Origin: Zobellia amurskyensis
Lineage (GTDB): Bacteria > Bacteroidota > Bacteroidia > Flavobacteriales > Flavobacteriaceae
Length of the DNA: 64,000 nucleotides
Assembly: GCF_009725985.1 (NCBI RefSeq)
Contig: NZ_RCNR01000017.1
Coordinates: forward strand, 1-64,000
Direction: 5' to 3'
The notes under the pieces were generated by a model. It was given only the letters and a program-made list of their open reading frames with translations. It did no database searches and was not told the DNA's origin. Positions within the stretch are counted from its first letter, which is position 1. The number at the start of each line of letters is the position of its first letter. Positions 1 to 64,000 of this stretch are shown here, one piece after another. Position numbers and translations under genes: made by a program.

Positions 1-248
1 AAGTGGAGCTTTTTTGCTTTAAATAATTAAGACTTAATCCAGACTTCAACGCCTCTATAAACAATGATTTTCAGATTTTTAGATAAAAGCACCAGTAACG
101 GCAACTGATCAAAAACTTGACAAAATAGCTACCACCTCCATAAAAAATCATTTGTTGTACCGTTTTGATCATTTACTATTTGAAGCAAATCTCTATTCAG
201 TTAGATTTGGTAGGACACCCATTGTTTAACCTACCTAAATCCACACAA
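1..248. other. Left edge, no gene recognised
   Basis: This stretch precedes the first gene. I see no open frame of useful length, no RNA gene and no clear TAnnTTTG box. It is AT-rich and probably holds the promoter of the beta-helix gene, but I cannot place it. Confidence 0.4.
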
Positions 249-2990
249 ATGCCAACTAAACAGAGTTATCTTTTTGTAATTGTATTCTTGATTAGTCTAA
301 CCACTTTTTCTAGAGATATTTATGTCGCCAAAAATGGAGACGACTCCAATCCAGGCACTCTGGAAAATCCGTATTTGACCATTTCTAAAGCGGCGGGCGA
401 AGCCACCGCGGGGGACATTGTATATATAAGAGAGGGAACCTACCAAGAGACCTTGATCCCAGCTAATTCCGGGAGTCCCGGTCAACCTATTGTTTTTCAA
501 TCCTTCCCTGGGGAAAAAGTAATCATTACGGCTATGGATGCCTTATCCGGTTGGAGCCAGGACAGCGGCTCCTTTTACAAAACTACCATTTCCTTCACTT
601 CCCTAGGACAAGAAAACTTTGTAATGAACGATGCCACGGCACTGGATTTAGCCCGATGGCCCAACAAAACAGAGTCCGACCCTTTTGCCCTGGGGAGCAT
701 CCGGAATACGGGCGGAAGCAGTGGCGATGTAATTAACGGAGCTTATTTAACGGAAGCCTCTATTCCGGGAATTGACTGGACCGGTGGTGCACTTTGGTTC
801 TATGGTGATAAACCCGGTAGCGGATGGTTGGCATGGAAAAGAATGATTACTGGCAGTTCTGCGGGCAGGGTAAATTTTGACCATACCACCACTACCAACG
901 AAACCTGGGTAAGAACTTTTCATGCCCCAGCGGATTTAGGTGATTTTTACTTAGAAGGCGTAAAAGGCGCCTTAGACTATGAAAACGAGTGGTATTTTGA
1001 TGAAAGCACAAGCACCCTGTACGTTCAACTTCCCGAAGGCCAAACTCCTATTGATGGCAAGGTAAAAATGAGACGCCGTCTAGAAACTATTAATCTTAAG
1101 GACAAAAAATACATAGAAATAAAGAATTTGGCGGTGTTTGGGGGCAGTATTAATATGGAGGACAGCTCTACTTGGTGGGCATCCAATGCCAATAGCAAAA
1201 CTACGAACAACCTACTCTACGGTGTCACTTCCTTTTTTGGCAACCATACCCAAGGAATCACTAACAGCTCACGCACCAACAATGCCAATATTCATGTACA
1301 GGGTTCAAACAATAGGGTTGAAAAATGTGAGATTGCATTTAATGCCGGAGCCGGATTGGTCGTTAGGGGCAACAACCAACAAATTTTAGACAATTATATT
1401 CACGACTGCAATTTTCTTGGTTCGTACGATGGACCTTTGGTTATTAGGGGCATCAAAAACAGTTTAGTAAAAAACAATACCGTTTTTAGAGGAGGAAGAG
1501 ATGCGGTACAGTACAATGGCTCCGACAATGAATTTGCCTATAACGATATCTCCCGAAGCAACCGGATTGCGGATGATTGCGCCCTTTTCTATACCGTTGG
1601 AGCACAATACACCACAGAAATACACCATAACTGGTTTCACGATACCGCTTCCAGCGGAAAGAAATACAAAGCTGCCGGGATTTATTTGGATAACGATGCC
1701 GCAGGATTTGTAGTTCACCATAATGTGGTCTGGAATACCGAATGGACTAACGTACAAATCAATTGGAACGGAACGGACATTGATATTTTCAACAATACGC
1801 TTTGGAACGGTTCAGAAGTGATGGGTGCATGGCACAAGGATGGAACTGCCTTCTCTAACGTTCGGGTATGGAACAATCTTGGAAGCGATTCTAATTGGGA
1901 GCCACAATCGGACAAACAAAATAATCTGGTCGTTCCGGCCAGTACATTCATGAACGTCGCCAATGGTGATTTCACTTTAAACGACGGTGCTTCGGCCATT
2001 GACCAAGGAAAGGATATTCCAGGAATAACTGATGGATTTTCGGGCGATCAGCCTGATGTTGGCGCGTATGAAAAAGGAGGTGAACAATGGGTAGCGGGCA
2101 TTACTTGGCAACCTTTGTATGGAGCCGCAGGTTTAGGTTGTTACGGATTACCCGGTGAAGACTGCATTGCAGTTGACCCTAATGACAAAGACAATGACGG
2201 TGTAAACAATGCCGATGATGAATGTCCGGAAACACCTTTAGGAACCAGCGTAGACACCAAGGGATGTGCCGTTTTTAGCTTAGCTGCCGATAATTTTAAG
2301 ATAAAGGGAACCGGTGAATCGTGCAGCAATAGTGACGATGGAACTATTTCTATAAGCTCCACAGTTACCTCATATCAATTTAAAGGAAAAATAAAGGAGA
2401 CCGGAACAGAAAAGAATTTCACTTCTGATGCCTTGTTCAACAACTTAAGCGCGGGAACTTACACGCTATGTATTACCACTACCGCCCATGCCAATTATGA
2501 ACAATGCTTTGTTATAGCCATAGACGAACCGGAAGATTTATCCGTATCCTCAAAGATAGACAACAGTACAAACCAGCTTACCCTAAGCTTGAAAGGCAGT
2601 GACAACTATAACATTGAACTAAACGGGGTAGTCACCCATACCGCTCAAGATGAAATTACGCTAGACCTATCCAAGGGTCAAAATCAACTTTCGGTTCAGG
2701 CTGATAAGTTTTGCCAAGGCGAATACACTGAGGTTATTAGTGTTTTTGATGGAGTCACCGTTTTTCCCAATCAAGTAAAAGATGAGCTAACGGTTGCTTT
2801 TTCCCATGCGCTGGATTCTTTAGTTACTCTTGAGCTGATTTCGGCAACGGGGAAAGTGGTACTGACCAAGACCGAATCGGCAGGTAATCAAACTACCACT
2901 GTGGATACGTCCAATCTAAGTTCGGGAATTTATTTCCTTAACATCACCGCAAAAAACATCAACTCCCAAGCTAAAATCGTTAAACAATGA
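249..2990 (+). CDS. Secreted right-handed beta-helix protein with T9SS sorting tail
   Basis: Secreted protein of about 913 residues. The ATG at 249 puts a signal peptide (MPTKQSYLFVIVFLISLTTF) at the N-terminus; an in-frame ATG at 165 would add 28 non-signal residues and is less likely. The N-terminal part resembles secreted parallel beta-helix proteins (YVAKNGDDSNPGTLENPY, then repeated N-rich turns such as NNRVEKCEIAFNAGAG). Around residues 640-670 there is a calcium-binding thrombospondin-3-like stretch (DKDNDGVNNADDECPETP). The last 75 or so residues form a typical type A T9SS sorting domain (VFPNQVKDELTV ... SSGIYFLNI ... KIVKQ). The fold suggests a polysaccharide lyase or other carbohydrate-active enzyme, but I see no catalytic motif that fixes a substrate. 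Its stop codon overlaps the next start (ATGA), so the two genes are probably co-translated. Confidence 0.8.
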   Translation: MPTKQSYLFVIVFLISLTTFSRDIYVAKNGDDSNPGTLENPYLTISKAAGEATAGDIVYIREGTYQETLIPANSGSPGQPIVFQSFPGEKVIITAMDALSGWSQDSGSFYKTTISFTSLGQENFVMNDATALDLARWPNKTESDPFALGSIRNTGGSSGDVINGAYLTEASIPGIDWTGGALWFYGDKPGSGWLAWKRMITGSSAGRVNFDHTTTTNETWVRTFHAPADLGDFYLEGVKGALDYENEWYFDESTSTLYVQLPEGQTPIDGKVKMRRRLETINLKDKKYIEIKNLAVFGGSINMEDSSTWWASNANSKTTNNLLYGVTSFFGNHTQGITNSSRTNNANIHVQGSNNRVEKCEIAFNAGAGLVVRGNNQQILDNYIHDCNFLGSYDGPLVIRGIKNSLVKNNTVFRGGRDAVQYNGSDNEFAYNDISRSNRIADDCALFYTVGAQYTTEIHHNWFHDTASSGKKYKAAGIYLDNDAAGFVVHHNVVWNTEWTNVQINWNGTDIDIFNNTLWNGSEVMGAWHKDGTAFSNVRVWNNLGSDSNWEPQSDKQNNLVVPASTFMNVANGDFTLNDGASAIDQGKDIPGITDGFSGDQPDVGAYEKGGEQWVAGITWQPLYGAAGLGCYGLPGEDCIAVDPNDKDNDGVNNADDECPETPLGTSVDTKGCAVFSLAADNFKIKGTGESCSNSDDGTISISSTVTSYQFKGKIKETGTEKNFTSDALFNNLSAGTYTLCITTTAHANYEQCFVIAIDEPEDLSVSSKIDNSTNQLTLSLKGSDNYNIELNGVVTHTAQDEITLDLSKGQNQLSVQADKFCQGEYTEVISVFDGVTVFPNQVKDELTVAFSHALDSLVTLELISATGKVVLTKTESAGNQTTTVDTSNLSSGIYFLNITAKNINSQAKIVKQ

Positions 2991-3700
2991 TATCCAAGAC
3001 ATACATTCAATCAATACTTTTTCTTTTTCTTAGCGCCTTTTGCTGTTGTAGCAGTGGCGATGACGGGACTAAAGATAACACGCCCCCTAAAGAAAGCCTA
3101 CCGCCCGAAGCCTCGGCCTTGGTTTTTCCGAAAAATAACGAAGAGTGCAATCAAGGTGATATCATCTCTGCCACCCAAAGTAAAGTAACCTTTAAATGGA
3201 ACGCTTCCTCACATACGGACAGTTACACCTTGACATTAAAAAATCTGGAGACCAATGAAACGACCGAAAATGATGCAACCACCAATTCACTTGCTTTGAC
3301 TATTTCAAGAAACACCCCCTACTCCTGGAACATTATCTCAAAATCAAACGAAACAACTGATACGGCAACCAGCGAAATCTGGAAGTTTTACAATGCCGGA
3401 GAAGGTAATGAAAACTACGCCCCTTTTCCAGCTGAAGCCGTTACTCCCGCCATGGACGCCAGTGTAGACCAACCTCTTACCCTAAGTTGGAAAGGGAGTG
3501 ATGTTGACAATGATATTGTTTCTTATGATGTGTATCTAGACACCGCCAATCCACCCGCCACCTTACACGCCAATACAACAGATTCAAAAATAGACGATGT
3601 TGCTCTTAGCGCTGCTACTGCCTACTATTGGAGAGTGGTCACTACCGACGAAAATGGTTCCAGTTCACAGTCGCCTGTCTTTGAGTTCAAAACCAAATAG
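2987..3700 (+). CDS. Lipoprotein with fibronectin-III-like domains
   Basis: 237-residue lipoprotein. The N-terminus has a hydrophobic signal ending in a cysteine run (LSAFCCCSSGDDG), matching a lipobox followed by the acidic/serine stretch common in surface-exposed Bacteroidota lipoproteins. Two domains follow with the beta-sandwich pattern of fibronectin type III: roughly residues 40-130 (FKWNASSHTDSYTLTL ... YSWNIISK) and 145-237 (LSWKGSDVDNDIVSYDVYL ... YYWRVVTTDENG). There is no enzymatic signature. It starts inside the stop codon of the beta-helix gene, so it is probably a surface partner or binding protein for that product. That role is inference from position only. Confidence 0.75.
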   Translation: MISKTYIQSILFLFLSAFCCCSSGDDGTKDNTPPKESLPPEASALVFPKNNEECNQGDIISATQSKVTFKWNASSHTDSYTLTLKNLETNETTENDATTNSLALTISRNTPYSWNIISKSNETTDTATSEIWKFYNAGEGNENYAPFPAEAVTPAMDASVDQPLTLSWKGSDVDNDIVSYDVYLDTANPPATLHANTTDSKIDDVALSAATAYYWRVVTTDENGSSSQSPVFEFKTK

Positions 3701-3717
3701 AACTAATACTAATGCAC

Positions 3718-3750
3718 AAAAAAACCAAAGTGTTCTACTTTGGTTTTTTT
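3718..3750. terminator. Bidirectional Rho-independent terminator
   Basis: A perfect 10-bp stem (AAACCAAAGT/ACTTTGGTTT) with a 5-base loop is flanked by A and T runs. It serves both the plus-strand lipoprotein gene and the minus-strand methionine operon that converge here. Confidence 0.9.
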
Positions 3751-3773
3751 ATACAATCTAATTTTATTAGTCT

Positions 3774-4943
3774 TTAGGCCAGTGCTTGTGAAATATCGGC
3801 AATGATATCATCTATGTGTTCCAGCCCTACGGAAACGCGCACCATACCGTCCGTAACGCCCGTTTCTGCACGCTCTTCTACCGATAGCTTACTATGAGTG
3901 GTTGACGCCGGATGTGTAACAATACTACGTGCATCACCCAAATTAGCGGAAAGCGATAACATTTTTATGGAATCGAAAAACTTCTGCCCGGCCTCTACAC
4001 CACCTTTCACTTCAAAGGCAACCACACAGCCACCTGCCTTCATCTGTTTTTTGGCAATTTCGTATTTAGGGTGCGATTTTAAAAACGGGTATTTTACCCA
4101 ATTCACTTTTTCATGTCCCTCAAGAAACTCCGCTAACTTCAAGGCATTCTCGCAATGGCGGTCCACACGAACGGCCAAGGTCTCCAAACTTTTGGAAAGT
4201 ACCCACGCATTAAATGGTGATAATGCAGGGCCTGTTATCCTAGAGAAACGATAAACCTTATCTATCAACTCGTTTGACCCTACCGTAATACCAGCAAGAA
4301 CACGGCCCTGCCCGTCCATTAATTTGGTTCCCGAGTGGATGACCAAATCGGCGCCAAACTTAATGGGTTGTTGTAGATAAGGCGATGCAAAGCAGTTATC
4401 TATTACAAGAATCAGATTATGTTTCTTGGCAATCTTTCCCAAAGCTTCCAAATCCAAAACATCTACACCAGGATTAGTAGGTGACTCCGCATATATAATT
4501 TTAGTTTTCGGTGTAATTAAAGCCTCTATAGAATCTAAATCATCAATCTTAAAATAGGTATGGTCAATGTTCCATTTTGGAAAAAAATTGGTAAACAGCG
4601 AATGTGTTGAGCCAAAGATGCTTCGTGCAGAGAGTACATGGTCTCCACTATCCAAAAGCGCGGCCAAGGTAGAAAATACAGCGGCCATACCCGAAGCGAA
4701 GGCAAAACCGTTTTCGGCACCTTCCATCTGGCATACTTTTTCAATGAATTCAGATGAATTGGGGTTGGAATAACGCGAGTAGATATTTCGCTCTTTCTCT
4801 TCCGCAAACGACGCACGCATATCCTCGGCATCTTCAAACACAAAACTAGAGGTCATGTACATTGGTACGGAGTGCTCTAAGTTTTTAGTACGTTCCAACT
4901 GCGTTCGGATGGCGTTCGTCTCAAATTTCTTTTCCATGTTCAT
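3774..4943 (-). CDS. metZ: O-succinylhomoserine sulfhydrylase-like PLP enzyme (MetZ family)
   Basis: 389-residue trans-sulfuration enzyme of the Cys/Met metabolism PLP family, which forms homocysteine from an activated homoserine and sulfide. Family marks are the substrate-side motif HSVPMYMTSSFVF, IYSRYSNPN, the cofactor segment VIDNCFASPYLQQP, the Schiff-base lysine near residue 207 in HSGTKLMDGQGR, and the C-terminal THPASTTHSKLS. The SRY-NPN and LMDGQGR details look more like MetZ than like cystathionine gamma-synthase or lyase. It is the last gene of the minus-strand operon, 37 bases behind the fusion gene. The fused MetX should make O-acetylhomoserine, so the true acyl donor here is open. 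The start could be M1 or M3. Confidence 0.85.
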   Translation of the reverse strand: MNMEKKFETNAIRTQLERTKNLEHSVPMYMTSSFVFEDAEDMRASFAEEKERNIYSRYSNPNSSEFIEKVCQMEGAENGFAFASGMAAVFSTLAALLDSGDHVLSARSIFGSTHSLFTNFFPKWNIDHTYFKIDDLDSIEALITPKTKIIYAESPTNPGVDVLDLEALGKIAKKHNLILVIDNCFASPYLQQPIKFGADLVIHSGTKLMDGQGRVLAGITVGSNELIDKVYRFSRITGPALSPFNAWVLSKSLETLAVRVDRHCENALKLAEFLEGHEKVNWVKYPFLKSHPKYEIAKKQMKAGGCVVAFEVKGGVEAGQKFFDSIKMLSLSANLGDARSIVTHPASTTHSKLSVEERAETGVTDGMVRVSVGLEHIDDIIADISQALA

Positions 4944-4980
4944 ATAAATTGATGAAAGCTAACTTTCTCTATTACTTTGT

Positions 4981-7900
4981 TTATCCTTTTTCGGCTATAC
5001 GGAGAATATCTCCAAAAACCCCTCTTGCCGTAACCGCGGCACCTGCTCCTGCTCCTTGAATTACCAATGGATTTTCACCATAGGATTCAGTATATATTTC
5101 TATTATTGAATCGGAACCTTTTACCTGCCCTAGGGCACTTTCCTTAGGTACGGATACCAATTTTACATCTAGAATACCCTTTTCTTCCTGAAGATTTCCG
5201 TGTAAATCGCCCACATATCGTAATACATGGCCTGGTTTCTGGTTCTTTTTGATTTCGTTGAATTTGGCATCTACCACATCTAGATTATCAAGAAAATGGT
5301 TTACATCGCCATCTCTTAATTGTTCCGGAATTAAATTTTCAATATTGATATCCGAAAACTCATTGCTCAGATCCAATTCCCTGGCTAGAATCAATAATTT
5401 TCTACCTACGTCATTACCGGAAAGGTCTTCACGTGGGTCCGGCTCCGTAAAACCACTTTTCATTGCTGCCCTTAATATGTTCGAAAATGGCTCTTCGCTC
5501 TCAGAAAACGTATTAAAAATATAACTTAACGAACCTGAGAACACCCCTTTTATACCCGTAATATTTTCACCTGATAGGTGTAATAAACGTATAGTATCTA
5601 TCAAAGGAAGGCCTGCACCCACATTAGTTTCGTACAAATATTGCTTCTGATGTTTGTCTAACTCCTCACGCAATAATTGGTAATAATCAAAACCTAATGT
5701 ATTGGCTATTTTATTGGACGAAACAATATCAAATCCGTTTTCCACAAACTCAAAGTAATGGGCTACAAACTCACTGTTAGCCGTATTATCTACTACAATA
5801 AGGTTTTCTAAATGGTTCTCTTTTGCATAGGCGATAACGTCTTCTACCTTATAAGGAATACCTTTATCCTCTATGGCAGATTTCCAATTTTTTGGAACTC
5901 CCTTCTTATTTAAAAGAATCTTTCTAGAGTTGGCTACCGCAAAAACATTTAAGTCAATACCCTTTCTTTTTTGAATGGTCTTAGTAGATTTCAGAATCTG
6001 GTCAATGAGCGTTCCACCCACATTTCCATGTCCAAAAACTGCCAGATTTACTTTTCTGCTTATGCCAAAAATCTGACCGTGCATTACGTTCAATGCTTTG
6101 TTCAAATCTGATTTCCTAAGCACAAGACTCACGTTCTTACCAGATACCGTATTATTGAAAAGTAAAGGCGCAATCTGATTCTTGATCAAAGCGTTATAAG
6201 GCCTATGGAACGTACTCAAATCCTGGCCCACAATAGAGATAACGGAAACCTCATCCAGCACCGTAATCATGTTAATATCTTTGGATTCATAGTCGCTTTC
6301 AAACTCCCTATCCAATGCTCGTTTAGCTTCTAGGGCGTTGTTGGCATTAACAACCAAACCAATACCCCGCTCCGAAGAACCTTGAGAAATTATACTAACA
6401 CTAATATTACTTTTTTGAAGCGCACTAAAAATACGGGCATCCACCCCTACTTTCCCCAAAAGCCCTCTACCCTCAACATTAATCAAGGATACATTTTCTA
6501 TAACGGAAAGCGACTTAATGCCACCTTCTTCTGTTTTTGCACTAATTAGCGTGCCTTCATTATCGTTATTGAACGTATTTAAAATACGAAGGGGAATATT
6601 CTTTTCTATTAATGGGATGATAGTTTTGGCGTGCAAGATAGTGGCACCGAAATTTGCCAATTCGTTCGCTTCACCATATGAAAGGTGAGAAATACGTTTG
6701 GCATCGGACACCAAATCAGGGTTTGCCGTGTAAACACCATCTACATGTGTAAAGTTCTGAAGTTCTTCTGCATTCAAAAAATTAGCGAATAAAGCCGCGG
6801 AATAGTTGCTACCGTTACGTCCCAAAGTTGTTGTTTCCCCGTTCTCATTAGAAGCAATAAAGCCTGTAATGATCGGTACGGCATCTTCATCTAACTTAGC
6901 AAACCGGCGCAGAACGTTTTCTTTTGACAATGCTTCGTTTACTGAGGCATCTCCAAAATTAGAATCCGTTTTTATCAATTCCCGAGAATCCAGCATTACT
7001 GCATTTACACCTTTACCTATTAATAACTTGGTCACTAATTTCACAGAAATAAGTTCTCCAAAAGCCAATAACTGGTCCTTTATCTTCAAGCTATAGTCAC
7101 CCAAAAGTGATACTCCTTCAAGCAATTTTGCCAAATCTTTGAACTCCTCAGATAGGTTGACATTCTTAAAGCTATTCTTCTGATACTTTTCAAAAGCCTC
7201 AAAATCTTTATAATAATTTTCACCTTTAACAGCCTTCTCTAAAATAGCTTCCAATTGGTCAGTTCCCTTTTCACGGGCAGAAAGGACCACTGCTATATTC
7301 TCTCCTTCTTTAACCTTTGCTTTAATAATATCCAAAACGCGCTCTAACCCTTCACCATTGGCAAGTGATTTACCACCAAATTTTAAAACTTTAGCATGTT
7401 TAGATTTACCGTTTCTACTAAAAACAGGTTCTAACAATTGTTCCACCTGCTCAAATTCTATCAAAAAAGCGTCATGGCCGTGAAGAGAATGTATCTCTCC
7501 ATATGTTACATTACCATTGGCCTGAGCAAGGCGTTTAAAAGTTTCCTTATTTTCTTTTGCCGTAAAGAACAAGTCAGAATCTACCCCAATGATATGAATG
7601 TTAACATCACTGTTCTGCAACTTTATAAAGTTCTTTTCACCGTTTCTCATGACATCTATAGTCTTGAGCAACTGGTTCATGAGTTTATACGCCGATAGCT
7701 GAAAACGCTCTTGTAATTTTTCGCCGTGATGCATAAGCCAACTCTCCACATTAAAAACCTGAAGATTTTCATTGGTACTTCGTTTAAAACGCTCTTTGAA
7801 AGATTCTGGCGTGCGATAGCACAACATGGCATGCATACGGGCATCATGAACGGGCATTTTGCTATTTACTAAAAATTGTTCCTGTATCTGACAGTTACCA

Positions 7901-8367
7901 ATCAACCAATCCGTAGACTTCCAGTCAGACGCAACGGGTATCAAATGATCCGTGATTTTAGGATTAAGCGCAGCCATTTCCCATGCAACCCCTCCTCCTA
8001 ACGAACCACCAATAAGCGCGAACAATTTTTGAATTTCCAGTTTTTGAAGACCCAACAAGAAAATTCTTGCAATGTCTCCGGCCACGAAATCCTTATAATT
8101 ATCGATGATGAATTTATCGTATCCGTTACCAGGAATATTAAAACATAGAATGGTATACTTTTTAGTATCAATACATTTGCCGTCGCCAATAAGGGCCGAC
8201 CACCAACCGCCATCTCCAGTAACGTTAGAGTTACCAGTAAGCGCATGATTTACCTGTACAATAGGCGCAGTGTGCAATTCTTGACCGAACAACTGATAGG
8301 AAAGCTCAATATCTTGAGTAACCCCACTTATGGTTGTATAGTTTGCTAATTTCAGATGATGAAGCAT
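4981..8367 (-). CDS. Trifunctional MetX-like acyltransferase / aspartokinase / homoserine dehydrogenase
   Basis: 1128-residue fusion of three enzymes. Residues 1-315 are an alpha/beta-hydrolase homoserine O-acetyltransferase (MetX) with an apparent full triad: Ser122 in GGSLGG, Asp265 in DSDLFF and His298 in GHDAFL. Residues about 325-770 are an aspartokinase with two ACT regulatory domains. Residues about 772-1128 are homoserine dehydrogenase, with the NAD(P) motif VFGHGNVGG and the family stretches FSGSLSYIFNTF and EPDPREDLSGNDVGRKL. It would catalyse the first step from aspartate, homoserine formation, and homoserine acetylation. In the kinase part the usual KFGGT motif reads KFGGK, and GRNGSD reads GRNGSN. 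The gene lies between metY and the MetZ-like gene, behind the SAM-I riboswitch. Confidence 0.92.
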   Translation of the reverse strand: MLHHLKLANYTTISGVTQDIELSYQLFGQELHTAPIVQVNHALTGNSNVTGDGGWWSALIGDGKCIDTKKYTILCFNIPGNGYDKFIIDNYKDFVAGDIARIFLLGLQKLEIQKLFALIGGSLGGGVAWEMAALNPKITDHLIPVASDWKSTDWLIGNCQIQEQFLVNSKMPVHDARMHAMLCYRTPESFKERFKRSTNENLQVFNVESWLMHHGEKLQERFQLSAYKLMNQLLKTIDVMRNGEKNFIKLQNSDVNIHIIGVDSDLFFTAKENKETFKRLAQANGNVTYGEIHSLHGHDAFLIEFEQVEQLLEPVFSRNGKSKHAKVLKFGGKSLANGEGLERVLDIIKAKVKEGENIAVVLSAREKGTDQLEAILEKAVKGENYYKDFEAFEKYQKNSFKNVNLSEEFKDLAKLLEGVSLLGDYSLKIKDQLLAFGELISVKLVTKLLIGKGVNAVMLDSRELIKTDSNFGDASVNEALSKENVLRRFAKLDEDAVPIITGFIASNENGETTTLGRNGSNYSAALFANFLNAEELQNFTHVDGVYTANPDLVSDAKRISHLSYGEANELANFGATILHAKTIIPLIEKNIPLRILNTFNNDNEGTLISAKTEEGGIKSLSVIENVSLINVEGRGLLGKVGVDARIFSALQKSNISVSIISQGSSERGIGLVVNANNALEAKRALDREFESDYESKDINMITVLDEVSVISIVGQDLSTFHRPYNALIKNQIAPLLFNNTVSGKNVSLVLRKSDLNKALNVMHGQIFGISRKVNLAVFGHGNVGGTLIDQILKSTKTIQKRKGIDLNVFAVANSRKILLNKKGVPKNWKSAIEDKGIPYKVEDVIAYAKENHLENLIVVDNTANSEFVAHYFEFVENGFDIVSSNKIANTLGFDYYQLLREELDKHQKQYLYETNVGAGLPLIDTIRLLHLSGENITGIKGVFSGSLSYIFNTFSESEEPFSNILRAAMKSGFTEPDPREDLSGNDVGRKLLILARELDLSNEFSDINIENLIPEQLRDGDVNHFLDNLDVVDAKFNEIKKNQKPGHVLRYVGDLHGNLQEEKGILDVKLVSVPKESALGQVKGSDSIIEIYTESYGENPLVIQGAGAGAAVTARGVFGDILRIAEKG

Positions 8368-8379
8368 AAGGCATATATT

Positions 8380-8410
8380 AGACCTACCCGGCTCCAGGCC
8401 GGTTAGGTCT
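8380..8410 (-). other. Strong intra-operon hairpin
   Basis: An inverted repeat AGACCTA ... TAGGTCT encloses CCGGC ... GCCGG with one mismatch and a 5-base loop. It lies in the 74-base gap between metY and the fusion gene, 13 bases before the fusion start. There is no U-tract on the minus-strand transcript, so it is more likely an mRNA processing or stability element, or a partial attenuator, than a full terminator. Confidence 0.6.
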
Positions 8411-8441
8411 TATTAATTTCTAAGAGAAAAACTTAGGTTGA

Positions 8442-9716
8442 TTAGAGTGTTGCGAATGCGTTTTCCAAATCCGCTTTTAAATCCTCAATATCTTCCAAAC
8501 CAACTGACAAACGAATGAGGTCTTGACCTACACCAGCTCCTTTAAGTTGTTCTGCATTTAACTGCTGATGCGTTGTACTAGCTGGATGAATGATCAATGA
8601 TTTTGTATCGCCAATATTGGCCAATAGAGAGAAAACCTTAGTGGCATCCGTAACTTTTTTAGCTGCTTCAAAACCACCTTTTATTCCAAACGTAACCAAT
8701 CCGCTTTGTCCTTTTGGTAAATATTCTTGAGCAAGATCGTAGTATTTACTACTCTTAAGACCCGGGTAGTTCACCCACGCTACTTCTTCTCTTCCTTCTA
8801 ACCAAGTTGCCAATTCTAGTGCGTTAACACTGTGCTGCTTGATACGCACGTTCAACGTTTCCAATCCTTGAATGATTTGGAACGCATTAAACGGACTCAA
8901 AGCTCCACCAAAATCGCGCAATCCTTCTAAAATTAATTTAAAAGTAAAAGCAGCTGCACCTAGAGCTTCACTATATACTAAACCATGGTAACCTGCAGAT
9001 GGCTCAGTAAATTCCGGGAATTTTCCGTTTGTCCAATCAAAAGTTCCTGCATCAATTATAGCTCCACCTAAAGAAGTACCTTGACCACCAATATATTTAG
9101 TTAAGGAATGAATTACCAAGTTGGCACCATGCTCAATAGGGTTTAAAAGCGCAGGTGAAGCAACTGTATTATCTACAATAAAAGGAACTTGTGCTGCTTT
9201 AGCTTCTTTTGAAATGGCTTTTAAATCTAATACATCCAATTTAGGGTTACCCAAAGATTCTACAAAAAAGGCTCTTGTATTATCCTGTACCGCTTTACCA
9301 AAACTTTCCGGATCAGAAGCATCTACAAAAGTTGTAGTGATTCCCAACCTTGGCAAGGTAACGTTCAACAAGTTAAATGTTCCTCCATATAAACTACTAG
9401 AAGCAACAATGTGGTCCCCTGCTTTTAAGAGCGTTAATAAACCTGTAGAAATAGCAGAAGTACCCGAAGCAAAAACTACAGCACCTACACCACCTTCTAC
9501 TGCAGCCAATCTATCCTGAAGGATTTGATTGGTAGGATTGTTTAAACGGGTATAAATAAAACCAAGTTCGGCTAATGAAAATAAATTGGCTGCATGGTCC
9601 GTATCATTAAAAACATACGAAGATGTTTGGTAAATAGGTACCGCACGTGTACCACCCGTCTGTGCGGGGTCGTGTCCGGCATGTAATGCGTTGGTCGAGA
9701 ATTTTTGATCACTCAT
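8442..9716 (-). CDS. metY: O-acetylhomoserine sulfhydrylase (MetY)
   Basis: 424-residue PLP enzyme that converts O-acetylhomoserine plus sulfide to homocysteine. Family marks are FSTNALHAGHDP at the N-terminus, the MetY-type TRAVPIYQTSSYVFNDT, the cofactor region VDNTVASPALLNPIEHGAN, the Schiff-base lysine near 207 in HSLTKYIGGQG, and HPASTTHQQL near the C-terminus. The length is typical for MetY and longer than for MetZ or cystathionine enzymes. It is the first gene behind the SAM-I riboswitch at 9844-9951, so it should be repressed when S-adenosylmethionine is plentiful. It is paralogous to the MetZ-like gene at the far end of the same operon. Confidence 0.93.
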   Translation of the reverse strand: MSDQKFSTNALHAGHDPAQTGGTRAVPIYQTSSYVFNDTDHAANLFSLAELGFIYTRLNNPTNQILQDRLAAVEGGVGAVVFASGTSAISTGLLTLLKAGDHIVASSSLYGGTFNLLNVTLPRLGITTTFVDASDPESFGKAVQDNTRAFFVESLGNPKLDVLDLKAISKEAKAAQVPFIVDNTVASPALLNPIEHGANLVIHSLTKYIGGQGTSLGGAIIDAGTFDWTNGKFPEFTEPSAGYHGLVYSEALGAAAFTFKLILEGLRDFGGALSPFNAFQIIQGLETLNVRIKQHSVNALELATWLEGREEVAWVNYPGLKSSKYYDLAQEYLPKGQSGLVTFGIKGGFEAAKKVTDATKVFSLLANIGDTKSLIIHPASTTHQQLNAEQLKGAGVGQDLIRLSVGLEDIEDLKADLENAFATL

Positions 9717-9843
9717 AATCTTTGATTTTTAATTGTTATTTAAAATAATTAAAAGCCCGATACTTTGAACCGGAAATCCGATGCTAGGTAGAATATCAAA
9801 AAAGTTATAAGAAAGTAAAAGATTAGTATGAGTAATCTGATTT

Positions 9844-9951
9844 GTTATCTGTCTCATTTTTATAGAGATAGAATGTAGCACCTTCTCTGCACAAGTGGCA
9901 AAGGGTTGCTAAGGTTTCAAAGGGTCTATTCCCTCCACCTTTCTTGATAAC
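9844..9951 (-). promoter_or_regulatory. SAM-I (S-box) riboswitch upstream of metY
   Basis: The minus strand carries the S-box core in order: GTTATCAAGAAAGGTGGAGG, then GAAACCTTAGCAACC, a P3 stem CTTTGC/GCAGAG, and GGTGCTA. A P4 stem (CTATCTC/GAGACAG, one mismatch) follows, and the P1 helix closes exactly as GTTATC (9951-9946) with GATAAC (9849-9844). It sits 127 bases before the metY start. I do not see a clear intrinsic terminator after the aptamer; only a short AGATTA/TAATCT hairpin just downstream. The expression platform is therefore unresolved. It should switch off the metY, fusion and metZ operon at high SAM. Confidence 0.95.
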
Positions 9952-9982
9952 TATTCAATACGTGTTTGAACTTTTGGAACTA

Positions 9983-9990
9983 CAAATATA
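9983..9990 (-). promoter_or_regulatory. Promoter -7 box for the metY operon
   Basis: On the minus strand TATATTTG matches the Bacteroidota -7 consensus TAnnTTTG exactly. It lies about 32 bases upstream of the first base of the SAM-I aptamer, so the transcript would begin just before the riboswitch. Confidence 0.65.
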
Positions 9991-10029
9991 TAGTTGGCGA
10001 ATTTAAATTCACCAACATTTTCAAAAAAT

Positions 10030-11286
10030 TTACAAACTAAAGGCCTTTTTTACCTCATTTACCATATCTAATTTTTCCCAAGTAAACAATTCTACCTCCT
10101 TTTCAATTCGGCCGTTGTATGGCGATTCAAAAACTTTCTTAACCATTCTTGGTTCTTTCCCCATATGACCGTAAGCCGCAGATTCCAAATAAATAGGGTT
10201 ACGCAACTTTAGACGTTCTTCAATAGCAAACGGACGCATATCAAAAAGAGCTTTAGTTTTATTGGCAATTTCCCCATCCGTAAGATTTACGTTAGATGTA
10301 CCGTATGTATCTACATATATTGATGTAGGCTCAACAACACCAATAGCGTAACTTACCTGCACCAACATCTCATCTGCAACTCCTGCCGCCACCAAATTCT
10401 TAGCAATGTGGCGCGCTGCATAGGCTGCACTTCTATCTACTTTACTTGGGTCCTTTCCGCTAAAAGCACCACCGCCGTGAGCTCCTTTACCTCCATAGGT
10501 ATCCACTATAATTTTTCTCCCTGTAAGACCGGTATCCCCATGAGGTCCACCAATTACAAATTTGCCAGTTGGGTTAATGTGATATTTTATTTTATCATCA
10601 AATAAATCCTGAATAGCTTGAGGCAATTTTTCTACTACTCTAGGTATCAAAATTTCAACAAGGTCCTTTTTAATTTTCGCCAACATTACCTCATCATCAT
10701 TATGAAAAGCATCATGTTGGGTAGAGATAACGATAGTATCTATACGTTGAGGCACATTGTCATCTGAATACTCTATAGTAACTTGTGACTTAGCATCTGG
10801 ACGTAAATAATCTATGATTTTACCTTCTCTGCGCAACTCAGCTAGATTCTGAAGAATTTTATGCGAAATATCTAGCGCCAATGGCATGTAATTTTCCGTT
10901 TCTTTGGTTGCATAACCGAACATCATACCTTGATCTCCTGCTCCTTGTTGCTCTTTCTCGCCACGATCTACACCTTGACTAATATCTTGCGATTGCTCGT
11001 GAATTAATGAAATAACCCCACAAGAATCTCCACTAAATTGGTACTCTCCTTTAGTATAACCAATGGCATTAATTACATCTCTGGCAATAGTCTGGACATC
11101 TAAATAGGTATCACTTTTAACCTCTCCGGCCAAAACGACCTGACCTGTGGTAACCAAAGTTTCACAAGCAACTTTACTTTCTGGATCAAAAGCCAAAAAA
11201 TGGTCTAATAAGGCATCGCTTATTTGATCGGCAACTTTATCAGGGTGTCCTTCACTAACAGATTCGGAGGTAAACAAATATGGCAT
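10030..11286 (-). CDS. metK: S-adenosylmethionine synthetase
   Basis: 418-residue methionine adenosyltransferase, which makes SAM from methionine and ATP in the cytosol. Diagnostic motifs are [20 protein letters not shown] at the N-terminus, [13 protein letters not shown] for ATP binding, and the phosphate-binding glycine-rich segment [19 protein letters not shown]. It lies just downstream of the metY riboswitch region on the same strand but has its own promoter and a separate riboswitch-like leader at 11358-11436. Length and motifs are normal. Confidence 0.98.
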
Positions 11287-11357
11287 AACAAACTTTTATT
11301 TTTCTTAAAAGGATTTGAAAGAATGCCGGAGAAGATGATGTGAAAGTTTCAACATCA

Positions 11358-11436
11358 ACTGCTTTAGCATTTTTTTCGTTTTACAACCTAAATCAGGTTT
11401 AAAACAGAGGTTGCAATCAGTCAAATCCCTCCTCTT
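11358..11436 (-). promoter_or_regulatory. SAM-II-like riboswitch upstream of metK
   Basis: The minus strand shows the conserved SAM-II elements in order: a P1 arm ending GGAGG, then GATTTG, TTGCA, the P1 partner CCTCT, and ATGCTAAAG. Loop bases ACTG (in GATTTGACTGATTGCA) can pair with CAGT just after GCTAAAG, giving the H-type pseudoknot expected of SAM-II. An extra hairpin GTTTTAAACCT/AGGTTGTAAAAC (one bulge) is inserted between P1 and the GCTAAA element; classical short SAM-II RNAs lack it. Position directly before metK fits. The identification rests on recalled consensus; a covariance-model search would settle it. Confidence 0.7.
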
Positions 11437-11453
11437 AATTTATAACTAGAACG

Positions 11454-11461
11454 CAAAAGTA
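11454..11461 (-). promoter_or_regulatory. Promoter -7 box for metK
   Basis: TACTTTTG on the minus strand matches TAnnTTTG exactly and lies 18 bases upstream of the first base of the SAM-II-like element. The leader RNA would therefore contain the complete aptamer. Confidence 0.6.
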
Positions 11462-11550
11462 TAAAAAATGTTCAGTTCAATATATTAATATCGTGTTATT
11501 TATTACTTCCTTCCATAAATACGCTTGCATTGGTTTGGTTCTACGTATAA

Positions 11551-14235
11551 TTACAGGTCATATTTTAAAGATAAAAGTACATAGCGCGGTTGTACGTAAT
11601 AAGTCTGCGTAGTAAAATACAAGTCATTGGTACTGTCACGGTTAAGCGTAGTTGTATTTAGCAAATTGGTTCCTTTTATTCCGTATTCCCAACGGCTATC
11701 TTTCTTCTGGTAGGTTAGGGTAGATTCCAAGAAACTATATTTATTCGCAATAGTATTTTCTTTATCCGTGTAGTTATAGAAATCATAATCTACATTAAAA
11801 ATGAAGTTCTTTAGGAAAGAGGCATCAAAACGTGCATAAGGTCTGCTGGTATAAAATGTGGTTTCCAAATTTCCGTTTTCATAATTGTTTATCGTATATC
11901 TATAACCCAACTCCAAATTGGGCGCATTCTTAAAGTTGGTTGATAATGCCCCCGTGTAGTTCTGCGTGAACGAATTTGACATACGTTGCTGATTGTCTAT
12001 TAAATTATTTGTCGTAGACCATGACACATTACCTCTTACCGAACCTTTTATCTTCCCAAAAGTACGCTCATAATTTCCGCTAGCGGATAATGACTCGTCT
12101 TCAAAATTTGAATTGATCGTAGAGCTCACTCTATTTATACCAATTATGTTAGCACTACTTTTTAAGGCATCTATTCTTTTGGTATAGGCCACGTTTGCAA
12201 AAATGTTGGTAAAGTTGAACATATTGAAACTAAAGAAGTTCAACGAAAGGTTGTGGTTAAGTGCACTTTCCAAATCTCTATTACCACTATAAAGCGAATT
12301 GTAATTATTTAGCACGTATCCTTGTGCAAAATTGCTCACATCCGTAAAGGAACGAGTTACCCTATAATTGAACCGTAAATTCTCCGATTTCTTAAGTTGA
12401 GCATTAATATACACATCCGGCAACAAAGAGGTAAGGTTGTCTTCTACTACGGTCCCCAATTGCTCGTTCTTAACATTATACTGATGTAAGGTTAGACCTG
12501 GATTAAATGTGAAAATTCCAGAAATAACCTTGTAATGCAACCCTAAATACAAATCCGAAACATTAAACGTAACATCGTTACCAAACTCATCCCCACTCAT
12601 ATCCAAAGTCTCATCATTGTCCAATATCTGAAAAATTCCCGAATTGAAATTCTGATGGCTCTGGGTCGTTCCCAAGGTTAAATTGAGGTTACTCTTAGTC
12701 CCGAGAACACGGTAGTAATCAACCTTGGCATCCACTTTATTGGTGACCACATTTTTAGCCTGATTTATATTGTAAATATCTTGGGTTTCATCTACAGGAA
12801 AAGTATCAACAAAAGCAAATTCATTACGGATTGCCTCATAAAAAGGGTCTTCGTCTTGGTACATGTGTTGTGCCTCTACAGCAAAAATATTCTTCTCGTT
12901 AAGGGTATAATATAGATTGAGATTCTGATTTACCGCTAAAGGCTTTTGTCTCTTGACTTCTGAAATCTGATCTGTTATAGTGGACACGGAAAGTACGTCT
13001 ACCTCTTCATTATCATTGGATTGTTTTAAAAGCGCATCATAATCAAACTGAAAATTGGCATTGGGTTTATACCTAGCACTAAATTTAGCCAGTCCAAGAT
13101 GTACGGTCTGATCCGTATTGGTAGTGGCATTTTCCACATCATTACTGGCTATATAAGCCGTATTTCTCTCTGACTTCATTAGGGTTCCCGTATAGGAGTA
13201 GATTCCAAAACCACTCAAATCCAAACTCTCTGTTGGTGCGTAGCTAAAGTTTGCCGCAGCAAACTTTGTATCTATATCGTTAGCCCTATTGTTCTGTGCC
13301 GTAGAAAGACCAAGACCGTCTACACCAGTTCCAATGGAACTACCACCACGAGAATTTATATTTCTAAAGCCACCGGTAAAATTTCTATAATCGTTTCGGG
13401 TAAATGGAACCTCTCCCAAATTATTCAGGTCGGTAATGATATTAATACTGTATTTAGGACTGTAATAGAAAAGTTTAGGGTGTGCTAGGTATCTGTCATC
13501 AGGACCATAACCTGCCGTGAGTTCACCAAACCAAAAATTCTTTTTCCCTTCTTTCAACCTTATGTTCAAGGCTACATTATCATCATCATTCGTAAGGCCT
13601 TTCATTTGAGAAACTTCGTTGAAATTACGTAGCACTTCAACTTTGCTCAAAGCATTTGCTGGAATATTCTCAACGGCCAATTTGGAATCGCCGTCAAAAA
13701 AATCCTTTCCTTCAACCATCACTTTACTAACGGTTTTACCTTCTACTTCTATTTGCCCGTCATCATTTATCTCAATACCCGGAAGATTCTCTAGAACGTC
13801 TTTCAGCTTTTTCTCTGTCCCCGAAACAAACGCATCCGTGTCATACACAATAGTATCTCCTTTTACGGATACCGGCATTTCATAAGTTACCTCTACTTCA
13901 TCTAATTGGTTCGCTTGTTCTTGCAAGACAATATCCTTAATGGCATCTGCATCACTAGCGGTAAACGTAAAGGATTCCGTCTTAAACCCCAAGTAACTGA
14001 CCTTTACGGTATACTGTAACCCAGACTTAAGCTTTAGCTTATAGAGACCCGCATGATTGGTAATACCATAAGATTCCAGACCTTTTGTTTCTGTATTGAT
14101 CGCAATTACATTGGCCATATCAACACCGATTCCCAAACTATCTTTGACGGTACCGCTCAAAGAAATTTCTTGTGCCCAGCAGGTAGTTGCCACCATTAAA
14201 AATAGGGCAAAGGGCAATACGTTTCTCAATATCAT
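11551..14235 (-). CDS. Outer-membrane beta-barrel protein with carboxypeptidase-like N-domain
   Basis: About 894 residues from the ATG at 14235, which places a clean signal peptide (MILRNVLPFALFLMVATTCW) first; an ATG seven codons upstream is less likely. Domains in order: a carboxypeptidase-regulatory-like beta-sandwich (ISLSGTVKDSLGIGVDMANV ... VSYLGFKTESFTF), a TonB-receptor plug-like region (LEEVEVTYEMPV-type segment, DVLENLPGIEINDDGQIEV, VEGKDFFDGD), then a long aromatic beta-barrel ending in LLSLKYDL. This is the TonB-dependent-receptor-like family often found with GLPGLI genes. The substrate is unknown. The upstream neighbour is the frameshifted GLPGLI gene, 45 bases away on the same strand, so they form one operon. 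Confidence 0.85.
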   Translation of the reverse strand: MILRNVLPFALFLMVATTCWAQEISLSGTVKDSLGIGVDMANVIAINTETKGLESYGITNHAGLYKLKLKSGLQYTVKVSYLGFKTESFTFTASDADAIKDIVLQEQANQLDEVEVTYEMPVSVKGDTIVYDTDAFVSGTEKKLKDVLENLPGIEINDDGQIEVEGKTVSKVMVEGKDFFDGDSKLAVENIPANALSKVEVLRNFNEVSQMKGLTNDDDNVALNIRLKEGKKNFWFGELTAGYGPDDRYLAHPKLFYYSPKYSINIITDLNNLGEVPFTRNDYRNFTGGFRNINSRGGSSIGTGVDGLGLSTAQNNRANDIDTKFAAANFSYAPTESLDLSGFGIYSYTGTLMKSERNTAYIASNDVENATTNTDQTVHLGLAKFSARYKPNANFQFDYDALLKQSNDNEEVDVLSVSTITDQISEVKRQKPLAVNQNLNLYYTLNEKNIFAVEAQHMYQDEDPFYEAIRNEFAFVDTFPVDETQDIYNINQAKNVVTNKVDAKVDYYRVLGTKSNLNLTLGTTQSHQNFNSGIFQILDNDETLDMSGDEFGNDVTFNVSDLYLGLHYKVISGIFTFNPGLTLHQYNVKNEQLGTVVEDNLTSLLPDVYINAQLKKSENLRFNYRVTRSFTDVSNFAQGYVLNNYNSLYSGNRDLESALNHNLSLNFFSFNMFNFTNIFANVAYTKRIDALKSSANIIGINRVSSTINSNFEDESLSASGNYERTFGKIKGSVRGNVSWSTTNNLIDNQQRMSNSFTQNYTGALSTNFKNAPNLELGYRYTINNYENGNLETTFYTSRPYARFDASFLKNFIFNVDYDFYNYTDKENTIANKYSFLESTLTYQKKDSRWEYGIKGTNLLNTTTLNRDSTNDLYFTTQTYYVQPRYVLLSLKYDL

Positions 14236-14280
14236 TTTTACAGGTATAAAAAGCAATTAAATTAAAAAGTGGATTGAGTT

Positions 14281-15136
14281 TTACGAACGACCGTTTCTTC
14301 CTCCGCCTCTTCTATTTCTGAAATTTTCTCTCATATCTTTCATTTTCTCCTGAGAGATTTCATCATATTCCGCTTGCGTTACTTTTTTACCTTTAGTAGG
14401 TGCCTTTATATCTACCTTTTCGGAAGGATTCAATGTAATCTGAGAACAAACTATAGTAGTAATATCATCGCTTACAGCAAGAATAAGCCCCGGAAGCCCC
14501 CAATATTCAGAAGGACCTTGATTTACCGGTATTTCAGGAGTATACCACGCAACTATCTCCACTTCTTTTATAACAAATTCCTCCTCTTTTTTTTCGCTTT
14601 CTTTCTTGTCGTCATCATTTGGCCTACGAAAAATAGCTCGCATATTGGGTCGTTTTATTGTCTTTATAGCCGTTGCTTTAAATGCCGTGTAGTTCCCTAT
14701 TTGTCTAGTTTCGCTCTCTAATTTCCAATCTAGTTTTTCAAGTTTATCGTCTATTAAGAAAATTTTTCCAAATAGGTCGTTCTTAACCAGATACTGCTCT
14801 TCTTTTATATTCTTGTACAAATCGCCCCCCGAAGTAGCAAAAGCTCCAAAACGAGGTCCTCTACCCCCCATCTCTACCTCCTGGTTGCTCTAGTTGTTCT
14901 TCTTCTTTGTAGATAGATTCCGTTTGGTTGAAATTAAGCTCATATGTTTTTTCATTGGCCTTTTTCATACGTTCTAACATCTCCTTTTTACGGTCTTCCG
15001 GTATTTTTCTGTTACCGAAATCCATATTCACCTGAGTTTTGCTCTGGTACATTGCTTTCCCTTGAAAGTCCTGTGCATAACCGCTTGAGCATAGCAAAAC
15101 AAGAATTAAACCTATAGACCACTTATATTTCATCAT
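14281..15136 (-). pseudogene. GLPGLI family protein split by a +1 shift in a G6 run
   Basis: Two overlapping minus-strand frames together make one GLPGLI protein. The first (14861-15136) gives a signal peptide (ending SSGYAQ) and the N-terminal region up to EQPGGRDGG-stop. The second (14281-14871) continues with GRGPRFGAF and carries the family motif as YWGLPGLIL, then a basic glycine-rich tail. The break falls at six G residues (plus-strand C run near 14864-14869). With five G the reading is continuous: GGRDGGRGPRFGAF. This could be a real frameshift, a slippage-prone on/off site, ribosomal slippage or a sequencing error. GLPGLI proteins are secreted Bacteroidota proteins of unknown function; here it is paired with a barrel protein. 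Confidence 0.82.
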
Positions 15137-15332
15137 AATAGCTTGTTAGATTGCTTTTAAGACTGTTTGAAGTCCATTTGGTTTAATCTGCTGCCAAATA
15201 AAATAAATAGGTCTGGATATAATTTTTTTCCATTGTAGGTAAAATATGTTTTTACTTCCTGTAGTTATCTTGTATCTTGTACCTTCTAATCTGTCGTAAA
15301 AATAACAGCACAACCATTAATTATTTAGCTCT

Positions 15333-15947
15333 ATGCACATAGCAGTTGCCGGAAACATCGGTGCAGGAAAAACAACCTTAACTAGGTTATTAGCAAAACA
15401 TTTCAACTGGGAAGCCAATTTTGAAGAGGTTGTAGACAACCCTTATCTAGACGATTTTTACAATCAGATGGAACGTTGGAGTTTTAACCTTCAAATTTAC
15501 TTTTTGAATACCAGGTACCGTCAAATTCTGCAAATACGGGAAAGTGGAAAAGAAACCATTCAAGATAGAACCATTTATGAGGATGCATATATTTTTGCAC
15601 CTAACCTACATGCTATGGGCTTGATGACCAATAGAGATTTTGAAAATTATCAAAGTCTTTTTGAGTTGATGGAAACCTTGGTTCAACCCCCAGATTTGCT
15701 TATTTATTTACGAAGCTCTATCCCTAATCTGGTTAAGCAGATACACAAAAGAGGTCGTGAATATGAAAACAGCATTTCCATAGATTACCTTAGCAGACTT
15801 AATGAACGGTACGAAGCGTGGATACACGATTACAACAAAGGAAACCTATTAATAATTGATGTAGACAACTTGGATTTTGTGGATGAACCGGAAGATTTAG
15901 GTACTATCATTAATAAAATAGATGCGGAAATAAACGGATTGTTCTAA
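15333..15947 (+). CDS. Deoxynucleoside kinase
   Basis: 204-residue deoxynucleoside kinase of the dNK/dGK family, which phosphorylates deoxynucleosides in salvage. It has the P-loop GNIGAGKTTLTRLL at residues 7-20, a DRTIYEDAYIFA segment matching the substrate/ERS-type motif, and the lid region HKRGREYENSISIDYL. Length is typical. It is divergent from the GLPGLI gene and convergent with the App1-like gene, 6 bases away. The base specificity (A, G, C or T) cannot be read from the sequence. Confidence 0.9.
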   Translation: MHIAVAGNIGAGKTTLTRLLAKHFNWEANFEEVVDNPYLDDFYNQMERWSFNLQIYFLNTRYRQILQIRESGKETIQDRTIYEDAYIFAPNLHAMGLMTNRDFENYQSLFELMETLVQPPDLLIYLRSSIPNLVKQIHKRGREYENSISIDYLSRLNERYEAWIHDYNKGNLLIIDVDNLDFVDEPEDLGTIINKIDAEINGLF

Positions 15948-15953
15948 ACCGTT

Positions 15954-16961
15954 TTACCTAATAAAACCATTTTCTTTGGCATGATCTATAGCCTGCTCGC
16001 TGGTTTCTACCAGTAAGACAGGCGTGGTTTCATACGATTTAAAAATACCTCTTACGCGTTCCATTTTTCTTTTGTGCGACACACTCCTTAAATAAATAGC
16101 CAATATTTGTTCAGGATACAGTTCCGCAATTTCTTTGTAAATATCCGCATCATGCTCACCACTATCCCCTATAAGGATGAATTTTAGCTCCGGGTAGGTT
16201 TTTAATATATTGAGTATTTCCTTCTGTTTTTGGGGTTTTTCATCTTGCTTCTTTCGCCTTGAATAACGCGGAAAGTTTCGCAATAAAATAGGCCCTTTCG
16301 GAAAATTATTTTTCCGTAAAAAAACTTCCAAATAACGATATAGATTCCATGGACTATGGCTTACGTAAAAAATAGGGTTGGCCAACATACCAGACTTTCC
16401 TCTATGCAGCAAATTGTAAAACTCGGCCGCACCTTTTAACGGTGTTCGTTTACCTGCTCTTTTAAACAATGTATTGACCACCACACGCCATTTTAAGGAA
16501 GACACTACTCCTGTATGCAAGATGGTGTCATCTATATCACTAATAACACCATAATCCGCAGTTTCAGAAGGAATCAACATTTCTCCGGGAAAGCGGTTTT
16601 GATGGAGTATTTCTCTACGCAACGAGCTATCATCGTACGCAATTTCATAGTTCAACCACCCTTCCTCATTGGTTAGCTCTTCTAATTTTTCTTGAGGTGC
16701 GTCAAAAATATAATACCCCCTACCATCTGTTTTACCCTTCAGCGTTCTTCCGTCCGGAAGTTTTATTTGCACGGGGGTGTTTCGGATTTCATCAGTTTCA
16801 AAACGTTTGTAACTGTTCCAAATCAAATTAAAAAAACCTTTTTGGGACAAATCTATTTCCTCATCCTCCAAAGCTCTTCCTCGTGCGTAAAAATGCGCAT
16901 CCGTACCATAGCTTTGAAAAGCAATAATCTGCAACTTGTCTTTCTTTCCGAATAAACCCAT
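15954..16961 (-). CDS. App1-like phosphatidate phosphatase domain protein (DUF2183)
   Basis: About 335 residues from the ATG at 16961 (MGLFGKKDKLQI); an ATG nine codons earlier is possible. An N-terminal beta-rich region (PDGRTLKGKTDGRGYYIFD) precedes a HAD-type catalytic domain with the DxDxT motif in VISDIDDTILHTG, a conserved FYVSHSPWNLY, and FILIGDSGEHDADIY with the late acidic residues. This is the App1/DUF2183 architecture; fungal App1 dephosphorylates phosphatidate. The bacterial substrate is unproven. There is no signal peptide, so it is probably cytoplasmic or membrane-peripheral. Confidence 0.85.
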   Translation of the reverse strand: MGLFGKKDKLQIIAFQSYGTDAHFYARGRALEDEEIDLSQKGFFNLIWNSYKRFETDEIRNTPVQIKLPDGRTLKGKTDGRGYYIFDAPQEKLEELTNEEGWLNYEIAYDDSSLRREILHQNRFPGEMLIPSETADYGVISDIDDTILHTGVVSSLKWRVVVNTLFKRAGKRTPLKGAAEFYNLLHRGKSGMLANPIFYVSHSPWNLYRYLEVFLRKNNFPKGPILLRNFPRYSRRKKQDEKPQKQKEILNILKTYPELKFILIGDSGEHDADIYKEIAELYPEQILAIYLRSVSHKRKMERVRGIFKSYETTPVLLVETSEQAIDHAKENGFIR

Positions 16962-17149
16962 AGCCTCAAATATACTTAAATATAGCACTTAGATTGAGTC
17001 CGATAAAATTCAACAGGCGCTCAAAAGTATCGTTCACGCAACCAAAGGTAGGTTTCCCTCAATGGCGGTTTTTAATAATGATGGTGCATGGTAAATTTAG
17101 ATATGTTTAACCAAGTCCATTCTGCAGATGGACGCTAAAATTCAAAAAG

Positions 17150-17854
17150 ATGAAACCAAAGAAAAATCCGCAAAAGGACCTAAACCGAAACCGACCTATT
17201 TACTTTCTATTCGGACTATTGTTTGTACTTATGCTAACCCTTGCTGCCTTTGAATGGAAAACCTATAATCACTCCTACGACTACGATACTTCTATGAACA
17301 TTGAAGACGAATTAACCGAAGAGATGCCCATTCTAGTAGAATTCAAAACTCCCCCTCCTCCAAAACAAATTACCGCACCCCCTATTATTGAGGTAATTGA
17401 GGATGAGGACGAAAAAATTGAAGATGTATTTGAATCTACTGAGACAAATCAAGACGATGAAATATTAGAGGTATCCGATATTGAGGTATTGGAAACCGAT
17501 GAACCTGAAGAAATGTCCTTTATGGTGATTGAAGACGTACCCGTTTTTCCCGGTTGTGAAAATGAAAAAGACAAACGTTTTTGCTTTCAGAAAATGATGA
17601 ACAAGCATATTGCCAAAAACTTCAGGTACCCTGAAGCTGCTCAAGAAATGGGCATACAAGGCCGCGTGAACATTATGTTCGTGATACAAAAAGACGGCAG
17701 TATAGGAAACGTACAATTACGTGGACCGGACAAAAATCTTGAAAAAGAAGCGAAACGAATTATTGACAAACTACCCCAAATGCAACCTGGTAAACAAAGA
17801 GGAACACCGGTAAGAGTTCCCTTCAGTATCCCAATTAATTTTAAATTACAATAG
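17150..17854 (+). CDS. TonB-family energy transducer
   Basis: 234 residues with one N-terminal transmembrane segment (about residues 18-36, PIYFLFGLLFVLMLTLAAF), a proline- and acid-rich periplasmic stretch (EFKTPPPPKQITAPPIIEVI followed by a run of E/D), and a C-terminal TonB domain (NFRYPEAAQEMGIQGRVNI ... VPFSIPINFKL). It would couple the proton gradient to an outer-membrane receptor. It stands alone, without exbBD, and may share the ExbB-ExbD pair encoded near 60 kb. A second TonB lies at 58.7 kb. Confidence 0.88.
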   Translation: MKPKKNPQKDLNRNRPIYFLFGLLFVLMLTLAAFEWKTYNHSYDYDTSMNIEDELTEEMPILVEFKTPPPPKQITAPPIIEVIEDEDEKIEDVFESTETNQDDEILEVSDIEVLETDEPEEMSFMVIEDVPVFPGCENEKDKRFCFQKMMNKHIAKNFRYPEAAQEMGIQGRVNIMFVIQKDGSIGNVQLRGPDKNLEKEAKRIIDKLPQMQPGKQRGTPVRVPFSIPINFKLQ

Positions 17855-17859
17855 AAACA

Positions 17860-17889
17860 AAAAAGGGACCATTTTCATGGTCCCTTTTT
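17860..17889. terminator. Bidirectional terminator between tonB-like and hppA genes
   Basis: A 13-bp perfect stem (AAAAAGGGACCAT/ATGGTCCCTTTTT) with a TTTC loop sits between two converging genes, with A and T tracts on the two sides. Confidence 0.92.
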
Positions 17890-17907
17890 ACATATAAATA
17901 GATTAAG

Positions 17908-20283
17908 TTATTTTCGAATATCTATTTTTTCAATAGTGATTTCGGTTTCTTTTCCTTTATTAGATTCCACATTTTTTTCAAAAGCCATCAATTGATTTTT
18001 TACGTCTGATTGGGTTCCCTTAAAAATTTTCTCTTGAGTTAATGTTTCTCCGTTTACCACAGTAGTATATGCAATTGTTGCTTCGGCCATTTGCGAATCA
18101 AGATCATTCATTTCAATCTTGATTTCCTTGTTATCATCCACATCTGTCATTCCAGTTACTTCCATGGCAATACTTGGTGCAATTACCAAAGCCACAACAG
18201 ACATTAGCTTCAAAAGAATATTCAAAGAAGGACCTGAAGTGTCTTTGAATGGATCACCAACGGTATCTCCTACAACTGCAGCTTTATGAGCGTCCGTACC
18301 TTTACGTCCATCTGATTCGATCATCTTCTTAGCGTTGTCCCAAGCACCACCGGCATTAGATTGAAAAATAGCCATTAGAACACCACAAGTTGTTACGCCT
18401 GCCAAAAGACCACCTAGCATTTCAGCTCCACCAATAAAGCCAACGGCAACCGGAACTACAATAGCCAACAGACCTGGCAAAACCATTTCTTTAATGGATG
18501 CTTTGGTAGAGATATCAACACATTTGTCATATTCCGCATATCCGTCAGCAGCATCAAATATTGCTCTTTGTTCCGGAGTAGCTTTTGACATATCCGAATC
18601 TACCTCTCTCATTACCTGCAGCGCAGCTTTCAACTGAGGAATATCCCTAAACTGACGCCTTACCTCTTCAATCATTGCCATTGCAGCACGCCCTACAGCA
18701 TTCATTGACAAGGCAGAGAATACAAAGGGGAGCATGCCTCCTACCAAAAGACCTGCCATAATTTTAGGTTGCGATACATCAATAGAACTCACGTTTGCCA
18801 CTTTCATAAAAGCAGAGAACAAAGCCAAGGCCGTTAAAGCGGCAGAAGCAATTGCAAAACCTTTACCAATAGCCGCCGTAGTGTTTCCTACAGCATCTAA
18901 TTTATCCGTACGTTCCCTTACTTCTGAAGGCAGTTCGGCCATTTCCGCAATACCACCTGCATTATCGGAAATAGGTCCATAAGCGTCAACCGCTAATTGA
19001 ATACCCGTATTGGCCAACATACCTACCGCGGCAATTGCGATACCGTATAACCCTGCAAAATGGTGAGATATTATAATTGCAGCCGCTATTAATAATATAG
19101 GAATCATAGTAGACATCATTCCCACTCCTAAACCAGCAATAATATTTGTTGCCGCACCTGTTTCAGATTGCTTTACGATGGAATTGACAGGCCCAGTTCC
19201 CGTACCCGTATAATACTCAGTAATCTTACCAACACCTAAACCTGCAATTAGACCCGCTAGAGTAGCATAAAATATTCCCATTGCACCCATTGGCAAACCG
19301 TCAATAGATTCCGGGATCAAAGCAGTAATAATAAAGTATGACGCTACCACCATTAAACCGGCAGAACCAAACTCACCTATATTCAAAGCTGTTTGTGGAT
19401 TTCCACCATCTTTAACTTTTACAAAAAATGTTCCAATAATAGACATCACAATACCAACCGCAGCTAAAACCAACGGTAAATAAACTGCACCTAAACCTGC
19501 AAAATCAGGTGTGATAATAAAAGCTCCCAACACCATTGTACCAATAATCGAACCTACATAAGACTCAAACAAATCAGCACCCATACCAGCAACATCACCA
19601 ACGTTATCACCAACATTATCTGCAATAGTAGCAGGGTTTAAAGGGTGATCCTCGGGAATACCTGCTTCAACCTTTCCAACCAAATCCGCACCAACATCCG
19701 CAGCCTTAGTATAAATACCGCCGCCAACTCTAGCAAAAAGCGCAATAGAGGATGCTCCTAGAGAGAATCCTGAAAGAACATTCAGTACCAAACTTAAGTT
19801 TTCAGCACCAGGCCACATAGATTGGTAGAACATGAACAAAACGCTAAGCCCTAACACACCCAGTCCAACAACACCAAGCCCCATTACAGCTCCACCAGCA
19901 AAAGCAACTTCTAAAGCTTTACCCAAGGAAGTCTTAGCAGCTTGCGTTGTTCTAACATTTGCTTTGGTAGCAACTTTCATTCCTATGAACCCTGCCAATG
20001 CCGAACAAATTGCACCTATAATAAAGGAAAGGGCCACCATTCCGTGGGAACCTTCTTCACTGTTGCCTTTGAAAAACAGAAGAATAGCTACTGCTATTAC
20101 GAAAATTGAAAGAATTTTATATTCGGCTTTCAGGAAAGACATTGCTCCATCGGCAATATTCTTTGCAATACGCGCCATTTTTGCATCGCCTTCATCTTGT
20201 TTGCCCACCCAAGCATTCTTGACAAAAACGAATACTAGCGCCAGTATTCCGAATACTGGCAAAAATTTCACTACTAATTCCAT
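17908..20283 (-). CDS. hppA: Membrane-bound ion-pumping pyrophosphatase
   Basis: 791-residue, roughly 16-span membrane pyrophosphatase that couples PPi hydrolysis to H+ and/or Na+ export. Catalytic signature [11 protein letters not shown] lies at 196-206, followed by the acidic [20 protein letters not shown]. The segment [10 protein letters not shown] (from 466) has Ala where K+-independent enzymes carry Lys, so this should be a K+-dependent type, which includes Na+-pumping members. Unusually, about 80 hydrophilic residues (712-791) follow the last membrane span, ending [11 protein letters not shown]. The soluble pyrophosphatase gene lies just upstream on the same strand, separated by a strong terminator. 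Confidence 0.95.
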
Positions 20284-20341
20284 TCTAGTTGTTGTTTAAG
20301 ATTTCTAATGCCAACTAAAGTAATGAAATTGATCTTATAAA

Positions 20342-20375
20342 AAAAAGCCTTTTTTATTGCTAAAAAAGGCTTTTT
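20342..20375. terminator. Strong terminator between ppa and hppA
   Basis: A 15-bp perfect stem (AAAAAGCCTTTTTTA/TAAAAAAGGCTTTTT) with a 4-base loop is followed by T runs. It ends the ppa transcript on the minus strand, so hppA needs its own promoter. Confidence 0.92.
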
Positions 20376-20391
20376 GAATAGTGATTATTAT

Positions 20392-20919
20392 TTATATCGT
20401 AAAAGTGCGTTTCTTTTTTAAATCGCTCTCATCGTAACGTTGTACACATTCATGATAGATTTTAACGGCCTCTTCAGCATCGCCCCATCCACCGGTATCA
20501 ACTTTCTTCTTTTCCAAATCTTTATATACTTTGAAGAAATGCTCAATTTCTTTTAAACGGTGTGGATTTAAATCACTGATATCATGATTGTTACTCCATA
20601 TAGGGTCTGAAACAGGTACACAGATAATTTTCTCATCAGGTCCCTTTTCATCGGTCATATGGAATACACCAATTGGCCTTACTTCCATAACTACCATAGG
20701 ATAAGTTGGTTCTGCACCCATCACCAAAACATCTAGTGGATCTTTGTCCAACGCTAAAGTCTCAGGAATGAAACCATAATCACCAGGGTACATCATAGAT
20801 GAGAAAAGCATACGATCAAAACGTATCTTATGCAATGCAAAATCGTACTCGTATTTGTTTCTGCTCCCTTTTGGAATCTCTATTAAAACGTCAAAAGTTA
20901 TATTAGCTTTTTTTCCCAT
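20392..20919 (-). CDS. ppa: Soluble inorganic pyrophosphatase (family I)
   Basis: 175-residue cytosolic enzyme that hydrolyses PPi to two phosphates. Family I marks are IEIPKGSRNKYEYD, the substrate loop MYPGDYGFIPETLALDKDPLDVLV (acidic metal-binding DxDPxD), and a later KDLEKKKVDTGGWGDAEEA. Length is normal. It lies beside the membrane pyrophosphatase, so the cell can either waste PPi energy or store it as an ion gradient. A TACCTTCG sequence at 20943-20950 (minus strand) may be a variant -7 box. Confidence 0.96.
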   Translation of the reverse strand: MGKKANITFDVLIEIPKGSRNKYEYDFALHKIRFDRMLFSSMMYPGDYGFIPETLALDKDPLDVLVMGAEPTYPMVVMEVRPIGVFHMTDEKGPDEKIICVPVSDPIWSNNHDISDLNPHRLKEIEHFFKVYKDLEKKKVDTGGWGDAEEAVKIYHECVQRYDESDLKKKRTFTI

Positions 20920-21126
20920 TTTTTTGGTTTATTTTACAGCTGCGAAGGTACAAAATTGCTCACGTGCCAACCGTGAAATATTGAAAAAACATCAGGTTTT
21001 CCTGTAATTATTAGAATATTTAGATTCTAGATAGCTTCCTTACCAAAATAAGAATTTGAGGATACTAAATTCTAAGCAATTCGAAATGAAGAAATTACAT
21101 GAAATGAGCCTAATTTGAAGTTCTAT

Positions 21127-23628
21127 TTAGAAATCAAAACCAAATGTTCCGGTGATACTAAAAGGACGTGCGTCCGGAGCATCTAAGTAATTGCCCCTGA
21201 AATTAAAATCTATCCTAAGAATCTTAAAGATATTGCCAATACCAAAGGAGTATTCGTAGTAAATCTTATCGGATGGCGCCTGTAGCGGTGTGTTTATCGT
21301 AGCCGGCATGCTCAAGGCTATGTTCTCATCAGACAAATCTCCCCATACCCCTCTTAGACCAATAATTTCACGCAGATTAAGCTTACGTAATAATGGAATC
21401 CGAGAAAAAATACGACCGTTGAAATTATGCTGTAAGTGGAGTGCCACGTAAGTATCCGTAACGAACTCATAGAAATCCAAGTTAGGAAACGTTCCATAGT
21501 TTGAAAAGAATGTCTGGTTACCAGGCACAACGTTCAACAAACCTAAAGGCACCGTATTAAAGGTCTTACCCATTTCCAAAGTTGAGAAGAGTCTGCCAAA
21601 ACCGCCTATCTGCCAAGGTTGGCTATACGAAAATTGCAATTTACTATAGCTAAAATCACTATCAAAAACAACATCTACACCTTTGGTATAACTTAAGAGT
21701 AACGTACTGTAATCCTCGTTCATACCCTTGCGCTCCACGCCATAACCTATGGTCCTTTTTCCAGGGGTATAAACTACCAGCGCATTAAAATCAAACTGGT
21801 TTATCTCTGATGAAACTCCTGTTGGAGAATCGGCATCTACATAATCTAAACTAAAATCATCGGGCAAGGCCGAACTTAATTTTCTAAACGTACCCCCTAT
21901 TCCAAACCTTACATTGGTAATGGGTTCTATTTCTATGTTGAATTTACTGAGGTTGATGTTCGTCAACCTATTATTGGCTCCTACGGTAACCAACGAAGAG
22001 GACGCAATACTTCTACCGAGAACATCGTTCGTTGCCGTGAGGCTTACCCCGAGTTGCTCTATATCCCTACGGTTACCTCCCGAAATAATTAGTCTACTCT
22101 TCTGATCAAGCAGTATTTTCCCGGACACACCGTGTTTAAACTTTTTATCGGTAAAACCATAAGCGGTATACCCTTCAACACGCCAAAGATCATTTTCACC
22201 AAAATAGGAACGTGCACCAATACGGACACGTGGGCCTTCGGCCTGATTGTACCCGAAAACATCGTATACTGAACCGATATCCATGTTCCACTTATCAATC
22301 TCTACATAACCACTACCTAGAATACTTACCAGATTGTAATACGACTTAAATTTAGGTACAGTCTTTAAAGTATCTAATAATTGATAAATTCCCTTCTCGT
22401 CTTTATTTAGAGACTCTAGCCTATTGCTTTCCCAAAACGTACTATCACGATTTAAAACTATGGGATCATATGGGTTGCTCTCTACCTTATAAAATTCCTT
22501 TGGTTTCTTTTGATCAAAAGTATAATTATCAAAAACGGTGGTACGCTTGCCGTACATACCCCTTGACTCTTCCTTTTTCTGAAAACTGAAATCACTCATC
22601 ATATAATCTCGCTTCAGAAGAAATACAGAATCATTCACCACCTCAAAATCTTGTTCAATATAAATTTCTTTTACCCAGTTTATGTTGGCACTTTTGGTCA
22701 CTTCTAGGTTGATGTTCTTTACTGCATATGTTGTATCGTTCACCCAGAAATCTCCTTTAAAAGTAAGCTCGTTCTTTCGTCTTGGGTAATACACAATATT
22801 ATAGCACCATTTATCTTCTATAAATGCACTATCGCGCAGCGCGTAGTTATAGACATCCACCCCTGTTCTAGAAAGTGGACTGGTGAAACTTTTATCAAAA
22901 AACTTCAGGTAATTATCGTAGATATCGTACTCTTGATACAAATCTGCCACAAAGGCAATTATAGCCTGATTATTATCAAAACCAGAGTTTTTATTACCCA
23001 GAATATCTTCCTTTTCCTCATCAAGTCGATTATCTCCGTAGACTTTGGAAAAAGTTTCATTTAAAAATATTGGCAAATAGGTTTTACCCGTAATACGTGA
23101 AGTATCCAAATCTTTGAAAACAAACTCAAGTCCCTTGAATATTTTTTTCTTCATAAGGGCACTATCAATAGTATTCAAATCAAACTCTACCTTTTCGTAT
23201 TTCTCAAAGGCATATTGGTTAAATTTCCGCAGTCCGTTCTCGCGTTTTTTTGCCCATATTTTTTTTAGTATTTCTACTGCTGGATTATTTTTCTTGGGTT
23301 GTTTTCCTCCCACAAGAACTACTTCGTCTAGTTGCTGGGAAGACTCCTTCATTATGACCTTCATTTTATAGGTCACTTTGGAAGTAAGCGGAATTTCAAC
23401 ATTCTCATATCCAATAAAAGATATAACTAGCACCGGATGATTTTCGTCCGATTCCATATAGAAATTTCCGTTGTCATCAGTAATGGTGCCTTCGTATGAA
23501 CCCTTAAAAAGAATATTAGCGAAGGCTACCGGTTGGTTGTCTTCGTCTACAACTATACCACCAACTTTTGTTTGCGCACTGGCAACCAAAGAAAAAAGTA
23601 GTAAAACAGATAATAGGAGGTTCTTCAT
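21127..23628 (-). CDS. DUF5686 / carboxypeptidase-regulatory-like outer-membrane protein
   Basis: 833 residues. A signal peptide (MKNLLLSVLLLFSLVASAQ) precedes a carboxypeptidase-regulatory-like domain at about 20-110 (VGGIVVDEDNQPVAFANILF). The remainder matches the large Bacteroidota DUF5686 family: a middle region with KNPAVEILKKIWAKKREN-type motif, and a C-terminal outer-membrane beta-barrel ending in DARPFSITGTFGFDF. No enzymatic function is known to me. It stands alone; no receptor or SusD neighbour indicates a substrate. Confidence 0.85.
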   Translation of the reverse strand: MKNLLLSVLLLFSLVASAQTKVGGIVVDEDNQPVAFANILFKGSYEGTITDDNGNFYMESDENHPVLVISFIGYENVEIPLTSKVTYKMKVIMKESSQQLDEVVLVGGKQPKKNNPAVEILKKIWAKKRENGLRKFNQYAFEKYEKVEFDLNTIDSALMKKKIFKGLEFVFKDLDTSRITGKTYLPIFLNETFSKVYGDNRLDEEKEDILGNKNSGFDNNQAIIAFVADLYQEYDIYDNYLKFFDKSFTSPLSRTGVDVYNYALRDSAFIEDKWCYNIVYYPRRKNELTFKGDFWVNDTTYAVKNINLEVTKSANINWVKEIYIEQDFEVVNDSVFLLKRDYMMSDFSFQKKEESRGMYGKRTTVFDNYTFDQKKPKEFYKVESNPYDPIVLNRDSTFWESNRLESLNKDEKGIYQLLDTLKTVPKFKSYYNLVSILGSGYVEIDKWNMDIGSVYDVFGYNQAEGPRVRIGARSYFGENDLWRVEGYTAYGFTDKKFKHGVSGKILLDQKSRLIISGGNRRDIEQLGVSLTATNDVLGRSIASSSLVTVGANNRLTNINLSKFNIEIEPITNVRFGIGGTFRKLSSALPDDFSLDYVDADSPTGVSSEINQFDFNALVVYTPGKRTIGYGVERKGMNEDYSTLLLSYTKGVDVVFDSDFSYSKLQFSYSQPWQIGGFGRLFSTLEMGKTFNTVPLGLLNVVPGNQTFFSNYGTFPNLDFYEFVTDTYVALHLQHNFNGRIFSRIPLLRKLNLREIIGLRGVWGDLSDENIALSMPATINTPLQAPSDKIYYEYSFGIGNIFKILRIDFNFRGNYLDAPDARPFSITGTFGFDF

Positions 23629-23789
23629 TTAAGAAATTTTCTCTGTACGTTATAAACAAATAATGTACCAGAACAGATTATATTGTAACTCTTGATTAGT
23701 TTTTACGCATAAAAATTAAAGTTCGCTCTTAATTTTAGCTAAGAACCTGAATCTAAGCTAAAACCACTAAAGCGAATTCCTAAAAAAAA

Positions 23790-23818
23790 TGCTTCACCGA
23801 CACTAAGTCGGTGAAGCA
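23790..23818 (-). terminator. Terminator downstream of pdhB
   Basis: A 12-bp perfect stem (TGCTTCACCGAC/GTCGGTGAAGCA) with an ACTAA loop is followed on the minus strand by a run of T. It ends pdhB transcription. Confidence 0.9.
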
Positions 23819-23844
23819 AAAGTACCTTTACAAATTTGTTATAT

Positions 23845-24822
23845 CTATTTGTATAACACTTTCTTAACAGCCTTAACCACATCTTCATGATTTGGCAACC
23901 ATTCTGCCAACAATACTGGAGAATACGGTGCTGGTGTATCTGCTGTATTTATCTTTTGAATAGGTGCATCTAAATAATCAAAAGCGTGAGACTGCACATG
24001 AAAGGTCAATTCTGTAGAAACATTACCAAAAGGCCAAGCTTCTTCCAAAATAACCAAACGATTTGTTTTCTTTACCGACTTTAGAACAGTTTTGTAATCC
24101 AATGGCTTAACAGTACGCAAGTCAATGATCTCACAGCTAATTCCTTCTTTTTGAAGTTCATCAGCAGCTTTATCGGCCTCTTTTATTATTTTTCCAAAAG
24201 ATACAATAGTAACATCACTACCTTCTCTTCTGATATCGGCAACTCCTAATGGAATTGTATAGTCTCCCTCAGGAACTTCCCCTTTATCACCGTACATCTG
24301 CTCAGACTCCATAAAAATAACCGGGTCATCATCACGAATAGCCGCTTTCAACAACCCTTTTGCATCGGCAGGATTAGAAGGAACAACAACTTTTAACCCT
24401 GGACAGTTGGCGTACCAGCTCTCAAAAGCTTGTGAATGCGTAGCACCCAATTGACCCGCAGAACCAGTAGGACCTCTAAAAACAATAGGGCAAGGGAATT
24501 GCCCACCGGACATTTGACGAATTTTAGCTGCATTGTTGATGATCTGATCGATACCCACCAAAGCAAAGTTAAAAGTCATAAACTCAATTATCGGACGACA
24601 ACCGGTCATAGTAGAACCTACTCCTATACCTGCAAAACCTAATTCCGCAATAGGCGTATCTATAACTCGTTTGGCACCAAACTCGTCTAACATTCCTTTA
24701 GAAGCTTTATAAGCGCCATTGTACTCAGCAACTTCTTCTCCCATCAGATAAATTGACTCGTCTTTTCTCATTTCTTCCGACATCGCCTCGACAATGGCTT
24801 CCCTAAATTGTAATGTCTTCAT
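23845..24822 (-). CDS. pdhB: Pyruvate dehydrogenase E1 component, beta subunit
   Basis: 325-residue E1 beta subunit of the pyruvate dehydrogenase complex. Motifs are LREAI-type FREAIVEAMSEEMRKDE, GEEVAEYNGAYKASKGM, the transketolase-like IAELGFAGIGVGSTMTG, and the C-terminal ILEEAWPFGNVSTEL. The alpha subunit and E2 are about 20 kb away (46.1 and 44.4 kb), so the complex is encoded at two sites. It has its own promoter (TATTTTTG at 24866-24873, minus strand) and terminator. It is divergent from etfB across a palindrome. Confidence 0.95.
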   Translation of the reverse strand: MKTLQFREAIVEAMSEEMRKDESIYLMGEEVAEYNGAYKASKGMLDEFGAKRVIDTPIAELGFAGIGVGSTMTGCRPIIEFMTFNFALVGIDQIINNAAKIRQMSGGQFPCPIVFRGPTGSAGQLGATHSQAFESWYANCPGLKVVVPSNPADAKGLLKAAIRDDDPVIFMESEQMYGDKGEVPEGDYTIPLGVADIRREGSDVTIVSFGKIIKEADKAADELQKEGISCEIIDLRTVKPLDYKTVLKSVKKTNRLVILEEAWPFGNVSTELTFHVQSHAFDYLDAPIQKINTADTPAPYSPVLLAEWLPNHEDVVKAVKKVLYK

Positions 24823-24865
24823 ATTATATGGAGTATCTTTTTATTATGAACGTTAAAAACGCAAG

Positions 24866-24873
24866 CAAAAATA
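24866..24873 (-). promoter_or_regulatory. Candidate -7 box for pdhB
   Basis: TATTTTTG on the minus strand matches TAnnTTTG and lies 43 bases upstream of the pdhB start codon. No well-spaced TTTG partner is seen. Confidence 0.5.
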
Positions 24874-24921
24874 GGAAAATATATATCAAATAATAGGCTC
24901 TAAGAATCAAAAAAAGTTATA

Positions 24922-24949
24922 AAAAATACTATGCATGCATAGTATTTTT
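24922..24949. promoter_or_regulatory. 28-bp perfect palindrome, likely operator, between pdhB and etfB
   Basis: AAAAATACTATGCA is followed immediately by its exact reverse complement, with no loop. It lies in the divergent pdhB-etfB intergenic region, ending 46 bases before the etfB ATG and just upstream of a -7-like TATCTTCG (24963-24970). The lack of a spacer argues against an RNA terminator and for a dimeric protein binding site. Overlap with the expected -33 region suggests repression or activation of etfBA. Confidence 0.7.
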
Positions 24950-24995
24950 GAAAAAGTTTACATATCTTCGTGTGGATTAAAACAGCTTTATAGAC

Positions 24996-25736
24996 ATGAA
25001 AATATTAGTTTGCATAAGTAACGTTCCTGATACAACCTCCAAAATTAACTTTACGGACGGTGACACAAAGTTTGACACCAATGGTGTGCAGTTCGTAATA
25101 AACCCTAATGATGAGTTTGGTTTAACGCGTGCCATGTGGTTTAAGGAGAAACAAGGTGCTACAGTACATATTGCTACAGTAGGTGAAGCCAGTGTAGAAC
25201 CAACTATGCGTAAAGCACTTGCCATTGGCGCCGATGAAGCCATTAGAATCAACACTGCTCCAACAGATGGTTTTTTCGTTGCAGAACAATTGGCCAATGT
25301 AATTAAAGATGGTGCATATGACCTTGTCATTGCCGGAAGGGAAAGCATTGATTATAACGGAGGAATGGTACCAGGAATTTTAGCCACTCTTCTAGGAATG
25401 AACTTTGTAAACACCTGTATCAGCCTTGAAATTGAAGGCTCTACAGCTACCGCAATACGAGAAATAGATGGCGGAAAAGAAACCGTACAAACATCATTAC
25501 CCTTAGTTATTGGAGGACAAAAAGGACTTGTACAAGAAAGTGACTTGAAAATACCTAACATGCGTGGTATTATGATGGCTCGAAAAAAGACGCTTACCGT
25601 GGTAGAACCTGTTGACGCTATCATTGCTACTAAGGATGCTAAATTTGACAAGCCCGTAGCCAAAGGATCGGTAAAACTTGTTAATTCTGCTGATGAGCTG
25701 GTAGACTTATTACATAATGAAGCCAAAGTAATTTAA
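24996..25736 (+). CDS. etfB: Electron transfer flavoprotein, beta subunit
   Basis: 246-residue ETF beta (FixA) subunit, which together with EtfA passes electrons from acyl-CoA dehydrogenases to the quinone pool. Motifs are KILVCISNVPDTTSKINF at the N-terminus, AIGADEAIRINT, DLVIAGRESIDYNGG and GLVQESDLKIPNMRGIMMAR. The etfA gene follows after 108 bases on the same strand. An acyl-CoA dehydrogenase starts at 63.6 kb. Confidence 0.96.
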   Translation: MKILVCISNVPDTTSKINFTDGDTKFDTNGVQFVINPNDEFGLTRAMWFKEKQGATVHIATVGEASVEPTMRKALAIGADEAIRINTAPTDGFFVAEQLANVIKDGAYDLVIAGRESIDYNGGMVPGILATLLGMNFVNTCISLEIEGSTATAIREIDGGKETVQTSLPLVIGGQKGLVQESDLKIPNMRGIMMARKKTLTVVEPVDAIIATKDAKFDKPVAKGSVKLVNSADELVDLLHNEAKVI

Positions 25737-25844
25737 TTACTCAAACGGGTTTCGAATTTCTATATGTTGACCTTATAGATTAAATGACAATAGAAATCGC
25801 CCATAAGCAAAGCTTTTTTTCTAAAAAATAAAACAATACACAAC

Positions 25845-26813
25845 ATGTCAGTATTAGTATATACAGAATCCGAAAACGGGAAATTCAAAAAAAGTGCCTT
25901 TGAAGTGGCATCTTACGCCAAAGCGGTAGCGGACCAATTAGGCGCTTCAGTTACGGCAATTTCTTTTAATGCCGATGATAGCGAGCAACTAGGCACTTAT
26001 GGTGTTTCCAAAGTATTAAATGTTACCGATGATAAATTGGGCACCTTCAATGCGCTGGCCTATGCCAACAGTATAGAACAAGCAGCAAAAAAAGAAAATG
26101 CACAAGTAATTATTGTAAGCTCTAGCACTAACAGCAAGTTTTTAGCTCCTATTCTTGCAGCAAAATTAAAAGCTGGTTACGTTCCAAACGTTGTTGCTGC
26201 TCCAGAAAGCACTTCACCATTTAGCGTAAAGCGCACAGCATTTAGTAACAAAGGCTTTGCTCATACCGAAATCACTACGGAAACCAAGATTATAGGTGTT
26301 TCTAACAATGCTTTTGGTGTAAAAGAGAACCAAACAACAGCAATCGTTGAAGCTTTTAACGCCGATTTGAACGATGCCGATTTCTCAGTTAAATCAATTG
26401 AGATAGACAAAGTTGCCGGCCAAGTGACTATTGCAGATGCAGAGATCGTAGTTTCTGGAGGAAGAGGTCTTAAAGGACCTGAAAATTGGAGAATGGTGGA
26501 AGAACTTGCCGAAGTTCTTGGTGCTGCAACCGCATGTTCAAAACCTGTTTCCGATATGGGATGGAGACCACATGGTGAGCACGTAGGGCAGACTGGAAAA
26601 CCTGTTGCCGCAAATCTTTATATCGCTATAGGCATCTCAGGAGCCATTCAGCATTTAGCGGGAGTAAGCTCTTCTAAAACCAAAGTTGTCATCAACTCTG
26701 ACCCTGAAGCCCCATTTTTCAAGGCTGCAGACTATGGTATTGTAGGCGACGCCTTTGAAGTAGTACCAAAACTCATCGAAAAATTAAAGGAATTTAAAGC
26801 TCAAAACGCTTAA
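25845..26813 (+). CDS. etfA: Electron transfer flavoprotein, alpha subunit
   Basis: 322-residue ETF alpha (FixB) subunit. The N-terminal half has the ETF fold; the C-terminal FAD-binding domain is clear in IVVSGGRGLKGPENWRMVEE, VGQTGKPVAANLYIAIGISG and INSDPEAPFFKAADYGIVGD. It forms a heterodimer with the upstream EtfB. The 108-base gap between the two genes holds no obvious promoter. A hairpin at 26838-26884 ends the operon. Confidence 0.96.
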   Translation: MSVLVYTESENGKFKKSAFEVASYAKAVADQLGASVTAISFNADDSEQLGTYGVSKVLNVTDDKLGTFNALAYANSIEQAAKKENAQVIIVSSSTNSKFLAPILAAKLKAGYVPNVVAAPESTSPFSVKRTAFSNKGFAHTEITTETKIIGVSNNAFGVKENQTTAIVEAFNADLNDADFSVKSIEIDKVAGQVTIADAEIVVSGGRGLKGPENWRMVEELAEVLGAATACSKPVSDMGWRPHGEHVGQTGKPVAANLYIAIGISGAIQHLAGVSSSKTKVVINSDPEAPFFKAADYGIVGDAFEVVPKLIEKLKEFKAQNA

Positions 26814-26837
26814 TTTTTGTTAATTTGCGCTCATTAA

Positions 26838-26884
26838 AGGGCTGTTTAAATGCACGGTACGCCCGTATTTAAACAGTCTTTTGT
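26838..26884 (+). terminator. Terminator after etfA
   Basis: GGCTGTTTAAAT pairs with ATTTAAACAGTC (one G-T wobble), followed by TTTT. The next gene begins 15 bases later, so read-through may occur. Confidence 0.7.
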
Positions 26885-26898
26885 ATTTTAATGATTCT

Positions 26899-27528
26899 AT
26901 GAGCTTAGTCAGGTTAAAAATAAAAGGTATTTCCTATAGCCAAACACAAAATGGGGCCTACGCCCTTATTTTAAATGAAGTGGAAGGCGATCGCAAACTA
27001 CCCATTGTCATTGGTGCTTTTGAAGCGCAGTCCATTGCTATTGCACTAGAGAAGGAAATAAAACCGCCCAGACCTCTGACTCACGATTTGTTCAAAAACT
27101 TTTCGGACCGTTTTGATATTGTCATTAAACAGGTGATTATTCACAAGTTGGTAGATGGTGTTTTTTACTCCAGTATCATTTGTGAACGGGATAAAATTGA
27201 AGAAATAATAGATGCCAGAACAAGTGATGCTATTGCTTTAGCGCTTCGTTTTAACGCTCCTATTTTCACTTATAAGACTATTTTGGACAAAGCCGGAATC
27301 TTTTTAAAGTTCTCATCAAAAGAGAAGGAAAAGGAAGAAACTGACGATAGCATTGTGGTTGACGAGATTTTGCAAGAAGGCGAAACCGTAGAAATAGAAT
27401 CAGGTGCAACCGATGGTTATACCGAACTTTCAGTTGATGAACTCCATAAAGAACTTGACCAAGCCGTTGCTAACGAAGATTATGAAAAAGCGGCCAAGTT
27501 ACGTGATGAGATTTCCAAAAGAAACTGA
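26899..27528 (+). CDS. Bifunctional nuclease (BFN) domain protein with UVR motif
   Basis: 209 residues from the ATG at 26899 (MSLVRLKIKGISYS); an in-frame TTG six codons upstream is less likely because it overlaps the etf terminator. Residues 1-140 are a BFN/DUF151 domain (GAYALILNEVEGDRKLPIVIGAFEAQSIAIAL ... DARTSDAIALALR). The last 30 residues are a UvrB/UvrC-type UVR motif (NEDYEKAAKLRDEI). The domain is linked to nuclease activity in a plant homologue; the bacterial role is not settled. The nucleoside transporter gene follows after 18 bases, so they are probably co-transcribed. Confidence 0.9.
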   Translation: MSLVRLKIKGISYSQTQNGAYALILNEVEGDRKLPIVIGAFEAQSIAIALEKEIKPPRPLTHDLFKNFSDRFDIVIKQVIIHKLVDGVFYSSIICERDKIEEIIDARTSDAIALALRFNAPIFTYKTILDKAGIFLKFSSKEKEKEETDDSIVVDEILQEGETVEIESGATDGYTELSVDELHKELDQAVANEDYEKAAKLRDEISKRN

Positions 27529-27546
27529 TAAACAAGCAAGTACCTT

Positions 27547-28995
27547 ATGAAAATCAACCTTTGGATTGTTCTACTTGCCCTATTTATTTTTTTTCCATCC
27601 ATAGCACAAGAAAATATTGCGGTACCGGCCGCAGAAACAGCTACTATTAATGATGTTGTTTCGCAAACCACAAACCACATTCAACCCAATGCCGGCTTTA
27701 GCTTAAAGAGCTTAGGACGAGGCATATTGGGTATGGCCGTACTTTTACTTATATCATTTTTATTCAGTTCAAACCGAAGAGCCATCAACTGGAAAACCGT
27801 TGGCATTGGCCTTACCTTGCAATTGTTCATTGCCATTGGCGTATTGAAAGTGCCATTTATTCAAAATGTATTTGAGTCTGTCGGTGAAGTTTTTATCAGT
27901 ATTTTGGGCTTTACCCGAGCAGGAAGTAAGTTTTTGTTTGACGGATTAGTAGTTGACACCAATACATTCGGTTATATTTTTGCCTTTCAGGTATTGCCTA
28001 CCATTATTTTCTTTTCGGCGTTAACCTCTTTGTTATTTTACCTGGGTGTCATCCAAAAGGTCGTAAGAGCCCTGGCTTGGATGCTTTCTAAAACCTTAGG
28101 CATCTCTGGTGCCGAAAGTCTATCCGTTGCCGGAAACATCTTTTTAGGACAGACCGAAGCCCCCTTACTAATCAAGGCCTACCTGGAGAAAATGACCAAA
28201 TCAGAAATTCTTTTGGTTATGATCGGCGGAATGGCAACCGTTGCAGGTGCAGTTTTAGCAGCTTACATTGGCTTTCTAGGAGGAGAAGACAAAGTTTTGC
28301 AACTTGTATTTGCCAAGCACCTTTTGGCCGCTTCCGTTATGGCTGCGCCAGGAGCTATCGTTATTTCTAAAATTCTTTACCCACAGACCGAACCTGTTAA
28401 TACGGAAGTAGCCGTGTCCTCTGAAAAAATTGGCGCCAACATTTTAGACGCTATAGCCAACGGTACTACCGAAGGCCTGAGGTTAGCCGTTAACGTTGGG
28501 GCAATGCTCTTAGTTTTTGTAGCGATGATTGCCATGCTAAACGGAATTTTAGATTGGATTGGAGATATTTCCTCGCTAAACCATTGGATTGCGGACAATA
28601 CTTCGTACAACAAGTTTTCTCTTGAAGCCGTGTTAGGTACAATTTTCGCCCCACTAATGTGGTTGATAGGTGTTGCCAATGAAGATATCATGCTTATGGG
28701 ACAACTCTTAGGTATTAAACTTGTTGCGAGTGAATTTGTAGGCTACATTCAATTGGCCGAATTAAAGGATATGGCTAAAGGTGCAAGTTTCACTTATAAT
28801 AAATCTGTGATAATGGCCACATATATGCTCTGCGGTTTTGCAAACTTTGCTTCCATTGGCATACAGATCGGGGGCATTGGCTCTTTAGCTCCAAGCCAAC
28901 GTAAAACCCTTTCAGAATTTGGTCTTAAAGCAGTTCTAGGTGGCTCAATCGCTTCCTTATTATCCGCCACTATTGCAGGGATGATTTTAGGATAA
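27547..28995 (+). CDS. Concentrative nucleoside transporter (CNT/NupC family)
   Basis: 482-residue multi-span nucleoside symporter. Family motifs are GNIFLGQTEAPLLIKAYLE and GMATVAGAVLAAYIGF, with a C-terminal gate domain containing YMLCGFANFASIGIQIGGIG. Before the first expected transporter helix there is a signal-peptide-like segment (MKINLWIVLLALFIFFPSIAQ) and a 30-residue polar stretch, which is unusual for NupC. Coupling ion is probably Na+ or H+, unproven. It is downstream of the BFN gene and upstream of thyA, placing uptake of nucleosides next to thymidylate synthesis. Confidence 0.92.
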   Translation: MKINLWIVLLALFIFFPSIAQENIAVPAAETATINDVVSQTTNHIQPNAGFSLKSLGRGILGMAVLLLISFLFSSNRRAINWKTVGIGLTLQLFIAIGVLKVPFIQNVFESVGEVFISILGFTRAGSKFLFDGLVVDTNTFGYIFAFQVLPTIIFFSALTSLLFYLGVIQKVVRALAWMLSKTLGISGAESLSVAGNIFLGQTEAPLLIKAYLEKMTKSEILLVMIGGMATVAGAVLAAYIGFLGGEDKVLQLVFAKHLLAASVMAAPGAIVISKILYPQTEPVNTEVAVSSEKIGANILDAIANGTTEGLRLAVNVGAMLLVFVAMIAMLNGILDWIGDISSLNHWIADNTSYNKFSLEAVLGTIFAPLMWLIGVANEDIMLMGQLLGIKLVASEFVGYIQLAELKDMAKGASFTYNKSVIMATYMLCGFANFASIGIQIGGIGSLAPSQRKTLSEFGLKAVLGGSIASLLSATIAGMILG

Positions 28996-29063
28996 ATACT
29001 ATTTTAAGATATTCACACTAAAAACCTCGGTTAATAAATTGCTAATAACTAGGTTTTGTAGAT

Positions 29064-29095
29064 TTTGACCCTTTATCCAATACCCTTTATCTTTA
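29064..29095 (+). promoter_or_regulatory. Promoter of thyA (TTTG-N20-TATCTTTA)
   Basis: A TTTG (29064-29067) lies 20 bases upstream of TATCTTTA (29088-29095), matching the Bacteroidota -33/-7 pattern except for the last base. The ATG starts at 29103, so transcription would begin within a few bases of the start codon, giving a leaderless or nearly leaderless mRNA. Confidence 0.55.
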
Positions 29096-29102
29096 CCCCA
29101 CT

Positions 29103-29927
29103 ATGAGACAATACCACGATTTACTAAAGCACGTACTTGAAAACGGCAACCAAAAAGGAGACCGTACGGGAACAGGAACTTTGAGCGTTTTTGGACACCA
29201 AATGCGTTTTGACCTGAGTGAGGGCTTTCCTATGGTTACTACCAAAAAGCTACACCTAAAGTCTATTGTTTATGAATTGCTTTGGTTTTTAAAAGGGGAT
29301 ACAAATATCAAATACCTTCAAGAAAACGGTGTTCGCATCTGGAACGACTGGGCCGATGAAAATGGCGATTTAGGTCCCGTTTACGGTCATCAATGGCGCA
29401 ATTGGAACAATGATGAAATCGATCAAATTAAAGATGTCATTGAGTCATTAAAGAACAATCCAAATAGTAGACGTATGTTGGTTTCCGCTTGGAACCCAAG
29501 CGTGCTTCCGGATACTTCAAAATCATTTTCAGAAAACGTAGCGAACGGTAAAGCGGCACTTCCTCCGTGTCATGCCTTTTTTCAATTTTATGTTTCTGAC
29601 GGTAAACTTTCATGTCAACTTTATCAACGTAGCGCGGATATATTCTTAGGTGTTCCTTTTAATATAGCCTCCTACGCACTATTTACCATGATGATGGCAC
29701 AGGTATGTGGTTATGAAGCTGGTGAATTCATTCACACTTTTGGTGATGCCCATATTTACAACAACCATATGGAGCAGGTAGAATTACAATTAAGTCGAGA
29801 ACCCCGTCCGTTACCAAAAATGGTTATCAATCCCGAAATAAAAGATATTTTCGACTTTAATTTTGAAGATTTTACTTTGGAAGATTACAATCCCCACCCA
29901 CATATTAAAGGAGCTGTAGCGGTATAG
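29103..29927 (+). CDS. thyA: Thymidylate synthase
   Basis: 274-residue ThyA, which methylates dUMP to dTMP using methylene-tetrahydrofolate and releases dihydrofolate. Motifs are [18 protein letters not shown], the nucleophile region [13 protein letters not shown] (active Cys), the dUMP phosphate-binding [17 protein letters not shown] and [12 protein letters not shown]. The matching dihydrofolate reductase gene is 5 kb downstream on the same strand. Length is typical. Confidence 0.97.
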
Positions 29928-30001
29928 CGTTCACCAAAATTAGTATTGAGTTCATCGTGTACTTTCTATTATCCTTATATTTATAGGATATTAGAATTGC
30001 T

Positions 30002-31162
30002 ATGACCTTGACCGATTCCCTTGTAGATTTTTTTTTAGAGACGCGTAAACATACAGAAAACATCTGTGCTCCTTTAGAAATTGAAGATTATGTGGTACAG
30101 CCAATTATAGATGTTTCCCCTCCAAAATGGCACTTGGGTCACACAACCTGGTTCTTTGAAGAATTCATTTTAAAGCCTCATTTTAAAGGCTATACAATTT
30201 TTGACGAGGATTTCTCTTTCGTATTCAACAGTTACTATGAAACTGTAGGCAAACGCGTAGTGCGTTCTGATCGCGGCAATCTATCAAGACCTTCGGTAGA
30301 AAGTGTCTACGCGTACCGCACACACGTAACACAAGCCGTTAAAAACCTATTCAGCTCAACGCAAAGTCAAGAACTAAATGACTTATTGGAAATAGGCATA
30401 CATCATGAAAAACAGCACCAAGAATTACTGTTGACTGACATTAAATTCATTTTAGGCAACAATCCACTGCTTCCGGCCTATTCAAACAGTTTTAAAGAAC
30501 ACCCCGTTCAAAATGAAGCACAAGAGTGGATAACCATGGATGAAGGCATTTATGAAATAGGTCATAACTCAGATGCGTTTTGTTACGACAATGAGCTGGG
30601 AAGGCATAAGGTATATCTGCACTCGTTTCAAATATCAAATAACTTAATTTCCAATCAAGAATACATCACATTCATTGAGGCAGGAGGTTACAAAAAATTT
30701 GACCTTTGGCATGCCGAAGGTTGGGATTGGATAAACCAAAATAAAATATCTGCACCGTTATATTGGCACCATATTGATGGCACTTGGTATAACTATACCT
30801 TAGGTGGACTTCAAAAAATAACGCTAGAAGCACCTGTAACCCACATTTCATATTTTGAGGCATTTGCCTTTGCGCAATGGAAAGAATGCCGTCTTGCCAC
30901 AGAATTTGAATGGGAAGCTGCGCAGGCTTTTCTTTCTTGGGGCCAACGTTGGGAATGGACCGAAAGTGCCTACCTACCTTACCCTAATTATAAAAAAGCC
31001 GATGGCGCCTTAGGGGAATACAATGGTAAATTTATGGTAAACCAAAAAGTGCTTCGCGGAGGTTCTGTTGCTACACCAATAAGCCACACAAGACACACCT
31101 ACCGTAACTTTTTTCAGACCAATTTAAGATGGCAATATACCGGATTAAGGTTAGCCAAATAA
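30002..31162 (+). CDS. egtB: Ergothioneine biosynthesis sulfoxide synthase EgtB
   Basis: 386 residues. An N-terminal DinB-like domain carries the iron-binding histidines in PPKWHLGHTTWFFEEF and GIHHEKQHQELLLTD. A C-terminal FGE-sulfatase/C-type-lectin-like domain (YEIGHNSDAFCYDNELGRHKV ... RLATEFEWEAAQ ... LRGGSVATP ... NFFQTNLRWQYTGLRLA) holds the substrate. EgtB is an iron enzyme that joins trimethylhistidine (hercynine) to a thiol donor with oxygen. It is somewhat shorter than the usual 420 or so residues because the region before GQRWEWTESAYLPYP is compact. egtD follows after 50 bases. Confidence 0.93.
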   Translation: MTLTDSLVDFFLETRKHTENICAPLEIEDYVVQPIIDVSPPKWHLGHTTWFFEEFILKPHFKGYTIFDEDFSFVFNSYYETVGKRVVRSDRGNLSRPSVESVYAYRTHVTQAVKNLFSSTQSQELNDLLEIGIHHEKQHQELLLTDIKFILGNNPLLPAYSNSFKEHPVQNEAQEWITMDEGIYEIGHNSDAFCYDNELGRHKVYLHSFQISNNLISNQEYITFIEAGGYKKFDLWHAEGWDWINQNKISAPLYWHHIDGTWYNYTLGGLQKITLEAPVTHISYFEAFAFAQWKECRLATEFEWEAAQAFLSWGQRWEWTESAYLPYPNYKKADGALGEYNGKFMVNQKVLRGGSVATPISHTRHTYRNFFQTNLRWQYTGLRLAK

Positions 31163-31212
31163 TTTTTAGACACAGCACGTATAGTTTTTAGAACTTTTTC
31201 GACTTAAAAAGC

Positions 31213-32184
31213 ATGCATAAACCAACCCAAGTACTTTTCGAAACCCAATTTGAAGAAGATGTTCATACCGGGCTAACAGATTTCCCTAAACATTTATCAT
31301 CTAAATATTTTTACGATGAAAAAGGAGACAGGCTGTTCCAGGATATTATGAGCATGCCAGAATACTATCTTACACAAAAAGAATATGATATTCTTTTGAA
31401 CCACACCGCAGAGATAGCTCAACTTTTTGCCTCGGGAAATCCAAAATTTAAACTTATAGAATTAGGCGCCGGAGATGGAAAAAAAACTAAAATCCTTTTA
31501 AAGCATCTTTCTGAAAATGATTTTGAATTTAAATATCAGCCTATAGACATAAGTCAAAGTGTTTTAAACGGACTGGAAGATTCGCTTCAAAAAGAACTCC
31601 CCAATGTACGTGTAGAACCTCAGCAGGGTACTTATTTTGAAGCTCTAAAAAAAATAAATTCAGAAAATGGCACCAAGAAAATTATTCTGTTCTTAGGTTC
31701 CAATATTGGCAACTTACTTCATGAACAAGCTATAGATTTTCTAAAAAATGTTCAAGAACTCATGCAAGATGATGATTTGTTGTTCATTGGTTTTGATATG
31801 AAGAAAAACCCACAGACCATTTTAGATGCCTATAATGACCCAACCGGTATTACTGCCGCATTCAATAAAAATGTTCTAGCTAGAATCAATAACGAATTGG
31901 GGGGTAATTTTAACTTAGATAAGTTTCTACATTGGGAAGTATATGACCCGGAAACCGGAACAGCAAAGAGTTATTTAGTTGCTAAAGAAGCCCAATCCGT
32001 AAGGATTGACAAGTTAGACGTACTAATTAATTTTGGACAGTGGGAAACGATACACACCGAGATTTCACAGAAATATGATGATAAGGTTGTTGCATGGCTT
32101 GCCGAAAAAGCAGGCCTAAAAATAGAAACGGAATTTTGTGACGCCGAAAAGCATTACAAGAATTTTGTGCTAAGAAAAAGGTAA
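31213..32184 (+). CDS. egtD: L-histidine N-alpha-methyltransferase EgtD
   Basis: 323-residue SAM-dependent methyltransferase that trimethylates histidine to hercynine, the first ergothioneine step. Marks are KYFYDEKGDRLFQDIMSMPE YYLT-type start (split here), the SAM motif LIELGAGDGKKTKILL, LFLGSNIGNLLHEQA, and the C-terminal histidine-site region. It is co-oriented with egtB, as in other bacteria where EgtD product feeds EgtB. The gene draws on SAM, which is made by MetK in the same window. Confidence 0.95.
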   Translation: MHKPTQVLFETQFEEDVHTGLTDFPKHLSSKYFYDEKGDRLFQDIMSMPEYYLTQKEYDILLNHTAEIAQLFASGNPKFKLIELGAGDGKKTKILLKHLSENDFEFKYQPIDISQSVLNGLEDSLQKELPNVRVEPQQGTYFEALKKINSENGTKKIILFLGSNIGNLLHEQAIDFLKNVQELMQDDDLLFIGFDMKKNPQTILDAYNDPTGITAAFNKNVLARINNELGGNFNLDKFLHWEVYDPETGTAKSYLVAKEAQSVRIDKLDVLINFGQWETIHTEISQKYDDKVVAWLAEKAGLKIETEFCDAEKHYKNFVLRKR

Positions 32185-32240
32185 CAACGGTACCATACTT
32201 ACGAATCTACCATCTATGAAGATGATATAAATGTGTTAAT

Positions 32241-32522
32241 ATGAAAGCAATTTGGAACGATACGGTAATAGCTGAAAGCAATGAAACAGTTGTAGTGGAA
32301 AACAACCATTATTTCCCTGCGGAAAGCATCAAAAAAGAATACTTTAAGACAAGTGAAACACATACCACTTGCCCATGGAAGGGCAAGGCCCACTATTACA
32401 CCCTAGCAGTAGACGGCAAAGAAAACCCTGATGCTGCATGGTATTACCCAGAGGTTAGTCTATTGGCTAAAGGCATCAAAGGACGAGTTGCTTTTTGGAA
32501 AGGAGTAACCATAGAAGCATAA
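32241..32522 (+). CDS. DUF427 domain protein
   Basis: 93 residues, a single DUF427 (NTP-transferase-9-like) domain with the conserved VENNHYFPAESIKKEYF, TTCPWKGKAHYY and AWYYPEVSLLAKGIKGRVAF. Function is unknown. It follows egtD by 56 bases on the same strand with a terminator after it, so it probably belongs to the ergothioneine operon. That link is positional only. Confidence 0.88.
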   Translation: MKAIWNDTVIAESNETVVVENNHYFPAESIKKEYFKTSETHTTCPWKGKAHYYTLAVDGKENPDAAWYYPEVSLLAKGIKGRVAFWKGVTIEA

Positions 32523-32589
32523 AATAAAACTTCAACCACAGACACTCCTGCAATAGGTGTTCTTTGTTAGTTTTAAATCGATAACAAAA

Positions 32590-32619
32590 AAAGCCGGGAC
32601 ATATTCATGTTCCGGCTTT
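32590..32619. terminator. Bidirectional terminator after the egt operon
   Basis: A 13-bp stem (AAAGCCGGGACAT/ATGTTCCGGCTTT, one G-T wobble) with a 4-base loop lies between the DUF427 gene and the converging CBM48 gene. Confidence 0.92.
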
Positions 32620-32642
32620 CTATATATTTTCTAACGAATGGA

Positions 32643-32942
32643 TTATAGATCCAGAACGGCGTTTTCACCACCTGCATAATCGTTCCACTGGTAACGATCA
32701 GCTTCCGCTTCGTTTACGTAGTTTCCGTCTATGATATACTTAAATTCAAAAGAAGTTTCTTTTGGAAGCTCTAAAGTACCTTTAAAGTTACCATTTTTCA
32801 ATTTCTTCAATGAACTTGCTTTATTAGCTTTCCAGTTATTGAAATCACCTACAACAGCTACTTTTGTTGCTTCATCCGCAGGAACCGTAAAAGTAACCTT
32901 ACATACGGGTTTTGTTTTGAGATACTGTTTTGAAATTGCCAT
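32643..32942 (-). CDS. Small isoamylase-N / CBM48-like protein
   Basis: 99 residues consisting of one early-set, glycogen-binding-like domain: VCKVTFTVPADEATKVAVVG, DFNNWKANKASSLKKLKNG, FEFKYIIDGNYVNEAEADRY. The family occurs in AMPK beta subunits and glucan enzymes, where it binds alpha-glucans. As a stand-alone protein in Bacteroidota its role is unknown. No signal peptide is seen. It is monocistronic. Confidence 0.88.
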   Translation of the reverse strand: MAISKQYLKTKPVCKVTFTVPADEATKVAVVGDFNNWKANKASSLKKLKNGNFKGTLELPKETSFEFKYIIDGNYVNEAEADRYQWNDYAGGENAVLDL

Positions 32943-33111
32943 TATGTATTATTTTAAATTGATTTTTTAGTTTCTAAATCAAGGGCAAAACTAATATATT
33001 AAAATGCTCATATACAATGATTAACGCATTTTTATCATTTTCGCAATATTAACATAACAAATAGTTAATGGACGCAAAAAAAGGTCTTCCTATTACCTAC
33101 ATTGCCAACCC

Positions 33112-34200
33112 CTATATCACTGTTTTTAAGATTTTTACAACTTCATTGACATCCTCTTCATTATTATAGAAATGAAAACTGAACCTAATACCCTCTCCAC
33201 GTTGCGAACAAATGACTCCTTTCTCCGTTAATTGTTGAAATAGAGCGTTATCTCCCTGTATATTAAATATAGTACTATGGTCTTCTCTACCAACTATTGA
33301 CTTGGGCAATAGCCCTAGTTCACCAAATTCTCCTTGAGCCTTCTTAGAAAGCAGTTTTAATTGGTTTTCAATAGCCCCTTTCCCCAATGTATTTAAATAC
33401 TCTAAGGAAAATTTTAAACTTCCAAAGTTTAACGTATCAAGATGTCCTGGCTCAAACCGGTTGGCAAACGGTATCCTATCTCGCGCATCAAGATTGTGCC
33501 CTGACGCATTGTAACCAATAGTACGCACTGTAAACATCTCTTCTACCCCGTCCTTAAATAACATAAACCCATTTCCGTAACCAGATAGCAACCACTTATA
33601 AGCACTTGCCCCAAGAACATCCAAAGGCGAACTCTCAAAATCAAAATTAGATGTACCGCAAAATTGAGTACCATCCGCAATAATCTTCAAGTTAGGAAAT
33701 TTCAATTTAATTTCTGAAAGAAATTTCATACTTATTTTATAGCCGTTTGTCCACTGAACTAAACTTAATGCCAAAACGGATATATCTTCTTTCTTTAATT
33801 TTTCCACTATTGCAGTCTCCAAGTTCTCATTCAACTCAACATAAGAAACGTTGAAACCACGATATTCAAAAGGCCAATTTACTGATGGATAATCATCTTT
33901 AACCAATAAAACCTTATGACTTTCACCCAATCCCTCCAACAACATATTCAACCCGAGAGTAAAATTTTGAACCAAAGCCGTATTCTCTTTTTTTGCTCCA
34001 AAGAAATTGGCCACAGTTTCACGCGTTTCAGAAACTAATTTAGCAGCTACCTTATTTCTAAAATTACTTCCCCCTATTAAATAATCTAGATCATGCTCTT
34101 GCCGCCATTCCATTAAATCATCATTAAGCAATCCTGAAGAAGCGGTGTTAGCATATATGTACTGACTTAAAACAGGAAAGTGTTTTCTGGTATTTTTCAT
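33112..34200 (-). CDS. Class V aminotransferase-fold PLP enzyme
   Basis: 362 residues, PLP-dependent fold type I, class V (cysteine desulfurase/selenocysteine lyase-like). The cofactor lysine is likely in LGASAYKWLLSGYGNGF, preceded by the PLP-contacting IIADGTQFCG. The N-terminus HFPVLSQYIYANTASSGLL is like other class V lyases. No mobile active-site cysteine loop typical of NifS/IscS was seen. The ergothioneine lyase EgtE belongs to this fold class, and egtBD lie 1 kb away, but this gene is on the opposite strand. The assignment to EgtE is only a hypothesis. Confidence 0.82.
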   Translation of the reverse strand: MKNTRKHFPVLSQYIYANTASSGLLNDDLMEWRQEHDLDYLIGGSNFRNKVAAKLVSETRETVANFFGAKKENTALVQNFTLGLNMLLEGLGESHKVLLVKDDYPSVNWPFEYRGFNVSYVELNENLETAIVEKLKKEDISVLALSLVQWTNGYKISMKFLSEIKLKFPNLKIIADGTQFCGTSNFDFESSPLDVLGASAYKWLLSGYGNGFMLFKDGVEEMFTVRTIGYNASGHNLDARDRIPFANRFEPGHLDTLNFGSLKFSLEYLNTLGKGAIENQLKLLSKKAQGEFGELGLLPKSIVGREDHSTIFNIQGDNALFQQLTEKGVICSQRGEGIRFSFHFYNNEEDVNEVVKILKTVI

Positions 34201-34228
34201 CTCGTATTTTCTGTGTCGGCAATTGCCT

Positions 34229-34236
34229 TATCTTTG
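34229..34236 (+). promoter_or_regulatory. Promoter -7 box for the 2TM-folA operon
   Basis: TATCTTTG matches TAnnTTTG exactly and ends 22 bases before the ATG at 34259. Confidence 0.6.
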
Positions 34237-34258
34237 TAATCTAAAGATAACTATTCGT

Positions 34259-34648
34259 ATGTTCTCTAAAAACAAAAACCGCTCTGAAGTGGATCTTGAG
34301 CAGCATGAAATGCTCGAAAACGCTCAAACACGCATTAAACAAAAGAAACGTCTATATGTCCATTTCGTAATTTTTCTTATTGGTAGTGTTTTTTTGATTT
34401 TAATCAATAAGATTCTAAAATACGGAGAGACCTATGATTGGTTTATTTGGTGTATTACCTTTTGGGCCTTTTTATTTATCATACACGCATTTAATGTTTT
34501 CGTTACCCAAAAATTTATGGGCAAGGACTGGGAGCGTACCCAACGTGAAAAGTTGGTGGCAAAACAAAAGAAACGTATTGCCGAAATACAAAAAGAGATA
34601 GAGACTGATTTTCCGCTTTCTAAAATCAATAAAAAGATTGAACCATGA
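34259..34648 (+). CDS. 2TM domain protein
   Basis: 129 residues from the ATG at 34259 (MFSKNKNRSEVDLEQHEML); an upstream ATG at 34223 lies before the promoter box and is rejected. Two transmembrane helices (about 38-58, VHFVIFLIGSVFLILIN, and 65-88, FIWCITFWAFLFIIHAFNVF) separate a charged N-terminus and a basic coiled C-tail (KLVAKQKKRIAEIQKEIE). This is the small Bacteroidota 2TM family, sometimes fused to LytTR or histidine-kinase domains; here it stands alone. The stop overlaps the folA start (ATGA). Confidence 0.85.
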   Translation: MFSKNKNRSEVDLEQHEMLENAQTRIKQKKRLYVHFVIFLIGSVFLILINKILKYGETYDWFIWCITFWAFLFIIHAFNVFVTQKFMGKDWERTQREKLVAKQKKRIAEIQKEIETDFPLSKINKKIEP

Positions 34649-35142
34649 AAACTGTAGCAATGATAGCCGCGGCTGCCGAGAATGATGCTCTGGGAAAAGA
34701 TAACGACCTTCTGTGGCATTTACCGGATGATTTTAAAAGGTTTAAAAGCCTTACTTCCGGGCATAGTATTATCATGGGAAGAAAAACATACGAAAGCTTT
34801 CCTAAACCTCTTCCCAACCGTAAGCACATAATTATAACAAGAGATAAGAACTACACGGTAAATTATGACACATGTGTTGTTGTTCATTCGCTACCAGAAG
34901 CTTTGGAACTTGTAAAAGACGAGCCTTTATCCTTTATAATTGGAGGTGGTGAAATTTATAATCTGGGCATGGAAGAAGCCAACAAAATTGAACTTACCCG
35001 TGTACACGGAACTTTTGAAGACGCCGATACGTATTTTCCTAAAATAGACGAATCCGTTTGGGAGCTCGCTACCGAGCAGTACCATCCTATAGATGAGAAA
35101 CACAAATACGCGTTTACGTATCTTACCTATTTAAAAATCTAA
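34645..35142 (+). CDS. folA: Dihydrofolate reductase
   Basis: 165-residue DHFR that regenerates tetrahydrofolate after ThyA. Motifs are MIAAAAENDALGKDNDLLWHLPDDFKRF-type N-terminus (split here), IIMGRKTYESFPKPLPNR with NADPH contacts, and SFIIGGGEIYNLGM. It overlaps the 2TM gene by 4 bases at the 5' end and the converging murI by 12 bases at the 3' end, so its C-terminal LKI is coded in shared DNA. Confidence 0.97.
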   Translation: MKTVAMIAAAAENDALGKDNDLLWHLPDDFKRFKSLTSGHSIIMGRKTYESFPKPLPNRKHIIITRDKNYTVNYDTCVVVHSLPEALELVKDEPLSFIIGGGEIYNLGMEEANKIELTRVHGTFEDADTYFPKIDESVWELATEQYHPIDEKHKYAFTYLTYLKI

Positions 35143-35919
35143 TTTCTCAACTTGGAGATTGGCCGTTACGTCTTCAACAAAGCTTTTTAAGACCTCTGGA
35201 GCTACATTCGTATGGAGCCTATGTTTCGCTTCATTCTTTGTAGTATTTATAATTGCATTCTTTTCTAGCACCGCTTTTACCTGCCGGGCAACCGCCTCTC
35301 CAGAATCAATAATCTTTACATGGGCGGGCAGTATACTTTTTAAGATAGGAATCAGGTAAGGATAGTGCGTACACCCCAGAACCAAATGATCCATACCTTG
35401 ATCAAGCATTGGCCCCACATACTTATTCAAAAGCTCCTTGGTCTCCGCTGAATCTATTTTACCATTTTCTATTAACGGAACCAAACCTGTACCTTCTTGC
35501 TCTATAATTTTAATACCGTTACCGTGATTTCCCGATGTACTGTGAAAAAGGCTACTGGAAAGTGTCCCCTTTGTTGCCAATACACCAACAGTCTTTGATT
35601 CCGATTGCAAGGCCGCAGGCTTAATAGCAGGCTCTATACCTATAAAAGGCACGGTATAATGCGCTCTTAGATAAGAAATAGCATTAGTCGTAGCCGTATT
35701 ACAGGCTACGACAATGATTTTACACCCTTCACCTAAAAGGAACTCGGTATTCTTTATGCTTAACTGAAGAATTTCTTCCTGAGACTTCTCCCCGTAGGGT
35801 GCATTTTTACTATCCGCCAAATAAATAGTATTCTCATTAGGCAGGAGTTTCTGAATTTCTTTCCAAATGGAAGTCCCTCCTACCCCCGAATCAAAAACAC
35901 CTATTGGCTGACTGTTCAT
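35131..35919 (-). CDS. murI: Glutamate racemase
   Basis: 262-residue racemase supplying D-glutamate for peptidoglycan. The two catalytic cysteines are in VVACNTATTNA and LGCTHYPYL, and the N-terminal IGVFDSGVGGTSIW is present. The 3' end overlaps folA by 12 bases on the opposite strand. The alkaline phosphatase gene starts 11 bases beyond the murI start on the same strand (upstream), so they may be co-transcribed. Confidence 0.97.
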   Translation of the reverse strand: MNSQPIGVFDSGVGGTSIWKEIQKLLPNENTIYLADSKNAPYGEKSQEEILQLSIKNTEFLLGEGCKIIVVACNTATTNAISYLRAHYTVPFIGIEPAIKPAALQSESKTVGVLATKGTLSSSLFHSTSGNHGNGIKIIEQEGTGLVPLIENGKIDSAETKELLNKYVGPMLDQGMDHLVLGCTHYPYLIPILKSILPAHVKIIDSGEAVARQVKAVLEKNAIINTTKNEAKHRLHTNVAPEVLKSFVEDVTANLQVEKLDF

Positions 35920-35930
35920 ATACTTCTTAA

Positions 35931-37592
35931 TTACTCCAATACTTCTACTATTGGACTCCCTGTAGCTCCGCTCGGGAATGCTATTCCTAATAAAGAAGCC
36001 ACAGTAGGGGCAATATCATCTATTTCCGTTCTTGCTACCGTACTACCATGTTTAATTCCCGCACCATAAAAAAGCAATGGTACGTGCGTATCATAAATCT
36101 GTGGCGAACCATGAGTGGAACCTGTTTTTGGATATGAAATTACACCCGGAGATAATACGACCAATACATCTCCTGAACGTTTTTGATTATAACCGTTTTG
36201 AAGAATATAAGGAATGCCGTGCGTATAATCATTCTGCCACATTTGGTATGCCGTATACGTTCGGTCTATACCCTTGTAAGTCAATAGTTCTTTTGCAATA
36301 CTTTCCTGAACTTCTTGCACACTTAAATCTAGATTCTTAATAATACTATGGTCTAAAAAGTATTGAGAATTAGAAAAGTCCTTAACAATATCAGTTGTTC
36401 CGTAGTTAAACTCCAAGAACTGGGCGAAATTGGTCTTTATTTCATCCCAAACAATATAATCTGCCGGTATTCTCTGATCTTTTAGATATGAAGGCACTTC
36501 AATTGCTGCATGATCTGCCGTTAGAAATACAGTGTATTCGCCTTTACCAACTTTACGATCTAATTCTTTAAAGAGACGTTCCAGATCTTGATCTAATCTA
36601 AGGTAAGTATCTTGAACTTCTTTTGAGCCTACGCCAAACTTATGACCTACGTAATCTGTACTCGAAAAACTAACGGCCAAGAAATCAGTAATTTCATCTG
36701 CTCCCAACTGTTCGGCCTCTAATGCTGCTATTGCAAAATCAGCAGTCATACTATTGCCAAATGGCGTTGCTTTTAATAGCTCATATTTACCGTTTTCATC
36801 CCATAGTGCGGGTAAATCATGTGGAAAAACCGAAGTCTTCTCTCCTTTGAACAAACCTTCATAGGCATTGTAATCCGTACCACTTTCAACATATTCAGTT
36901 ATGTTCTTTAGCGTTTTCCAAGGTTTTTTGTAAGCATCAATAGATTTTGCGCTATTAAACTTATCTACCCAGACAGGCAAATTATCCATATAAAAAGAAC
37001 TTGTAATCCAAGCACCGTCACTAAACCAATACGCCGCGTTAGCCGTATGGCCACCAGGAAGCACCGCTCCCCTATCTTTTAAAGCAATGGCTATGGTCTT
37101 GCCTCTCATTTGAGTATGTAAGCGCAGTTCATCTGTAATAGTCGTAACCGTCATTCTGTGAGGAGACATTTTACCGGCATCAGAAGTAGTACCAACTGAA
37201 TTGTACTCAGGATCGCCAGCACAATATACATCGGTCTCAGTATTCTTATCATACCAATTATTTCCTATTATTCCATGCATGGCGGGGGTTGTACCGGTAT
37301 ACACCGATGTATGGCCAGGGCCTGTACTTGTTGGCGCATAATTATAATGGTTGTTTTTACAATTAAATCCTTCGTTCACAAAACGCTTGAATCCATCATC
37401 ACCATAATGATCCCAAAAACGAGTAATGTAATCATAGCGCATTTGATCAACAATAATACCAACTACAAGCTTGGGGTCGGTTTTTAACTGCGTATCTGTT
37501 TGCTCTTTGGATTTTCTTTGACCGAAAGAATTAGACGGTAAAAATGAGATTGTAAAAATTGTAAAAAATAAGATGAAAAAATTCTTGGACAT
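35931..37592 (-). CDS. PafA-like alkaline phosphatase family protein
   Basis: 553 residues, secreted (signal up to NSFGQ). Alkaline phosphatase superfamily with metal ligand VVGIIVDQMRYDYITRFWDH, the nucleophile threonine region APTSTGPGHTSVYTGTTPA, FSSTDYVGHKFG, and TADHAAIEVPSYL for the second metal site. The TGPGHxSxYTG pattern is like PafA, the Flavobacterium enzyme cleaving phosphate monoesters. Substrate here is not proven. A -7 box (37612-37619) lies just upstream, divergent from mlaE. Confidence 0.92.
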   Translation of the reverse strand: MSKNFFILFFTIFTISFLPSNSFGQRKSKEQTDTQLKTDPKLVVGIIVDQMRYDYITRFWDHYGDDGFKRFVNEGFNCKNNHYNYAPTSTGPGHTSVYTGTTPAMHGIIGNNWYDKNTETDVYCAGDPEYNSVGTTSDAGKMSPHRMTVTTITDELRLHTQMRGKTIAIALKDRGAVLPGGHTANAAYWFSDGAWITSSFYMDNLPVWVDKFNSAKSIDAYKKPWKTLKNITEYVESGTDYNAYEGLFKGEKTSVFPHDLPALWDENGKYELLKATPFGNSMTADFAIAALEAEQLGADEITDFLAVSFSSTDYVGHKFGVGSKEVQDTYLRLDQDLERLFKELDRKVGKGEYTVFLTADHAAIEVPSYLKDQRIPADYIVWDEIKTNFAQFLEFNYGTTDIVKDFSNSQYFLDHSIIKNLDLSVQEVQESIAKELLTYKGIDRTYTAYQMWQNDYTHGIPYILQNGYNQKRSGDVLVVLSPGVISYPKTGSTHGSPQIYDTHVPLLFYGAGIKHGSTVARTEIDDIAPTVASLLGIAFPSGATGSPIVEVLE

Positions 37593-37611
37593 AGTAGATT
37601 TATTGAGATAG

Positions 37612-37619
37612 CAAAAGTA
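37612..37619 (-). promoter_or_regulatory. Promoter -7 box for the PafA-like gene
   Basis: TACTTTTG on the minus strand matches TAnnTTTG and ends 19 bases before the start codon. Confidence 0.6.
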
Positions 37620-37672
37620 AAGAAATTCCCCTTTTAAACTTTAAATGCAGGTTAAATGAAATCGTTTATTGT

Positions 37673-37680
37673 TATTTTTG
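37673..37680 (+). promoter_or_regulatory. Promoter -7 box for mlaEF
   Basis: TATTTTTG matches TAnnTTTG and lies 24 bases before the ATG at 37705. Confidence 0.55.
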
Positions 37681-37704
37681 TTAGGATATACCTATTTTCA
37701 TCAC

Positions 37705-38445
37705 ATGAACTACCTAAGATCGATTGGCAGATATGCCATTATGATAAAAGAGGTCTTTAAGAAACCTACAAAATGGCGCATAATGAAGTCGCTTATTTTG
37801 AAAGAAGTAGACGAACTCATCTTCGGTTCTTTGGGTATCTTGATTTTCATTGCTTTTTTCATGGGTGCCGTTGTAGCAATACAGACGGCATTGAATATTA
37901 CCAGTGAACTTATACCAAAAAACTTAGTGGGTTTTGCTACCAGGCAATCTATTATTTTAGAGTTCGCCCCTACTTTCTGCTCTATTATCATGGCCGGAAA
38001 GGTAGGCTCTTACATTACGTCTAGCATTGGCACCATGCGTGTTACCGAACAAATAGATGCTTTGGAAGTTATGGGCGTGAACGCTCTTAACTATTTGGTT
38101 TTTCCAAAAATTGTTGCCCTATGCCTGTACCCTTTTATTATCTCAATTGCCATGTACGTTGGTATTTTTGGAGGCTGGATGGCCGCGGTTTTTGGAGGTT
38201 TTAGTACAAGTGCGGACTTCATAGAGGGAGTTCAATTAGATTTTATTCCTTTTCACGTAACATATGCCTTTCTTAAAACTTTAGTATTCGCTTTTGTTTT
38301 GGCCACGGTTCCCTCTTATCACGGTTTTTATATGACCGGCGGAGCCTTAGAAGTAGGCAAGGCCAGTACCACCTCATTCGTATGGACCAGTGTGGTAATT
38401 ATTGTAGCGAACTACATACTCACCCAACTCTTATTAGGCCAATGA
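37705..38445 (+). CDS. mlaE: MlaE-family ABC transporter permease
   Basis: 246 residues from the ATG at 37705 (MNYLRSIGRYAIMIKEVF); an in-frame ATG at 37669 lies upstream of the promoter box. MlaE/YrbE permease with about five membrane segments and family motifs GAVVAIQTALNIT, FAPTFCSIIMAGKVGSYITS, IGTMRVTEQIDALEVMGVN. It works with MlaF in retrograde phospholipid or lipid transport across the envelope. The mlaF start overlaps its stop (ATGA). No MlaD-type MCE gene follows here. Confidence 0.93.
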   Translation: MNYLRSIGRYAIMIKEVFKKPTKWRIMKSLILKEVDELIFGSLGILIFIAFFMGAVVAIQTALNITSELIPKNLVGFATRQSIILEFAPTFCSIIMAGKVGSYITSSIGTMRVTEQIDALEVMGVNALNYLVFPKIVALCLYPFIISIAMYVGIFGGWMAAVFGGFSTSADFIEGVQLDFIPFHVTYAFLKTLVFAFVLATVPSYHGFYMTGGALEVGKASTTSFVWTSVVIIVANYILTQLLLGQ

Positions 38446-39209
38446 TAGAAGTAAACGACATACATAAGTCTTTTGACGATTCCCATATTCTTAAGGGAAT
38501 CACTACTAGTTTTCAAAAAGGAAAAACCAATCTAATTATTGGGCAAAGTGGATCAGGAAAAACCGTGTTCCTTAAATGCCTCCTGGGTCTTTTCACCCCG
38601 GAAGAAGGCACAATAAGTTATGACGGAAAAATATACACAGAACTATCAGATGAACAAAAAAGAGACTTGCGCCAAGAAATGGGAATGGTATTCCAAGGAA
38701 GCGCCTTGTTCGATTCCATGACCGTTGAAGGCAATGTCAAATTTCCTCTTGAAATGTTCACTAAGCAGTCTAAGTCCGAAATGCAGGATAGAGCTGATTT
38801 TGTTCTAAAGCGTGTTAACTTGGTAGATGCACATCATAAATTTCCTTCGGAAATTTCCGGGGGTATGCAAAAACGTGTGGCCATTGCTCGCGCTATCGTA
38901 ATGAATCCTAAATACTTGTTTTGTGACGAACCTAACTCTGGTCTTGATCCAAAAACAGCTATTGTAATAGATAACCTTATTAAAGAAATTACGGAAGAAT
39001 ACGATATTACCACCATAATCAACACCCACGATATGAACTCGGTCATGGAAATTGGTGAGAAAATTCTTTTTTTAAAGGATGGCCTAAAAGCTTGGGAAGG
39101 CACTAACAAGGAAATATTTAAAACCGATAACGAAACCGTTACCGATTTTGTGTATTCATCCGACCTTTTTAAGAAAGTACGTCAGATGTATATTGAGGAA
39201 CGAAACTAA
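38442..39209 (+). CDS. mlaF: MlaF-family ABC transporter ATPase
   Basis: 255 residues from the ATG at 38442 (MIEVNDIHKSFDDSHILKG), chosen because it overlaps the mlaE stop as ATGA. It has Walker A GQSGSGKTV, the signature SGGMQKRVAIARAI, Walker B YLFCDEPNSGLDP, and the switch histidine in INTHDMN. It energises the MlaE permease. The DUF389 gene converges from the right 12 bases after its stop, leaving no room for a visible terminator. Confidence 0.95.
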   Translation: MIEVNDIHKSFDDSHILKGITTSFQKGKTNLIIGQSGSGKTVFLKCLLGLFTPEEGTISYDGKIYTELSDEQKRDLRQEMGMVFQGSALFDSMTVEGNVKFPLEMFTKQSKSEMQDRADFVLKRVNLVDAHHKFPSEISGGMQKRVAIARAIVMNPKYLFCDEPNSGLDPKTAIVIDNLIKEITEEYDITTIINTHDMNSVMEIGEKILFLKDGLKAWEGTNKEIFKTDNETVTDFVYSSDLFKKVRQMYIEERN

Positions 39210-39221
39210 ATTTTTAAAAGC

Positions 39222-40703
39222 CTATTTAGAAGTGCCTCGTAATTGAATAGTAGTATCTTTCAATCGTACTTTTAACCAATCATGAACCCTTTTATTTTCT
39301 AATACCATTTTACGGGGAGTCAATCCTTCCTTCCACTTTATTTCAAAAATGGACAAGGTATCCGTTTTATTAAAATCGGTAATTACAGCATTATCATATT
39401 GTAGCGAGACTAAATTCTCATAATTAGCTTTTGCCTCAGCACTAATATCTTGAAAAGGTATTTGCTTCTGCTGAGAAGCATTCTTTTGCAAACGGGTAAC
39501 CTCAGCCTCTAAAAAAGCTATCTTTTCTGCCTTACTAGACAATTGATTTTTCTGAGACTCATAAAGTTCATTAATATATTTTAACTGATCTACTTGATCA
39601 TTTTGAGACCCTTGAATAACATGCAGTTCCGTATTAACAAGCCGTTTAAAATCTTCATCTTCTTTCATCATAGTATTCCACGATGAAATGATATTTGCCG
39701 GAATAATCTCGTTACCCATACAAACCAACTCAATCTCAGGTTTATCACCATTATTATATTTGATGCTGGTAAAATTATCCAAGTACCTACCTCCACTCAC
39801 AAACTGATACTTACCTATGGTTGCATTCACAAACTCGTTGGCTTGTTTTTTGAACATAGACTCCTGAAAAGCTTCATAGAATGTCATCCCTGCAGGTATC
39901 ATAACCAATAAGGCTACAATAGAGGCAATACGCGCTATACGTCTTCTCTTAGCAGAATTGGCGTAACGCACCATTGGAAACTTCAAAAGCTTAATGGTCA
40001 AGAATGTTGCCAGAGCAATGAAAATAGTATTTATTATGAATAAATACATTGCTCCTACAGCGTAATCCAAATTGCCTATTGCCAAGCCAAAACCTACAGT
40101 ACACAAAGGCGGCATTAATGCAGTAGCAATTGCCACACCAAAGATAACACTGGCTATGGTTCCTTTCTTAGCACGTGCAATTACCAGTGCCAAACCACCA
40201 AAAAAGGCAATAAGAACATCACGAATATCGGGTGCGGTACGTGCCAAAAGCTCTGAAGATTCATCCTGAATGGGAAAAAATTCAAAGAAGAGATAGGCCG
40301 TCAATACACTAAGCACCACCATAACCGCAAAATTCTTTAGCGATCTTCTTAAAGTATCAATATCATTAATGGCCAAAGACATCCCTAAGCCCAAAATAGG
40401 ACCCATAAGAGGCGAAATTAACATGGCACCAATAACTACTGCCGTAGAGTTTGCGTTTAAACCAATAGAAGCAATAAAAATAGAACAAATCAAAATCCAC
40501 GAGGTATGTCCTTTAAAAGGAATATCTGCAATTATAGCCTCTTTGGTAGCCTCTTGATCTGTATTCTCACGAATATCCAATAACTCACGTAAAAACCTTC
40601 TTAGGCTTTCCAAAAGACCTTTGGCGTCCTGCTTAACAGCTTCTTGGCTCTCCGTTGGTTTTTCGGTAGGCGTAATATTATCTTGATTCAATTTATCGCT
40701 CAT
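39222..40703 (-). CDS. DUF389 membrane protein
   Basis: 493 residues. The N-terminus is charged (NTDQEATKEAIIADIPFKGH), then about six transmembrane segments form the DUF389 hydrophobic domain, with GLNANSTAVVIGAMLISPLMGPILG and ALMPPLCTVGFGLAIG as conserved parts. The C-terminal 200 residues are soluble with a coiled coil (about 385-420, SQKNQLSSKAEKIAFLEAEV). Function is unknown. It is followed 9 bases upstream by manC on the same strand, so they share a transcript. Confidence 0.88.
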   Translation of the reverse strand: MSDKLNQDNITPTEKPTESQEAVKQDAKGLLESLRRFLRELLDIRENTDQEATKEAIIADIPFKGHTSWILICSIFIASIGLNANSTAVVIGAMLISPLMGPILGLGMSLAINDIDTLRRSLKNFAVMVVLSVLTAYLFFEFFPIQDESSELLARTAPDIRDVLIAFFGGLALVIARAKKGTIASVIFGVAIATALMPPLCTVGFGLAIGNLDYAVGAMYLFIINTIFIALATFLTIKLLKFPMVRYANSAKRRRIARIASIVALLVMIPAGMTFYEAFQESMFKKQANEFVNATIGKYQFVSGGRYLDNFTSIKYNNGDKPEIELVCMGNEIIPANIISSWNTMMKEDEDFKRLVNTELHVIQGSQNDQVDQLKYINELYESQKNQLSSKAEKIAFLEAEVTRLQKNASQQKQIPFQDISAEAKANYENLVSLQYDNAVITDFNKTDTLSIFEIKWKEGLTPRKMVLENKRVHDWLKVRLKDTTIQLRGTSK

Positions 40704-40712
40704 ATAGCACGT

Positions 40713-41795
40713 TTAGGCATACTCATCTCCATATGTTTCTTTTACTTCTCCCAGTACTTTTTTAATATCCTGTTCTTTTGATTTTGGATAGATTAAAAGT
40801 ACCTCTTCCTTATCTACAATAATATAGTCCTTAAGACCATCTACCACAACAACTTTACCTTTTGCAGACCTGATCATATTACCGGACGCATCTGCTGTTA
40901 CAACTTTACTATTCACAATAGCATTGCTGTCTTCGTCCTTATCTAGTTTATCATATAAAGATCCCCATGTTCCCAAGTCGTTCCAGTCAAAAGTTGCAGG
41001 AAGTACGTAAATGGATTTTGAATTTTCCAAAATGGCATAATCAATAGAGATATTCTCCGCTTTTGGATAGTTCTCTTTTATAAACTCTTTTTCCTCTCCA
41101 GTATTGTAACAGGACATTCCTGATTCAAAAAGAGAATATTGCTCAGGCTGATAGTTCTTAAAGGCGTTAACGATAGTTTTTACGCTCCACATAAATATTC
41201 CCGCATTCCATAAAAAATTACCCTGAGCCAAAAATTCCTTAGCCGTTTCATAATCAGGTTTTTCCCTGAACTGGTTCACCTTTTTAACCTCTTGAGTACT
41301 TTCCTTTTCAAATTCTATATACCCAAAGCCGGTATTTGGAAAAGATGGTTTTATTCCTAACGTACAAAGCACATCTTCTTTTTCACATTTTTCAAAACAT
41401 GTGGTTACATCTCTGGCAAAAGCATCTTCATCTTCAATCCAATGATCACTTGGCGCTACAATCATAACACCGTTTTCATTCATTTTTTGAGTTTTTAATG
41501 CGGCATACAAAATACAAGGTGCCGTATTTCTCATAGCAGGCTCAAGAACTACTTGGTCTTGTTTTACTAACGGAAGTTGCTCCAGAACCAAATCATTATA
41601 ACGTTCATTGGTCAAAATGAGAATATTCTCAGTAGGCACAAATTTATTAAGACGTTTAAAAGTTTTTTGGATTAAAGTGTCCCCCGTACCCAACATATCA
41701 TGAAACTGCTTTGGGTAAGATGATGTACTAATTGGCCAAAATCTTGAACCGACACCACCGGCCATTAAAACTGCGTAATAATTTTTATTCTTCAT
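40713..41795 (-). CDS. manC: Mannose-1-phosphate guanylyltransferase
   Basis: 360-residue nucleotidyltransferase that makes GDP-mannose for surface polysaccharides. Motifs are AVLMAGGVGSRFWPISTSSY with the PKQF signature, APSDHWIEDEDAF, FREKPDYETAKEFL, WNAGIFMW and the FDWNDLGTWGSLYDKL segment. It lacks the C-terminal isomerase domain of bifunctional enzymes. No other polysaccharide gene is adjacent. Confidence 0.95.
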   Translation of the reverse strand: MKNKNYYAVLMAGGVGSRFWPISTSSYPKQFHDMLGTGDTLIQKTFKRLNKFVPTENILILTNERYNDLVLEQLPLVKQDQVVLEPAMRNTAPCILYAALKTQKMNENGVMIVAPSDHWIEDEDAFARDVTTCFEKCEKEDVLCTLGIKPSFPNTGFGYIEFEKESTQEVKKVNQFREKPDYETAKEFLAQGNFLWNAGIFMWSVKTIVNAFKNYQPEQYSLFESGMSCYNTGEEKEFIKENYPKAENISIDYAILENSKSIYVLPATFDWNDLGTWGSLYDKLDKDEDSNAIVNSKVVTADASGNMIRSAKGKVVVVDGLKDYIIVDKEEVLLIYPKSKEQDIKKVLGEVKETYGDEYA

Positions 41796-41890
41796 TTTTT
41801 AGCTGCTATTGAACCGGAAGTAAAAAGACTTACCGTATTCTTATTTAAAGTTAGTTATTTTCTTGTTCATTATAATATTTCCTACAAATA

Positions 41891-42502
41891 TCACTCAAAT
41901 ACCAATTCAACTTCCGCATTGGGCTGAAAAAGATACATTCTTCCCGTAGCCACCTCTACACACTCATACCGCTTAACTCTTCTATTCCCTTTTTTATACA
42001 ATTTACCATTGTGTATACGAAAAATACTACCCTGCGGCACTTCAAAAACGTAGGTCCTATTTGTTTGTTGTTCATCAAAGTGCTTCAAAGCTATTGACAA
42101 TCGCGCATCTGTACTACTACTCGCCTTAGGATTTTTAAAATGATTTGCCAATAGAGGCAATAATTGTGTAGGGAATATTTCAGGTCTAATGAACGGCAAC
42201 ATCAGATATTGAAAAATACGCTTCCATTCAGCTCCATGTGGTTTTATGGTTCTACCGTACTTTTCAAACGCTACTAAATGGGCAATTTCATGTATTAATG
42301 TGATTAAAAATCGATATTTATTGAGATTTGCATTCACAGTTATCTGATGCATTCCATTGGGCATTCTACGGTAATCACCATGACGTGTTACTCTTTCATT
42401 GACGATTTTCAAGTTTACACCTGTTTTCTTAATCAGGTCCAAACAAGATTCTATTGCCCTTTCGGGAAGATATTTTTGTAGCACGTTATTCACTGCTAAC
42501 AA
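41891..42502 (-). CDS. SprT-like zinc protease-domain protein
   Basis: 203 residues with a SprT-like domain. The zinc-binding HExxH is seen in LITLIHEIAHLVAFEKYG, with a third ligand likely in KPHGAEWKRIF. A C-terminal basic region RRVKRYECVEVATGRMYLF has only one clear cysteine, so the zinc-ribbon of classical SprT is incomplete. The family includes DNA-protein crosslink proteases (SPRTN), but this bacterial role is unproven. Confidence 0.88.
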   Translation of the reverse strand: MLAVNNVLQKYLPERAIESCLDLIKKTGVNLKIVNERVTRHGDYRRMPNGMHQITVNANLNKYRFLITLIHEIAHLVAFEKYGRTIKPHGAEWKRIFQYLMLPFIRPEIFPTQLLPLLANHFKNPKASSSTDARLSIALKHFDEQQTNRTYVFEVPQGSIFRIHNGKLYKKGNRRVKRYECVEVATGRMYLFQPNAEVELVFE

Positions 42503-42618
42503 AAATAAGTTAACTCAACCAATAAATGAAGTTATCTATTATTAAGCCTATGTCAAAATTTAAGCAATTGACCAACCTTAAGGTTCACAACTAAAAATAT
42601 AGCGTAATACTAAAACCA

Positions 42619-43299
42619 TTAAGGAGTACTATTGCTTACCTGAAGCAACTTACCGTTGTAAAGCTGGTGCCCAGTTAAAGCAAAATTCTTTATATAATTA
42701 GCCATTTGCAATGCTGTAACAGGAGCCTCATAACCAGGAAAGGCTTCTTCCAACATCTCAGTCTGAACGGCACCCAAAGCCAGAACGTTGAATGAAGGGC
42801 CGGTTTCTTTGAATTCTTCCGCCCACAGTTCCGTGAGTGTAACAACAGCTCCTTTACTGGAACTATATGCCGATAACCCAGGAAACTTAACGCTACCCTG
42901 TACGCCCCCCATAGAGCTAATAGTTACAACGTGCCCATTTTTAGTCATTTTAGGAATAACCCTTCGAGTCATTTCAGCGACACCAAATACATTTACCTTA
43001 TAAACAGCCTCAAACTCCTCTGCTTCCGTTTCTAAAAAAGGTTTATTCAATAACCTCCCGGCATTATTGACAAGTACATCTACCGATTCAAAATTTTCAG
43101 CTACAAAATCCTCCATTTTTTTAAAGTCCGATGGATTTCCCAAATCAAAAGGAAAACTAAAAATATTTTTATGCCCCAGTTCAGAAATAGGCTTATCATT
43201 ACGGGATAAAGCCAAAACTTTATGACCCTCATCGGCAAATAATTTAGCCAACTCGTAACCTATTCCCCTACTAGACCCTGTTATTATAATATTCGCCAT
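42619..43299 (-). CDS. SDR-family NAD(P)-dependent oxidoreductase
   Basis: 226-residue short-chain dehydrogenase. It has the cofactor motif ITGSSRGIGYELAKLF, NNAG in VDVLVNNAGRLL, and catalytic Ser with YSSSKGAV (Tyr and Lys of YxxxK present as SAYSSSKGA). The substrate cannot be inferred. Its start overlaps the stop of the M28 peptidase gene by one base (TAATG), so they are translationally coupled. Confidence 0.93.
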   Translation of the reverse strand: MANIIITGSSRGIGYELAKLFADEGHKVLALSRNDKPISELGHKNIFSFPFDLGNPSDFKKMEDFVAENFESVDVLVNNAGRLLNKPFLETEAEEFEAVYKVNVFGVAEMTRRVIPKMTKNGHVVTISSMGGVQGSVKFPGLSAYSSSKGAVVTLTELWAEEFKETGPSFNVLALGAVQTEMLEEAFPGYEAPVTALQMANYIKNFALTGHQLYNGKLLQVSNSTP

Positions 43300-44348
43300 T
43301 AGTCGTACTTAATTTCTTTGGTTGGTGCATTTACAATACCCTCTACAACCGGAACACTTTTGTTTATCAAGTTTGCCATGTGAACAAAGTCCATTTCAGA
43401 AAGCTCATCACCCACTTTATGATAATGGTTAAAGTTCGTGAAGTCAAACGTGCTGAAGGTTTGTGATGGCACCCCGAAAACTTCATGAAACGGATAGTTA
43501 TCAGATCTTTTAAAAAGGTTGAATTCCTTAGCTTTTGGAAGGAAACCCGCATAAGTCTTTTCCGAGTAGCTATTAGCGACTTCTGCCATATTAGATTCTT
43601 CGTAACCAGTTAGATAAGCTAAATAATCTTTATCCACCAAAGGCACACCAACCATTTCATAGTTGAGCATTGCATAAAGGTTCAAGTTTTCGTCCTTTAG
43701 TTTCTGAGCCAAGTGCTTTGATCCAAGAAGTCCTTTCTCCTCTGCACTAAAAAGTGCAAAAATGATGCTTCGCTTATTGGTTTTTGCATTTCCGAAATAA
43801 CGGGCCAACTCCAATACGGTTGTTGTACCCGTTGCATTATCATTTGCCCCATTAGCAATCTTATCTCCGTTCTCTTCAGCAATCAACCCTATATGATCAT
43901 AATGAGCACCGATTATTACGTATTCATTCTTTAGCTTTGGGTCATTTCCTTCAACCACACCTACTACGTTAAATGCGGGTTGGTCATAATTAGAAAGCTC
44001 ATCTCTATATGCTTCAAAATGAGGTTTTATGTTGTTTTTTGAAAAAATATTCTCAATAAACTCTGCGGCCTTTTCAATACCCTCACTACCCGTATCTCTA
44101 CCTTGAAGATCATCCGAAGCCAAAAAATTCATAATGACACCTACTTTTTCCGCACTAGAAAATTGATTTTGACGTGTACTTACCGCACCGTCTATACCAT
44201 TAAGGTCATCCGCTTTTTTAGGCACTTCCATTAAGCTACGATCAAACTGCACCGCATCTTCACTCTGAAGAGTTACCGACTCATCAATTTTAGACGAACC
44301 ACATGAAACGGCCATAAGGCCAACCAAGAATAGAATACTATTTTTCAT
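43299..44348 (-). CDS. M28-family zinc aminopeptidase lipoprotein
   Basis: 349 residues with a lipobox (MKNSILFLVGLMAVSCGSS, Cys at 16). M28 metal ligands appear in order: IIGAHYDHIG, NGANDNATGTTTVLELAR, FSAEEKGLLGS and the late FNHYHKVGDE. The usual NLDMIG ligand segment reads LNYEMVG, with Glu for Asp. It is expected to remove N-terminal residues from peptides in the periplasm or at the surface. The SDR gene follows, with overlap. Confidence 0.93.
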   Translation of the reverse strand: MKNSILFLVGLMAVSCGSSKIDESVTLQSEDAVQFDRSLMEVPKKADDLNGIDGAVSTRQNQFSSAEKVGVIMNFLASDDLQGRDTGSEGIEKAAEFIENIFSKNNIKPHFEAYRDELSNYDQPAFNVVGVVEGNDPKLKNEYVIIGAHYDHIGLIAEENGDKIANGANDNATGTTTVLELARYFGNAKTNKRSIIFALFSAEEKGLLGSKHLAQKLKDENLNLYAMLNYEMVGVPLVDKDYLAYLTGYEESNMAEVANSYSEKTYAGFLPKAKEFNLFKRSDNYPFHEVFGVPSQTFSTFDFTNFNHYHKVGDELSEMDFVHMANLINKSVPVVEGIVNAPTKEIKYD

Positions 44349-44383
44349 AGATAATTTTTAAGGACACAATTTAGAAATAAAAA

Positions 44384-44413
44384 AAGGCATCTCGAAATTA
44401 CCGAGATGCCTTT
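44384..44413 (-). terminator. Terminator of the pdhA-pdhC operon
   Basis: AAGGCATCTCG pairs with CGAGATGCCTT (7-base loop), followed by T-rich sequence on the minus strand. Confidence 0.9.
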
Positions 44414-44435
44414 ATTATAATAGTTTGTCATCTGT

Positions 44436-46079
44436 TTAAGCCAGCATTGTTACCGGATTTTCCAAATACGCACGTAATGTTAACAAAAATTGAGCTCCAG
44501 TAGCTCCATCAACTGTTCTATGATCACAAGCCAAAGTCACCTTCATGGTGTTACCCACTACAATCTGACCGTCTTTAACAACTGGTTTTTGGACTATAGC
44601 ACCAACAGATAAAATTGCGGAGTTAGGTTGATTGATGATTGAAGTAAACTCGGTAATACCGAACATACCTAAGTTAGAAACCGTAAACGTACTGCCGTCC
44701 ATTTCTGCCGGAGTCAGTTTTTTGTTCCTTGCACGACCGGCCAAATCCTTAACAGCTGAACCAATTTGAGTCAAACTCAACTGCTCCGTAAATTTCAATA
44801 CAGGAACAACAAGACCTTCGTCTACAGCTACGGCAACACCAACATGTACATGATGGTTGTAACGCGTAGTATCTCCGTTCCAAGTAGTATTAACCTGTGG
44901 ATGCTTCTTCAATGCCATGGCACATGCTTTCACAACCATATCATTAAAAGAAACCTTAGTATCAGGCAAATCATTTATCTGTTTTCTAGAAGCCATAGCA
45001 TTACCCATATCAACCTCTATAGTAAGGTAATAATGTGGAGCGGTAAATTTAGACTCTGCCAAACGTTTCGCAATGGTTTTACGCATTTGCGAGTTTTTAA
45101 CCTCTTCAGAGCCCTCTTCACCTACCGGCAAAATTACAGGAGCACTTGCAGGCGCTGCGGTTGGAGCACTAGCTGCTTTTTGCGAGGCCTGTGGAGTTGC
45201 CGCAGCTGGAGTATAACCCTCAACATCTTTCTTTACGATTCTTCCATTGTCACCAGAACCTGTAATATTGGATAAATCAATACCTTTTTCTTTAGCTATC
45301 TTCTTAGCTAAAGGCGATACAAAAATACGTTGACCGTCATTCGTCGCTTTTGGAGCTGAAGTATCTTTGGAAGCTTCCTTTTTAGGCTCTTCTTTTTTAG
45401 CATCAGAAGAACTACTTTCTTTTTTACCTGAAGATGGCTTTGCATTTAGCACAGCATCAACATCTGTACCCTCAGGGCCAATAACAGCTAAAACAGCATC
45501 AACCGGAGAAGACTCTCCTTCTTGAATACCTATATATAATAAGGTTCCCGAATAGAAAGATTCAAATTCCATTGTAGCCTTATCTGTTTCGATTTCAGCT
45601 AAAATCTCTCCTTCTTCTACCGTATCACCAACTTTTTTCAACCAAGAAGCAACCGTACCTTCTTCCATAGTATCACTAAGGCGAGGCATCTTTACTACTT
45701 CAACACCTTCAGGAACTTCTGCAGAAGCACTGGCTTCATCGGAACCTTCAGAACCATTGCTCTCAGGCTCACTAGCTTCTTCAACATCTGCGTCTTCTGA
45801 AGCACTTGCACTACCGTTTAAAAGTGATGAAATATCCTCTCCTTCTTCGCCAATAATAGCCAATAAAGAATCTACAGGTGCGCCATCTCCTTCCGCAATA
45901 CCAATATGCAACAAAGTACCTTCATAGAAAGACTCAAATTCCATTGTGGCCTTGTCCGTTTCTATTTCTGCAAGTATATCGCCTTCCTCTACTTTGTCGC
46001 CAACGTTTTTCAACCATTTGGCTACGGTACCTTCTTCCATGGTATCGCTCAAGCGGGGCATGTTTATTACTTCTGCCAT
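44436..46079 (-). CDS. pdhC: Pyruvate dehydrogenase E2, dihydrolipoyl acetyltransferase
   Basis: 547-residue E2 core. There are two lipoyl domains (about 3-80 and 127-204) with swinging-arm lysines near 43 and 167 in ETDKAT, alanine/serine-rich linkers, an E1/E3-binding domain at about 251-290 (FVSPLAKKIAKEKGIDLSNI) and a C-terminal catalytic domain with the DHRTVDGATGAQF motif. The two lipoyl repeats are near-identical, giving a direct DNA repeat. pdhA lies 8 bases upstream on the same strand. E1 beta is at 23.8 kb. Confidence 0.97.
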   Translation of the reverse strand: MAEVINMPRLSDTMEEGTVAKWLKNVGDKVEEGDILAEIETDKATMEFESFYEGTLLHIGIAEGDGAPVDSLLAIIGEEGEDISSLLNGSASASEDADVEEASEPESNGSEGSDEASASAEVPEGVEVVKMPRLSDTMEEGTVASWLKKVGDTVEEGEILAEIETDKATMEFESFYSGTLLYIGIQEGESSPVDAVLAVIGPEGTDVDAVLNAKPSSGKKESSSSDAKKEEPKKEASKDTSAPKATNDGQRIFVSPLAKKIAKEKGIDLSNITGSGDNGRIVKKDVEGYTPAAATPQASQKAASAPTAAPASAPVILPVGEEGSEEVKNSQMRKTIAKRLAESKFTAPHYYLTIEVDMGNAMASRKQINDLPDTKVSFNDMVVKACAMALKKHPQVNTTWNGDTTRYNHHVHVGVAVAVDEGLVVPVLKFTEQLSLTQIGSAVKDLAGRARNKKLTPAEMDGSTFTVSNLGMFGITEFTSIINQPNSAILSVGAIVQKPVVKDGQIVVGNTMKVTLACDHRTVDGATGAQFLLTLRAYLENPVTMLA

Positions 46080-46087
46080 CTACCTAA

Positions 46088-47083
46088 TTATTTATGTTGT
46101 ACAAATGGAAAATCTTCTTGCTCATAGACCATATCGTACAATTGCTGCACTGGCGGGTAATCAGACTCGTCTGCGAATTTCTCACATTCCAAAACTAATT
46201 CTTTAACCTTCTTGTCTATTGCTTTTATATCTTCTTCGGATGCGTAATTATTCTCCTTAATAATATCCAGCACTTGGGTAATAGGATCTATCTTCTGATA
46301 TTCTTTTACCTCTTCCTTAGTTCTATAATGCTGCGCATCTGACATAGAGTGACCTCTATATCTATATGTTTTCATTTCTAGGAAAGTTGGTCCACCTCCA
46401 GAGCGAGCTCTATCAACAGCTTTACTAACCTCTTGGGCTACGGTCACAGGATCCATACCATCAACAGGCCCACAAGGCATTTCATAACCTAAACCTAATT
46501 TCCATATTTCCGTAGAATAAGATGTTCTTTCCACAGAAGTACCCATAGCATAACCGTTGTTTTCACAAATGAATACAACCGGAAGTTGCCAAAGCATAGC
46601 CAAGTTCAATGCTTCATGAAACGCACCTTGACGCACGGCACCATCACCCATATAACATAAGGTAACATTATCCCTACCAGCGTACTTATCACCAAAAGCC
46701 ATACCTGCACCCAACGGAATTTGACCTCCTACGATACCGTGACCTCCGTGAAAACGGTGTTCTTTTGAAAATATATGCATAGATCCCCCCATACCTTTAG
46801 AGGTACCTGTAACCTTGCCATATAGTTCAGCCATTACTTTTTTAGGATCAACCCCCATACCAATTGGCTGCACGTGGTTCCTGTAAGCCGTAATCATACG
46901 GTCCTTAGTTAAATCCATTGCATGCAATGAACCTGCCAGAACAGCTTCTTGACCGTTATACAGGTGTAAAAAACCTCTAACTTTTTGTTGAATATAAACC
47001 TGTGCTAGCTTGTCCTCGAACTTACGCCAGAACAACATATCTTCATACCATTGCAGATATACTTCTTTGGTGATTTTTTTCAT
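46088..47083 (-). CDS. pdhA: Pyruvate dehydrogenase E1 component, alpha subunit
   Basis: 331-residue E1 alpha, which binds thiamine diphosphate through the motif GDGAVRQGAFHEALNLAMLW ending in ENN (CYMGDGA ... FICENNGYA). It has RGFLHLYNGQEAV at the N-terminus and the phosphorylation-loop-like YRYRGHSMSDAQHYR. It forms the E1 tetramer with PdhB encoded 22 kb away. pdhC follows after 8 bases. Confidence 0.97.
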   Translation of the reverse strand: MKKITKEVYLQWYEDMLFWRKFEDKLAQVYIQQKVRGFLHLYNGQEAVLAGSLHAMDLTKDRMITAYRNHVQPIGMGVDPKKVMAELYGKVTGTSKGMGGSMHIFSKEHRFHGGHGIVGGQIPLGAGMAFGDKYAGRDNVTLCYMGDGAVRQGAFHEALNLAMLWQLPVVFICENNGYAMGTSVERTSYSTEIWKLGLGYEMPCGPVDGMDPVTVAQEVSKAVDRARSGGGPTFLEMKTYRYRGHSMSDAQHYRTKEEVKEYQKIDPITQVLDIIKENNYASEEDIKAIDKKVKELVLECEKFADESDYPPVQQLYDMVYEQEDFPFVQHK

Positions 47084-47240
47084 TGATGCTAATAATTTGG
47101 ATTCTTGGTTACAACATCCCGACTATTCCATTTTCTATTATGGAGCGAATCAGAAGGGCAAAAATACATATTAAATCAATAGTTGAAAAAAATTGAAGTA
47201 AAAGGTTTGTTAGAATTTATCCTTAGGCCGTCAAGAACTG

Positions 47241-47723
47241 TTACAAAAAAGAGCTATCAAAGCCTAGTGGCAAAATATCTGCCATAGAATTACATTTAAA
47301 AACTTTTCCTTTTTCACCCATCATCATGAGTTCTATGGGCTTTTTTTGTTTTACCTCATATTCGGAAATAGCTTGTCTACAATTCCCGCAGGGCGCCGCA
47401 GGGTTGGTTAGCTGATAATTTATAGATGTAGCCGTGATGGCAATTGCCTTTACAGCTACACCTGGGTACTTTGCTCCTGCATAAAAAATTGCGACCCGCT
47501 CAGCACAAAGACCAGATGGGTAAGATGCGTTTTCCTGATTATTACCTATAACTATTTCTCCATTTTCCAAGAGTACCGCCGCACCTACCTGAAAATTGGA
47601 ATATGGGGCATAGGCATCTTTTCTTGCCGCTACGGCTACTAGCATTAATCCGGCATCTTCTTTTGAAAGTTCTTCAATAGAATCAAAAATGGTCAACTCA
47701 AAGGTTACGTTCTGTTTTTGCAT
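47241..47723 (-). CDS. cdd: Cytidine deaminase
   Basis: 160-residue zinc enzyme that deaminates cytidine and deoxycytidine to the uridines. The signature is NASYPSGLCAERVAIF (Cys-Ala-Glu) and AAPCGNCRQAISEY (PCxxC). It is the short tetrameric type. It sits between pdhA and porV, an order I recall from other flavobacteria. Confidence 0.96.
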   Translation of the reverse strand: MQKQNVTFELTIFDSIEELSKEDAGLMLVAVAARKDAYAPYSNFQVGAAVLLENGEIVIGNNQENASYPSGLCAERVAIFYAGAKYPGVAVKAIAITATSINYQLTNPAAPCGNCRQAISEYEVKQKKPIELMMMGEKGKVFKCNSMADILPLGFDSSFL

Positions 47724-47746
47724 ACTTTGTTTAGTGAAGGCCTAAA

Positions 47747-47780
47747 ATAAGAAAACCTACCGTATGGCAGGTTTTCTTAT
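47747..47780 (-). terminator. Terminator after porV
   Basis: ATAAGAAAACCT pairs perfectly with AGGTTTTCTTAT around a 10-base loop, followed by T-rich DNA on the minus strand. Confidence 0.85.
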
Positions 47781-47799
47781 TATAAATTATATAATAATT

Positions 47800-48951
47800 T
47801 TAGTCGTTATAAAATTCTTCACCTAAGTTAAATGTTAAAGAGAACCGTAACGAGTTTTCTACTGGGTTAGTAATTTTGGATGTAGAGAACAAGTATGATA
47901 AATCTATTTGAGCCGATTTAAACTTAAAACCTGCACCAAGAGTAAAATACTTTCTAAAACCTTTTACATCACTTTCATTAAAATAACCGGTACGGAACAT
48001 AAAAGCGTCTTGATACGTGTATTCAGCACCTAGTGCCCATGTCATTTCTTTAAGCTCCTCACTAAAACCATCAGGGGCATCTCCAAAAGACTTAAACACT
48101 CCACTTAAAAAACCGATACTTTGATATTCATCATTATCCGCAGCATCCATATCACCATCATTATCAAAATCTTGCGGTGTTGGAACCAACAGCTTATTAA
48201 ATTCAGAAGTAAAGCCAAGAACATTATCTTGATCAAGTATAAAATCGAAACCAACCCCGAACTTTAAATTGGTCGGAATAAAATTGTCCTGCCCATTTTC
48301 ATCATAAGCGATCTTTCCTCCTAAGTTCGAAATATTAAAACCAGCTCTCCAACGACCATCAAACCTGTTGTAAGCTATTTCCCTAGAACGATAAAAACCA
48401 GCCACATCAACCGCAAAAGTACTTCCCGGTTTAGCATCTACATTGTTGTCATTTTGAAATTTAAGGTTAGATCTAATATATCTACCACCTACGGCCATTG
48501 AGAACGTTGGACTCAATTTTAAAGAGTAAGAACCGTCAAAAGACAACTCATTTGGCTTAACTATAGTTCCTATATCATCAAAATTTTGCCTAAGCTCAAT
48601 ATCTCCAAGTGTAAAATACCTTAGACTGACCGCAAAAGCACTCTGGTCATTAATTTTATTGAAATAACTGGCATTTAGAAGACCAATACCTGAAATAGCA
48701 TTACTCAAATACGGTGTATACCCCATGCCAATGCCCATTTTTCGCTCAGCGAATGCAAATTTTGCAGGGTTCCATTGTTGTGAGTACGCATCGGTTGAAG
48801 TAGCAACACCCAAGTCACCCATTCCCGCGGCTCTGGCATCTGCTGTAATGTTCAAAAAGGGAACTGCTGTGGTAATAACCCGATCACCTGCTTCTTGGGC
48901 CGATATTTTGCATGCAAACACAAGCAAAACAAGTATTGAAAGTTTTTTCAT
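47800..48951 (-). CDS. porV: Type IX secretion outer-membrane protein PorV (LptO)
   Basis: 383 residues, secreted (MKKLSILVLLVFACKISAQ), FadL-like outer-membrane barrel. Its N-terminus (ITTAVPFLNITADARAAGMGD followed by LGVATSTDAYSQQWNPAKFAF) is characteristic of PorV. It carries cargo to the PorU sortase and the translocon in T9SS. The secreted beta-helix protein at the window start is a probable client. gldJ is divergent, 463 bases away. In relatives I recall a porU gene between porV and gldJ; it is not here. Confidence 0.93.
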   Translation of the reverse strand: MKKLSILVLLVFACKISAQEAGDRVITTAVPFLNITADARAAGMGDLGVATSTDAYSQQWNPAKFAFAERKMGIGMGYTPYLSNAISGIGLLNASYFNKINDQSAFAVSLRYFTLGDIELRQNFDDIGTIVKPNELSFDGSYSLKLSPTFSMAVGGRYIRSNLKFQNDNNVDAKPGSTFAVDVAGFYRSREIAYNRFDGRWRAGFNISNLGGKIAYDENGQDNFIPTNLKFGVGFDFILDQDNVLGFTSEFNKLLVPTPQDFDNDGDMDAADNDEYQSIGFLSGVFKSFGDAPDGFSEELKEMTWALGAEYTYQDAFMFRTGYFNESDVKGFRKYFTLGAGFKFKSAQIDLSYLFSTSKITNPVENSLRFSLTFNLGEEFYND

Positions 48952-49414
48952 TTTTAAATAGAGCTAAATTTAGTCGGTCAAATATTACAAAATAGTGTTA
49001 CAATCTAAAAAAATACTAGATGTATTACATGTAAACGGGCTTTTAAGGAATATCTTGCATTAAAAACGCAATATTTTTTAATTTCCGTTCAAATTAAAAA
49101 CAGCGCACAAAGTACGCACATCTTTTGTAATTTCGCGGTCCTAAAAAAAAATTAGGCTCGCCCTAAGGTTTTTAGGCAAAAGAAATAGATTCAGTCATAC
49201 TATAAAGCTATTTGTACCGTTATGACTTTTAAGGCGGCATAGGTTATTTAAAAATACGAAGGCTCCTGTTTGACAAAATAATTTTTGGCAAATAAAATAT
49301 TATGTGCAAATCATCGTTTTATATGCCGAAAGTGACACTAAAAATTAATCAAAATAAAATAACCAACTGCGCTACCATTTTAGCAGTGGTACTATTTGAA
49401 CTCAAGTCCTAATT
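48952..49414. other. porV-gldJ intergenic region with gldJ leader
   Basis: No open frame is seen. On the plus strand a -7-like TAATTTCG (49128-49135) is followed by a nested hairpin at 49140-49176: outer CCTAAAAA/TTTTTAGG and inner TTAGG/CCTAA. If this is the gldJ promoter, the mRNA has a leader of about 275 bases beginning with a stem-loop. The rest, including the porV promoter side, shows nothing I can name. Confidence 0.45.
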
Positions 49415-51085
49415 ATGAAAAAACAGTTTATCAAAGTTGTACTTTCTTGTGCAGTACTAGCGGGAGGTTTTACAGTTACCAGCTGTAAAAATTCCGGTTC
49501 CTCCAAAGATGTGTCAAGAGCCACTGGCTGGAAAATAAACGCCAAAGAAGGTGGTTTTCAATACAATACGGATTTCAAAGAACAAGAAACAGCACCAGGT
49601 CTTGTATTTGTTGAGGGTGGTACTTTCACAAAAGGTAAGGTACAGGATGATGTTATGCACGATTGGAACAACACTCCTACATCGCAACACGTACAGTCTT
49701 TTTATATGGACGAAACCGAGGTAACCAATGTTATGTACTTGGAGTATCTTGATTATCTAAAAAGTGTTTATCCTCCAGAAGACCCTAAATATACTAACAT
49801 TTACAAAGGAGCCTTACCTGATACCTTGGTATGGAGAAACCGATTAGGTTTTAACGAAACCATGACCAACAACTACTTAAGACATCCTGCTTACGCAGAA
49901 TATCCTGTAGTAGGTGTAAACTGGGTTCAAGCAACACAGTTTGCCGAATGGCGTACAGACCGTGTAAACGAAGTTATGTTAGAGAGAGAAGGTTATTTGG
50001 CCAAAGATGCTAAATACCAAGCAGCGCAAGGTGAAGTTGCCGGTACTTTTAGTACAGAAGCCTATCTTAACAGACCTGAATCTGTTTATAACGGACAAAT
50101 AGATTCTCTACAAGGAAAAGCTAAAAAAGACAGTGTAAATACATTTGCTAAAAGAAGTAGCGGTGTAATTATGCCAGAATATAGATTACCAACGGAAACT
50201 GAATGGGAGTATGCCGCACAGGCAAACCAAGGTAACCGAGAGTACAACAACTACAGAGGTAGAAAAAAATATCCTTGGGAAGGTGATTACACAAGAAACG
50301 GACAACGTGTTGGTAGAGGTGATCAGTTAGCCAACTTTAAGCAAGGTAAAGGAGATTACGGCGGAATTGCCGGATGGTCTGATGATGGTGCTGATATTAC
50401 TGCACAAGTTATGTCCTATAAGCCTAATGACCTTGGTCTTTATGACATGGCAGGTAACGTTGCCGAGTGGGTAGCTGACGTATACAGACCTATAGTAGAT
50501 GATGAAGTAAGTGATTTTAACTACTACCGTGGTAACATATATATGAAAACCGCAATTGGAGAAGATGGCAAAGTAAACATTCTTAGAGATTCTGTAATGT
50601 ACGATACCATGCCAAACGGAAAAATAATTGCCGTTAACCTTCCTGGAGAAATTAAAATGGTACCTGTTGATGAAGAAGAAACGTATTTAAGAACAAACTT
50701 CTCTTCTAGTGACAATAGAGGATACCGTGATGGTGATGCAGGCTCATCTAGATTCTTTGACCAATTTAGCGACGAAGAAGAAGAGCAAGCTGATAGCAAA
50801 AAAATGTACAACTCACCTAAACACAGTGTTGAGCGTGATTCTGCAGGAAAATTGGTACGCCGTTATGACCACTCTAACAACAGATCAACTTTGATCAATG
50901 ATGAAGTAAGAGTTTACAAAGGTGGATCATGGAGAGATAGAGCTTACTGGTTAGACCCAGCACAAAGAAGATATTTGCCACAATATATGGCTACTGACTA
51001 TGTTGGTTTCAGATGTGCCATGTCTAGGGTTGGTTCTAAATCCAAAACAAAGAACAAAACACCAAGAGGAAAAAAAGTAAGATAA
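49415..51085 (+). CDS. gldJ: Gliding motility lipoprotein GldJ
   Basis: 556-residue lipoprotein with lipobox Cys at 24 (GGFTVTSCKN). The body is a formylglycine-generating-enzyme-like domain split by inserts: FVEGGTFTKGKVQ, QSFYMDETEVTNVMYLEYLD, RLPTETEWEYAAQ, DMAGNVAEWVADVY, YKGGSWRDRAYWLDPAQRR, VGFRCAM. This is the GldJ architecture, needed for gliding motility and the T9SS, where GldJ works with GldK. The C-terminus is basic (KSKTKNKTPRGKKVR). It is divergent from porV and has a long leader. The sulfatase-modifying active site is not expected to be functional. Confidence 0.96.
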   Translation: MKKQFIKVVLSCAVLAGGFTVTSCKNSGSSKDVSRATGWKINAKEGGFQYNTDFKEQETAPGLVFVEGGTFTKGKVQDDVMHDWNNTPTSQHVQSFYMDETEVTNVMYLEYLDYLKSVYPPEDPKYTNIYKGALPDTLVWRNRLGFNETMTNNYLRHPAYAEYPVVGVNWVQATQFAEWRTDRVNEVMLEREGYLAKDAKYQAAQGEVAGTFSTEAYLNRPESVYNGQIDSLQGKAKKDSVNTFAKRSSGVIMPEYRLPTETEWEYAAQANQGNREYNNYRGRKKYPWEGDYTRNGQRVGRGDQLANFKQGKGDYGGIAGWSDDGADITAQVMSYKPNDLGLYDMAGNVAEWVADVYRPIVDDEVSDFNYYRGNIYMKTAIGEDGKVNILRDSVMYDTMPNGKIIAVNLPGEIKMVPVDEEETYLRTNFSSSDNRGYRDGDAGSSRFFDQFSDEEEEQADSKKMYNSPKHSVERDSAGKLVRRYDHSNNRSTLINDEVRVYKGGSWRDRAYWLDPAQRRYLPQYMATDYVGFRCAMSRVGSKSKTKNKTPRGKKVR

Positions 51086-51109
51086 GCTCTTAAAAAAATA
51101 TATTTCTAG

Positions 51110-51142
51110 AAAGTCCCGGCACAGTATGCCGGGACTTTTTTT
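51110..51142 (+). terminator. Terminator after gldJ
   Basis: A 12-bp perfect stem (AAAGTCCCGGCA/TGCCGGGACTTT) with a CAGTA loop is followed by a T7 tract. murF starts 14 bases later. Confidence 0.95.
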
Positions 51143-51155
51143 ATACTTTTACTTT

Positions 51156-52433
51156 ATGAAAACAGCTCAATTACACAATATCTTTTTAGAATTTCCTGAA
51201 ATATGTACGGATACCAGGAAAATAAAAGAGAACAGTATTTTTTTCGCTTTAAAAGGTGATAACTTCAATGGAAACAAATATGCTTCTGCAGCATTAGAAA
51301 ATGGTGCTGCATATGCCGTTATCGATGAAAAGGAATACGCAGAGTCTGACAAACATATTTTAGTTGATGATGTCCTAAAGACACTACAAGAACTTGCTTC
51401 TTTTCACAGAAACTACTCCAACGCAAGAGTAATTGCATTAACGGGAAGCAACGGCAAAACAACTACCAAGGAACTGATCAATGCCGTGCTATCAAAAAAG
51501 TATCGCACAATCGCTACAAAAGGCAACCTCAACAATCATATAGGCGTACCCCTTACCCTACTCTCCATAAAAGAAGATACTGAAATCGCAATTGTGGAAA
51601 TGGGCGCCAACCACCAGAAAGAAATTGAATTCCTCTGTAGCTTGGCACTACCCGATTTTGGTTACATTACCAATTTTGGCAAAGCCCATATTGAAGGTTT
51701 TGGAAGCGAAGAAGGCGTGATTAAAGGCAAAAGTGAATTGTATGACTTTCTAACAAAGCACAATAAACATATTTTCATAAACGGAGACGACCCTATTCAA
51801 TTTAAAAAATTAGGGAGCTACATCAAAAAGTATGGCTTCAGCTCTGATCAGAAAGAATTTTACAGAATAGAATTTCTCGGGGCCAACCCATTTGTAAAAT
51901 TGTCTTTTGAAAACTGTAATATAGAATCTCAATTAATAGGAAGCTACAATTTCACAAACTGTGCAGCTGCTATTCTCATGGGCAAATACTTTAATGTTGG
52001 TGTTGACAAAATTAAAGACGCCATAGAGAGCTACTCACCTAACAATAACCGTTCACAGATTATCTCCCATAAAGGGCACCAAATTATTCTTGACGCTTAC
52101 AATGCCAACCCCACGAGCATGAAAGCTGCTCTGGAAAACTTCGCTCAAATGGAAGGCATCCATAAGGTTGCATTTTTAGGAGATATGTTTGAACTGGGAG
52201 AGATTGCTCCCGCAGAGCACCAGAACATAGCCAATTTAGCTAGAGAACTAAATTTTGATGACGTAATATTGGTAGGCGAGAACTTTTACAAAACCAGTAC
52301 ATCTTACAAGAAACACAGTTCTTTCGGCGAGCTTAAGGATTTTTTAAAGGACCAAAAATTGAGCCCTGAAAGCCTTATATTGATAAAGGGATCACGAGGC
52401 ATGGCTTTGGAACGAATTTTAGATGTCGTTTAA
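51156..52433 (+). CDS. murF: UDP-N-acetylmuramoyl-tripeptide--D-alanyl-D-alanine ligase
   Basis: 425 residues from the ATG at 51156; an ATG at 51126 falls inside the gldJ terminator and is rejected. MurF adds D-Ala-D-Ala to the muramyl tripeptide. It has the N-terminal DTRKIKENSIFFALKGDNFNG, P-loop ALTGSNGKTTTKE, NLNNHIGVPLTLL, EMGANHQKEI and DAYNANPTSMKAAL. It follows gldJ, an order seen in other flavobacteria to my recollection. Confidence 0.96.
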   Translation: MKTAQLHNIFLEFPEICTDTRKIKENSIFFALKGDNFNGNKYASAALENGAAYAVIDEKEYAESDKHILVDDVLKTLQELASFHRNYSNARVIALTGSNGKTTTKELINAVLSKKYRTIATKGNLNNHIGVPLTLLSIKEDTEIAIVEMGANHQKEIEFLCSLALPDFGYITNFGKAHIEGFGSEEGVIKGKSELYDFLTKHNKHIFINGDDPIQFKKLGSYIKKYGFSSDQKEFYRIEFLGANPFVKLSFENCNIESQLIGSYNFTNCAAAILMGKYFNVGVDKIKDAIESYSPNNNRSQIISHKGHQIILDAYNANPTSMKAALENFAQMEGIHKVAFLGDMFELGEIAPAEHQNIANLARELNFDDVILVGENFYKTSTSYKKHSSFGELKDFLKDQKLSPESLILIKGSRGMALERILDVV

Positions 52434-52438
52434 ACTAA

Positions 52439-52469
52439 AAAAGGCAGTACTCTTTAGAGCACTGCCTTT
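52439..52469. terminator. Terminator between murF and the MscS gene
   Basis: GGCAGT/ACTGCC with an inner CTC/GAG stem (one mismatch) is flanked by A6 and T3 runs, between converging genes. Confidence 0.75.
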
Positions 52470-52493
52470 ACAATTTATTATAATTGTTGATTA

Positions 52494-53318
52494 CTACTCC
52501 AACTTAACTCTATTTTCTACAATCTCTTTTATTGGCACTATTAGCTTTCCTTCTTTCGTATTTAAGGTTACGCTAATATTATCTATTGCCTCAATCGTAC
52601 CTTCAATATCCGCAAATTTAACCTTATCTCCAGCGGCGTAATTTTTCCTCGCGTAAAAAGTCTTCAATAGACTCTCTACCACATTTCTAGACCCAAGACC
52701 AAGACCTAAGGCAAAGGCTAACAAGAACGCACCCAATATAAGTGTAAAATTGCTAGTAAACATAGAAGTATCTATCCCAGCTTGATTTAATGAGGTGATA
52801 GTAACAAAAATTACAATAATGTAAAAAACAATACTACTAACAAGCTTACCACCACCAAAACCCATAGAGTCAAAAACACTCTTTAAAGCAGATTTTATCA
52901 AATTTGCCGCATAAAGGCCAATCATGAATATGACCATAGCACTTAGCAAAATTGGCAAGTAACGTAATAAGTTGGCAATTTCTTGAGAAATGATGGTCAA
53001 CTCCACAATATCTGCGGCTACAATTATGAAGACTAACAACAGTATCCATTTTACAAATTGCAGCAATACCTTTTCTATATCAATTTTAACGTTACTATCT
53101 CCGAATAGCCTGGCATCATTTATTTTATCAGACAGTTTTCCTACCTGAGCTACTTTAAAAACTTTTTTCAAAACAAAACGTACTATTTTGCTAATAGCCC
53201 CACCAATAAGTAAAATAACTATAGCCCCTAAAATATTGGGCAATGCAGATGCTATGTCACTTACAATAGTACTTAGGGTATTGAAAGTTAAATCTTTCCA
53301 CTCTGAAACTTTCTCCAT
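52494..53318 (-). CDS. Small-conductance mechanosensitive channel (MscS family)
   Basis: 274 residues. Three or four membrane spans (ILGAIVILLIGGAISKIVRF; ILLLVFIIVAADIV; LPILLSAMVIFMIGLYAANL; LILGAFLLAFALGLGLGS) lead into the MscS beta domain (AAGDKVKFADIEGTIEAIDN, LIVPIKEIVENRVKL). The pore helix GALGLG-type segment reads FALGLGLGSRNVVESLL. The cytoplasmic C-terminal domain of E. coli MscS is absent. It would release solutes on hypo-osmotic shock. A 63-residue gene and a sigma factor lie upstream on the same strand. Confidence 0.88.
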   Translation of the reverse strand: MEKVSEWKDLTFNTLSTIVSDIASALPNILGAIVILLIGGAISKIVRFVLKKVFKVAQVGKLSDKINDARLFGDSNVKIDIEKVLLQFVKWILLLVFIIVAADIVELTIISQEIANLLRYLPILLSAMVIFMIGLYAANLIKSALKSVFDSMGFGGGKLVSSIVFYIIVIFVTITSLNQAGIDTSMFTSNFTLILGAFLLAFALGLGLGSRNVVESLLKTFYARKNYAAGDKVKFADIEGTIEAIDNISVTLNTKEGKLIVPIKEIVENRVKLE

Positions 53319-53336
53319 TTTCTTAGATGTTACTCG

Positions 53337-53528
53337 TTAATTAATATCGGGGTTGGTTTTGAATATATCTTCAATTGCAGACTTATAGTTGCATGTAAAC
53401 AGGTTTGCCATGTCCATAACAAGTTTAGCCGAAGCTATATCATCCATAACCTTCTTTTTCAAATGAGGAGGAACCTCGTGTAACGAGTCTTCCATTTCCT
53501 TAAATGGGTTTTTCTTTTCCATAGACAT
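53337..53528 (-). CDS. Small conserved-looking protein downstream of the ECF sigma factor
   Basis: 63 residues, mostly helical and charged (NPFKEMEDSLHEVPPHLKKKVMDDIASAKL), with one cysteine in LFTCNYK. No transmembrane segment. Its start overlaps the stop of the sigma-factor gene by one base (TAATG), so it is translated with it. That is the usual place of an anti-sigma factor, though it is too small and lacks the zinc-finger or membrane segment of known ones. Function unknown. Confidence 0.7.
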   Translation of the reverse strand: MSMEKKNPFKEMEDSLHEVPPHLKKKVMDDIASAKLVMDMANLFTCNYKSAIEDIFKTNPDIN

Positions 53529-54100
53529 TATGGTATTTTGTTATAAGCTTCCACAATTCGTGACTTTGCACGTTTTAGGCGCATTTTCACGGCGCTCTCC
53601 CCAATATCTAATATTGAGGTAAGCTCTTTTATCGATATATCGTCTTGATACTTTAAAAGCAATATTTTTTTATCTTCCGGGTCTACTAAATCTAAGGCTT
53701 TTTTAAGTTTTTCCGAGCGCATGTTAGCTATTTCCGCATCATCATCCACAACCGATATAGGTTTTGTAGATTGGGAAATAGAATCAGACTTATCGCTCAT
53801 TAACCTTTGCTTATTCCTATTCACATAGTTTACACAAAAATTATAGGTGAACGCATACACCCAAGTAGAGAATTTTGATTTTCCTTTAAAACTTGAAAGT
53901 TTAACAAAGAGCATCAAAAAAACATCTTGCGTAAGGTCTTGCGCTTCAGCTTGCGAATTAGAAAAGCTATAACACTTATTGTATACCCTTTGTGCATACC
54001 TGTCATAAAGCACGGCAAAAAGCAAAGCATCATTATGCCTAGCTATCTTGCGAACAAGCTCTTCATCCGACATTAATTCCGGTACTACTTCTGTTTCCAA
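53528..54100 (-). CDS. ECF-type RNA polymerase sigma factor
   Basis: 190 residues. Sigma-70 region 2 (LLFAVLYDRYAQRVYNKCYS, DLTQDVFLMLFVKLSSFKGK, STWVYAFTYNFCVNYVNRNK) and region 4 (ALDLVDPEDKKILLLKYQDD, SIKELTSILDIGESAVKMRL) are clear. No region 3, as in ECF sigma factors. It is followed without gap by the 63-residue gene and then the MscS-type channel, hinting at an envelope or osmotic response; the signal is unknown. Confidence 0.93.
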   Translation of the reverse strand: METEVVPELMSDEELVRKIARHNDALLFAVLYDRYAQRVYNKCYSFSNSQAEAQDLTQDVFLMLFVKLSSFKGKSKFSTWVYAFTYNFCVNYVNRNKQRLMSDKSDSISQSTKPISVVDDDAEIANMRSEKLKKALDLVDPEDKKILLLKYQDDISIKELTSILDIGESAVKMRLKRAKSRIVEAYNKIP

Positions 54101-54364
54101 TATTTGGTTCTGGTTGCTAGTTACTTAAATGCGACACAAAAATTGACGTAAAGTCACTTATATACCTTAATAGACTTATAAACGACATACAAAGGTAAAA
54201 ATATAGTGTCAGGTATCACCTCCAAAGTAGAAAAGTAATCAATGCGACCTCTTGCGTATAAAAATGAATGGTCGTTACGTATTTTGAAGATAGCTAGCGC
54301 CTCGTAAGATTCCAACGGTTCCAGAACACATTAAAGCGTGTATTTTTATAAAAAGCATAAAAAA

Positions 54365-54577
54365 CTAAACACCCATCTTTTCGTGTTTCTTTCGGTAAGT
54401 GCTCTCTACATTTTTTATTCTTTCCTTACTCTTCTTTTCATCTTTAAGAGTTGTGTTTTTTTTATCCTTATCACTATAATCCGTAGAAAATAAAATATTG
54501 GGCAACATGACTACCATGCCCAATAGGAATATGGCAATACTAATACTGAAAAAAACGAATACAAGATCATTCATCAT
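54365..54577 (-). CDS. Small single-span membrane protein
   Basis: 70 residues: one transmembrane helix at about 4-30 (DLVFVFFSISIAIFLLGMVV) and a highly charged, mostly basic C-tail (KDKKNTTLKDEKKSKERIKN). It lies 264 bases upstream of the sigma-factor start. No recognised family. A similar small protein lies just beyond (54699-54869). Confidence 0.5.
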   Translation of the reverse strand: MMNDLVFVFFSISIAIFLLGMVVMLPNILFSTDYSDKDKKNTTLKDEKKSKERIKNVESTYRKKHEKMGV

Positions 54578-54698
54578 ATAGTAGTTTAGTTAGTGTTTTT
54601 ATTTAGACCCAACTTCTCATAAAAAGTCACTTAACACATATGAATACCTAATCCAAAACTTAGAAATAAAATTCAATTACCGAATCAATACATAGTCC

Positions 54699-54869
54699 CT
54701 ATTTCTCCTTTACATTTTTTCTCAATTTTGATTTGGTCTTTAGGAGCGAATATTTACCTCCTTCTTTAATATATTTTTTTGAAGACAAGACAGAAGGTAT
54801 TACAAATACCACAATCACCAAGAAGATGATCAAACTAACTGCCAAAAGAAGAATAAACGGATTAAACAC
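54699..54869 (-). CDS. Second small single-span membrane protein, GTG start
   Basis: A 56-residue minus-strand frame from a GTG at 54869 to TAG. It has one hydrophobic helix (NPFILLLAVSLIIFLVIVVF) followed by a basic tail (KTKSKLRKNVKEK), the same design as the neighbour at 54365-54577. No in-frame ATG precedes it before a stop four codons upstream. Weak evidence: composition and neighbour likeness only. Confidence 0.35.
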   Translation of the reverse strand: MFNPFILLLAVSLIIFLVIVVFVIPSVLSSKKYIKEGGKYSLLKTKSKLRKNVKEK

Positions 54870-55064
54870 ACTTAGGAATTAACTGGTTATACACTTAATA
54901 GGAAACCACTTAACACAAAAAGTCACATTAAAAGACACAAATATTTAATTATTCTTCAAAAAAGAAAGAACACAGCCTGTGACCATTATTAATAACTTAA
55001 AAAATTATCCGTATTGCGAAACTAAATTGCAAATCTGACAGACTAAAATGAAGAGGGAAAAATG

Positions 55065-55139
55065 TGGGACATACTGGATTCGAACCAGTGACCTCTGCCC
55101 TGTCAAGGCAGCGCTCTAAACCAACTGAGCTAATGACCC
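55065..55139 (-). tRNA. tRNA-Val (GAC)
   Basis: The 75-base minus-strand sequence folds as a cloverleaf: acceptor GGGTCAT/ATGTCCC, D arm GCTC/GAGC, anticodon stem CTGCC/GGCAG with loop TTGACAG (anticodon GAC), and T arm ACTGG-TTCGAAT-CCAGT. The acceptor has a U4-U69 mismatch. CCA is not encoded (discriminator A followed by CA). The anticodon GAC reads GUC/GUU. Confidence 0.93.
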
Positions 55140-55572
55140 ATAAATAGTGGGCCAAAGGTAAAACTAATTTCGGATTAAGAAAACATAAATTAATCGACTT
55201 TAAGAATGCAAAAAATTATAAATCCTTTTACACAAATACTCAACAACTTACATTGGTAACGGCACCAAAATAAATTTAAAACTAAAACCAATTATTGCGT
55301 TGACGAATAAAGCTCCCCTAGTTTCACCCCTTTTTTTAAAACTACAAAAACTCAACATTGCACAGATTGACCATTTGTTGCACTATTCCTATCATTTAAA
55401 ATATGTATTTTGCCGCAATCATAATAAGTTTACGATAGTTTCACAAAGATTGACACATAATTTTACAGTATACACAAAACACGGCCCCATAGGCTAATGT
55501 TCAAACACAAAGTATTCTTTTTATTACAACTATTCATTTTTAACCGAAACCAACAGATTAGAACCAAGGACT
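55140..55572. other. Intergenic, nothing recognised
   Basis: Between the tRNA and the cytochrome gene I see no credible gene. Two short plus-strand frames here lack any family likeness. The promoter of the cytochrome gene must be here but has no clear TAnnTTTG box that I could place. Confidence 0.4.
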
Positions 55573-56943
55573 ATGATAGCATTAGAATTTACAACTTTTT
55601 TAGGACGCTTTCACCCTCTATTCGTGCACCTTCCTATTGGGTTTCTCTTTTTAGCAATTGTTTTGGAGTGGTACGAAAGCTTCAAAAAAACCGAAGTTAA
55701 AAGCAAATTAATTCCACTAGCCTGGTTACTGGGAGCATTAAGTGCATTAGGTGCCGCTGTTTCAGGTTGGTTCTTAGGTGAAACAGGTCTATACGAAGAA
55801 GAGCACCTTTTTGCCCACAGATGGCTAGGTATAGCATTGGTTATAACCGCTTTTATAGGATGGTATCTAAAAAGTAAACCAAAAGCTTTTCCTGTTAAAT
55901 TGCAACACGGCTTTAATATTCTTCTACTGGCCATGCTCTTTATTGAAGGGCATAAAGGCGGGAATTTAACACATGGCGAAACGTATTTAACCGAGTATGC
56001 CCCCGCTCCTATTCAAAAACTATTGGGTGCCAAGGAAGGAAAAGACACAGGCCCATCGTTCACTACCCCAGATTCAGTTCAGGTGTATGCAGATTTAGTA
56101 GCACCAATTTTTGAGGCAAAATGCGTGGGTTGCCACAATGATGAAATAAAAAGAGGTGGATTGAACATGAGTCACCCAGATTCTTTACGAATGGGTGGTG
56201 AGAGTGAAAACGTGATTGCTGCCGGAAATACTCAAGAGAGTGAACTCTTCAGAAGAATTACACTTCCGCCAAAGAATATTAAATTCATGCCCCCAACTAA
56301 CAATGCACTTACCTACGACGAAATCAAGACCGTAGAATGGTGGATTGAACAAGGCGCTCCTTTTGAAGGCGCACTTACCAGCTTAAAAGTAACCGAAAAC
56401 ATAAAACCGGTTTTACTTAGACGTTATGGTATTGACACCAACCCAAAACCATGGTACGAAACTGTACAGCTCGAAAAATTGGACAGCACACAATTATCAA
56501 ACCTGGTGCAAATAGGTTTTGAAATCAAAACCTTAGGTCCAGAAAATTCACTATTAGATATCAAGTATTCCGGTTCCGATCTAACCCAAGAAAAACTCTC
56601 CGAACTTGAAAAAGTGAAAGAATACATAACTTGGTTATCATTAGCTAACAGCAACATTACGGATGAACAGCTTTCCAGCGTTTCGCAATTCACGAACCTT
56701 ACCCGTTTACAATTGGAGAAAACAGAAATTACCGATAAAGGAGTGGCACATTTGTCAGGATTGGAACATTTAGAAGCCTTAAACCTATACGGCACCAAAG
56801 TAACCGATGCGTGTTTACCTTATATAGAAAAAATAAGCAGCCTTAAGCGAGTTTACTTATGGCAAACGGGAGTAAGTGCACAAACCGCAAAGAACATACA
56901 GGAGAACAATGAAAAATTGAAAATCGTAATTGGAAAAGGGTAG
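55573..56943 (+). CDS. Membrane cytochrome c domain protein with leucine-rich repeats
   Basis: 456 residues. N-terminal four or so membrane spans (FHPLFVHLPIGFLFLAIVLE ... LGIALVITAFIGWYL) resemble DUF2231. A periplasmic planctomycete-type cytochrome c domain follows at about 165-260, with the heme motif CVGCH and axial Met probably in KFMPPT. The C-terminal third has leucine-rich-repeat-like units (NLTRLQLEKTEITDKGVAHL, HLEALNLYGTKVTDACLPYI). The arrangement (membrane anchor, heme, LRR) occurs in Bacteroidota and Planctomycetes proteins of unknown role; electron transfer to a sugar-acting dehydrogenase is one idea. Confidence 0.85.
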   Translation: MIALEFTTFLGRFHPLFVHLPIGFLFLAIVLEWYESFKKTEVKSKLIPLAWLLGALSALGAAVSGWFLGETGLYEEEHLFAHRWLGIALVITAFIGWYLKSKPKAFPVKLQHGFNILLLAMLFIEGHKGGNLTHGETYLTEYAPAPIQKLLGAKEGKDTGPSFTTPDSVQVYADLVAPIFEAKCVGCHNDEIKRGGLNMSHPDSLRMGGESENVIAAGNTQESELFRRITLPPKNIKFMPPTNNALTYDEIKTVEWWIEQGAPFEGALTSLKVTENIKPVLLRRYGIDTNPKPWYETVQLEKLDSTQLSNLVQIGFEIKTLGPENSLLDIKYSGSDLTQEKLSELEKVKEYITWLSLANSNITDEQLSSVSQFTNLTRLQLEKTEITDKGVAHLSGLEHLEALNLYGTKVTDACLPYIEKISSLKRVYLWQTGVSAQTAKNIQENNEKLKIVIGKG

Positions 56944-56964
56944 CCAATACATATTTACAATTTT

Positions 56965-56999
56965 AAAAAACCATCTAAATAATTTAGATGGTTTTTTTT
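56965..56999 (+). terminator. Terminator after the cytochrome gene
   Basis: AAAAAACCATCTAAA pairs with TTTAGATGGTTTTTT around a 3-base loop, followed by T. Confidence 0.9.
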
Positions 57000-57280
57000 A
57001 TGAGGAATAGTTAGTGGTTAGTCCATTTGAAAAATATTGGACTACTCGCATTATTTTAAGCCCATTCCATTTCTTGATTTTAACACTCACGATGCAACAC
57101 TTCGATACTTGTGGAAAAATTCTCCACATACTTTAGAGACAATCTTTAATTTTAAAAGTAAAACTTCTATGATTTTTTTATGCCCTTATAAACGAGCGGA
57201 CATGTTTTGTGTGGAATGGACCCAATATCGACCTAAAGATTCAAAGTAAAGGATGTAGGTCAGAAATGCCATAAAATGAA
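57000..57280. other. Intergenic, no gene supported
   Basis: A 70-codon plus-strand frame exists (57037-57249) but has no family likeness, no upstream promoter and a coding pattern unlike its neighbours. I see no other feature. Confidence 0.4.
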
Positions 57281-57312
57281 AAAATCCTCAAACATTATAA
57301 TGCTTGAGGATT
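57281..57312 (-). terminator. Terminator after tRNA-Val (TAC)
   Basis: On the minus strand AATCCTCAA pairs with TTGAGGATT, with inner CAT/ATG pairs, then T6. It lies directly after the tRNA 3' end. Confidence 0.85.
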
Positions 57313-57316
57313 CTGG

Positions 57317-57391
57317 TGGGCAATGAGGGATTCGAACCCCCGACCCCCTCGGTGTAAACGAGGTGCTCTGAACCAACTGAGCTAATTGCCC
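57317..57391 (-). tRNA. tRNA-Val (TAC)
   Basis: 75-base cloverleaf: acceptor GGGCAAT/ATTGCCC fully paired, D arm GCTC/GAGC, anticodon stem CCTCG/CGAGG with loop TTTACAC (anticodon TAC), and T arm with TTCGAAT. The 3' CCA is encoded (57314-57316). It reads GUA/GUG and partners the GAC tRNA 2.2 kb away. Confidence 0.95.
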
Positions 57392-57449
57392 TAAAAGGTG
57401 TGCAAATATAAGACTCTTTTTTACTTCTCAAAAGAAAAAAGAAAAAAAT

Positions 57450-58661
57450 TTAAATTACTTCTGAAACAGTGAACGTACTGCCCCCAACAAAGATGAAATC
57501 CTCCGGACCAGCATCTGCCAAAGCAGTATGATAAGCCGCTTCTACAGACGTAAAAATTCCACCATTCAAACCGTATTCTTTCGCCTTGTCTGCCAACTCA
57601 TTAACCTCTAATCCTCGAGAAATATTAGGTGACGAAAAATAGTATTCTGCGTCCTTTGGAAACAACGGAAGTATTGCATTAAGGTCCTTGCCCTTCACAA
57701 AACCTATAACAAAAAATAATTTTTTAAATTTTTGTTGAGACACCTGATTTATGACAATGGACAAGCCTTCCTTGTTATGTGCGGTATCACAAATGACCAT
57801 TGGAGCAACATTTAATTGCTGCCACCTCCCCATTAAACCTGTATTTTGAACAACATTAAGGAGTCCGGAACGGATTTGCGCGTCGGTTACCCGAAAACCA
57901 TTAAGGAGTCCTACAACAGCCATTACCCCTTTTACATTCTTTTTTTGATATGCGCCCAAGAGCGAAGTAGGATATACCTCTTCAATTTTTTGTTCGGCAT
58001 AAATAAGTTCTGCATTCTTAGAGTGGGCGACTTGCTGAAAGGTTTCAGCGGTTTCAGACTGAAATTCACTTATCACCACAGGAATACCTTCTTTAATAAT
58101 ACCCGCTTTCTCAAAAGCTATTTTTGGCAAAGTATCACCTAGCATATCTACATGATCAAAACCAATATTGGTAATAAGGCTTACTTCAGGATGTATAATA
58201 TTGGTTGAATCCAATCTCCCCCCTAGACCAACCTCAACCACGGCAATATCAACTTTTTCTTTAGCAAAATAATCGAAGGCCATACCTACGGTCATTTCAA
58301 AAAAGGATAAATGATAATTTTTGAAGAAAGATTGATTGTTCGCTATAAAATCAATTACAAAACTTTCATCCACACATTCGCCATTTATGCGAATACGCTC
58401 ACGAAAATCCTTGAGATGGGGCGAAGTATACAAACCGACTTTATAACCGGCCTCCTGAAGAACAGATGCTAACATATGACTGCTAGAGCCCTTTCCGTTG
58501 GTTCCGCCAACATGAATACTCTTAAACTTGTTTTCAGGGTTGTTCAAATGATTTGCAAAGTTGCGAATACCATCTAGTTTGGCATTATAGGCTTGCTTTC
58601 CTTTTTGTTGATACATTGGAAGCTGTGTAAACATCCAATCCAAAGTTTCCTGATAGGTCAC
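57450..58661 (-). CDS. folC: Folylpolyglutamate synthase / dihydrofolate synthase
   Basis: 403-residue FolC, which adds glutamate to dihydropteroate and folates. P-loop in IHVGGTNGKGSSSHMLASVL, folate-site LYTSPHLKDFRERIRING, and EVGLGGRLDSTNII are present. The start is GTG, overlapping the stop codon of tonB (GTGA), so its synthesis is coupled to that gene. It is the last gene of the exbB-exbD-tonB transcript. It supplies the folate cofactors used by ThyA and FolA. Confidence 0.95.
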   Translation of the reverse strand: MTYQETLDWMFTQLPMYQQKGKQAYNAKLDGIRNFANHLNNPENKFKSIHVGGTNGKGSSSHMLASVLQEAGYKVGLYTSPHLKDFRERIRINGECVDESFVIDFIANNQSFFKNYHLSFFEMTVGMAFDYFAKEKVDIAVVEVGLGGRLDSTNIIHPEVSLITNIGFDHVDMLGDTLPKIAFEKAGIIKEGIPVVISEFQSETAETFQQVAHSKNAELIYAEQKIEEVYPTSLLGAYQKKNVKGVMAVVGLLNGFRVTDAQIRSGLLNVVQNTGLMGRWQQLNVAPMVICDTAHNKEGLSIVINQVSQQKFKKLFFVIGFVKGKDLNAILPLFPKDAEYYFSSPNISRGLEVNELADKAKEYGLNGGIFTSVEAAYHTALADAGPEDFIFVGGSTFTVSEVI

Positions 58662-59599
58662 TCTCCCAATTTAAAGTTGACAACCACAAAACCGACTTGC
58701 TGACTTGGTGCATTGGAATCTAAATTCCATTTATGCTTAAACGCGGTTTTTTTAGCAGGCTCTAACAAGCAAGGACTATTATTAGTAGTTCCCTTAACTC
58801 CTGGCGTAGCGCTTACAACATTTCCATTCCGGTCTACAATGATTTTTACCACTACCCTACCTTCTTCGTTACATTGTTGCTTTACTTGTCCTTTACCTAC
58901 CAAGGAACGACCATTTAGACCGTAACCACCAGTTCCACTACCAGAACCTGGGCTTCCATAATAACTGGTAGCATAAGGATCACCATCTGGTTGTCCTTTA
59001 TCACCTGCTCTATTATCATCACCCTCGCTACCTGAAGCATTACCATCTGATTTACTGATACCACCAATAAGTGCATCTAGCTTTTTCTTCTTGGCTTCTT
59101 GCTCCTTACGAGCCTTTTCTTCAGCAGCCTTTTTCTCTTGAGCCTTTTTTGCAGCTTCTGCTTTTGCCTTTTTCTGGGCATCTTCCGCCTTCTTCTTAGC
59201 AGCCTTCTCAGCTTCCTCTGCTTTTTTCTTGGCCTCCTCCGCTTTTTTAATTTTGATGGATTCCTCGTTCTCTTGTGTCAAAACCTTTTCCGCTGGAGCC
59301 TCTTTTGCTACAACTTCTTCAGGCACATCCTCCGCAACCTCCTCTACCTCTTCAACAACCTCTTCTTGTTGAGATGGCTCAACAGGCGGTGTATCCAAAG
59401 GTTCCGAACGAATCTTTTCTTTAGGTTGTACATTGCCACTACCAAAGTTGGTAGTACCGAAATTAACGGAAATTCCGTTTTCGATAGGTGGGTCCATATA
59501 GGTAAGGCCTATATAGAACAATACAAGCAACAGTACACTTAGTAGAAATGTAGTAAGTGTAAATGATTTCTTTTTGTGTCTCGTGTCTAGGAATGACAT
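58658..59599 (-). CDS. tonB: TonB-family energy transducer with long charged linker
   Basis: 313 residues. One N-terminal membrane helix (FLLSVLLLVLFYIGLTY), then an acidic stretch (EEVVEEVEEVAEDVPEEVV), a TolA-like alanine/lysine/glutamate coiled coil (about 115-175), a glycine-rich patch (GSPGSGSGTGGYGLNGRSL) and a C-terminal TonB/TolA-like domain (VVVKIIVDRNGNVVSATPGV). It is coupled to exbD (TAATG) upstream and folC (GTGA) downstream. It forms an ExbB-ExbD-TonB complex that powers outer-membrane uptake, or possibly a Tol-like envelope role. Confidence 0.92.
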   Translation of the reverse strand: MSFLDTRHKKKSFTLTTFLLSVLLLVLFYIGLTYMDPPIENGISVNFGTTNFGSGNVQPKEKIRSEPLDTPPVEPSQQEEVVEEVEEVAEDVPEEVVAKEAPAEKVLTQENEESIKIKKAEEAKKKAEEAEKAAKKKAEDAQKKAKAEAAKKAQEKKAAEEKARKEQEAKKKKLDALIGGISKSDGNASGSEGDDNRAGDKGQPDGDPYATSYYGSPGSGSGTGGYGLNGRSLVGKGQVKQQCNEEGRVVVKIIVDRNGNVVSATPGVKGTTNNSPCLLEPAKKTAFKHKWNLDSNAPSQQVGFVVVNFKLGE

Positions 59600-59985
59600 T
59601 AATTAGGTCGCACAGCCAAGATTACCTTATAACTATTTCTATTGGCTATATCCATAACGTTGACCGCTTCTTTGATGGCAACGCTTTCTTCAGCCCTTAA
59701 AATAATAGTGGGTTTATCTTGTCCTTCTAGTGCCTTTTTTAATTCAATTTCTATGTATTCTCCGTTTATTCTCTCGTTATTGACGTAGTACTGTAAATTC
59801 TTATCAATACTTACGGATACGTTTTGCGTATTCGTAGACTTCCCTTTTGCCTTTGGAAGCAATAAATCCAAAGCATTAGGAGAGTTTGCAGTAAGCATGA
59901 AAAATATCAATAACAGAAATACTATATCTGTCATTGAAGACATGCTAAAATCCGGACTAACTTTGTTTCTTCCCTTTAATTTCAT
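59599..59985 (-). CDS. exbD: ExbD/TolR-type biopolymer transport protein
   Basis: 128 residues with a short cytoplasmic N-terminus, one transmembrane helix containing the proton-channel aspartate (FSMSSMTDIVFLLLIFFM), and a periplasmic ExbD domain (KPTIILRAEESVAIKEAVNV). Its stop overlaps the tonB start. Spacing to exbB is 10 bases. Confidence 0.96.
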   Translation of the reverse strand: MKLKGRNKVSPDFSMSSMTDIVFLLLIFFMLTANSPNALDLLLPKAKGKSTNTQNVSVSIDKNLQYYVNNERINGEYIEIELKKALEGQDKPTIILRAEESVAIKEAVNVMDIANRNSYKVILAVRPN

Positions 59986-59995
59986 GTCTCGCGAA

Positions 59996-60688
59996 TTATA
60001 AAGGTTCGTTCAACAAGTCTAGAAAATCTACGGCGTTAGCCTCCATTTTATGTACCACCTTATCGGTCCTGTTCACCAAGTGGTTATACCCAATATAAGC
60101 GATAATACCAACAATTAACCCAGCAACGGTAGTTGTCATTGCAGTATAGATACCAGAAGCCAGCGAGCCCATTTCGGCTTGACCTCCACTTGTTGCCATT
60201 TCATGAAATGCCAAAATCATACCTATTACCGTTCCTAAAAACCCGATCATTGGTGCAGCACCGGCAACAGTTGCCAAAATACTTACGTTCTTCTCAAGCT
60301 TATAAACTTCCAAGGTGCCTGCGTTCTCAATAGCGGTGTTAATGTCATCCAAAGGTTTCCCTATTCTTGAAACTCCTTTTTCTGTCAATCTCGCTACTGG
60401 CGAATCAGTCTGAGCACAAAGCAACTTTGCAGCATCTAAATTTCCGTTCGTAACATAATCACGAATCTGGTTCATAAAGTTGCTATCTATCTTTGAAGCA
60501 GCCTTAATAGCAAATATGCGCTCAAAGTAAATATAGAGAGCAACAAACAGCATGATAAAAAGTACTGATATAATAAGTACACTTCCTGTACCGCCATTGA
60601 ATATCAAATCGATAACAGAAAGTGTCTTCTCTTCTGACATAACATCCGCAGCTGCAGGATCTTGCGCCATATCTTGAAATAACATCAT
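59996..60688 (-). CDS. exbB: ExbB/TolQ proton channel protein
   Basis: 230 residues with three membrane spans: an N-terminal one (VLIISVLFIMLFVALYIYF) and the paired ExbB domain helices (APMIGFLGTVIGMILAFHEM and ASGIYTAMTTTVAGLIVGII). GTVIGM and the glycine/threonine pattern are typical of MotA/TolQ/ExbB. It starts the exbB-exbD-tonB-folC operon. Confidence 0.96.
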   Translation of the reverse strand: MMLFQDMAQDPAAADVMSEEKTLSVIDLIFNGGTGSVLIISVLFIMLFVALYIYFERIFAIKAASKIDSNFMNQIRDYVTNGNLDAAKLLCAQTDSPVARLTEKGVSRIGKPLDDINTAIENAGTLEVYKLEKNVSILATVAGAAPMIGFLGTVIGMILAFHEMATSGGQAEMGSLASGIYTAMTTTVAGLIVGIIAYIGYNHLVNRTDKVVHKMEANAVDFLDLLNEPL

Positions 60689-60739
60689 AGAATTCTTAGG
60701 TATTAGAGTTGCCTCTATAACGGTATTTTATCGATAAAA

Positions 60740-62113
60740 TTATCCGTCTAACAGAAAATTTCTAATTAAAACAAAAGCAATGGCCCCACTTATAAATCCT
60801 ATGAAAGCCAACCATGCTATTTTCTTAAAGTACCAGAAGAAATCTATTTTCTCCATACCCATAGCAACAACACCTGCCGCAGACCCAATAATCAACATAC
60901 TACCACCTGTACCGGCAGAATATGCTATAAAGTGCCAAACAGGATCATCTACTGGAACTGAGAACATACCCATACTGGCCGCAACCAATGGAACGTTGTC
61001 AATTACCGCAGAACCTACCCCTAAAATAAGTACTACCAAATCCGACACCAACTCTCCTGGAGATTCCGTACCCAACATAGGCAAGGTGCTTTCTAGGCTT
61101 TCTGCAAAGTGAAAAAGCATACCTAAAGATTCCAAAGCGGCCACTGCCAATAATATCCCTAAGAAGAAAAGAATACTCGGTAATTCAATTTTAGACAATG
61201 AAGCATGTACCGGACTGTGATGCCCTACAGTATCATGACCTTCGCCCTCCACAGACGAAATACTGAATTTTGAACTACTATAGATTTCCGCAAATGTAGC
61301 TACAACGGCCAAAGACAACATCATACCAACATATGGAGGTAAATGTGTAATGGTTTTGAAAAAAGGAACAAAAACAATAGCCCCTAAGCCCAAATACAAC
61401 ATAGTTGAACCGAACTTGGATTTTGGAGCGTCCGTATCAACTGAATCCGTTTCTATAAGACCTGAAAATGCTTTATATCTGCTAGCAAAGAAAACAGGAA
61501 CGACCATACACACAATTGAAGGAATCAATACATGCTCAATCAATACCGGCGCCGTAACCTTGTCTCCAATCCAAAGCATGGTGGTAGTAACATCTCCTAT
61601 TGGAGACCAAGCCCCACCAGCATTTGCCGCAATAATTATAAGACCGGCAAACCAAAGACGGGTTTCCCTTTCTTTTATAACTTTTTGCAGGATAGTTATT
61701 AGTACAATAGTAGCCGTAAGGTTATCTATAATTGCAGACAGTATAAATGCCAAAATAGCGAACAACCATAGCAGCTTACGCTTACTTTTCGTCTTAATAT
61801 ATCCCTTTATAGTAGCGAAACCGTCAAAATAATCTATAATTTCAACAATGGTCATCGCCCCCAAAAGGAAGACCAGAATTTCTGCCGTTTTACCTAAATG
61901 ATGGAGCAGAATTTCATCTATATGAGTAGGCTCCAACTCTTTAAGTGCGGTATTCACCTCAAAAACATCCATGTGGGCCAACGCTATAATAGCCCAAAGA
62001 ATAGCCATCATGGCCAAAGCCGGAATCAGCTTATCTATTTTAAGGTTATGTTCCATGGTTATCGCCAGATAACCGATGACAAATACAATGATAATAATGG
62101 TCTCCATACTCAA
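60740..62113 (-). CDS. nhaD: NhaD-type sodium:proton antiporter
   Basis: 457 residues with about 12 membrane spans. NhaD marks include MEHNLKIDKLIPALAMMAIL, IIDNLTATIVLITIL, IIIAANAGGAWSPIGDVTTTM and DNVPLVAASMGMFSV. It exports Na+ in exchange for H+, fitting a marine cell. It lies 5 bases from the dehydrogenase gene upstream, so they may be co-transcribed. Confidence 0.95.
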   Translation of the reverse strand: MSMETIIIIVFVIGYLAITMEHNLKIDKLIPALAMMAILWAIIALAHMDVFEVNTALKELEPTHIDEILLHHLGKTAEILVFLLGAMTIVEIIDYFDGFATIKGYIKTKSKRKLLWLFAILAFILSAIIDNLTATIVLITILQKVIKERETRLWFAGLIIIAANAGGAWSPIGDVTTTMLWIGDKVTAPVLIEHVLIPSIVCMVVPVFFASRYKAFSGLIETDSVDTDAPKSKFGSTMLYLGLGAIVFVPFFKTITHLPPYVGMMLSLAVVATFAEIYSSSKFSISSVEGEGHDTVGHHSPVHASLSKIELPSILFFLGILLAVAALESLGMLFHFAESLESTLPMLGTESPGELVSDLVVLILGVGSAVIDNVPLVAASMGMFSVPVDDPVWHFIAYSAGTGGSMLIIGSAAGVVAMGMEKIDFFWYFKKIAWLAFIGFISGAIAFVLIRNFLLDG

Positions 62114-62118
62114 TCTAT

Positions 62119-63351
62119 TTATATTAGTTGTTTCAATGCAATTTCAAATGCCGTTTGGCTGATATTCTCTTTCGAGGGGTTTTGTTTATAAGTGTTCAAT
62201 ATAGCTTTTCGGATGGTATCCGAAGTATCATTAAAAATAAGTTCGTCATCAATACCTACTCTTTTTTCCATAAAGTAAGCAAAAACGCGAGCCATACCGC
62301 AGTTTGATATAAAATCAGGAATTACACTGACCTTTCCGTCCGTATATTCCATAATCGGCCCAAAAAATATTTCCTTATCCGCAAAAGGCACGTTAGCCCC
62401 GCAAGAAATTACTTCCAAGCCCGTATCGATCAAACTACTTATCTGATCTCTTGTTACCAAGCGAGATGCCGCACATGGCGCAAATATCTCAGCCTGCAAA
62501 GACCAAATTCGCTCATTAATTTCGTCAAAAGGAATCATTTCATCAGCTCCAGCTATTAAATTATTCCCATTTTTATTAAGGAACAAGGTCTTGATTTCTT
62601 CAAATGAAAATCCTTCTTCATTAATTACTCCGCCGGCACGATCAATTATTCCCACAATCTTAGCTCCCATTTGTGCCAAGTAATAGGCCGCAGCACTCCC
62701 TACGTTTCCAAAACCTTGAATTATAGCTTTTTTCCCTACAACGTTCCCGCCATATATATCGTAATAATGCTTTACCGCTTCAGCCACACCATAACCGGTA
62801 ATCATATCGGCAACGGTATACTTCCTAGAAACCTCAGGCGAATACTTCTTGTTCTCCAAAGCTTTGATCACACCAAGGCGCAACTGGCCAATTCTATTGA
62901 TCTTATCTGCTTCGGTAGGCTTAAAATGACCATTAAAGACTCCTTCCTGCGGATGCCATACACCTGCATCTTCCGTAATTGGTATAACTTCATGGATTTC
63001 GTCTACATTAAGATCCCCACCAGTACCATAGTAACTTTTCAACAACGGAGATACGGCATGGTACCAACGCTCGAGCACTCCTTTTTTCCTTGGATCATTG
63101 GGATTAAAGTTAATTCCTGATTTGGCGCCGCCTATTGGTGGGCCTGAAACCGTAAATTTAACTTCCATTGTTTTTGCCAGAGAAAGAACTTCATTCATAT
63201 CCAACCCTTCTCTCATTCTGGTCCCTCCTCCTGCTGCTCCTCCTCTAAGTGAATTTATGACCGTCCACCCCTCGGCTTCGGTCTCACTATCTTTCCAATT
63301 GAAAACAATTTCTGGTGATTTATCCTCGTAAGCTTGTAATAACTCCTTCAT
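62119..63351 (-). CDS. Glu/Leu/Phe/Val dehydrogenase family enzyme
   Basis: 410 residues. It oxidatively deaminates an amino acid (glutamate or branched-chain) with NAD(P). Catalytic lysine region GPPIGGAKSGINFNPND, and a dinucleotide fold IIQGFGNVGSAAAYYLAQMG. The length is near GDH, but short motifs do not fix the substrate. A -7 box lies 130 bases upstream, giving a long leader with no structure I could name. nhaD follows after 5 bases. Confidence 0.92.
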   Translation of the reverse strand: MKELLQAYEDKSPEIVFNWKDSETEAEGWTVINSLRGGAAGGGTRMREGLDMNEVLSLAKTMEVKFTVSGPPIGGAKSGINFNPNDPRKKGVLERWYHAVSPLLKSYYGTGGDLNVDEIHEVIPITEDAGVWHPQEGVFNGHFKPTEADKINRIGQLRLGVIKALENKKYSPEVSRKYTVADMITGYGVAEAVKHYYDIYGGNVVGKKAIIQGFGNVGSAAAYYLAQMGAKIVGIIDRAGGVINEEGFSFEEIKTLFLNKNGNNLIAGADEMIPFDEINERIWSLQAEIFAPCAASRLVTRDQISSLIDTGLEVISCGANVPFADKEIFFGPIMEYTDGKVSVIPDFISNCGMARVFAYFMEKRVGIDDELIFNDTSDTIRKAILNTYKQNPSKENISQTAFEIALKQLI

Positions 63352-63480
63352 TATAAACTGATTTAAATTCTATTATGACTTTAACCTCTCACTTCTGAAA
63401 ACTTTTTTTCTCTTTCGCCATAACGGCGTTACTGCTGTGTCATAATCTTACGTTTAAATCAATTCGAAAAACGAATTCAA

Positions 63481-63488
63481 CAAATATA
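63481..63488 (-). promoter_or_regulatory. Promoter -7 box for the amino-acid dehydrogenase
   Basis: TATATTTG on the minus strand matches TAnnTTTG exactly, about 130 bases before the start codon. Confidence 0.55.
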
Positions 63489-63587
63489 AAAATTTGGCTT
63501 GGGATAAAAAGTTTTTAGTGCCTAATGAATGATTAATTTTAAAAAAATTAGCAATGAACGACAGGTGCACAATTTAATCCAGAACCT

Positions 63588-63595
63588 TATATTTG
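63588..63595 (+). promoter_or_regulatory. Promoter -7 box for the acyl-CoA dehydrogenase
   Basis: TATATTTG matches TAnnTTTG exactly, 29 bases before the ATG at 63625. Confidence 0.6.
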
Positions 63596-63624
63596 TAGAA
63601 GCTCAAAAAAACAAACGAAAAATT

Positions 63625-64000
63625 ATGGATTTCTCATTATCGGAAGAACATTTAATGATTAAGCAGGCTGCACGCGATTTTGCTCAAAACGAATTATTGC
63701 CTGGCGTAATCGAAAGAGACGAAGCTCAAAAATTTCCAGCCGAACAAATCAAAAAGCTTGGCGAACTTGGTTTTCTAGGTATGATGACCGACACTAAATA
63801 CAATGGCAGCGGCATGGACACCCTATCTTATGTCATTGCTATGGAAGAACTATCAAAAGTTGATGCATCTGCATCTGTGGTTGTTTCGGTAAACAATTCA
63901 TTGGTCTGCTGGGGCCTTGAGACTTATGCAAACGAAGAGCAAAAGCAAAAATACTTGACCAGATTAGCTTCAGGAGAAGTAATAGGGGCATTCTGTCTTT
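63625..64000 (+). CDS. Acyl-CoA dehydrogenase, N-terminal part (cut by window end)
   Basis: The first 125 codons are visible, starting MDFSLSEEHLMIKQAARDFA. The N-terminal helical domain of acyl-CoA dehydrogenases is clear (LGELGFLGMM, YVIAMEELSKVDASASVVV, VNNSLVCWGL, SGEVIGAFCL). The enzyme would pass electrons to EtfAB, encoded at 25 kb. The FAD- and substrate-binding remainder lies beyond the window. Confidence 0.95.
   Translation, partial: MDFSLSEEHLMIKQAARDFAQNELLPGVIERDEAQKFPAEQIKKLGELGFLGMMTDTKYNGSGMDTLSYVIAMEELSKVDASASVVVSVNNSLVCWGLETYANEEQKQKYLTRLASGEVIGAFCL

Follow-up and report, generated by a model that had tools for sequence, protein, structure and literature searches.

The window, as we call the whole 64-kb stretch of DNA analysed here, carries on its minus strand a block of genes which profile searches resolved into metK, metY, a MetX-AK-HSD fusion and a metZ-like gene, in this order. 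The methionine adenosyltransferase gene metK (10030-11286) matched TIGR01034 with 508 bits against a cut-off of 309, and metY, for O-acetylhomoserine sulfhydrylase (8442-9716), matched TIGR01326 with 616 bits against a cut-off of 495. The fusion of MetX, aspartate kinase (AK) and homoserine dehydrogenase (HSD) is a single open reading frame of 1128 aa (4981-8367, minus strand), in which residues 16-313 matched MetX below the cut-off and residues 326-1126 matched bifunctional aspartate kinase/homoserine dehydrogenase I above it. The metZ-like gene (3774-4943) fitted best to O-succinylhomoserine sulfhydrylase of the metZ type, just below the cut-off. In the relatives L070, L076 and L095, no AK match was seen between MetX and HSD.

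The -7 consensus of Bacteroidetes promoters is TAnnTTTG. Boxes of this type were read from the sequence upstream of metK (TACTTTTG, 11454-11461, minus strand) and of the metY operon (TATATTTG, 9983-9990, minus strand). In the genus leaders examined, the metK box is conserved as TANNTTTG and the TATATTTG box is conserved as well. An earlier sequence-only reading of this DNA had placed a TAnnTTTG box of its own upstream of each aptamer. Shortly 3' of the metK stop and before the SAM-I leader lies a 24-nt hairpin, the near-perfect palindrome GTTGGTGAATTTAAATTCGCCAAC (9993-10016, minus strand), which is kept with variation across the genus. This hairpin lies close to the metY promoter's -33 region and may be the metK terminator; it is one of two terminator-like sites in the region, against a chance mean of 1.2.

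Both leaders were searched with Rfam covariance models, and one riboswitch class was found in each. The SAM-I aptamer (9842-9953, minus strand) gave a complete match to RF00162 (model positions 1-108, 73.4 bits against a gathering score of 44.4, E = 2.7e-15) and lies 125 nt from metY on the same strand. The aptamer before metK (11354-11440, minus strand) completely matched the long-loop SAM-II model RF01726 (positions 1-60, 63.5 bits against a gathering score of 44, E = 7e-10), with a 27-nt insert in its long loop relative to the model, and lies 67 nt from the metK start, again on the same strand. The sequence-only reading had called a SAM-I aptamer before the metY operon and a SAM-II-like one before metK, and would have been undone by the lack of a significant SAM-II match at the metK leader; both calls are borne out, and the coordinates given for the pair, 9844-11436, were correct within a few bases. 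The only other gathering-level Rfam matches in the 64 kb were two tRNAs, and no additional Rfam family was found within 9700-11520 at E ≤ 1. The identities as SAM-I and SAM-II are nearly certain, and by covariance model both RNAs are candidate SAM binders. The two aptamers do not form a tandem in one leader, as between them lie the 1257 nt of metK and another promoter box. They are ordinary members of known families; what is new is their arrangement and the predicted expression platform described below.

In the model alignment of the SAM-II aptamer, the P1 stem is formed by AGAGG (11431-11435) and CCTCT (11406-11410) and spans, with its loop, 11406-11435, and the 3' strand of the P2 pseudoknot is GCTAAAGCAGT (11358-11368), both on the minus strand. 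All 50 cells of P1 were paired in ten leaders of the genus set (see below) and none was variable; being invariant in the genus, P1 provides no covariation evidence for or against itself.

The pairing of SAM-I and SAM-II is not local but is spread across most sampled genomes of the family. Among 199 genomes from 198 genera of the window's family, counted with a search whose stricter filter loses weak matches, 187 had a SAM-II match and 157 a SAM-I match; both classes were present in 151, and SAM-II alone in 36 by hand tally. Six of the 12 genomes without SAM-II have SAM-I (G048, G066, G118, G138, G151 and G170). When completeness of 90% or more and contamination of 5% or less were required, the counts were 162/165 for SAM-II and 140/165 for SAM-I, and SAM-II matches were present in 9/9 genomes of the window's genus. 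In a sample of the phylum, SAM-I was found in 247 of 296 genomes; SAM-II had a match in 45 genomes, 44 of them from the window's family, order or class. Of 80 metK loci with titled records, 20 were scanned with 3 kb covered on each side, and 14 of these had SAM-II. Euzebyella saccharophila (L205, MetK 89% identical) shows the window's order of SAM-II, metK and SAM-I, and SAM-I and SAM-II stand back to back in a Polaribacter locus (L218); in loci picked for close SAM-I/SAM-II matches, from which no frequency follows, the leaders were in line or divergent. Outside Flavobacteriales, SAM-II was observed before metK in a Bacteroides MAG (L227, 2762-2821), and the control genome of Bacteroides ihuae also gave a SAM-II match.

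The genes behind the two classes differ. With the strand forced, we anchored 110 SAM-II matches (loci L002-L031 and L125-L204) to the first query gene no more than 400 nt away, which was metK in 108 cases, metY in L017 and metH in L162. Both exceptions belong to genomes without a SAM-I match (G004 and G055), and wherever one of the 110 anchored loci came from a SAM-I-bearing genome, metK was next. Among 74 SAM-I leaders found by pattern, all from the loci fetched up to that point, 32 stood before metH, 25 before metY, 9 before metX and 5 before an HSD gene farther off, and 3 were unassigned. The comparison supports the split control proposed in the sequence-only reading, with SAM-II on metK and SAM-I on metY/metX and metH-metF, and this division of labour between metK and methionine synthesis is very likely conserved family-wide.

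In the window's genome, another SAM-I stands before metH-metH-metF (L062). There, at 2818-8395, this second SAM-I is followed by metH in two parts, of 336 and 901 aa, and by metF, and the metH-metF genes follow uroporphyrinogen-methyltransferase-like and ferredoxin/thioredoxin-reductase-like genes, as named from their sequences.

From this arrangement, we propose that SAM-II would shut metK, the enzyme turning methionine into SAM, and that SAM-I would shut the metY/metX-AK-HSD/metZ operon, the maker of homocysteine, with the second SAM-I standing before metH-metF elsewhere in the genome. Judging from aptamers of other organisms, SAM-I may respond at lower SAM than SAM-II, and methionine synthesis would then close before SAM synthesis. 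A threshold difference is possible, and the published affinities point both ways. The parts of PMC1273637 cited here give about 4 nM for the SAM-I aptamer of yitJ and about 1 µM (156 nt) or about 10 µM (68 nt) for the SAM-II aptamer of metA, and remark that the short SAM-II RNA has a Kd close to the SAM concentration needed for in vitro transcription termination by SAM-I riboswitches. In view of this remark, we regard the order of the thresholds as tentative, at somewhat below an even chance.

The same remark would be expected if the two RNAs were redundant, shut by similar SAM concentrations, and the presence of two classes were a historical accident, a reading that we consider plausible though rather doubtful. 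It also draws on the genomes without SAM-I, since SAM-II stands there before metY (L017), before metH (L162) or before a metK-metY pair, the last in ten genomes (G187, G043, G081, G139, G183, G095, G065, G137, G052 and G020) with metY directly after metK behind the SAM-II leader, which indicates that one class can do both jobs. However, among the 110 anchored loci SAM-II is always before metK where SAM-I is present, which argues that the roles do not mix, and the Kd values that PMC1273637 gives for single members, in the parts cited, are orders of magnitude apart. The metK-metY arrangement suggests that SAM-II alone took over in some small-genome lineages. Second SAM-II copies were also observed near metH/metZ genes in SAM-I-less genomes (L099-L101 and L117), and we read these copies, together with L017 and L162, as class replacement.

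The leader between the SAM-II aptamer and metK was compared in a genus set of ten, made up of the window's own leader, those of eight genus-mates and that of L073, which belongs to another genus; in folding, the SAM-bound state was mimicked by blocking the bases of the pseudoknot. All features that follow lie on the minus strand. The switch strand GGCATTCTTTCAAATCC (11311-11327) is predicted to pair either with the aptamer (GGATTTGA and AATGC) or with the metK start (ATGCC and TTTG). The aptamer segment GGATTTGA (11421-11428) is the predicted partner of 11311-11318 without SAM, and its helix with TCAAATCC was paired in 80/80 cells of the ten leaders. The alternative is a predicted OFF hairpin over the metK AUG (11282-11327), made of GGCAT/ATGCC, CAAA/TTTG and CTTTTA/TAAAAG. 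Of these helices, CAAA/TTTG was paired in 40/40 cells and CTTTTA/TAAAAG in 58/60; the counts for GGCAT/ATGCC (38/50) and AATGC/GCATT (32/50) include alignment gaps that misplace GGCAT, which is present in all ten leaders. A further hairpin, TGATGT/ACATCA (11336-11357), directly 3' of the P2 strand, was paired in 59/60 cells. Since the helices hardly vary within the genus, they give evidence of conservation and not of covariation.

Predicted accessibility of the window's metK start decreased from 0.55 in the free state to 0.19 when the pseudoknot bases were blocked. This bound closure was equalled by 1 of 100 shuffles in the window and by 0-2 of 100 in 10/10 leaders of the set. The drop itself was equalled by at most 2 of 100 shuffles in seven of the ten leaders and by 19, 19 and 6 of 100 in the remaining three, and three leaders of the set showed little drop. 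Flavobacterium johnsoniae lacks Shine-Dalgarno sites and tunes initiation by structure, according to the part of PMC6847099 cited here, and burial of the metK AUG itself fits such initiation. No terminator-like site was found in the SAM-II leader (11286-11353, minus strand), so that the platform is not that of an intrinsic terminator, and intrinsic termination at metK was rejected.

We then turned to the family as a whole, where the spacer between SAM-II and metK often carries a complement of the aptamer, either GTCAAATC (to GATTTGAC) or TTGCAATC (to GATTGCAA). This anti-aptamer was significant against dinucleotide shuffles in 28 of 62 leaders (p ≤ 0.05); in the shuffle tests on the 62 metK leaders, as in those on the metY, metX and metH sets below, the aptamer boundary is possibly off by up to 2 bases. 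Exact boundaries were used for folding 140 leaders and for covariation in 78. The 140 are distinct leaders, with the window represented once, as its copy L001, and with eight genus-mates included, and they leave out 12 metK loci missed by the leader pattern; the 78 are those among them with a TCARATY motif. In the free ensemble, the 140 leaders had 11.1 predicted aptamer-platform pairs, compared to 5.8 with shuffled spacers and a maximum of 6.6 over 20 shuffled families, and 44/140 leaders exceeded all 20 of their own shuffles. A pairing of the spacer with P2 was dismissed as a stand-alone signal, being weak with ungapped scoring (9/62 leaders at p ≤ 0.05). By eye, CTTTAG-type complements of P2 recur in metK leaders.

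Covariation was observed beside the invariant core of the aptamer, where a variable flanking base pairs with a platform base in 61 of 78 leaders (47.8 expected, 0/10000 permutations; G-C in 24 and A-T in 32), kinship still being contained in these counts. Without the genus-mates, the pair was kept in 53/70 (43.2 expected, 0/10000 permutations). It is one of three variable positions beside the SAM-II core, and the other two show little or no covariation (48/78 with 44.1 expected and 29/78 with 29.0 expected). On the MetK tree, two independent covarying row pairs fell on starred branches and five on all branches, which is not significant. The anti-aptamer occurs in two registers, with 79 and 16 rows, and neither or both in 40/135; the tree requires 15 changes of register, at least 4 of them forced by starred branches, and shuffled labels gave the same mean number of changes as the real ones. 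Some of the register labels may be chance motifs. Taken by sequence comparison, the metK leader carries a putative anti-aptamer strand that covaries with the SAM-II aptamer, through few independent events.

Start burial is less general. On blocking the pseudoknot, accessibility decreased by a mean of 0.077 in the 140 leaders, compared to -0.016 with shuffled spacers (largest -0.004), and the drop was above all 20 own shuffles in 36/140 leaders, where about 7 are expected. A drop of more than 0.1 was seen in only 41 of the 140, and accessibility rose in 4. The mean bound accessibility, 0.487, barely differs from that of the shuffles (0.502, with 0.488 as the lowest of 20 shuffled families), and what is seen across the family is a free state that stays open (0.565 against 0.487). 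Direct pairing to the start was discarded as a general trait of metK leaders, since it reached p ≤ 0.05 in just 11/62; 10 of these 11 leaders are in genomes of at most 2.1 Mb.

The lack of clear start burial in most of the 140 leaders would also be accounted for by Rho. In this scheme, which we hold to be improbable, SAM-II is a Rho-dependent attenuator: SAM would free a C-rich, G-poor leader for Rho loading, the anti-aptamer fold would hide the leader from Rho without SAM, and effects on translation would be secondary. The fold logic is the same as in the anti-aptamer model, and base composition agrees, C exceeding G in 128/140 SAM-II spacers, the stretch that corresponds to 11287-11353 of the window (0.197 against 0.117), compared to 20/39 control upstream regions (0.174 against 0.171). 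However, Rho sites have no testable consensus, G-poverty may merely keep the leader unfolded, and the start hairpin seen at the genus level would be superfluous if Rho acted here. We rejected, as extremely unlikely, control by a translated upstream open reading frame of 16 codons between SAM-II and metK. In the window it begins immediately 3' of the P2 strand (ATG at 11355), but it is not conserved among leaders: changes in length put it out of frame in L063, a genus-mate, and an ATG at that place is missing from many others.

The leaders of metY, metX and metH were analysed in the same manner. In the window, the anti-P1 strand TTTCTTATAAC (9804-9814, minus strand) is the complement of GTTATcAAGAAA (9940-9951), and a variable pair next to it is kept. 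The metY/metX leaders share the motif TTCTTnTAAC with A or T as the next base, and in 37 of 43 leaders this next base pairs to the one that precedes GUUAUC in the aptamer (20.9 expected; T-A in 21 and A-T in 14), or in 29/35 without the genus-mates (19.9 expected, 1/10000 permutations). On the tree, the covariation amounts to one event on starred branches and is not significant. Ungapped anti-P1 complementarity reached p ≤ 0.05 in 2/24 metY and 3/8 metX leaders, and in 21 of 28 metH leaders, which have strands of the TTCTTGATGACAT type, complements of the 5' strand of the SAM-I P1. When the metH leaders L035 and L047 were folded without the aptamer, the anti-P1 strand was predicted to bring UGACAU to the AUGUCA start.

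In many metY/metX leaders, a start-complementary strand lies beside the anti-P1 strand, CATTTTTCTA/TAGAAAAATG in one clade and TGATTTTA/TAAAATCA in the other; in the second metY clade, the start pairing CAUUUUUCUA/UAGAAAAAUG is part of the consensus fold and scarcely varies. Complements of the start region reached p ≤ 0.05 in 5/24 metY, 1/8 metX and 2/28 metH leaders, and predicted start accessibility dropped by more than 0.1 in 6/30, 1/7 and 8/28, respectively. The SAM-I leaders may use the same toggle idea, with anti-P1 beside a start complement, as folding indicates clearly for some metH leaders. For the window's own metY, predicted start accessibility was 0.16 in both the free and the bound state, without any fall, and start burial was set aside there.

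For metK, we suggest the following mechanism, which has a little more in its favour than against it. Without SAM, a strand lying 25-41 nt before the metK AUG would base-pair with the aptamer of SAM-II (GGAUUUGA/UCAAAUCC, assisted by AAUGC/GCAUU), and the start codon would stay open. With SAM, the pseudoknot would take the aptamer strands, and the freed strand would fold onto the metK start (GGCAU/AUGCC), so that burial of the start codon would stop translation of metK in a group without Shine-Dalgarno sites. We infer from these predictions that the metK SAM-II would be a translational OFF switch independent of Shine-Dalgarno pairing. The best explanation for the locus as a whole is probably that one gene block is under two OFF riboswitches for SAM that act independently, of which the metK one would act by a start toggle; the negative start-pairing counts and the remark in the part of PMC1273637 cited above weigh against it. 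The broader form, in which the whole family would have two folds of different sensitivity, with methionine synthesis closing first and SAM synthesis last, Shine-Dalgarno-free toggling platforms on both and SAM-II alone in small-genome lineages, appears unlikely.

Several parts of this arrangement have precedents. SAM-II long loops (RF01726) were tabled by Weinberg et al. in 2010 as "Bacteroidetes, marine" (PMC2864571), and the window, exceeding the gathering score, has the same long-loop aptamer; unlike the window, the published description, as cited here and its additional file aside, features neither an anti-aptamer platform nor a pairing with SAM-I. The window shares with the S box (SAM-I, RF00162) a complete aptamer before methionine synthesis genes, whereas here the 5' strand of P1 is the predicted partner of anti-P1, next to which lies a strand complementary to the start, and the single terminator-like site of the metY leader, a hairpin at 9756-9774 (minus strand), is not above chance. 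Tandem SAM-II/SAM-V and SAM-II/SAM-I-IV leaders are known (PMC9481103 and PMC2704228, in the parts cited). Pelagibacter likewise has two SAM classes in one genome, but by these same accounts SAM-II and SAM-V are both in one leader of one gene, acting on a terminator and then on the ribosome site, whereas in the window promoter boxes and genes are separate. In the translational SAM-I of Xanthomonas, the SAM-bound state buries the AUG, as predicted for the window's metK; that riboswitch also uses SD/anti-SD pairing (cited part of PMC7270179), whereas F. johnsoniae and its phylum are without SD (PMC6847099, as cited). SAM-II of Sinorhizobium likewise acts on translation or termination of methionine genes, but is described in the cited part of PMC9373788 as SD- or terminator-based and on metA/metZ, whereas the window's SAM-II is on metK.

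A survey of 2007 reported no species with both SAM-I and SAM-II, in the part of its text cited here (PMC2258182). Among the open-access titles and abstract openings listed, none was found to state that the two classes share a flavobacterial genome; an earlier mention is possible. The aptamers themselves being known, what is new is the family-wide split between classes and the predicted start-toggling platform. The arrangement bears directly on the question of why a single metabolite has more than one kind of RNA sensor, since in most sampled genera of this large family two classes occur together in the same cell, one on the making and one on the use of methionine, and thresholds can be compared there under identical conditions. 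The family is also a test system for translational control by riboswitches without Shine-Dalgarno sites, and the small genomes with SAM-II alone are natural replacements, that is, evolutionary replicates.

Two minor observations concern neighbouring sequences. In Flavobacterium hibisci (L221), a Flavo-1 sRNA (RF01705, 4381-4459) lies just downstream of metK. In the window, a GLPGLI-family gene at 14281-15136 is seemingly split over the overlapping reading frames 14861-15136 and 14281-14871, the latter matching positions 95-228 only of the 229-position profile.
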